A stretch of 29,356 nt of DNA from a virus (IMGVR_UViG_3300025889_000669:1-29356), one strand, 5' to 3'. Shown: positions 1 to 29,356, counted from the stretch's first letter. Made by a program: numbers and translations. The notes: generated from the letters alone by a model not told the origin.

Positions 1-2
1 CA

Positions 3-140
3 ACGGTTAACCAAGCTGGACAACCACCACAAGTTACTGTAAAAAATAGTTATAGTTTTACAGTTAATTCAGCTGCAACATCAACAGAAACAGGAGGAGG
101 ATTTCAAAGTATTGTAAGTCCTTTAAACGATAGAGCATGA
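3..140 (+). CDS. C-terminal fragment of an unidentified virion protein (5' end outside window)
   Basis: Frame 3 is open from the left edge to a TGA at 138-140 and encodes 45 residues ending in IVSPLNDRA. The visible part is rich in Thr, Ser, Val and Asn (for example QVTVKNSYSFTVNS), which suits an exposed beta-rich structural protein. Its stop overlaps the next start as ATGA, so the two are probably translationally coupled. Too little is present to name a family. Its position before a head-tail adaptor suggests a head or tail structural gene. Confidence 0.6.
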   Translation, partial: TVNQAGQPPQVTVKNSYSFTVNSAATSTETGGGFQSIVSPLNDRA

Positions 141-784
141 CATATTTAGAATTAAAACAAAAAATTTTAGATTACACAGAAGTTAGTTCAACAGTGTTTA
201 CCGATACTATCATTCAAGGTTTTATTGAAGATGCTGAATTTAGAATTTTAAGAGATGTTGATTCGGATAATAACAGATTTTATGCAACAGCTAGTTTAAT
301 CGTTAATCAAAGATATGTTTTAGTTCCTGAAAATACCTTAGTTATTAGATCAGCTCAGATTGTAAAACCGCCAAGTGGCAGCGAAGACAGAGGCTTTTTA
401 CAGTTTAGAGACACCAATTTTATGAGCGAATATAACCCTACGGACGCTACAGGAGAGCCAAAATACTATGGTTGGTGGGATGCGAACAATATTGTATTTG
501 CTCCTGTTCCAGATCAAACTTATGAAATTCAGATAAATTACATCTTGAAACCCACTGGATTATCCGCTACAAATAGTACTTCATATTTAGGTACGAACTT
601 TCCCAACGGACTTTTATATGCATGCCTAGTCGAGGCTTACGGATTTTTAAAAGGCCCACAAGATCAGTTGACACTATACGAAAATAGGTATAAACAAGCT
701 GTAGAGGCCTTCTCAATCGAAGCGATGGGAAGAAGAAGACGAGATGAATATCAAGCTGGTGTTCCTCGTATAGGAAAACAATAA
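137..784 (+). CDS. Head-tail adaptor/connector-like protein
   Basis: A 215-residue protein starting MTYLELKQKILDY. It has a helical N-terminal half (IIQGFIEDAEFRILRDVDSD, about 26-45), a central beta-rich part (RYVLVPENTLVIRSAQIV) and a helical C-terminal segment (LLYACLVEAYGFLKGPQDQL) followed by a basic tail (GRRRRDE). This layout matches short-tailed-phage adaptor proteins that bind the portal and recruit the tail (P22 gp4/T7 gp11-like role); the family call is from memory of marine phages. It overlaps the previous gene by 4 nt. The next gene follows after 8 nt that hold an AAGGAG ribosome site. Confidence 0.6.
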   Translation: MTYLELKQKILDYTEVSSTVFTDTIIQGFIEDAEFRILRDVDSDNNRFYATASLIVNQRYVLVPENTLVIRSAQIVKPPSGSEDRGFLQFRDTNFMSEYNPTDATGEPKYYGWWDANNIVFAPVPDQTYEIQINYILKPTGLSATNSTSYLGTNFPNGLLYACLVEAYGFLKGPQDQLTLYENRYKQAVEAFSIEAMGRRRRDEYQAGVPRIGKQ

Positions 785-792
785 GGAGTTTT

Positions 793-1233
793 ATGGCAAT
801 TACACAAGCAGTAGCAAATAGTTTTAAGAAACAACTATTAGAAGCAAAACAAAATTTTTTAACATCAGGATCTGGTGGAAATAGTTTCAAGTTAGCTCTT
901 TATTCTAGTTCAGCAACTTTAAATTCAGCAACAACTGTTTACACAACAACAAACGAAGTTAGTAACTCAGGATCTTACTCAGCTGGTGGAGGAGCTTTAG
1001 TAAACTCTGGAACTTCAATTTCAGCTGGTGTTGCAAGAACAACGTTTGCAAATTTATCTTTCACGTCTGCAACAATTACTGCAAGAGGTGCTTTAATTTA
1101 TAACACATCACAGTCAAACGCTGCGGTTTGTGTTTTAGATTTTGGTGGAGATAAAACAGCAACATCTGGAACGTTCACAATTCAATTCCCAGCAAACACA
1201 TCAACTGCCAGTATCTTAAGGATATCAGGTTAA
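793..1233 (+). CDS. Conserved small virion protein of marine phages, function unknown
   Basis: 146 residues, start MAITQAVANSFKKQLLE, preceded by a good AAGGAG site at about 783-788. A short N-terminal helix (1-21) is followed by Ser/Thr/Gly/Ala-rich beta sequence. The motif FKLALYSSSATLN (32-44) and the C-terminal FTIQFPAN are recognisable in a family that recurs in tail modules of many phages. I recall no experimental role; a tail or fibre-base component is the simplest reading from its place between adaptor and fibre genes. Its stop lies just before the hairpin that hides the next gene's ribosome site, so its translation may control that gene. Confidence 0.6.
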   Translation: MAITQAVANSFKKQLLEAKQNFLTSGSGGNSFKLALYSSSATLNSATTVYTTTNEVSNSGSYSAGGGALVNSGTSISAGVARTTFANLSFTSATITARGALIYNTSQSNAAVCVLDFGGDKTATSGTFTIQFPANTSTASILRISG

Positions 1234-1234
1234 T

Positions 1235-1251
1235 TAGGAGGTAGCCTCCTA
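1235..1251 (+). promoter_or_regulatory. Hairpin sequestering the Shine-Dalgarno of the next gene
   Basis: TAGGAGG (1235-1241), loop TAG, CCTCCTA (1245-1251): a perfect 7-bp inverted repeat. The left arm contains a full AGGAGG ribosome site 9 nt before the ATG at 1251, and the A of that ATG is the last paired base. In mRNA this would block initiation unless a ribosome finishing the upstream gene at 1231-1233 melts it. The structure is seen directly; the coupling role is inferred. Confidence 0.6.
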
Positions 1252-2597
1252 TGGCCGATAAAACATATACAGTCACTGTCGCAAGTGGAAACTTATATGG
1301 TGGTGGTACAGGTAATGTTTTTTATTTAGACGGAGTTAGAAATGCGACAGGACCCGGTGAAATTGATTGGGTTCAGGGAGCCACTTTAAGATTTAATCAA
1401 GACGATTCTTCTAACGTTAATCATCCATTATTATTTACAACTGATGCATCCTCACCAAATTCCTATAGAATTACAACTGGTGTAACTTATAATTTAGACG
1501 GATCTACAGTTCCTGAAAGTGATTACATAACCACAGCTTCTTTTAATGCTGCAACCACTCGATACGTAGAAATTACACCTGCCAATAACACTGACTTTTA
1601 TTATTTTTGTTATGTGCATGGAATTGGAATGGGTGGACCTGTTGATATTCAACAAGATGTTTGGGGAGCTCTTTCTTGGGGAGAAGGAGGATGGCAAGAT
1701 CAAGGTTCTATATCCGTAACTCCAACAGGAATTGGAACTACTTTTACTTTAGGTTCCATAACTGTAAACGCAACCGTCGAGGAAGGTTGGAGTAGAGAAG
1801 CTTGGGGTCAACAAGTTTGGGGTGATAATGAAAATTTTGTAGAGGTTGATTTAACAGGAATTGGTTTAACAGCTAGCCTTGGATCAGTAACAATTAATGC
1901 TGAAGTAAACACCGGTTGGGGAAGAGCTAACTGGGATGATTTAAGTTGGGGTGTGAGTTTTGCTAATCAAACTGTACAACCAACTGGAATAGGAATGACT
2001 GCAAGTATTGGAACACTTTCAATATCAGGAGAAGTAAACACCGGTTGGGGAAGATCTAATTGGGGTGAATTAGGTTGGGGAATTGCTTCAACTTTAATAC
2101 CTACTGGATTTTCAATGTCATTTTCTTTAGGCACAGTAACGACAACCACTGAAATCAATACTGGTTGGGGAAGAAACGAATGGGGTCAAGGCTTATGGAA
2201 TAATGATGGTGATCAATTAATCGTTCCAACAGGATTTGGAATGAATGTAATTCAGGGTAACCCTAGTATTCAAACCGAAATTAACACTGGTTGGGGTAGA
2301 AGCACTTGGGGCGCATTAGATTGGGGTGGTTTCTCAGATTCTATAATTGTAGGTGTTTCTGGAAATCCTATAACTGTGTCATTAAACAGTGTTACAGCTA
2401 CGCCAAATACGATAGTTACACCCACTGGAGTTAGCACAACAGTTAATTTAGGGACACTTGACGTTTCTGGAACAGCTGATATAACACCTACAGGAAATAG
2501 CTTGACAGTAGCCACAGGATCGCTTAATGCTATTATCTGGAACCAAGTTGATACAGGCACAGCACCCACTTGGAAAAATGTTGACACAGCTGCTTAA
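1251..2597 (+). CDS. Tail/fibre protein with N-terminal cupredoxin-like domain and Trp-rich repeats
   Basis: 448 residues. Residues 1-133 resemble the cupredoxin-like module common in marine phage and bacterial surface proteins: TYTVTVASGN at 5-14, NHPLLF with His58, and FCYVHGIGMGG with Cys120, His123 and Met127. These four residues match the His, Cys, His, Met order of type 1 copper sites. Residues 134-360 carry repeats of the form TGWGRxxWGxxxWG (about 178-191, 220-234, 263-277, 303-317, 345-360), each separated by a beta stretch like PTGIGMTASIGTLSISG. The C-terminus (365-430) keeps the beta units without the Trp motif. It is probably a trimeric or appendage tail protein. Copper binding is inferred from residues only. 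The ribosome site is buried in a hairpin. Confidence 0.65.
   Translation: MADKTYTVTVASGNLYGGGTGNVFYLDGVRNATGPGEIDWVQGATLRFNQDDSSNVNHPLLFTTDASSPNSYRITTGVTYNLDGSTVPESDYITTASFNAATTRYVEITPANNTDFYYFCYVHGIGMGGPVDIQQDVWGALSWGEGGWQDQGSISVTPTGIGTTFTLGSITVNATVEEGWSREAWGQQVWGDNENFVEVDLTGIGLTASLGSVTINAEVNTGWGRANWDDLSWGVSFANQTVQPTGIGMTASIGTLSISGEVNTGWGRSNWGELGWGIASTLIPTGFSMSFSLGTVTTTTEINTGWGRNEWGQGLWNNDGDQLIVPTGFGMNVIQGNPSIQTEINTGWGRSTWGALDWGGFSDSIIVGVSGNPITVSLNSVTATPNTIVTPTGVSTTVNLGTLDVSGTADITPTGNSLTVATGSLNAIIWNQVDTGTAPTWKNVDTAA
1902..2059 (+). repeat. 29-nt direct repeat pair inside the Trp-repeat tail gene
   Basis: Bases 1902-1930 and 2031-2059 begin GAAGTAAACACCGGTTGGGG and differ at one position (AGAGCTAA against AGATCTAA). 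The period is 129 nt, or 43 codons. They encode the core of the EVNTGWGR repeat, so recent unit duplication or gene conversion is likely. Confidence 0.85.
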
Positions 2598-2633
2598 TTT
2601 TAATAAAATACGAACAAATAAGGACTTAAAACT

Positions 2634-3707
2634 ATGGCAAACAGTACATCAAGCTTTTTAAAACTTACCGTACAAGCAACTGGTGAAAACTCAGGTACGT
2701 GGGGTACAATTACAAACACAAACTTATTAATTCTTGAGCAAGCATCAGCTGGTTATGAAGCAGTAACACTTAATGCTACAACAGGAGCAACTTTAGTTGC
2801 AACAAATGGTGCTGTTTCAAACGCTAAAAATATTGCGTTAGAATTAACAGGAACAATTACAGGAGCAGTAGATGTTATTGTTCCAGTAACAGAAAAATAT
2901 TACATTATTAAAAACTCAACATCTGGAGCTCACGCAGTAACAGTTAAAGTATCAGGTCAAACTGGTGTAACTTGGGCTGCTGCTGATAAAGGAACTAAAG
3001 TTCTTTATGGTAACGGAACAGATATGGTTAACTCTAATTTAGAGAAATTATCATCTGACTACGCTCCTCAACTTTCAGCTAACTTAGACGCAAATGGTCA
3101 AAACATTTTAATCGATGGTGCTAATTTTATCGGAGATGAAAATGGTAATGAACAAATTATATTTGCAACTACAGGATCAGCTGTAAATGAATTTTCAGTA
3201 ACTAACGCTGCAGCAGGAAATGCTCCAGCATTAGCAGCTACTGGTGGTGACACAAACATTGATATGACTTTGACTCCAAAAGGAATTGGTAGAGTTGTAT
3301 TAAATGGTGGTGGTAAAATCCAACAGCTTGCAGAAAAAGTTACAACATCTGCAACAGCAGCCACTGGAACAATTAACTACGATGTTATTACACAAGCAGT
3401 TTTAAATTACACAACTGATGCAGCAGCAAACTTCACAGTAAACTTAAGAGGAGATGGATCTAATTCATTAAACTCTATTATGGATACAGGTGAATCTATT
3501 ACTGTAGCATTCATTGTTAAAAATGGTGCTTCACCATATTACAATAATGCTTTTCAAATTGATGGATCTTCTGTAACTCCAGAATGGCAAGGTGGATCAG
3601 CACCTTCAGCTGGAAATGCTAACTCATTAGATGTTTATACATACACAGCGATTAAGACTGGTGATGCTACGTTCACAGCGTTAGCAGCTCAGACTCAATT
3701 CGCTTAA
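2634..3707 (+). CDS. Tail fibre protein (GENSGTWG N-terminal type)
   Basis: 357 residues. The N-terminus SFLKLTVQATGENSGTWG, then NTNLLILEQA, is a signature I recognise from fibre proteins of pelagiphages and cyanophages, probably the part that docks to the tail. The rest is low-complexity Ala/Thr/Asn/Gly beta sequence with an NFIGDENGNEQIIFA-type segment (about 164-178) and DMTLTPKGIGRVVL (209-222), typical of fibre shafts built from short repeats. No peptidase or chaperone domain is visible. A weak AAGGA site precedes the ATG. It lies between the Trp-repeat protein and the glycine-rich adhesin, so this is probably the fibre locus that sets host range. Confidence 0.75.
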   Translation: MANSTSSFLKLTVQATGENSGTWGTITNTNLLILEQASAGYEAVTLNATTGATLVATNGAVSNAKNIALELTGTITGAVDVIVPVTEKYYIIKNSTSGAHAVTVKVSGQTGVTWAAADKGTKVLYGNGTDMVNSNLEKLSSDYAPQLSANLDANGQNILIDGANFIGDENGNEQIIFATTGSAVNEFSVTNAAAGNAPALAATGGDTNIDMTLTPKGIGRVVLNGGGKIQQLAEKVTTSATAATGTINYDVITQAVLNYTTDAAANFTVNLRGDGSNSLNSIMDTGESITVAFIVKNGASPYYNNAFQIDGSSVTPEWQGGSAPSAGNANSLDVYTYTAIKTGDATFTALAAQTQFA

Positions 3708-3725
3708 TAGGAGGATAGAAGAAAG

Positions 3726-4589
3726 ATGCCAATATTAGGATCATTTGGAGCAGCAGCAAAAGGCGGCTTTGGCCGAGGCGGAAAAGTTATTGAATATCCT
3801 TACGATGCAGAAATGTTAATCATTGCTGGCGGAGGAGAAGGCGGCAATTATAGAGGTGGAGGTGGCGGAGCAGGAGGCTTTCGAACTTCTACGCAGACAA
3901 TCTCTGAATCATTTGATATTACTGTTACTGTCGGATCTGGTGGATCTGGTGGTGCTACAATAGGAACATCTGGTGGGTCTTCTGCAATAAGTGGACCAAA
4001 CTTAACTACAATTACATCTGCCGGAGGCGGCGGAGGCTCTACGGCCGCTACACCTGGACAATCTGGTGGTTCTGGTAGTGGCGCTGGAGGAAATAATACA
4101 CCTCAATCAGGAGGAGCTGGTAATACTCCAAGCACAACTCCATCTCAAGGAAACCCTGGAGGTGGAAATAATAATTCAAGTTACTCTGGTGGTGGCGGAG
4201 GAGGCATTGGCGGTACTGGAGGAAATGCTGGAGGCCCTGGAGGATCTGGAGGAGCTGGTACTGCAAATTCAATAACTGGTGCATCTGTAACATACGCTGG
4301 AGGCGGCGGAGGCGGAGGCGCTGAAATCGGAAACGCTGGAGGCCCTGGAGGATCAGGTGGTGGCGGAGCTGGCGGAGGTCCTGGCCAACCTAATACTCCT
4401 GGAACCGATGGTTTAGGTGGCGGTGGCGGAGGAGCCCAAAATGGCGGTGGCGACGGTGGAGACGGAGTCGTTATTATAAAATTACCTACAGAAAAATATA
4501 GTGGAAAAAAAACAGGTTCACCAACAGTAACTGAGTCTGGTTCAGATACTATAATGACATTTAATGGAGCAGGGACATATACAACATAA
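3726..4589 (+). CDS. Glycine-rich tail fibre adhesin
   Basis: 287 residues. The pattern AEMLIIAGGGEGG (29-41) followed by long Gly tracts up to about residue 250, then DGVVIIKLP, is the Gly-rich domain found in phage tail-tip proteins. In phage S16 gp38 a related glycine-rich region forms packed polyglycine helices that display receptor-binding loops. By analogy this would contact the host surface. The C-terminus (YSGKKTGSPTVTESGSDT, FNGAGTYTT) recurs in marine phage fibres. Base composition is unusual: GGC and GGA codons raise G+C well above the neighbours, and a 20-nt repeat lies inside. Its stop overlaps the next start (TAATG). Confidence 0.75.
   Translation: MPILGSFGAAAKGGFGRGGKVIEYPYDAEMLIIAGGGEGGNYRGGGGGAGGFRTSTQTISESFDITVTVGSGGSGGATIGTSGGSSAISGPNLTTITSAGGGGGSTAATPGQSGGSGSGAGGNNTPQSGGAGNTPSTTPSQGNPGGGNNNSSYSGGGGGGIGGTGGNAGGPGGSGGAGTANSITGASVTYAGGGGGGGAEIGNAGGPGGSGGGGAGGGPGQPNTPGTDGLGGGGGGAQNGGGDGGDGVVIIKLPTEKYSGKKTGSPTVTESGSDTIMTFNGAGTYTT
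4227..4354 (+). repeat. 20-nt direct repeat in the glycine-rich gene
   Basis: GCTGGAGGCCCTGGAGGATC occurs identically at 4227-4246 and 4335-4354, 108 nt (36 codons) apart, both encoding part of NAGGPGGSGG. It is a substrate for in-frame expansion or contraction of the adhesin. Confidence 0.85.
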
Positions 4590-5071
4590 TGGCTTATTTT
4601 TCTAAATTAGATTCTAACAATAAAGTAATTGATTCAATAAAAGTTGAAGACGATGTAGTAACTCAAGATGGCTCTCTTAATGAAGAAAAAGGTCAGGCTT
4701 TTTTAAGAAAAATTTTTAATGAACCCGATGCTGTTTGGAAAAGATCAGTAAAAGGAATGTGTCTAGGAGCTCATAAACATGGTGGTGAAATTTTTAGAAA
4801 AAATTATGGAGGAATAGGTAGTACCTATGATGCAGCTCGAGATGCTTTTATACCTCCTAAAACTTTAAACCCTGATGGAACTGAATCTACTACAGTAGTT
4901 TTTAATGAAGACACATGCGGTTGGGATTACCCTGTTTCAAGACCCACAGAACCTGCAAACTCTGTTTGGGAGTATGGAGATATAGGCGGCTGGCAAAGAA
5001 TTGATGAAGTCTCTGAAGGTAAAACATGGCAATACAACTCTACTGATGGTTGGGTAGAAGTAGATATTTAA
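4589..5071 (+). CDS. Small conserved fibre-associated protein of marine phages
   Basis: 160 residues. The segment IFRKNYGGIGSTYDAARDAF (78-97), then IPPKTLNPDG, is a hallmark of a short protein family carried next to tail fibre genes in many cyanophages and pelagiphages. A Trp-containing C-terminus (CGWDYPVSRP, VWEYGDIGGWQRIDE, WQYNSTDGWVEVDI) completes the match. Role unknown; a capping or accessory tail component is plausible. It starts inside the stop of the adhesin gene and ends 3 nt from the convergent oxygenase gene on the other strand, with no obvious terminator between. Confidence 0.65.
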   Translation: MAYFSKLDSNNKVIDSIKVEDDVVTQDGSLNEEKGQAFLRKIFNEPDAVWKRSVKGMCLGAHKHGGEIFRKNYGGIGSTYDAARDAFIPPKTLNPDGTESTTVVFNEDTCGWDYPVSRPTEPANSVWEYGDIGGWQRIDEVSEGKTWQYNSTDGWVEVDI

Positions 5072-5074
5072 CAA

Positions 5075-5647
5075 TTATTTAAAATTTTTCCCTGATATCC
5101 AAGCAACTAAAGAATTTCTTTCACCTTTTGAAACTGGTGTAACTTCGTGCAATACATAACTTGGAAACATAACTAAAGTACCTTGTTCTTTAGACATTGG
5201 TAAAGGTTTATCTTCAAAATATAAATTTAAATCACCTCCTTTATATTTTTTAGGTTCGGTTAATTGGACAGATAAAGATAACTTTCTTATTTTTGTATTG
5301 GTGCCTTTATCAACATGTTTTCCATAATATGATCCGACAGCTTTATAATTAGTAAATTGTAATCCCTCTAAAAAACCCTCTACATCAAATTTAAAAAATT
5401 GATCATTTAAACTTTGTGATATGTCAGTGAGTCTTTTAAAAATCCAATCTGTTTTTTCATCTGGTTGAATCCAATTAATTTTACTTTTTCTATACTTTTT
5501 TGTTTTTGCAGGATTAGCAACTTGTCCTGTGATTAAATTTTTTTTACCTAATTCGATAATTAAATCGCATTCTTCTTTTGAAAAAGCGCTCTTCCAATAA
5601 GCCCATTCATGAACGTGATCTAATTTAAATGGCCAATTACTACTCAT
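5075..5647 (-). CDS. 2-oxoglutarate/Fe(II)-dependent oxygenase (PiuC/prolyl-hydroxylase-like)
   Basis: 190 residues with a complete canonical site: YYGKHVDKG gives His111 and Asp113, FPSYVLHEVTPV gives the distal His167, and GERNSLVAWI gives Arg177, the usual 2OG-binding arginine. The core GGDLNLYF and GTLVMFPS strands are also typical of the double-stranded beta-helix fold. Such enzymes hydroxylate proteins or small molecules using O2, Fe(II) and 2-oxoglutarate. The substrate is unknown. It is the second gene of a two-gene minus-strand operon; its ATG overlaps the stop of the upstream gene by one base (TAATG). Confidence 0.85.
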   Translation of the reverse strand: MSSNWPFKLDHVHEWAYWKSAFSKEECDLIIELGKKNLITGQVANPAKTKKYRKSKINWIQPDEKTDWIFKRLTDISQSLNDQFFKFDVEGFLEGLQFTNYKAVGSYYGKHVDKGTNTKIRKLSLSVQLTEPKKYKGGDLNLYFEDKPLPMSKEQGTLVMFPSYVLHEVTPVSKGERNSLVAWISGKNFK

Positions 5648-6141
5648 TAAAAATAATTAAAGTTTATGTTAAATCTTGCTTTTGCATTTGTACAAGTTGA
5701 ACTAGCATGAGGTTTATTTGCATCAAATAATAATAATCTATTTTCAATAGAATCAATTTTTTTTCCATTATTTAATGAAGTAAAACCATCACACGTATTT
5801 AATGAAAATATTGCTCCTTGGTGTTCGAAGTCATAATCAATGTGTTTTTTGTTAATTCTTATTTTTTCTGTAGAAGGATAACAGTTGCATTTAATTCTTA
5901 TCAAAGATTTTATTTTTAATTTATTAAAAAATATTTTTTTAATGAAAGGATAAATGGAGCTATTACTTGTATCTTCGTAAATAAGATGAGTAAAATAACT
6001 TGTAGAATCATTTTTAGCATGATTTCCATTTATTAAATCTTGAAAATACCAAGAAAACTCTTTGTTAATGATAGAGTTTTTTAATGTAATAAAATCTTCT
6101 TTATGAAGAAAATTATCTATTATTTTATATTTTAATTTCAT
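5647..6141 (-). CDS. 2OG-Fe(II) oxygenase-like protein
   Basis: 164 residues, starting MKLKYKIIDNFLHKEDF, an opening common to small phage 2OG oxygenases. Putative ligands are His100 and Asp102 in NKKHIDYDF, distal His145 in DANKPHASS, and Arg156 in AKARFNINFNYF. The strand ENRLLLFDA before the distal His matches the family. It is AT-rich and lies under the minus-strand arm of the divergent promoter at 6148-6197, with a purine-rich site AAGAGAGA just before the ATG. Substrate unknown. Confidence 0.75.
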   Translation of the reverse strand: MKLKYKIIDNFLHKEDFITLKNSIINKEFSWYFQDLINGNHAKNDSTSYFTHLIYEDTSNSSIYPFIKKIFFNKLKIKSLIRIKCNCYPSTEKIRINKKHIDYDFEHQGAIFSLNTCDGFTSLNNGKKIDSIENRLLLFDANKPHASSTCTNAKARFNINFNYF

Positions 6142-6147
6142 TCTCTC

Positions 6148-6197
6148 TTGCTTTTTAAACTATACACTATTATAGTATATTACATATAAAGATGCAA
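6148..6197. promoter_or_regulatory. Back-to-back divergent promoters with overlapping -10 boxes
   Basis: Plus strand: TTGCTT at 6148-6153, 17 bp, TATAGT at 6171-6176. Minus strand: TTGCAT at 6197-6192, 17 bp, TATAAT at 6174-6169. The two -10 boxes overlap by 4 bp, so only one polymerase could open the region at a time. The predicted plus start is only about 10 nt from the ATG at 6192, which lacks a ribosome site, so that transcript may be nearly leaderless. The same 50-bp geometry occurs at 22419-22468. In AT-rich DNA -10-like strings arise by chance, so this remains a prediction. Confidence 0.5.
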
Positions 6198-6764
6198 GAG
6201 ACATTTATAGAAAGCTATCAAATAGACACAGAAGTTTGTAAAGAACTTATAAAATATCATAAGAAAAATAAGGAGTATAAACGACCTGGAGTTGCTTATG
6301 ATACAGATGTAAAAAACACTGCAGTAAATACAGATATTAAAGAGTCAATTGATGTTACTTTTTTTAATATGTCTAGTAATAAAACTATAAAAAAATATTT
6401 TTCAGAGTTGAGTAAATGCGTACGTCAATATGTTAGTAAATATAAATTAGGAAGATATCATACCTATGATTCAAATTTAATACAACACTATCCACCAGGG
6501 GGTGGTTTTAAAGTTTGGCACTGTGAAAGATATGTTGGATATGTGCCAGGTCAATTCATAGCTCAAAGAGGACTCGTTTATATGACGTATTTAAATGATG
6601 TTACTGATAAGGGAGAAACTGAATTTTATTATCAAAAAGTTAAAGTTAAACCTAAAATAGGTAAAACTTTAATATGGCCAACTGATTTTACTCATTTACA
6701 CCGAGGTATTCCATCACCTACTCAAGAAAAATATATTGTAACAGGTTGGTTCATATTAGTTTAA
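6192..6764 (+). CDS. 2OG-Fe(II) oxygenase-like protein with HxE motif
   Basis: 190 residues. The segment IQHYPPGGGFKVWHCE places His110 and Glu112 as the metal pair (HxE rather than HxD). FTHLHRGIPSP gives the distal His (168 or 170), followed by KYIVTGWFIL, where Lys180 stands where Arg or Lys usually binds 2-oxoglutarate. YLNDVTDKGETEFYYQ is the usual strand-turn with GxTxF. The family is frequent in marine phages and SAR11-like bacteria. It opens the three-gene plus-strand arm of the cluster and ends one base before the next ATG. Substrate unknown. Confidence 0.75.
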   Translation: MQETFIESYQIDTEVCKELIKYHKKNKEYKRPGVAYDTDVKNTAVNTDIKESIDVTFFNMSSNKTIKKYFSELSKCVRQYVSKYKLGRYHTYDSNLIQHYPPGGGFKVWHCERYVGYVPGQFIAQRGLVYMTYLNDVTDKGETEFYYQKVKVKPKIGKTLIWPTDFTHLHRGIPSPTQEKYIVTGWFILV

Positions 6765-6765
6765 T

Positions 6766-7368
6766 ATGATGTTATTACATAATATTCCTATCATACATAA
6801 TTCTATTTTTTTATATCAATTAGATATAAGAAAAAATTATAATAAAATATTTGAAAAACAAAAAATAAAACAAGAAGCAAATGGTTTTTTAACTTATTCA
6901 AGCACTGAATATAATATTTTAAATGAATTTAAAGATTTAAAAAAAGAATGTGAAAAATCAGTAGGTTCATTAATCACTGATAAATTATCTTTTAAAGATA
7001 ATAACTTTAAAATTTTTAATAGTTGGATTACTAAAACAAAACCTAAAGGTTATTCTGAACCACATACACATTCAAACTCTTGGATTAGTGGTGTATACTA
7101 TCCTAAGTTCTCTGAAGATTTTAAAATTAGATTTTATAATGATTTTTTAAATCCCTTTCATACAAAAGTAAAAAATTATAACATCTATAATTCTAAATAT
7201 TGGGATATAACTCCAATGTCAAATTGTCTTGTATTATTCTTTAGTAATATGAGACATAATATTTTACCCAATAATTCAAAAGAAGATAGATACTCTTTGG
7301 CTTTTAACGTTTTACCCAATGGTTCTTTTGGTACTGAAGATTCTTTTTTAAAATTAAATATAAAATAA
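6766..7368 (+). CDS. Putative 2OG-Fe(II) oxygenase (2OG-FeII_Oxy_5-like)
   Basis: 200 residues, very AT-rich. The pattern NSWITKTKPKGYSEPHTH with SNSWISGVYYP (His100, His102) matches the family whose proteins start the metal site with HxH. Distal His164 lies in FFSNMRHNILP and Arg175 in EDRYSLAFNVLP. YNIYNSKYWD (138-147) is nearly repeated in the next gene. ATG at 6766 and a second ATG at 6769 are both possible. Its stop overlaps the next ATG. Probable tandem paralogue of the following gene; substrate unknown. Confidence 0.7.
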   Translation: MMLLHNIPIIHNSIFLYQLDIRKNYNKIFEKQKIKQEANGFLTYSSTEYNILNEFKDLKKECEKSVGSLITDKLSFKDNNFKIFNSWITKTKPKGYSEPHTHSNSWISGVYYPKFSEDFKIRFYNDFLNPFHTKVKNYNIYNSKYWDITPMSNCLVLFFSNMRHNILPNNSKEDRYSLAFNVLPNGSFGTEDSFLKLNIK

Positions 7369-7964
7369 TGAACGTATTAAATTTAAGAGCTATTCCTATA
7401 GCAATTTCAAAACTAGACTATTCTTTAAATAAAAAACAAAAAGAATTTATAATGAAACAAAATTATCAAGAAGGAAAAAATGTAAAAGTTTCTAAGAGTA
7501 ATTATATCTTTAATAATAAAATATTTAAAAATATTAAAAATCTTTTTGATAAAAAAGTAGATCAGTATTTAAAAGAAGTTTTACAAATTAAAAATGAAGT
7601 CTATGTTACTCAAAGTTGGACAACCATTAATGATAACACTGTTCATCATTCTCATAGTCACAAAGGAGCTTTTTTAAGTATTGTTTTTTATCCAGAAAGC
7701 AAAGGAAAAAATACTATTTATTTTGAATTAAATAAAAGCAGTATTCAAGAAGCATTTGATTTTTCATATAATCCAATTCAATATAATATATATAATAGTG
7801 AAACTTGGCATCTTCCTACAAATGAAAAAGATTTATTTATATTCCCTGGTTGGATAAGACATCATTCAGTAAATGAAGGGAGCAAAATTATGGTAGGAGC
7901 AAATTACTTTTTAAAAGGTAATTTAGGAGAAAAAAATAGAAAAGATTTTCTCTATTTAAAATAA
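7368..7964 (+). CDS. Putative 2OG-Fe(II) oxygenase, paralogue of the upstream gene
   Basis: 198 residues. TQSWTTINDNTVHHSHSHKG aligns with the preceding protein's HxH region; His94 and His96 are the likely metal ligands within a His-rich run (93-98). YNIYNSETWH (139-148) repeats its YNIYNS motif. FIFPGWIRHHSVNEG gives the distal His (165 or 166), but the 2OG-binding basic residue would be Lys173 rather than Arg. The gene overlaps the upstream stop (AATGA) and is equally AT-rich. Activity is less certain than for the canonical member at 5075-5647. Confidence 0.65.
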   Translation: MNVLNLRAIPIAISKLDYSLNKKQKEFIMKQNYQEGKNVKVSKSNYIFNNKIFKNIKNLFDKKVDQYLKEVLQIKNEVYVTQSWTTINDNTVHHSHSHKGAFLSIVFYPESKGKNTIYFELNKSSIQEAFDFSYNPIQYNIYNSETWHLPTNEKDLFIFPGWIRHHSVNEGSKIMVGANYFLKGNLGEKNRKDFLYLK

Positions 7965-7976
7965 TAGGTATTTAAA

Positions 7977-8312
7977 TTGGACTCAATTGTAAAAAGATTT
8001 TCTGAGCATTTAGAGTCTATAGAGTATCCTAAAAGTAAAACATCTTGGAATATTGCAGGTATTATAAAAGGTCAAAATGCCTTTTACAGATTTGATATTA
8101 GAGAAATGATAAAACTGTCAGATGGCACACCTGCTCAAAAATTTAAAACAAATATTAAAGCTGATAAAATGGTATTAGAAATAGGTAATAAGTGGATTAT
8201 TCTAGATTTAGAAGAACTACATAATTACTTAAAAAAGAATAGGTTAAAAAAGGTCTACGTAAATGATTTGATACCTAAGCTAGAATGGACTATATTTTTG
8301 CCTAAAAACTAG
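7977..8312 (+). CDS. Conserved hypothetical protein upstream of the tail nozzle gene
   Basis: 111 residues beginning (M)DSIVKRFSEHLESIEYP. No ATG lies between the in-frame stop at 7965-7967 and residue 44, so a TTG start at 7977 is chosen. The protein is mixed alpha/beta, with KTSWNIAGIIKGQNAFYRFD (22-41) and a basic C-terminal half. I recall similar short proteins before the nozzle gene in uncultured marine phages but no function. No domain is recognised. Confidence 0.55.
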   Translation: MDSIVKRFSEHLESIEYPKSKTSWNIAGIIKGQNAFYRFDIREMIKLSDGTPAQKFKTNIKADKMVLEIGNKWIILDLEELHNYLKKNRLKKVYVNDLIPKLEWTIFLPKN

Positions 8313-8318
8313 TATAAT
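8313..8318 (+). promoter_or_regulatory. Candidate -10 box placed for a leaderless transcript
   Basis: TATAAT at 8313-8318 sits 7 bp before the ATG at 8326, in TAGTATAATAGATCCC. Transcription would start close to the A of the ATG, and the gene has no Shine-Dalgarno sequence. No convincing -35 box is seen at 17 bp. It may be chance. Confidence 0.25.
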
Positions 8319-8325
8319 AGATCCC

Positions 8326-10284
8326 ATGGCATTAAAAGAAGTAAAATTTCAAGCAGGTATTGATAAACAAAGCACGCCTTCAGCCGCTGCAGGTAAATGG
8401 GTTGATAGTGATTTTGTTAGATTTAGATATGGAGTGCCTGAAAAAATAGGTGGTTGGGATCAATTAACCACTGCTAATAATACTCTTCCTGGTGTAGCTA
8501 GGGCTCAACATACATTTACTAGTTTAAATGGTACAAAATTTTCGGCTATTGGAACAAGCTCAGGTTTATTTATTTTTAGTGGTGAAAGATTTTATGATAT
8601 TACCCCTTTAGCTGGATCTCCAGTTTCAGGAGGAACCTTTACTACTTCTGCAGCAGCTGGTTCTACAGTAACGATAAATTCTACAGGTCACAGTATTCTA
8701 GTTGGAGATTACGTGGTATTTACTTCTGTATCTGTGGCTGGATCTACAACACTTACAGCACCTGATTTTCAAACCTACGCTTTTGAAGTATTAACCGTCC
8801 CTAACGCAAACTCATTTACTATAAGTTTATTGAACCCTGCTGCAGGTGTAACGACAGCGGAAGGTAATTCCGGAATGACGGCTCAAGGATCATTTAACTA
8901 TCAAAGATACATAAGACCAGGACCCACTTTTCAAACTTTAGGTTTTGGTTGGAGTACTTACCAATGGGGTCAGGAAGCTTGGGGAGATGCTAGATCAACT
9001 TCAAACGTAACGCTAGATCCGGCTAACTGGTCTTTAGACCATGCGGGTAATACTTTAATTGCAACACTTAGAAATGGAAATACTTTTCAATGGAATTCTG
9101 CTGGAGCTTTAGCAACTAGAGCCACTGTAATTGCAGGGGTAGGCAGTGAAGTTAATATGGTTTCAACGTTATCTTTATTCTCAGACAGAGATAGACATTT
9201 ATTTCAGTTTGGTGCTTTAACGGATATGACTGATGCAACGACACAAGACCCTATGTTTATTAGATTTACGAATCAAGAAACATTAAACGTATACACACCA
9301 ACAGCAACAAACACTGCTGGTACATTTAGATTAGATACGGGAAACAGAATTACTGCTGCTGTTCAAGGTAAAGACTATGTTTTAATTTTAACAGATCAAG
9401 CTGCTTATGTAGCTCAATTTGTAGGACCACCATTTACATTTAGTATTAGACAAGTGGGGACTAACTGCGGATGTTTAGGACAACACGCTGTTGTTTTTGC
9501 TCAAGGTGCTGTTTACTGGATGGGTCAAGCAGGTGGGTTTTTTGCATTTGATGGAACAGTAAAACAAATACCTTGTTTAGTAGAAGACTTTGTATTTACT
9601 ACAGGTGATGGTAATCCAGGTCTTAATTTTGATGCCAATGAAATTATTTATGCAGGCCACAATAGTTTATACACTGAAGTAAATTGGTTTTATCCATCAA
9701 AAAATTCACTACAAGTTGATAGATGTGTGACTTATAATTATGCAGAAAATAGCTGGAATACAAGTACATTAGATAGAACCACTTATGTAGACGCAGCTGT
9801 TTTTGAAAGACCTTATGCTACTGATTATATTCCAAACGGATCTACAGATTCTAATAGTCCTTCGGATACCCCTTTCTTTCCAATATCAGGAATTACTAAC
9901 AGAGATGGGGCCACAGTTTTATATGAACATGAAAAAGGTGTAGATCAAGTTAACAGCACGGGTACATCTGCTATTCAAGGGTTTATAAGATCTGGAGATT
10001 TTGACATTGCTGATGGTGAATTTTTTGCTTCAGTAAGCAGGTTTATTCCTGACTATAAAGAGATTGTGGGTAATAACCAAGTTACTTTATTTATATCAGA
10101 CTATCCATCTGACACTCAGACTAGTTCACCTTTAGGACCCTTTACAGTTACCTCAACCACTGATAAGATAGATACTAGAGCAAGAGGAAGATTAGTAAGT
10201 GTGAAATTTGAAAACACGGCAGTAGGAGAGTCTTGGAGATATGGTTCTCTTAGATTGGATACAAGACCAGATGGTAGAAGATAA
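8326..10284 (+). CDS. Tail tube nozzle / stabilisation protein
   Basis: 652 residues. The opening KEVKFQAGIDKQSTPSAAAG, then KWVDSDFVRFRYGVPEKIGG, is typical of marine-podovirus nozzle proteins, functionally like P22 gp10 or T7 gp12, which close the short tail and carry fibres. A body of beta-propeller-like strands follows, with YVLILTDQAAYVAQF, QGAVYWMGQAGGFFAFDGT and a C-terminal AEN-SW segment (YNYAENSWNTST). Residues 206-220 (GFGWSTYQWGQEAWG) resemble the Trp repeats of the tail protein at 1251-2597, suggesting a shared module. The gene lacks a ribosome site and ends in TAATG with the next small gene. Confidence 0.7.
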   Translation: MALKEVKFQAGIDKQSTPSAAAGKWVDSDFVRFRYGVPEKIGGWDQLTTANNTLPGVARAQHTFTSLNGTKFSAIGTSSGLFIFSGERFYDITPLAGSPVSGGTFTTSAAAGSTVTINSTGHSILVGDYVVFTSVSVAGSTTLTAPDFQTYAFEVLTVPNANSFTISLLNPAAGVTTAEGNSGMTAQGSFNYQRYIRPGPTFQTLGFGWSTYQWGQEAWGDARSTSNVTLDPANWSLDHAGNTLIATLRNGNTFQWNSAGALATRATVIAGVGSEVNMVSTLSLFSDRDRHLFQFGALTDMTDATTQDPMFIRFTNQETLNVYTPTATNTAGTFRLDTGNRITAAVQGKDYVLILTDQAAYVAQFVGPPFTFSIRQVGTNCGCLGQHAVVFAQGAVYWMGQAGGFFAFDGTVKQIPCLVEDFVFTTGDGNPGLNFDANEIIYAGHNSLYTEVNWFYPSKNSLQVDRCVTYNYAENSWNTSTLDRTTYVDAAVFERPYATDYIPNGSTDSNSPSDTPFFPISGITNRDGATVLYEHEKGVDQVNSTGTSAIQGFIRSGDFDIADGEFFASVSRFIPDYKEIVGNNQVTLFISDYPSDTQTSSPLGPFTVTSTTDKIDTRARGRLVSVKFENTAVGESWRYGSLRLDTRPDGRR

Positions 10285-10448
10285 TGGCTAAAATAATTAA
10301 TTATATACCAGAACCGGCGCCAACGTATGATCCATCTAATCAACGTCAAATTTTAGAAGCATTAGATACTTTAAAACAACAACTTAATTTTTCTTTTCAA
10401 CAAGATTTAAAAGAAGAACAAGATATTTATAATTATTTTTTATCATAA
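10284..10448 (+). CDS. 54-residue conserved small protein
   Basis: ATG at 10284 overlaps the nozzle stop (TAATG), and its own TAA overlaps the ATG of the next gene at 10448. The product starts MAKIINYIPEPAPTYDPSNQ and continues as an amphipathic helix (RQILEALDTLKQQLNF), likely a coiled coil. The exact overlaps on both sides strongly support a real gene. It may be a small structural or scaffolding component; function unknown. Confidence 0.75.
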   Translation: MAKIINYIPEPAPTYDPSNQRQILEALDTLKQQLNFSFQQDLKEEQDIYNYFLS

Positions 10449-10783
10449 TGGCAGTATTATATAAAAGCGCAGTAATTGATTTAACCACTACAAATTTAAC
10501 AACAGTGTTAACTATTAACACTAGTGCCTATGCTATTGTTAAAACTGTTCAAGCCAGTCATGAAGCGGCATCTAACGTTGATGTAGATCTTTATTTAAAA
10601 AAATCTGGTGGTAGTGATACTGAAATAAGTCATGCACAGCTTAATAAAGATTTTAAAAATATGCTTTCTAATACCTTGAATTTAGAAGCGGGTGATGTTA
10701 TAAAAATGCAAGCAGACACTGCAGACACTATAACGGGATTTGTAAGTTATGCTCTAGTAAATAGAGAAGATCAGAATGGATGA
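10448..10783 (+). CDS. Small conserved virion-type protein
   Basis: 111 residues, MAVLYKSAVIDLTTTNLTTV at the start. The sequence is beta-rich (YAIVKTVQASHEAASNVDVD, then GDVIKMQADTADTITGFVSY), resembling a jelly-roll or Ig-like decoration or tail protein. Similar short proteins follow the nozzle gene in many uncultured marine phages; no function is known to me. It overlaps the next gene by 8 nt. Confidence 0.55.
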   Translation: MAVLYKSAVIDLTTTNLTTVLTINTSAYAIVKTVQASHEAASNVDVDLYLKKSGGSDTEISHAQLNKDFKNMLSNTLNLEAGDVIKMQADTADTITGFVSYALVNREDQNG

Positions 10784-10961
10784 TATAACAAAGATTAAGT
10801 GTATAACTAAATATACTTATCGTAATAAAAAGACAGGAGAAATCTACAAAGAGAAAGTAGAAGGTCCTGACATTGTGGTTGATTGTGAAGTTACAGTTGA
10901 CCCTAAGAATTTAGACTTATTTCAGAAAGTAATGAATAATGATAATAAATCCAACACCTAA
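10776..10961 (+). CDS. 61-residue hypothetical protein
   Basis: MDDITKIKCITKYTYRNKKT with an acidic and basic mix and VVDCEVTVDPKNLDLFQKVM in the second half. It overlaps the previous gene by 8 nt and the next by 23 nt, consistent with a coupled run of genes. No domain is recognised. Its small size and overlaps leave some doubt, but it fills the space between two supported genes in the right strand. Confidence 0.5.
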   Translation: MDDITKIKCITKYTYRNKKTGEIYKEKVEGPDIVVDCEVTVDPKNLDLFQKVMNNDNKSNT

Positions 10962-11886
10962 AGGTGGAACGGAATTACAACTAGAATATCTAACCCAATA
11001 CGTAGATCTTCAACTATTAAGTAAGGTACAAATTACAACATCTGTTCCAGAAAAAATTCCATTATCAAAAGATAAAATAAATATTCTTTGGCAGAAAAAT
11101 TCTTGGGATCAACCTAATATTTATCCTTGGTTTAAAGATAAAAAGAATCACACTAAATACGATTGGTATGTATTTAATTCACATTGGAACTTTGAAAATT
11201 TCACTAAAAAATTTGGTTTAGATAGAGGCAAGTGTATGATTATTAAGAACGGTATAAGTAAAATAGAACCTGCTCCTGTTTACGAAAAAGATAAACCTAT
11301 AAAAATTATACATCAAATAACCCCTTGGAGAGGGTTAAATGTATTGCTTGGGGCTATGCAATTAGTAAATCATCCCTTAATTACTTTAGATGTTTATTCA
11401 TCTACAGAGATTTATGGCAAAGCTTTTTATGAACAGAATGATAAAGAATATAAAGGTTTATACGAACAAGCTAAACAATTAAAAAATGTAAACTATATAG
11501 GTTATAAACCTAATACTTACATTAAAGAACATTTAAAAGATTATCATATGTTTGTTTACCCGAGTATCTGGGAAGAGACATCTTGTATTTCAGCTATAGA
11601 ATCTATGGCAGCAGGACTTTATACAATTGTGACAAACTTAGGGGCTTTAGCGGAAACATGTTCTGAGTTTGGTATTTACGTACCTTACGACAATAATCAT
11701 AGAAGGCTGGCTTTTAAATTTGCACAAGCTATTAAACAAGGGGCAGAAGCGATTACTCATAAACCTATTCAAGATCATTTAAAAAGACAGAGTGATTTTT
11801 ACAATCTGTATTATAGTTGGCCTAAACAAGCTGCAACTTGGACACAATTTTTAACTGGAATAACAAGTGATGCAAGAAAAATCTAA
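10939..11886 (+). CDS. Glycosyltransferase family 4-like (GT-B fold)
   Basis: 315 residues. The N-terminal PTPKGGTELQLEYL (5-18) resembles the Gly-rich loop of GT-B enzymes. The C-terminal part has KIIHQITPWRGLNVLLGAM (122-140), FVYPSIWEETSCISAIESMA (205-224) with the E-x7-E motif (Glu213, Glu221), and an AETC-type helix. Such enzymes transfer sugars from nucleotide donors. Targets could be virion proteins, phage DNA bases or host glycans; none is indicated. The N-terminal half is shorter than in typical GT4 enzymes. The chosen ATG gives GGTE close to the start. It overlaps the next gene by 17 nt. Confidence 0.75.
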   Translation: MIINPTPKGGTELQLEYLTQYVDLQLLSKVQITTSVPEKIPLSKDKINILWQKNSWDQPNIYPWFKDKKNHTKYDWYVFNSHWNFENFTKKFGLDRGKCMIIKNGISKIEPAPVYEKDKPIKIIHQITPWRGLNVLLGAMQLVNHPLITLDVYSSTEIYGKAFYEQNDKEYKGLYEQAKQLKNVNYIGYKPNTYIKEHLKDYHMFVYPSIWEETSCISAIESMAAGLYTIVTNLGALAETCSEFGIYVPYDNNHRRLAFKFAQAIKQGAEAITHKPIQDHLKRQSDFYNLYYSWPKQAATWTQFLTGITSDARKI

Positions 11887-12757
11887 TGAACCTATTTGGT
11901 TTGATAAGGAACCTGTGCAAACAATAGATCTAACAGAACAATTAAAAGGACATACATTACCACCTCAATCTAAGTATAGAATTATGGTGGCTACACCTGT
12001 ACACAGTGAAGTAGGTATTCATTATGTTAGAGCCTTACTTAAATTTCAAATGGCATGTATGACTAAGAATATACTAGTTAGTTTTCATCTTATTAAATCG
12101 TCTTTAGTCCAACAGGGTAGAAACATATGTGCTGCTGATTTTGTTTCTGATAAAGAGAACTACACCCATATGTTATTTATAGACTCAGACGTAGATTTTG
12201 AAACAAAAACAATATTTAAGATGTTAGAAAAGGATAGAGATATTATAGCTGCTCCTTATCCTATGAAGTTTATTAATCAAGGATCTGTTTATAGAAGAAT
12301 GAAAGATGAAGATTTTAAGAATGATAAAGATTTTTTAAAATATGGTTATACATTTCCTATCAAAGTACCAGATGTTTCAGCTATTGAAGTAACCGATGGA
12401 GAAACAGAGGTTACTCATGCACCAACGGGCTGCATGCTTATTAAAAGAGGTGTTATTGAAAAGATGATTAAAGCTTATCCAGATCTTGAAATAGTACAAG
12501 ATACTTATTTAAATGGTGAAAAAGTTAGAAGACCTAATTTTTATAACTTCTTTGATTGTGTACACGATCCTAAAACAAAACACTTCTACGGAGAAGACTT
12601 TGGTTTCTGTAAAAGATGGACTGAAATAGGGGGTAAAATATACCTTTATATTGATGATGAATTAGGCCATACTGGTGAATATAGGTACGCTGGTAGGTTC
12701 ATGGATGACCTTGTAGCTACAAGTAAAGTCGTTGACGAAGACGAAAAAATCAAATAA
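11870..12757 (+). CDS. Glycosyltransferase-like protein (GT-A fold)
   Basis: 295 residues from the ATG at 11870; a GTG three bases earlier is possible. RIMVATPVHSEVGIHYVRAL (37-56) opens a nucleotide-sugar-binding fold. THMLFIDSDVDFE (99-111) supplies the DxD metal site (Asp105, Asp107). THAPTGCMLIKRGVIEKM and FYGEDFGFCKRWTEIGG supply the acceptor-side acidic motif. It overlaps the preceding glycosyltransferase gene, so the two probably act on one pathway. Substrates unknown. About 55 nt separate it from the next gene. Confidence 0.75.
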   Translation: MQEKSNEPIWFDKEPVQTIDLTEQLKGHTLPPQSKYRIMVATPVHSEVGIHYVRALLKFQMACMTKNILVSFHLIKSSLVQQGRNICAADFVSDKENYTHMLFIDSDVDFETKTIFKMLEKDRDIIAAPYPMKFINQGSVYRRMKDEDFKNDKDFLKYGYTFPIKVPDVSAIEVTDGETEVTHAPTGCMLIKRGVIEKMIKAYPDLEIVQDTYLNGEKVRRPNFYNFFDCVHDPKTKHFYGEDFGFCKRWTEIGGKIYLYIDDELGHTGEYRYAGRFMDDLVATSKVVDEDEKIK

Positions 12758-12812
12758 AGTGCTAAATTACAGGATTTCTACGCCTGCCTTTACTAACAAT
12801 TATTTATAAATT

Positions 12813-14057
12813 ATGGCAATAACAAGAACACAAATAGCTAGACAATTACAAAACAGAGGTGGCATTACTAATATGTCAGTAAGACAACACTACGGATTAG
12901 GTAGTATTGTAAAGAAAGCTGTTAAAGGTGTATCTAAAGCTGCTAAAAACATAGTTAGTTCAGATCTAGGAAAAGCAGCATTATTAGCAGGTGGAGCGTA
13001 TTATGCGGGTGGCGGTAATTTATTTGGATTACAGAGAGCTGGTTTATCTACTCCAGGGTTTTCTCTTAGTAATTTACCAGGAGCTGGATTTTTTACAGCA
13101 GCTGGTAACCCTGCTCAACAGGCAGCCCAAGGAAGTAAATTTAGTCAGTTGTTAAATAAGTTCCCTGGTGGTGGAAAAGGACTAGCAGGAGCTATAGGTC
13201 TTACAGGATTCTTATCTAGTCAAGGTTTGGAAGAAGAACAAATAGAAGCAATTAAACAAGACCCTGAAGCATTAAAAGTTTATTTAAGACAATACTATAA
13301 AAACATGAATCCAAATGCGGAAGAAACAGAAGTAGAAGATTTTGTTACAACACAAACTTCTGAATATAGCTCACCGTTCGCTAAAGGTGGTAGAGTAAAC
13401 AGACGTCTAGGATCACCAGAAGAAGGTGAAGGTATTATGATGATTGAACAAAGAGAAGAGATAGCCGGTGGACCATACACAACAGGTAATGATGTTAAAG
13501 ATGCATTTGGTGTTTGGAACAATAGTGATCAAGGTGTTAAAGAATTATACGAAGGCTTTATAGACTTTTTCAAAAGCGGCGATTGGAGAGATCAAATACA
13601 AGGAAGTAAAATTAAAACAAAAACAAAAAGAATGGCATCTGCACCAGATCCATTAGCTGAATTAAACAATTTATCTATGAGTGTATTTAACAAACCTTAT
13701 AATAGTTTAAATGAGATGGAGATGGAGCAACTAACTGAATTTATGAGTAATAAAAAAGCAGAAGGTGGTCCAATAAATAATATAGATAGAATGGATTTTA
13801 AAGTAGGAGAAGATGTAGCTAGTTTACCTATCAGACAAAACAAAGCTGGTGTTAAAGAATTAGATTTAAGAAGCAGAGGTGGTTTTATACCGCCAATTGG
13901 AACTAAAGAAAAAGCAGACGATGTTCCTGCAATGTTATCTAACAACGAGTTTGTATTTACAGCTGATGCTGTAAGAGCAGCTGGTGGTGGTAACGTTGAA
14001 AAAGGAGCACAGCGTATGTATGACACAATGAAAAAATTAGAATCGAGGGTTGGATAA
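12813..14057 (+). CDS. Internal virion protein
   Basis: 414 residues. An N-terminal MAITRTQIARQLQNRGG leads to VRQHYGLGSIVKKAVKG (23-39), a small hydrophobic helix (AALLAGGAYYAGG, 55-67) and YLRQYYKNMNPNAEETEVED (157-176). KGGRVNRRLG lies at 191-200. The C-terminus SRGGFIPPIGTKEKADDVPA (354-373), followed by MLSNNEFVFTADAVRAAGGG, is a strong marker of marine podovirus internal virion proteins. Expected role: part of the ejected core that carries DNA across the envelope. TAATG overlap with the next gene. Confidence 0.65.
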   Translation: MAITRTQIARQLQNRGGITNMSVRQHYGLGSIVKKAVKGVSKAAKNIVSSDLGKAALLAGGAYYAGGGNLFGLQRAGLSTPGFSLSNLPGAGFFTAAGNPAQQAAQGSKFSQLLNKFPGGGKGLAGAIGLTGFLSSQGLEEEQIEAIKQDPEALKVYLRQYYKNMNPNAEETEVEDFVTTQTSEYSSPFAKGGRVNRRLGSPEEGEGIMMIEQREEIAGGPYTTGNDVKDAFGVWNNSDQGVKELYEGFIDFFKSGDWRDQIQGSKIKTKTKRMASAPDPLAELNNLSMSVFNKPYNSLNEMEMEQLTEFMSNKKAEGGPINNIDRMDFKVGEDVASLPIRQNKAGVKELDLRSRGGFIPPIGTKEKADDVPAMLSNNEFVFTADAVRAAGGGNVEKGAQRMYDTMKKLESRVG

Positions 14058-15025
14058 TGGCTGATGATGTTTTAAAAGACGAATACGATAAATACGTATT
14101 TGAGATGGAAGAGCAAGGAATAAAACCTATGTCTCTTGAAGAATTTAGAAGGCAAGCTGTAGCCGGGATGGCTACCGGTGGTAGAGTAGGATTTCAAGAA
14201 GGAACACAGAGAGTAGCTCCAGCTGAATTTATAGAAGCAGCTGGTAAAACGTATTTAGATGATCTAACAAAAGCAGCAGGTGGTATCAAGACTCTTGATA
14301 TGTCTACTATATTAGGTCCACAATTTGTGGCACCACAAACAGCTATTCAAGCTGAAGCTGAAGCATTAAGAGGTGGACTTGGAAGTTTCCAACCTTTCTT
14401 AACAACAGCTGCAGCATCTTCAGGACCACAAGCTTACCAACAATTTATGTCACCGTATCAACAAGATATTATCGATACGACATTACAAGAGTTTGATGTT
14501 CAAGCTGCAAAAGGTATACCTGCATTAGCAGCTCAAGCTATTGGCGCTGGAGCATTTGGTGGTGGTAGAGAAGGTGTACAAAGAGCAGAGTACAGATCAG
14601 CATCAGATAGAAACAGAGCGGCATTACAAGCTCAGTTGTTACAACAAGGATTCCAACAAGCACAAAATTTAGCAGCTCAACAGTTTGCACAACAAACTAA
14701 TTTAGCTCAGTTGTCTCCACAATTAACAGGTCAACAGATTGCTGGCCTATCAACATTAGGTGGTCAACAACAAGCACAACAACAAGCAACGTTAGCGGCT
14801 CAACAACAATTAGCTCAAAGACAAGCATTCCAACCTTTAGAGGCATCACAAGCTTTAGGTCAAGGTGTTACATCATTAATCGCAGGATACCCTGGAAGAA
14901 ATATTGTAACAGAATCTACAGCAGCTTCACCAAGTCCATTAGCAACTGGATTAGGAGCAGCTTCAACATTGGCTGGTATTTACAGAGCGTTTCAACCTCA
15001 ACAAACAATAATTAAAACACAATAA
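14057..15025 (+). CDS. Gln/Ala-rich internal virion (ejection) protein
   Basis: 322 residues. An acidic N-terminus (MADDVLKDEYDKYVFEMEEQ) precedes MATGGRVGFQEGT (38-50). Residues about 180-275 are a long Gln/Ala-rich helical stretch, likely coiled coil. GAFGGGREGVQRAEY (about 165-179) is conserved among podovirus ejection proteins, as I recall. The length and place match the small ejection proteins (P22 gp7/gp20 or T7 gp14 position). It starts in the preceding stop and ends TAATG with the next gene, so the whole block is coupled. Confidence 0.65.
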   Translation: MADDVLKDEYDKYVFEMEEQGIKPMSLEEFRRQAVAGMATGGRVGFQEGTQRVAPAEFIEAAGKTYLDDLTKAAGGIKTLDMSTILGPQFVAPQTAIQAEAEALRGGLGSFQPFLTTAAASSGPQAYQQFMSPYQQDIIDTTLQEFDVQAAKGIPALAAQAIGAGAFGGGREGVQRAEYRSASDRNRAALQAQLLQQGFQQAQNLAAQQFAQQTNLAQLSPQLTGQQIAGLSTLGGQQQAQQQATLAAQQQLAQRQAFQPLEASQALGQGVTSLIAGYPGRNIVTESTAASPSPLATGLGAASTLAGIYRAFQPQQTIIKTQ

Positions 15026-16059
15026 TGAGTAAAATATTAAAAAGACCAATGTTTAGAAAAGGTGGGCCAGCAATGTCTGGTATTATGTCTGGTATCAAAC
15101 CTAGACAAAATTATGCATTAGGGGAGGACGTACAAGCTTACAGAGATGAGTTTACAGAAGCATACGGTAGTGTGCCTAGAGGTGGTGCGTTTGATCCTCT
15201 TACACAATTGTTGATTGGTTTTGGCCAACAAGCTATGACTGAACCATCTAGTGGTAACGTATTAAGAGATCTTGTTAAAGCTTCTAAAAAACCTTCTGAA
15301 ACTTTTTTCAAAGCAAAATCTAAAGAAGCAGCAGATAGAAGAAATGTACAATTAGCTGCAACTAAATTTGGTTTAACAGAAGCAGGTAAAGATAGACGTT
15401 TAGATAAACAAATCTCAGCATATGCTGAAAGAAACAAACCAGATGTAGCTGCTGAAAGAAACGCTGAGATAAAAGATTTAATGGCAAACAATCCTCAATT
15501 TCAAAACAATCCTGTATTAGCTGGTAACGTAGTTGACTTTAATAACACAGAACAAGCAAAATTAGTTGAGGCTTTAGAGGGTATGAAATTTCCTAAAGAA
15601 GCACCCAATGGTTTAATGACAAGCGAAAAACAAATTAGTAAAATGGTAAAAGCAGCTGAAAAAAGACCTGAAAGATATAAGGGTAAAGGTTTTTATGACG
15701 CTATATCAGGAAAATCTTTTCAATTTTTAGAGGATGGAAGTATTGAAGAAATTAAATTTAGTACCAGTGAAGAAGTAATAACTCCAGGTTCTGAAAGTAA
15801 TCAATCTACAACTGGAGAAGAAATAATAAATCAAAAAACAGGTGAAAAAGTAGACTTAGAAGAACGAGATACAACTTATAGTTATCCAAGAGGTTCTGCA
15901 GATTTTACACAACAAAGAAAAGATATTTTAGAAGCAAATCGTAAAGCAAGAGGAACAGTTCCAGAACAAAGAGAAGGTAAAACTACCCTTAACACTAGAA
16001 TGTCACCTGAACAAAATAAAAGATATTTAGAGATATTAAAAGAATACGGAATAGAGTAA
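15025..16059 (+). CDS. Internal virion protein, middle member
   Basis: 344 residues. The N-terminus KRPMFRKGGPAMSGIMSGIK (6-25), then PRQNYALGEDV (26-36), repeats motifs from the gene at 12813. The body is helical and highly charged (SKKPSETFFKAKSKEAADRR, DKQISAYAERNKPDVAAERN), fitting an ejected core component (T7 gp15-like position). The end has NTRMSPEQNKRYLEILKEYG. A very strong AAGGAGGT site overlaps its stop and serves the next gene. Confidence 0.6.
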   Translation: MSKILKRPMFRKGGPAMSGIMSGIKPRQNYALGEDVQAYRDEFTEAYGSVPRGGAFDPLTQLLIGFGQQAMTEPSSGNVLRDLVKASKKPSETFFKAKSKEAADRRNVQLAATKFGLTEAGKDRRLDKQISAYAERNKPDVAAERNAEIKDLMANNPQFQNNPVLAGNVVDFNNTEQAKLVEALEGMKFPKEAPNGLMTSEKQISKMVKAAEKRPERYKGKGFYDAISGKSFQFLEDGSIEEIKFSTSEEVITPGSESNQSTTGEEIINQKTGEKVDLEERDTTYSYPRGSADFTQQRKDILEANRKARGTVPEQREGKTTLNTRMSPEQNKRYLEILKEYGIE

Positions 16060-16068
16060 GGAGGTTAA

Positions 16069-19000
16069 ATGGCTGAAGACAATCTTCCCTCATATTTATC
16101 TGCCAGTGCAGAAGAAGATGAAAGCACAAGCTGGTACACAGCTGGAGCTGCTGGTATTGCGTCTGGTGTTTTAAAAATTCCTGAAGGAGTTGTATCTCTA
16201 GCAGCAGAACTTATTGATCTTGGAGCAGATACAAATACAGCAGCTAGTGTAGAAGAATTTTTTGACAAGTTAAATCCATTTGAAGAAGTTGCTGAAGAAA
16301 GAGCTATTGGTAAAATAACAGAGACTTTAGTATCTTTAGGTGTTCCCGCTACTGCTGGTTTTAGACTTGGAAGTAAAATGGGAGCTAGAGCATTAAAAGC
16401 AGCTAGAGAAAATAGATATGGTAAAATTGGTCAGAAGAAAGTTTACAAAAATCTTCAAGCCACAGATAGATTAAATAAAAGTGCAGGAAGAATAAAATTT
16501 GCAACTGGAGTTTTAGGAGGCGCAGTTGGAGAAACGTTTGTAGCAGATGTAGAAAAAATAGGAACGTTTGGAGATATCTTTGATTTACCTACAGCTTTAG
16601 ATCAAGAAGAAACTGGAGGAAGTGATGAAGCTCTTAGAAAACTAACAAACAGATTAAAGTTTTCAACAGAGGGTTTATTTATAACTCCTGTTATTGCTGG
16701 TGTAGGTAAGACAGCTAAAGCTTTAGCAACACGATCTAGCGCTGATTTAGCGTACGGAAGTAAATTTGATAGATTTATTAATAAATATTTTAAAGCTCCT
16801 TTTACTCCTAAAGGAAACTTAACAACAGAATTAAAAGCTTCTCAAGATGTTTTAGATTCTTTAAAGGTTGCAGATCAATTAAAAGCAAAAGAAATTGTAG
16901 AAAATTTTACTGTGATTGCTAATAAAATGTATCCTCAAGTTGATAATATTTTGGGCAAATCTGTAGGTAAAACAGAACAAACCCAATTTTTAAACAAACT
17001 TACTGATCTTATGTTTGAAGGAGATTTAGCTAAAGGTTTAGATCTAGGAGCTCTTAGATCTTTTAGTTCTAAACTTGGCGTTAAAAACTTGTCTAAAAAT
17101 TATCAAAAGGCTTTGTTAAATAATGTCAATGAAGGTAGACAAAAATTTACAGAATTATTTCAAATTTTAGATAGAGTTAATCCTGCACAAGCTAAACAAG
17201 CTAAGAATGATTTTAAAAAATTATTAAAAAAAAGAGTGGAAGGTTGGTTAGGATCAACTTACAAAATTTATGAAGACAAAGGGTTATTTGGTTTTAAAGC
17301 TTATAAACCTACAGATGAGGCTTATGATAGAGCTGTTAATATATTTAGAAGAATGTATAGAAACCAAGCAGAAAAAGGTTTGCCTCAAAATAAAAGAACT
17401 AAATTAGTAAATTCTGAAACAGGTAAACCTGTGCCTATGAGAAAAGATGGAACATTTCCTATGAAAAGAATGGAAAAAGGTATGTTAGTTCCTGAAGGTG
17501 ATGCTTATTTAATGAAAGCTAAATCTCAAGTGGATGGTATTTTAAAAAGCGTAGCTCAACAAAAAAAACCAGGGTCCTTACCAGATTTTAAATACGCTGC
17601 TAAAACAATGGAAGGTATGGACACAACTAATACAAAATCATTTGAAAATGCAATTAAAGGTGTAGATCGAAAAGTAGCAGGTAAAGGTAGCAAAGCTTTT
17701 AGAGAATTATTTGGAGAAATACAAGATGCTAGATACAAACTTTATAATGGTGTTACTAATTTATCTGCTATCGCTAGAACGGCAGCATACTTTGATGATG
17801 TTGTAGCAAAAAATAATCAAGTTCAAGCAGCTGGTGGTAGAGGATTTTTTTGGGGAAGTGAAGCAGCAGCAAAAGCTGGTGTTGAAAGCGGTAGAACAGG
17901 AATAGAAGTTGTTTCTCTTAGAGAACTTGTAGAAGATTTACCCGGTGGTAAATTATTAAATAACGATTTAGCTGAAAAATTTACAACAAAAGAGATAGCT
18001 GAAGCTATGGCTAGCGCAAATGGCATTGCATCAGGGTTACAAGGTTTTGTAAGAGGAGAAACTGTTGAAGGATCTGCAAAAGCTGTAAGTGCTTTGTATA
18101 GAAATTTATTATTATTTCCTAAAGGAATATCTCAAATGGCTAAAACTATTTTTTCTATACCTACACATTTACGTAATATGTTTAGTGCGGTAGGTTTTTC
18201 TGGAGCTAATGGTATTTTATTTGAAAATCCTAGAGTTGTAGCTCAAGCTTTTAAAGAAGGGGTAAATGTTTCAGGTCTATTAAAACTAGGACCTAAAAGT
18301 CCAGAGTTTCAAAAAGCTTACAGAGAATTAGTTGAATATGGTGTAGTAAATTCTCAAGTTCAAATAGGAGATTTAGCTGCAACGTTTAAAGATTTAAAAG
18401 GTGGATTAGCTGTTCATAATGTAGATTCTTTTTTAAGTCCTTTTATGAGAAAAATGAAAAACTTAAAAGAGTTTGCACAAGGTAAATATGTTGCTGAAGA
18501 CGATACATTTAAAATTACAAATTATATGGTGGAAAGATATAGATATAATAATGCTTACAAAAAAGCAGGAATAAAACCACCAAGAGATTTATTAAATGCT
18601 ATTCCCGAAGCTGAATTAGGAAGAAGATTTCAAGTAGCTAAAACTGGAACAAATGCTTTTAAAGGCACGTATGAAGAATTTTTAGATGAACAAGCACTTA
18701 GATTACAAGCGGCAGACATTGTTAAAAATACTGTACCTAATTATAGTTATGTTGGACCAGCAGTTAAAACAGCTAGACTATTACCAATTGGTAATTTTAT
18801 GTCGTTTCCATCTGAAATGATAAGGACTACAACTAACATTGCACAACTTGGTTTAAAAGAAATGAGACATTCTAGAGCAACCATAGGATCAAACGTAACC
18901 CCTTTGGTTTTTGATAAAGCTTTAGGTAGATTAGTTAAAAATGATAATCCTCTTTACGGTATTGGTGTAAAAAGATTAGCGGGTATGGCTACGTTTACAA

Positions 19001-20340
19001 CAGGTGTACCCATTGCTTTAACAGAAGGTGCTAAAGCATTGTACGATGTGACTGATGAAGAACTGGCTGCATTAAGAAGATTTGTACCTGAGTGGTCAAA
19101 AAATTCTACAATTTTACCTTCTAGAGATGAAGACGGTAATTTAAGATATACTGATTTTAGTCATAGTAATGCTTACGATGTAGTGGCTAGACCTTTTAGA
19201 ACATTGTTTAATGAAGTTATGGAAGGTGAAAAAAATGATAGGTTATTATTACAAAGTTTTGTAAGTGGAGCAGGTCAAGCCGGAGCTGAGATTATGAATC
19301 CATTTATATCTGAATCTATTTGGACTGAAGCTGTCGCTGACATAACAATTAGAGGCGGAAGAACTGAAGACGGTAGACAATTGTACACGGACCAAACTTC
19401 TGCGGGTGATCAAGCTGCAATAACTTTCTTACATTTAGGTGCAGCATTAGCACCTGCTTACAAACAATTTGTTAGATTGGGACAAGCTTCTTTTGGTGTT
19501 CCAGATAAACGAGGAGATGTTTTAGATATTGGACCAGAGTTAGGTGGTCTTATGGGTTTCAGAGCAATTAAAGTAGATCCTGAGAGATCTATGGGTTTTA
19601 AAATTGGTGATTATCAAAGAGGTATTAGAAACTCTAGAAGAGAATTTACAGGTGGATTTTTTGGATTATTAAAAGGAGGAAGTATTGATCCTGATGATAT
19701 TGTAGATCAATATATTAAATCTAATAGAGCTAGGTTTAATGTACAAAAAAATATGTATAGAGACATTGAAGCAGCTGAAATATTAGGAGCTTCTACTGGT
19801 AATTTAGGTCAAATATTTAAAGATAGACAAGTTGGATTAAAGAAATTTAATAGTTTAAGACAAGGTATATTTGATCCTTATTTTCCTTCAAGAGATATTC
19901 TTTTTAAATTTAATGAGATAGCTAGAAACTTAGGCGAGCCTGATGCTTTTGTTACAGCAAGTCCGGATGTATTAGATATAAGAAGACAATTACAGTCGGC
20001 AGGATTAGACGGTAGATTTGATTTTGCAGTAGGTGGTCACGTTATTGGTTTACAATTAGAAAAAGCATTGCAAGACACTTATCCTGTGCTTCAACAAATA
20101 GACAGAGATTTACAAAAACTTACTCTTGATGATGAATTTGACATTGATGTTACTGATTATATTGTACGAGAAGAAATAGCTACACCACCATTACCACCAC
20201 AACCACAACCCAATCAACAAGTGGTCATGCCGCCTAACCCTTTACAGCCCATAAATGATGGATTGACACCAACGGAGAGAGCTTTATTATCTCCTGAAGA
20301 ACAAACTATGAGATTAAAACAAAGAGGATTTATAACGTAA
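16069..20340 (+). CDS. Large internal virion / DNA-ejection protein (T7 gp16-like size)
   Basis: 1423 residues, the largest gene, with an excellent AAGGAGGT ribosome site at 16058-16065. N-terminal helices (SWYTAGAAGIASGVLKIPEG, about 21-40) are amphipathic and may insert into the host membrane. The middle is Lys-rich helical sequence. YTDFSHSNAYDVVARPF and AAITFLHLGAALAPAYKQF are recognisable in marine podovirus homologues. The Pro/Gln-rich C-terminus (ATPPLPPQPQPNQQ) ends LTPTERALLSPEEQTM and RLKQRGFIT. No transglycosylase domain like that of T7 gp16 is evident. It likely forms the trans-envelope DNA conduit. TAATG overlap with the next gene. Confidence 0.7.
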   Translation: MAEDNLPSYLSASAEEDESTSWYTAGAAGIASGVLKIPEGVVSLAAELIDLGADTNTAASVEEFFDKLNPFEEVAEERAIGKITETLVSLGVPATAGFRLGSKMGARALKAARENRYGKIGQKKVYKNLQATDRLNKSAGRIKFATGVLGGAVGETFVADVEKIGTFGDIFDLPTALDQEETGGSDEALRKLTNRLKFSTEGLFITPVIAGVGKTAKALATRSSADLAYGSKFDRFINKYFKAPFTPKGNLTTELKASQDVLDSLKVADQLKAKEIVENFTVIANKMYPQVDNILGKSVGKTEQTQFLNKLTDLMFEGDLAKGLDLGALRSFSSKLGVKNLSKNYQKALLNNVNEGRQKFTELFQILDRVNPAQAKQAKNDFKKLLKKRVEGWLGSTYKIYEDKGLFGFKAYKPTDEAYDRAVNIFRRMYRNQAEKGLPQNKRTKLVNSETGKPVPMRKDGTFPMKRMEKGMLVPEGDAYLMKAKSQVDGILKSVAQQKKPGSLPDFKYAAKTMEGMDTTNTKSFENAIKGVDRKVAGKGSKAFRELFGEIQDARYKLYNGVTNLSAIARTAAYFDDVVAKNNQVQAAGGRGFFWGSEAAAKAGVESGRTGIEVVSLRELVEDLPGGKLLNNDLAEKFTTKEIAEAMASANGIASGLQGFVRGETVEGSAKAVSALYRNLLLFPKGISQMAKTIFSIPTHLRNMFSAVGFSGANGILFENPRVVAQAFKEGVNVSGLLKLGPKSPEFQKAYRELVEYGVVNSQVQIGDLAATFKDLKGGLAVHNVDSFLSPFMRKMKNLKEFAQGKYVAEDDTFKITNYMVERYRYNNAYKKAGIKPPRDLLNAIPEAELGRRFQVAKTGTNAFKGTYEEFLDEQALRLQAADIVKNTVPNYSYVGPAVKTARLLPIGNFMSFPSEMIRTTTNIAQLGLKEMRHSRATIGSNVTPLVFDKALGRLVKNDNPLYGIGVKRLAGMATFTTGVPIALTEGAKALYDVTDEELAALRRFVPEWSKNSTILPSRDEDGNLRYTDFSHSNAYDVVARPFRTLFNEVMEGEKNDRLLLQSFVSGAGQAGAEIMNPFISESIWTEAVADITIRGGRTEDGRQLYTDQTSAGDQAAITFLHLGAALAPAYKQFVRLGQASFGVPDKRGDVLDIGPELGGLMGFRAIKVDPERSMGFKIGDYQRGIRNSRREFTGGFFGLLKGGSIDPDDIVDQYIKSNRARFNVQKNMYRDIEAAEILGASTGNLGQIFKDRQVGLKKFNSLRQGIFDPYFPSRDILFKFNEIARNLGEPDAFVTASPDVLDIRRQLQSAGLDGRFDFAVGGHVIGLQLEKALQDTYPVLQQIDRDLQKLTLDDEFDIDVTDYIVREEIATPPLPPQPQPNQQVVMPPNPLQPINDGLTPTERALLSPEEQTMRLKQRGFIT

Positions 20341-20795
20341 TGGAAGGTTTTTTAAGAGCATATTATACAAACTTAAACCCTAATGCTACAGAAGCAGAGA
20401 TAATGGCTTTCTTAGAATCTCAAGGCTTTGGTGGTATGGGTAATCAACCTATTGAAGGTGGTATAACTACGTTACAACAAAACCCTATGTTGTTGCCTCA
20501 AATGGGAGGTGAAGATCCAAATACTCCTTTTAGAGGAACTGGAACTGGAAGCATACTTGATTTTATAAAAAGCGGTGGTCTTTTTGGAGCTGCTACAAGA
20601 GGTATTGGAGACTTATTTCAAAATTTTGCTGATAAAAGAGCAGGTAGGTTAGATATAACACCAGACTCTGCAATTATGCCAGGTAGACCACAAGGAGCAG
20701 CAGAAGGATCAGATGCTGGTTTTGAAAATACGCAGTCAAACGAAAGTTTTAATGCAGACGCTAATTTAGGAACATCAGATTTTGGGTATATTTAA
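20340..20795 (+). CDS. Small virion-associated protein sharing an NPNA motif with the 12813 gene
   Basis: 151 residues. FLRAYYTNLNPNATEAEIMA (4-23) closely matches residues 157-176 of the internal virion protein at 12813 (YLRQYYKNMNPNAEETEVED). The rest is Gly/Asn/Pro-rich and acidic (RGTGTGSILDFIKSGGLFGA, GDLFQNFADKRAG), with a flexible C-terminus ending SDFGYI. It is coupled at both ends by TAATG overlaps. It is probably a minor virion or ejection component; no known family is assigned. Confidence 0.55.
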   Translation: MEGFLRAYYTNLNPNATEAEIMAFLESQGFGGMGNQPIEGGITTLQQNPMLLPQMGGEDPNTPFRGTGTGSILDFIKSGGLFGAATRGIGDLFQNFADKRAGRLDITPDSAIMPGRPQGAAEGSDAGFENTQSNESFNADANLGTSDFGYI

Positions 20796-20989
20796 TGGCT
20801 AAAGACAACGCACTACAACGAATAGACTCACACGAAAAACTTTGCAGAATAATGCAGAAACAAACTCACGACAAAATTCAAAAATTAGAAAATCAAATTA
20901 CTAGAGTAGAAAGAATATTATTAGTATCTATGGGAGCAGTCATCACAGGTATGGGTGGTGTTATTTTAGTTCTCTTACAAAAACTTTAG
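20795..20989 (+). CDS. Small coiled-coil protein with C-terminal membrane helix (holin-like/XhlA-like)
   Basis: 64 residues. Residues 10-40 form a charged helix (RIDSHEKLCRIMQKQTHDK, then IQKLENQITRVER), and residues 41-61 (ILLVSMGAVITGMGGVILVL) are one hydrophobic segment followed by QKL. This layout matches XhlA-type lysis-associated proteins and small holins. A lysis role is inferred from the layout and its place after virion genes; no endolysin is found in the window. Its stop overlaps the stop of the minus-strand helicase by 4 nt. Confidence 0.55.
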   Translation: MAKDNALQRIDSHEKLCRIMQKQTHDKIQKLENQITRVERILLVSMGAVITGMGGVILVLLQKL

Positions 20990-22416
20990 ATCCAAGCTTT
21001 CAACTCTTCACCCATAACTTCAGACGCAATATTAATTTTTTTACGTAACGATTTTACAATCTTTTCATCCACAGTTTTTTCAGCAAGTATATCAATATAG
21101 GTCATAGGTTTTTCTTGACCGATACGATCTATTCTAGCTTCTGATTGTTGTCTCTTTTCAAGATCATAACCATTAGAATAATAAATCATTGTTGATGCAC
21201 CTGTAAGTGTAATACCATAACCACCTGTTTGAGGTGTACCAATTAAGAATCTAACTTTACTATCTGGGTTTTGAATATCCTTAATTGCTTTTTGTCTAGA
21301 CTCTGTATCTGTATCACCAAAATAGGTAGCTGTGCTGCCAGGATATTTTTTCTCAATTGTTTTAACCAACGTTTTAATATCATGACGATAGTGGGCCCAG
21401 ATAACAGCTTTACCTTCTATCTCTTCCAACACCGACATTAATTCATCTAACCTATTGTTTTTTATTTCTTGTACTTTACCATCGTCAGAAACAAAGTGAC
21501 CACAAGTAATTTGGTGGAGTCTCATCATTTGAGTTATAACATTTGCTGTAGTAACCATTTTACCATTTAATTCTGCTAGCGCTAACTCTTTCATTTGTCT
21601 ATAAACTTTCTCTTGTTCTTTCGTTAGCTGCACCATACGTTTCATAAACGTTTTCTTTGGTAGATCTAAACAATCATCTTTTAATACTCTGTATGAAAAT
21701 TTCTCTAGCTTCTCTGATAGCTCACCTAAATTTTTATAACCTGTCACAATATTTACCGATCTTCCTGATACATTAATACTTCTCATGTAAGCATATCTTG
21801 TTCTAAAAGTATAGTATGAGTCATGGCCTAATAACCAAGGATCAAGGAAATGACATTGTGTATATAAATCTAAGGGTGATTTAGTTACAGGCGACCCTGT
21901 TAATATTCTACGGTAATCAGCTAGATAAGACCATTTTAAAATATTTTTAGTTCTTTGTGCACCTGGGTTTTTAATAGTTGTAGATTCATCAATAGCCATT
22001 ATAGTTTTATGACTAGATAAAAATTTAGAAGCAAACTCAACTCCTTTTGTTGTGGAGAAAGCTTCTACATTCATAATCAAAATATGAAGATCTGTACCTG
22101 TTTCAAATAAAGTATTTAATTTTTTCTCTTGAGTCTTATTAATATTAGCTTGCCATAACACTACTTTTTTAACTATGTGATCAGGTAAATGTGTAGGTAT
22201 TTCAGACTCTTGCCAGTTTTTGTACACACCTTTTGGAGCTATAATTAAAGCACCATTTATCTCGCCTTTATCATAAAGCATAGAGATATTGTCGATAAGT
22301 ACCTTAGATTTACCAGTACCCATCTCCATAAAATACGCAAACACCTTCTTATCCCATGACTTTTTCAAAGCAGTCAATTGATGCTCGTATGGCTTGGTTT
22401 TAAACTTATAAAACAT
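20986..22416 (-). CDS. SNF2-family superfamily 2 helicase/translocase
   Basis: 476 residues. Motif I MEMGTGKSKV (Gly33-Ser37), motif II AIDESTTIKNPG (DEST, 143-146), motif III ILTGSP (171-176), motif V GGYGITLTGAS and motif VI QSEARIDRIGQ (about 424-434) are all present in order. The N-terminal YEHQLTALKKSW is the Q-like motif. The DEST in place of DEAH and RIDRIGQ with the following YIDILAEKTVDEKI are typical of phage SNF2 proteins. It is probably an ATP-driven DNA translocase for replication, recombination or removal of host proteins. It is the only minus-strand gene in this half, has its own promoter at 22440-22468, and meets the plus operon tail to tail. Confidence 0.85.
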   Translation of the reverse strand: MFYKFKTKPYEHQLTALKKSWDKKVFAYFMEMGTGKSKVLIDNISMLYDKGEINGALIIAPKGVYKNWQESEIPTHLPDHIVKKVVLWQANINKTQEKKLNTLFETGTDLHILIMNVEAFSTTKGVEFASKFLSSHKTIMAIDESTTIKNPGAQRTKNILKWSYLADYRRILTGSPVTKSPLDLYTQCHFLDPWLLGHDSYYTFRTRYAYMRSINVSGRSVNIVTGYKNLGELSEKLEKFSYRVLKDDCLDLPKKTFMKRMVQLTKEQEKVYRQMKELALAELNGKMVTTANVITQMMRLHQITCGHFVSDDGKVQEIKNNRLDELMSVLEEIEGKAVIWAHYRHDIKTLVKTIEKKYPGSTATYFGDTDTESRQKAIKDIQNPDSKVRFLIGTPQTGGYGITLTGASTMIYYSNGYDLEKRQQSEARIDRIGQEKPMTYIDILAEKTVDEKIVKSLRKKINIASEVMGEELKAWI

Positions 22417-22418
22417 AT

Positions 22419-22468
22419 TTGCTTTTGCTTTCTAAAACAGTTATAACATAGCGACAGGAGAAAGTCAA
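22419..22468. promoter_or_regulatory. Back-to-back divergent promoters sharing a palindromic -10 box
   Basis: Minus strand: TTGACT at 22468-22463, 17 bp, TATAAC at 22445-22440, driving the helicase. Plus strand: TTGCTT at 22419-22424, 17 bp, TATAAC at 22442-22447, driving the gene at 22469. Both -10 boxes lie in the palindrome GTTATAAC (22440-22447). The arrangement has the same spacing in every element as 6148-6197. An AGGAG ribosome site follows at 22456-22460. Start sites are not measured. Confidence 0.55.
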
Positions 22469-22846
22469 ATGTTTAGTTCTATAAATAAAGTTGGTGGTAA
22501 TAATACTAACAAAAGTAAAGTATATCTTATTCAGGAAATACCTGGGACAAGCCAAGGTATGCCTAAATATAATATTATGGGTGCACAAAAATATGGTGAG
22601 TTAGTAACACTATTACCAGAACACTCACAAATTATATTGTCACCAGGACCTTTAATAATAAAACTTAGAACGCTTCTAAAGAACATTACACCTGATGATC
22701 ATCTTCTACTTACAGGCGATCCAGCTATCATAGGAGTTGCATGTTCTATTGTTTCTGACATTACTGGCGGAAAATATAAATTTTTAAAATGGGATAGACA
22801 GGAAAAAATGTACTATTCTATAGAAATTAATCTTTATCAAAAATAA
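22469..22846 (+). CDS. Conserved marine-phage protein of unknown function
   Basis: 125 residues. KVYLIQEIPGTSQGMPKYNI (17-36), then LSPGPLIIKLRTLL and DHLLLTGDPAIIGVACSIVS (77-96), with WDRQEKMYYSI near the end, mark a family I have seen beside replication genes of uncultured marine phages. The alternating strands and LLLTGDPAIIG suggest a Rossmann-like or other alpha/beta fold, but no catalytic motif can be named. It has its own promoter and AGGAG site, is transcribed divergently from the helicase, and precedes the stronger promoter at 22850. Confidence 0.6.
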   Translation: MFSSINKVGGNNTNKSKVYLIQEIPGTSQGMPKYNIMGAQKYGELVTLLPEHSQIILSPGPLIIKLRTLLKNITPDDHLLLTGDPAIIGVACSIVSDITGGKYKFLKWDRQEKMYYSIEINLYQK

Positions 22847-22849
22847 GGC

Positions 22850-22877
22850 TTGACATATTATAATTATCCTATATATG
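22850..22877 (+). promoter_or_regulatory. Sigma70-type promoter of the replication operon
   Basis: A perfect TTGACA at 22850-22855 is followed after 16 bp by TATATG (22872-22877); TATATA at 22870-22875 is the alternative -10. It lies between the gene ending at 22846 and the ATG at 22910, with a GGAG ribosome site at 22900-22903. It is the best -35 match in the window and probably starts the early replication transcript. Confidence 0.6.
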
Positions 22878-22895
22878 TTCTTGTATGAAAGAACA
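22876..22895. promoter_or_regulatory. 7-bp inverted repeat at the transcription start (operator or 5' hairpin)
   Basis: TGTTCTT (22876-22882), GTATGA, AAGAACA (22889-22895): perfect 7-bp arms 6 nt apart, overlapping the predicted -10 edge and start site. This placement suits a repressor operator or a 5'-terminal mRNA stabilising hairpin. Both readings are inference; the repeat itself is seen directly. Confidence 0.55.
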
Positions 22896-22909
22896 AATAG
22901 GAGTCAAAC

Positions 22910-23458
22910 ATGTCAATTAACTTTGAACAAGATCAATCGCATGCGATTGAAAAAGCTAGTGATGCTAAAGATTTAGCAACACAAGTTACTAAACTACAAG
23001 AACTAGAGGATTTGATTAAAGCTAAAGAACAGCAAGTCAAAGATTTAAAAGCAACAGCAGAAAATATATCAGGTGAAGTCATCCCAACTATGATGACGGA
23101 AATGAATATTAAAACACTTAAACTAGCAGATGGATCTGCAGTAGAAGTGAAACCGATTTATGGTGCTTCGATTCCAAAAGATAAACAGGAAGAAGCATTC
23201 AACTGGCTTCGAGAGAACGGCCTTGGCGATCTTATTAAAAATGAGATCACCGTTGCCTTTGGTCGTAACGAAGACAACAAGGCGAGCGATTACGCAGACC
23301 TTGCATCAGAGCGTGGGTACCAACCGGTTCAAAAACTTAAAGTGGAACCCATGACTCTTAAAGCACTAGTGAGGGAAAGAATTGAAAACGGCAAGGATAT
23401 TCCGGCTCACTTATTTAACGTGTTCGCAGGCAACAGAACAAAAATAACAAGGAAATAG
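22910..23458 (+). CDS. Early replication-module protein, coiled coil plus C-terminal domain, function unknown
   Basis: 182 residues. Residues 15-55 are a charged helix likely to form a coiled coil (KLQELEDLIKAKEQQVKDLK). A beta-containing domain follows (MNIKTLKLADGSAVEVKPIY) and then a helical end (MTLKALVRERIENGKDIPAH). Homologues occur in phage replication modules and often carry DUF labels; I cannot assign one with certainty. It is the first gene after the strong promoter and operator. Base composition changes within the gene: from about 23160 onward G+C and codon choice (CGT, GGC, GCG, CCG) rise sharply. Confidence 0.6.
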   Translation: MSINFEQDQSHAIEKASDAKDLATQVTKLQELEDLIKAKEQQVKDLKATAENISGEVIPTMMTEMNIKTLKLADGSAVEVKPIYGASIPKDKQEEAFNWLRENGLGDLIKNEITVAFGRNEDNKASDYADLASERGYQPVQKLKVEPMTLKALVRERIENGKDIPAHLFNVFAGNRTKITRK

Positions 23459-23462
23459 AAAC

Positions 23463-24236
23463 ATGAAAAATGAACCAATAAAAAAACAAGCTGCAGGTGC
23501 ACTAGCAACTGTTCAGTTTGAAGAAGACGCAGCTCAAGGTTTAGGGCAGTTAGGTCAACAAGATCTAGCATTACCCTTTTTAAAAATCTTGGGTCAACTA
23601 TCTCCAGAAGTAAACAAGAGAGATGGTAAGTACGTACAAGGAGCAGAACCAGGAATGATATTCAATTCTGTAACTGGCGAATTGTACGACGGTGAGAAAG
23701 GTATTGAAGTAATACCTGCTTACTATTCATTAAAGTTTGTAGAATGGAAAGACAGAGGAGAAGGATCTGGAGCACCAGCAGGTGTACACCCATCTACTTC
23801 TGACATTCTATCTAAAACTACAAGAGGATCAGACTTTAAAGATAGATTACCTAATGGAAACTATGTTGAGAAAACAGGTAACCACTTTGTAATTATCAAA
23901 GGTGATTCACCTTCTACTGCATTGATTGCAATGAAGTCTACTAACTTGAAGATATCAAGAAAGTGGAATTCTATGATTGCAAGCATTAGAATGAAGGGGA
24001 AGAACGGTTTGTTCACTCCAGCATCTTTTAGCCACGTGTATAATCTGAGAACTGTACAACAGCAAAATGATAAAGGAACATGGTTTGGTTGGGAAGTATC
24101 TAAACTTAGACAGTTAGATCCATCAACTGAAGCTGATCTTTATTCACAAGCTAAAACATTCTCAGAGAGTGTATCCAAAGGTGATGTCGAAGTTAAATAT
24201 AACGACGGCAAAGAAACTAAGGATAGCATTATCTAA
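23463..24236 (+). CDS. Conserved replication-module protein, possibly DNA-binding
   Basis: 257 residues. LALPFLKILGQLSPEVNKRD (36-55), then GKYVQGAEPGMIFNSVTGEL (56-75), is well conserved in marine and other phages. The rest is a beta-rich domain (GIEVIPAYYSLKFVEWKDRG, NHFVIIKGDSPSTALIAMKS) with basic patches (KISRKWNSMIASIRMKGKNG) and an acidic C-terminal tail (SVSKGDVEVKYNDGKETKDS). A beta core with an acidic tail is reminiscent of phage ssDNA-binding proteins such as T7 gp2.5, but that is analogy only. A purine-rich AAGGAAA site precedes it. A strong RNA hairpin follows it. Confidence 0.6.
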   Translation: MKNEPIKKQAAGALATVQFEEDAAQGLGQLGQQDLALPFLKILGQLSPEVNKRDGKYVQGAEPGMIFNSVTGELYDGEKGIEVIPAYYSLKFVEWKDRGEGSGAPAGVHPSTSDILSKTTRGSDFKDRLPNGNYVEKTGNHFVIIKGDSPSTALIAMKSTNLKISRKWNSMIASIRMKGKNGLFTPASFSHVYNLRTVQQQNDKGTWFGWEVSKLRQLDPSTEADLYSQAKTFSESVSKGDVEVKYNDGKETKDSII

Positions 24237-24249
24237 TTCCCAAGGGAAT
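24236..24249. promoter_or_regulatory. 6-bp inverted repeat ATTCCC/GGGAAT at the gene end
   Basis: ATTCCC, AA, GGGAAT beginning at the last base of the stop codon. The 2-nt centre is too small for an RNA loop, so a dimeric protein-binding site is more likely if it is functional. It lies 11 nt before the large hairpin. Confidence 0.3.
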
Positions 24250-24260
24250 GGTTGCAACAT

Positions 24261-24290
24261 TGATGGTGCTGGGGAGACTCGGCACCATCA
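24261..24290 (+). promoter_or_regulatory. Stable mRNA hairpin with GAGA (GNRA) tetraloop before the primase gene
   Basis: Arms TGATGGTGCTGGG (24261-24273) and CTCGGCACCATCA (24278-24290) pair over 13 bp: nine Watson-Crick pairs at the base, then four pairs of which two are G-U, closed by GAGA. It ends 9 nt before the primase ATG (24300), where a ribosome site would normally be, and that gene has none. No T-run follows, so a standard terminator is unlikely. A translation-control or RNA-processing element is inferred. Confidence 0.65.
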
Positions 24291-24299
24291 GCTAATTGT

Positions 24300-25904
24300 A
24301 TGAATGATAAGTTTATAAATATATTTACAGGGTTAGAGCGTAATTTTGGTTATTGCAATATTGAAAAAGGTTTTGTAGGCCAGGATGGTAAAATAGAATT
24401 TGATCCTAAAGATTTGGGTTGGTCCAAAAGAGCTATTACTTCTCAAGATTACGAGAATCATTTAACAGGTAAGCAGTCTATTGGAATACAACCATGCACT
24501 GAAGAAGGTATGGCTAAGTTTGGAGCCATAGACATTGACGATAAACAACACAGCTACACAGATTTTCCATACAAAAAATATTTAGATCTTATAGCTAAAC
24601 ATCAAATACCTGTAATACCAATCAAATCAAAAAGCGGTGGTTTACATTTATTTGTGTTTACAAAAGAGTTTGTAAAAGCATCTGTCATTAGAACTTTTCT
24701 ACAAGATATATTATTTTTATTAGGGTTACCTCAAGAAATAGAAGTTTACCCTAAACAAACAGAACTTGGTGAATCATCAGGTAATTTTATTAATCTTCCA
24801 TATTATAAAAAGACTGAAAGACTTGCATTTAATTTTGATGGTAAGTTTTTTGATTACGAACAATTTTTAAAACTTGTAGAAAATAATTTACAGACTCCAG
24901 AATCTTTAGATGCATTCACTAAAAAAATTATACAGGATGAATTAACAGGCGGAGCTGTTGAATTTGCAGATGGTCCACCTTGTTTAGCCAGACTTACAAA
25001 AGAAAAGATGACAGATAACCGAGAAAGATTTCTTTATAATTATTCTGTGTTTGCAAAGAAAAAATATCCTGACAACTGGGAAGATAAAGTTAAAGAAGCA
25101 GCAAGAGAATATTTTGTTTATGATAGCAAGTGGGACGATAGTAAAGTTGAAGGTAAGATTAGAGATTGGAAAAAAAGTAAAAGTGATAAAGGTTATACTT
25201 GTTCTCAAGACCCTATCGCTCCTCTATGTTTAAAACAAACGTGTTACAAAAGAAAGTATGGAGTCTTAACAAATGTACAAATATCATGGCCAACTTTATC
25301 AGGTTTAACAAGAATAGAATACAGACCTGATCCAGAGTTTTGGTTGACAGTTCAAGTTGATGAAGAAAATACAAAACAAGTTATAGTAAAAAATATAGAT
25401 AAACTTGTAGAGATGAGAGAGCTTAGAAAAGTAATAGCAGCACAAACTTCTCTTATACCTCCAAAGATTAAAGACGCAGACTTTCAAAAAATATTAGACC
25501 CATTGTGGAAGAACCTAGAAACATTAGATCCACCAGAAGGAACGAGTGACATAGATATATTAAAAGCCCACATTGTTAGTTATGTAAACGAAATGAAAGC
25601 TACAAGTCATGCATCATTAGAAAGTGGAGCAACATATGATGACGGTGAATATTTTTATTTTGTTTATGATAAATTTTATGATCACTTAAAAACAAAAGAA
25701 TGGAAACTAAAACAAGATAGAACTGGAGTAATGATTAAAAAACAATTCAAAGGTGAATTAAGTGTACAGGTCAGATATCCTCATAAAAAAGGAGCTAAGA
25801 TGAACCCTAGAATAAGATGTGTGAGATTACTTAAAAATAAATTTATACAGGAAGATGCACCTGACGAACAAATACAAATGAGAAACGTTGATGAACTTAT
25901 GTAA
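24300..25904 (+). CDS. Archaeo-eukaryotic-type primase (TOTE-like AEP)
   Basis: 534 residues. FGAIDIDDK (74-82) supplies the DxD metal motif (Asp78, Asp80). IKSKSGGLHLFVF (108-120) supplies the SxGGxH nucleotide motif with His116. EVYPKQ near 148-153, then GNFINLPYYK, matches the third motif region of primases related to TOTE conflict-system and phage AEPs. Cys228 (GPPCLARL), Cys301, Cys310 and Cys315 (CSQDPIAPLCLKQTCYKRKY) suggest a Zn or Fe-S site like the primase large-subunit C-terminal domain. Residues 330-534 are an extra region of unknown fold. It would synthesise primers for the family A polymerase in the same operon. It overlaps the helicase gene by 14 nt. Confidence 0.8.
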   Translation: MNDKFINIFTGLERNFGYCNIEKGFVGQDGKIEFDPKDLGWSKRAITSQDYENHLTGKQSIGIQPCTEEGMAKFGAIDIDDKQHSYTDFPYKKYLDLIAKHQIPVIPIKSKSGGLHLFVFTKEFVKASVIRTFLQDILFLLGLPQEIEVYPKQTELGESSGNFINLPYYKKTERLAFNFDGKFFDYEQFLKLVENNLQTPESLDAFTKKIIQDELTGGAVEFADGPPCLARLTKEKMTDNRERFLYNYSVFAKKKYPDNWEDKVKEAAREYFVYDSKWDDSKVEGKIRDWKKSKSDKGYTCSQDPIAPLCLKQTCYKRKYGVLTNVQISWPTLSGLTRIEYRPDPEFWLTVQVDEENTKQVIVKNIDKLVEMRELRKVIAAQTSLIPPKIKDADFQKILDPLWKNLETLDPPEGTSDIDILKAHIVSYVNEMKATSHASLESGATYDDGEYFYFVYDKFYDHLKTKEWKLKQDRTGVMIKKQFKGELSVQVRYPHKKGAKMNPRIRCVRLLKNKFIQEDAPDEQIQMRNVDELM

Positions 25905-27324
25905 GATATACGGACCACCAGGTACCGGTAAAACATACAGACTTATTAGTAGAGCAAGAGCTTATGCACGGATCGGCTCCCCGTTGGATAAGATAGGTTA
26001 TTTTGCTTTTACTAAAAAGGCAGCGAAAGAAGCAAAAGAGAGAATGCCTTTTCCTCCAAAACGTTTAAGGCATTTTCAAACTCTTCACTCGCTGGCATTT
26101 AATACCCTAAGTCTAAGTGAGGATAGAGTTATGCAACCTTATCACTACGAAGACTTAGGGAAACTTTTAAACATTAGAGTTAGATACCAGGATAAATTTA
26201 ACAAAGAAGAAACACATTTTTTGACTTGTGATAATCCCTATTACCAGCTGATAGGTAGAGCTATGAATAAAGATATATCTATTGAAGAAGAGTTTAATTT
26301 AAATGAACATAATAGAAATGATGTGAGTTGGAATACTTTAAAACATATCTCCACTAATTTAGTAGAGTATAAAAAAAATAATAACCTTATTGATTTTAAC
26401 GACATGATTCATCAGTTTATAAATAAGGCTGAAAAGTGTCCAGAATTTGACACCGTCTTTATTGACGAAGCTCAAGACTTATCAAAGCTACAATGGAAAA
26501 TGTTTGAAGTTTTAAAACAAAAATCAAAACATATTTATTTAGCGGGTGATGATGACCAAGCAATCTTTAGTTGGGCTGGAGCTGATGTAGATAGTTTTAT
26601 AGATGTTAAAGCAGATAAAGAAATAATACTAAATAAATCAAGACGTATTCCAAAGAACGTACAAACCTATGCATTACAAATCATAGACAGAATACAAGGG
26701 AAAAAAGTAGCCAAAAATTATAAGGCAAGAGAAGTTGATGGTAAAGTAGAAAAAATTAGTGATTTATCACAAATTAATATAAAACAAGGTAAGTGGTTGA
26801 TTCTTGCAAGAACAGGATCAAGATTAAGAAATATAATGGATGAATTAAAAAGACGTGGAATTTATTGTGCTACTAAAAAAGAAAAAAGTTTTAGCGAAAA
26901 ATTATACAGAACTATTTTATTATATCAACGTTGGTGTAAAGGGGAACCATTAGAAGAACATCAAATGAAAGAAATAAAAGAATACACTGGTGAAGAACAG
27001 TTAGATAAAGACATACCTTGGTTTGATTCTTTTGTTGCTGCTAAGTACGAAGATAAATTAAATATAAGAAATTTATTATCTAACGGTGAAAAATTAAGTG
27101 ATAAACCTAGAGTCTTTTTATCTACGATACATTCTATTAAAGGTGGTGAAGAAGAAAATGTAATTGTTGCTTTAGATTTAGCGCATAAGATTAGAAAAGC
27201 TTTGCAAAGAAGTCAAGCAAAAAGAGATGAAGAGCATAGAGTATTTTATGTTGCGTACACAAGAGCAGCACAAAATTTATATTTATTAAAATCAAAAATA
27301 GAAAGAAAGGGTTATCAAATATGA
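25891..27324 (+). CDS. UvrD/Rep-like superfamily 1 DNA helicase, compact form
   Basis: 477 residues from the ATG at 25891; an in-frame TTG one codon earlier is possible but unlikely. Walker A is GPPGTGKT (8-15), motif Ia AFTKKAA (39-45), motif II FIDEAQD (190-196), motif III AGDDDQAIFSWAG (218-230), motif V STIHSIKGGEEENV (411-424) and motif VI VAYTRA (454-459). LIDFNDM (166-172) is a further UvrD signature. At 477 residues it is much shorter than UvrD (about 720), so the 1B/2B insertions are small. It likely unwinds DNA at the phage fork. It overlaps the primase gene and the following gene (4 nt). Confidence 0.9.
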   Translation: MNLCKIYGPPGTGKTYRLISRARAYARIGSPLDKIGYFAFTKKAAKEAKERMPFPPKRLRHFQTLHSLAFNTLSLSEDRVMQPYHYEDLGKLLNIRVRYQDKFNKEETHFLTCDNPYYQLIGRAMNKDISIEEEFNLNEHNRNDVSWNTLKHISTNLVEYKKNNNLIDFNDMIHQFINKAEKCPEFDTVFIDEAQDLSKLQWKMFEVLKQKSKHIYLAGDDDQAIFSWAGADVDSFIDVKADKEIILNKSRRIPKNVQTYALQIIDRIQGKKVAKNYKAREVDGKVEKISDLSQINIKQGKWLILARTGSRLRNIMDELKRRGIYCATKKEKSFSEKLYRTILLYQRWCKGEPLEEHQMKEIKEYTGEEQLDKDIPWFDSFVAAKYEDKLNIRNLLSNGEKLSDKPRVFLSTIHSIKGGEEENVIVALDLAHKIRKALQRSQAKRDEEHRVFYVAYTRAAQNLYLLKSKIERKGYQI

Positions 27325-27566
27325 CAGACAATAGTATATTCAAAGATATAGCACCGCAAGATAAGCAGATAGGTGGCAAGCATTATAAATCTTTTTACAT
27401 TCAGCCGTATGAATTTATTTCAAAAAATAATCTCTCGTTCTTCCAGGGGAACGTTGTGAAATATGTTTGTAGATATCTTACAAAAAATGGTATAGAAGAC
27501 TTAGAAAAGATTATACATTATTGTGAATTAGAAATTAAAAAAATGAAAGATATGAAAAAGAAATGA
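27321..27566 (+). CDS. DUF3310 family protein
   Basis: 81 residues. IGGKHYKSFYIQPYEFISKN (17-36) and FQGNVVKYVCRYLTKNGIED (41-60), then LEKIIHYCELEI, fit DUF3310, a short family carried by many phages, often annotated as nucleotide-kinase-like without experimental proof. Gene overlaps on both sides (ATGA) tie it to the helicase and polymerase genes. Confidence 0.85.
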   Translation: MTDNSIFKDIAPQDKQIGGKHYKSFYIQPYEFISKNNLSFFQGNVVKYVCRYLTKNGIEDLEKIIHYCELEIKKMKDMKKK

Positions 27567-29356
27567 AGGTACCTTTATTTACAGCACAGACTGAATGGAT
27601 AGAGCCGGAAGAATATCCAGATCTACGTCCATATGATGAAATAGCAATTGACTTAGAAACTAGAGATCCTGATTTAAAAACAATGGGATCTGGTTCTGTT
27701 ATTGGTAATGGTGAAGTTGTTGGTATTGCTGTGGCTGTACCAGGACGTAAATATTATTTCCCTATTGCTCATGGATCAGGGCCAAACATGGATAGAAAAA
27801 AAACTATTGAATGGTTTAAAGATGTTTTAGCTTCTGATGCCATTAAAATATTTCATAACGCAATGTATGACGTGTGTTGGATTAGACAAATGGGTTTAAA
27901 AATAAATGGTTTAATCGTAGATACAATGATAGCTGCATCTCTTATCGATGAGAATAGATTTAGATATGATTTAAATAGTTTATCTTGGGACTATCTTGGA
28001 CATGGTAAGAACGAAGTTGCATTAAACGAAGAAGCAAAGTCTAGAGGACTAGATCCTAAATCTGAAATGTGGAAACTACCTGCAATGTATGTAGGTTCTT
28101 ATGCAGAGAAAGATGCTGAATTAACTTTAGAACTTTGGCAAATATTTAAAAAAGAAATTATACACCAAGACATTGAATCTATATTTAATTTAGAGACTGA
28201 TCTTTTTCCTTGTCTTGTTGATATGCGCTTTTTGGGAGTTCGGGTAGATTCAGATAGAGCCACTCTCCTAAAGCAAGAATTAGAAACAGAAGAGAAGAAA
28301 CTCCTATTAGCAATAAGTAAAGAAACCACAATAGAACCTCAGATATGGGCTGCCAGAAGTATTGCAAAAGTATTTGATAAACTTTCTTTACCATATGAAC
28401 GTACTGTTAAAACTAATTCTCCTTCTTTTACTAAAAACTTTTTACAGGAACACAAACATCCTGTTGTTAACATGATAGCAAGAGCTCGTGAAATAAATAA
28501 AGCTCACACTACATTTATAGATACCATATTGAGATACGAACATAAAGGAAGAATACATGCTGATATTAACCAAATAAGATCAGATCAAGGTGGTACAGTT
28601 ACAGGTAGGTTTAGTTATTCTAATCCTAATTTACAACAACTACCGGCAAGAAATAAGGATCTTGGACCAATGATTAGATCTTTGTTTTTACCTGATGAAG
28701 GTAGAACCTGGGGATGTTTTGATTACTCACAACAAGAACCAAGATTAGTAGTTCATTATGCATCGCTTTATAAATTTCCATCAGTCAATGATGTAATAGA
28801 TAATTATGAAAATGATTCGGCTGCAGACTTTCACCAGACTGTAGCTGACATGGCAGAGATACCAAGGACCCAGGCCAAAACAATTAACTTAGGTTTGTTT
28901 TATGGTATGGGTAAAGCTAAGTTACAAGCAGAGCTTGGTGTATCAAAAGATAAAGCTGCAGAATTATTTGATCAGTATCATGCTAAAGTTCCATTTGTAA
29001 AACAAATCATGAATGCTGCATCTAACAGAGCGCAGGAACGAGGACAGATAAGAACATTACTAGGTAGATTGTGTAGGTTTCATTTATGGGAGCCCAATCA
29101 ATTTGGTATGCATAAAGCATTGCCTCATGAAGAAGCGCTAAGGGAACATGGACCAGGAATTAAAAGAGCTTACACATACAAAGCATTAAATAAATTAATA
29201 CAAGGATCTGCAGCTGACATGACAAAGAAAGCTATGTTAGATTTATATAAAGAAGGCATTGTAGCGCACATACAAATACATGATGAGCTCTGTGTTTCTG
29301 TTGAATCTCCAGAACAAGCTAAAAAAATCATTGAAGTAATGGAGAATGCTGTTAGT
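27563..29356 (+). CDS. polA: Family A DNA polymerase with 3'-5' exonuclease domain (3' end outside window)
   Basis: The frame from the ATG at 27563 (overlapping the upstream stop as ATGA) is open for 598 codons to the right edge. The exonuclease motifs are IDLE (Asp30, Glu32), HNAMYD (Asp103) and YAEKD (Tyr180, Asp184). The polymerase motif A is DYSQQE (387-392), motif B is KTINLGLFYG (439-448), and motif C is HDE (573-575). The exonuclease signature residues are intact, so proofreading is expected. The position matching E. coli Pol I Phe762 is Leu443. No 5' nuclease domain is present. Probably only a short C-terminal piece is missing. Confidence 0.95.
   Translation, partial: MKVPLFTAQTEWIEPEEYPDLRPYDEIAIDLETRDPDLKTMGSGSVIGNGEVVGIAVAVPGRKYYFPIAHGSGPNMDRKKTIEWFKDVLASDAIKIFHNAMYDVCWIRQMGLKINGLIVDTMIAASLIDENRFRYDLNSLSWDYLGHGKNEVALNEEAKSRGLDPKSEMWKLPAMYVGSYAEKDAELTLELWQIFKKEIIHQDIESIFNLETDLFPCLVDMRFLGVRVDSDRATLLKQELETEEKKLLLAISKETTIEPQIWAARSIAKVFDKLSLPYERTVKTNSPSFTKNFLQEHKHPVVNMIARAREINKAHTTFIDTILRYEHKGRIHADINQIRSDQGGTVTGRFSYSNPNLQQLPARNKDLGPMIRSLFLPDEGRTWGCFDYSQQEPRLVVHYASLYKFPSVNDVIDNYENDSAADFHQTVADMAEIPRTQAKTINLGLFYGMGKAKLQAELGVSKDKAAELFDQYHAKVPFVKQIMNAASNRAQERGQIRTLLGRLCRFHLWEPNQFGMHKALPHEEALREHGPGIKRAYTYKALNKLIQGSAADMTKKAMLDLYKEGIVAHIQIHDELCVSVESPEQAKKIIEVMENAVS

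Follow-up and report, generated by a model that had tools for sequence, protein, structure and literature searches.

Five adjacent genes that resemble those of 2OG-Fe(II) oxygenases lie beside a Gly-rich adhesin-like gene in a virus record of 29,356 bases (hereafter the window), and the question that they raise is what such a set of enzymes acts on. The tail stabilization protein of the window is 55% identical to that of Pelagibacter phage HTVC027P and 52% identical to that of HTVC023P (tblastn), and the window is most likely a piece of the genome of an HTVC023P-type pelagiphage (marine, SAR11-type) of about 57-61 kb. Because the complete genomes of the relatives range from 57.6 kb (HTVC027P) to 60.9 kb (HTVC023P), the window is a fragment and not a compact phage genome. 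The preliminary description, in which a small and compact podovirus carried an unusual cluster, was therefore wrong about the size, and the picture as a whole is ruled out, as the record is a fragment and clustering is typical of the lineage.

The ORFs of all five genes, two leftward (A and B) and three rightward (C, D and E), were confirmed (Table 1). Four of the proteins score above the Pfam cut-off of 27 bits: A (57 bits, E 4e-15) and C (36.3 bits, E 1.1e-8) match PF13640, while D (61.7 bits, E 9.5e-17) and E (30.6 bits, E 4.6e-7) match PF13759. The closest solved chain to A is the PKHD hydroxylase 3dkq (3.2e-9), C also matches phrog_61 (2.8e-37), and TIGR02466 is matched by D above that model's cut-off (8.8e-19) and by E under it (3.5e-10). 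Two chains of solved structure, 3bvc and 2rg4, are hit by the profile of the D/E family at about 1e-19. For B, the Pfam scan gave no family and the sole match was phrog_274, which PHROGs labels "DNA endonuclease V". B is tied to the other four proteins by iterated profiles and by profile comparison, and iterated profiles started from any of the five retrieve several of the others. When B was aligned with 21 homologues, H100 and H145 were invariant and D102 and R156 nearly invariant. The AlphaFold model of B (pLDDT 91.6, pTM 0.88) was matched by Foldseek to HIF prolyl hydroxylases (PHD2) and to algal and bacterial prolyl-4-hydroxylases (P4H) with a probability of 1.00, at an identity to B of only 10-20%.

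Thus, all five proteins possess the double-stranded beta-helix fold of the 2OG-Fe(II) oxygenases, A, C, D and E by Pfam and B by predicted structure. The preliminary description had staked its claim of five oxygenase-like genes on this fold not being missing in three or more of the proteins; since it is found in all five, that claim stands. The alignments of A, B and C contain the metal triad H-x-D/E...H together with a basic residue for 2OG (Glu and Lys in C). In D and E the canonical triad is replaced by the variant H-x-H...H, which is invariant in 18 of 18 aligned sequences of the family and whose second His occupies the position of the Asp/Glu by profile comparison; their membership in the fold is unaffected. 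Judged by these motifs, A-C are predicted 2OG-Fe(II) oxygenases, while D and E are members of the fold in which the use of metal and 2OG is only putative.

Table 1. Features of the window around the oxygenase-like genes, with the evidence for each.
Feature	Position	Strand	Description and evidence
Conserved tail protein ("up"), left flank of the cassette	2634..3707	+	DNA identity to near relatives
Gly-rich adhesin-like gene	3726..4589	+	287 aa, 36% Gly; PF21722 Gly_rich_2, Pfam 4.5e-12
Replaced block (hypervariable cassette)	3772..7986		DNA comparison with L004, L005, L012, L016
Adhesin partner, MAHFA/MAYFA family	4589..5071	+	160 aa; phrog_7759 8.2e-22
2OG oxygenase A	5075..5647	-	190 aa; prolyl-4-hydroxylase/PKHD-like; H-x-D...H plus R; PF13640
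2OG oxygenase B	5647..6141	-	164 aa; phrog_274 family; H100-x-D102...H145, R156; alignment, AlphaFold, Foldseek
2OG oxygenase C	6192..6764	+	190 aa; H-x-E...H plus K; PF13640, phrog_61
2OG-fold protein D	6766..7368	+	200 aa; H-x-H...H; TIGR02466/PF13759
2OG-fold protein E	7368..7964	+	198 aa; H-x-H...H; PF13759
Small conserved protein g111	7977..8312	+	111 aa; alignment
Tail/DNA stabilization protein, conserved right flank of the cassette	8326..10284	+	tblastn

Two database labels have obscured the nature of such genes. Endonuclease V (T4 denV) is ruled out for B, which has no Pfam match and a predicted structure like that of prolyl hydroxylases. A frequent member of the arrays in relatives is phrog_2954, labelled "ferrochelatase". 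Its alignment contains an invariant H-x-D...H, its AlphaFold model (pLDDT 92.3) is matched by Foldseek to prolyl-4-hydroxylase (P4H) and other 2OG enzymes, and a Pfam scan of two proteins labelled "ferrochelatase" gave no match. E. coli possesses a true ferrochelatase, and the phrog_2954 profile found matches in none of 14 control genomes, E. coli among them. Homology of phrog_2954 to HemH is contradicted by these results, and insertion of iron by a ferrochelatase partner is ruled out for this family. Both the phage "ferrochelatase" (phrog_2954) and the "DNA endonuclease V" (phrog_274) thus appear, on predicted structures and conserved motifs, to be 2OG-fold enzymes. The labels, carried by PHROGs and GenBank, underlie ecological claims in which 2OG oxygenases are stated to co-occur with ferrochelatases (PMC9599517; PMC11561400), and these published oxygenase-ferrochelatase pairings need to be reread because phrog_2954 has the 2OG fold. 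The cyanophage label "Hyp. with ferrochetalase domain" (PMC3037559) is of the same kind. A limited literature search found no publication that makes the "ferrochelatase" correction.

How common such arrays are was assessed in 70 slots complete from flank to flank, which came from loci retrieved via the two flanking proteins, and hence blind to 2OG gene content, and from three reference phages. Genes of 2OG type were called with iterated profiles (E<=1e-4); of the 240 distinct proteins called, 230 contain H-x-D, H-x-E or H-x-H and a distal His, and two called families without a Pfam match (phrog_274 and phrog_2954) were confirmed as 2OG fold by structure prediction. At least one such gene is found in 66 of the 70 slots, at least three in 54 and at least five in 36, with a median of 5 and a maximum of 10. 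Clustering is therefore the rule in the lineage, as the neighbourhood comparison called for by the preliminary description reveals, and five together are not unusual, as that description had supposed; co-location of 2OG genes had moreover been published for HTVC023P-type pelagiphages (Wittmers et al., 2022; PMC9599517). In total, 321 2OG genes lie in 349 kb of slot vs. 8 in 569 kb of flanks, and the latter belong to HTVC023P and 023Pt_psg01 only, where the array directly follows Gly-rich adhesins and the partner elsewhere in the fibre region. Where HTVC027P-like relatives carry a collar-type adhesin, 2OG genes are less numerous and more stable, and most of them lie on the minus strand. Across the whole lineage, arrays are located next to the adhesin or to other genes for fibres. 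The small protein g111, which has no consistent Pfam family, is found beside or within the 2OG arrays in 31 of the 70 slots. Other enzymes in these slots include tryptophan halogenases (9 slots), NodU-type carbamoyltransferases (7 slots) and sulfotransferases (4 slots). The adhesins beside a tryptophan halogenase contain almost no Trp (mean 0.44), so that adhesin Trp is not supported as the target of the halogenase.

Comparison with close relatives revealed that the locus is exchanged as one block. The DNA of L004, L005 and L012 is 87.6-92.8% identical to the window up to position 3772, past which homology vanishes save for short weak matches; L016 has the same left border at an identity of 75%. 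Within the left flank, the "up" tail gene lies in blocks of 75-99.8% DNA identity in near relatives, which stop at about 3772. The border (3772-3774) falls at codon 16 of the adhesin-like gene, whose first 15 or so codons, with the conserved start MPI.GS.GA...GFG, are kept among relatives while the body is exchanged. Homology resumes at 7986-8284, at a right border that differs among the four relatives; for L004, L005 and L012 this point lies at 7986-8245, and identity is then 88.6-97.4%. Since homology ends at codon 16, the conserved start of the adhesin serves as an anchor, beyond which the body of the adhesin changes together with the partner and the whole enzyme set. The locus has the make-up of a host-recognition cluster or metaviromic island, i.e., a hypervariable adhesin block between conserved structural genes. 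Two glycosyltransferase-like genes lie just past the right flank (10939-12757). A promoter and terminator scan of 4400-8500 gave signals that were not clearly above shuffled expectation, and a sequence search of the adhesin against the PDB gave no match.

The exchange is fast. Among pairs of the 67 loci with a Gly-rich adhesin, pairs that are not independent of each other, 52 of the 56 with a backbone identity of 90-97% have no 2OG gene in common at an identity of at least 60%, while all eight with a backbone identity of at least 97% have common 2OG genes. On dereplicated loci and with the glycines of the adhesin ignored, adhesin similarity correlates with the shared 2OG fraction once the backbone is allowed for (partial rank correlation 0.19, permutation p 0.001), a correlation that is real but weak.

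The same order of Gly-rich adhesin, partner and 2OG array is also found in the T4-like phages HTVC008M, S-SM1 and S-RSM4, in which the Gly-rich proteins contain 29-33% Gly, the arrays include members annotated as "DNA endonuclease V" and "ferrochelatase" and more 2OG genes are scattered over the genome outside the array. Hence the link to the Gly-rich adhesin, for which the preliminary description had only adjacency, goes further: the block swap includes the adhesin body, the gene order recurs both in phages with another arrangement and in unrelated ones, and the weak correlation with shared 2OG genes persists once the backbone is allowed for. Retrieval via the partner protein gave 11 phage records, nine of which contain a Gly-rich ORF within a few kb and two of which contain a 2OG gene near the partner. 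A constant tie between the partner and 2OG genes is ruled out by the nine records without one nearby. These counts therefore indicate that the adhesin and the partner, possibly a chaperone or adhesin accessory, are the core pair, while the enzymes are an optional layer that is not required for such adhesins generally.

Virion proteins are suggested as the target by this linkage and by the peptidyl-hydroxylase-like relatives of A and B. We tentatively propose, as a reading that falls a little short of probable, that A-E form the enzymatic component of a cassette for host recognition and tailor the adhesin or another fibre protein. In such a cassette, the Gly-rich adhesin and its small partner would be joined by tailoring enzymes of varying make-up; most of these would be 2OG-Fe(II) oxygenases, with a halogenase, sulfotransferase or carbamoyltransferase added in some cases. 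The enzymes may act late in infection by hydroxylating side chains in the adhesin or in a different fibre protein, and swapping of enzyme sets together with adhesins could alter receptor specificity or protect the adhesin. The enzymes probably would work in parallel, each at one site, and not in one fixed pathway; action in series, as given in the preliminary description, is unlikely because arrays differ freely in how many genes they hold, in the order and strand of these and in the families to which they belong. The exchange of very different enzyme sets along with the adhesin suggests, short of proof, that the enzymes chemically tune host recognition by the phage. Some observations speak against adhesin tailoring: recombination in the flanks that swaps blocks would carry unrelated passengers too, nine of the 11 partner records are without 2OG genes nearby, the T4-like phages have scattered 2OG genes, adhesins next to a tryptophan halogenase are nearly devoid of Trp and the correlation is weak. 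In its widest form, which we consider doubtful, adhesin tailoring would be a combinatorial system by which marine phages modify their own receptor-binding adhesins post-translationally; the arrays of hydroxylases, halogenases, sulfotransferases and carbamoyltransferases would be interchangeable and would move along with the adhesin. If so, the surface chemistry of the adhesins would be diversified past the 20 amino acids. The placement in host recognition makes the long-standing question of the substrate directly testable on virions, with two cultured phages.

Modification of the host envelope during infection, i.e., of surface glycans, lipids or a receptor protein, is a strong rival, if on balance somewhat unlikely. 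Its purpose would be to exclude sister phages or to keep progeny from sticking to debris, and enzymes and adhesin would co-vary by addressing the same receptor, so that much of the same linkage is predicted as for adhesin tailoring. The NodU-type carbamoyltransferases, sulfotransferases and halogenases of the arrays fit sugars and small molecules as well as proteins, and the glycosyltransferase-like genes past the right flank are also in keeping with envelope modification; glycosyltransferases of the pelagimyophage host-recognition island have been interpreted likewise (PMC7029224). However, the arrays are bordered on both sides by virion genes, and A and B have peptidyl-prolyl hydroxylases or PKHD enzymes as their closest relatives of solved structure, although likeness of fold does not fix the substrate.

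An auxiliary metabolic role, be it the consumption or sensing of 2-oxoglutarate, iron or oxygen or the oxidation of small metabolites of the host, is clearly unlikely. It has been proposed for cyanophages via 2OG/NtcA (PMC3037559) and for the 2OG-ferrochelatase partners of pelagiphages (PMC9599517), and host iron-uptake transcripts are up in infection by HTVC027P (PMC12753301). Yet under a fixed role one would not expect phages 90-97% alike, with conserved flanks, to have the whole set replaced, nor the genes to be confined to the fibre region, and a purely metabolic role accounts poorly for this turnover and confinement. The argument from iron insertion falls with the assignment of the "ferrochelatase" partner to the 2OG fold.

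The slot might also be a hot spot for recombination close to the adhesin, to which the 2OG genes carried there have no relation, a view that we hold quite improbable. In 102 of 102 loci, the GC content of the 2OG genes is lower than that of the backbone genes (0.27 vs. 0.37), which suggests that the former come from a separate gene pool. Nevertheless, 121 pairs of 2OG orthologues have a low median dN/dS of 0.13, which indicates that these genes are maintained by purifying selection, and the array goes with the adhesin at the other position in HTVC023P and 023Pt_psg01 and in unrelated phages. Finally, nucleic-acid modification or repair by TET/JBP- or AlkB-like oxidation of phage DNA, which was suggested for cyanophage 2OG proteins (PMC3037559) and would suit the "DNA endonuclease V" label and the DNA hypermodification genes of HTVC023P-type phages (PMC9599517), is very improbable, as A-E have no TET/JBP or AlkB match at E<=1 (Pfam), the fold of B is not that of an endonuclease and location in the fibre module and fast turnover are unfit for genome modification.

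Adhesin tailoring can be set against several known systems. A and B share the fold, the H-x-D...H triad and the basic residue for 2OG with prolyl 4-hydroxylases, PHD2 and PKHD, from which B differs in being only 10-20% identical to its matches, and the substrates are not transferable. A limited literature search found nothing on prolyl hydroxylases with collagen-like phage fibres or on Gly-rich tails of pelagiphages. Wittmers et al. (2022) described, in the same lineage and for the same gene families, eight non-orthologous 2OG genes often near each other and beside a "ferrochelatase" (PMC9599517), which they regarded as an iron enzyme but which is assigned here to the 2OG fold; a term search of their main text found no mention of tail fiber, adhesin, halogenase or receptor. 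In T4-like cyanophages, the 2OG, PrnA and carbamoyltransferase genes are of the same enzyme families, and the arrays of S-SM1 and S-RSM4 were found here beside a Gly-rich adhesin and partner; these genes were, however, treated as scattered, host-like and linked to nitrogen metabolism (PMC3037559), and many additional 2OG genes lie elsewhere in those genomes. Metaviromic islands and the host-recognition cluster of pelagimyophages are likewise hypervariable fibre and adhesin regions between conserved structural genes (PMC3909814; PMC7029224), and Fe(II) oxygenases are counted among island genes of marine phages, with host-recognition genes (PMC3909814), while the available portions of these accounts describe no enzyme array as a constant companion of a Gly-rich adhesin and partner. 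Against this background, four features appear to be new: a hypervariable cassette whose left edge falls some 15 codons inside the adhesin gene and in which adhesin body, partner and enzymes are co-exchanged between flanks about 88-98% identical; the presence of tryptophan halogenases, sulfotransferases and carbamoyltransferases in the arrays of relatives; the correction of phrog_2954 and phrog_274 to the 2OG fold; and an order of adhesin, partner and 2OG array that is shared with unrelated T4-like phages.

The phage proteins labelled 'ferrochelatase' (phrog_2954), among which the motif H-x-D...H is invariant, are predicted to adopt a 2OG-Fe(II) oxygenase fold, and the label is likely to be a database-wide misannotation. 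Structural modeling also assigns a 2OG fold to phrog_274, labelled 'DNA endonuclease V' in the window as well as in the homologues of P-SSM2, S-SM1 and 023Pt_psg01. In the PF13759/TIGR02466 family, H-x-H...H replaces H-x-D...H invariantly (18/18 aligned phage members), a motif that may possibly form a three-histidine iron site.

The 2OG arrays also include genes of tryptophan-halogenase type, whose neighbouring adhesins nearly lack Trp, as well as NodU-type carbamoyltransferases and one sulfotransferase. The GC content of the 2OG genes is lower than that of the backbone genes in all 102 related loci (mean 0.27 vs. 0.37). A conserved 111-aa protein, whose homologues are found beside or within the arrays of many phages with Gly-rich adhesins, matches no known family (no consistent Pfam match). 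The MAHFA family (phrog_7759), a candidate adhesin chaperone, is a widespread neighbour of these adhesins in marine phages, including cyanophages, roseophages and Methylophilales phages.

Genes of the window and of related phage loci (L-numbers)
Feature	Coordinates
MAHFA (phrog_7759)	window 4589-5071(+)
phrog_274	window 5647-6141(-)
PF13759/TIGR02466	window 6766-7964
111-aa protein	window 7977-8312
Group-1 glycosyltransferase and glycosyltransferase-like gene (phrog_1574)	window 10939-12757
'Ferrochelatase' (phrog_2954)	L084:8295-8915; L087:6287-6928; L056:1989-2663; about 30 more loci
Tryptophan-halogenase type	L018:8019-9176; L027:6428-7957; L042:4921-6348
NodU-type carbamoyltransferase/sulfotransferase	L036:8233-9663; L053:1353-2882; L048:4515-5258

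Just past the right flank, the window encodes a Group-1 glycosyltransferase and a second glycosyltransferase-like protein (phrog_1574), and HTVC023P and HTVC027P possess genes at a similar position.
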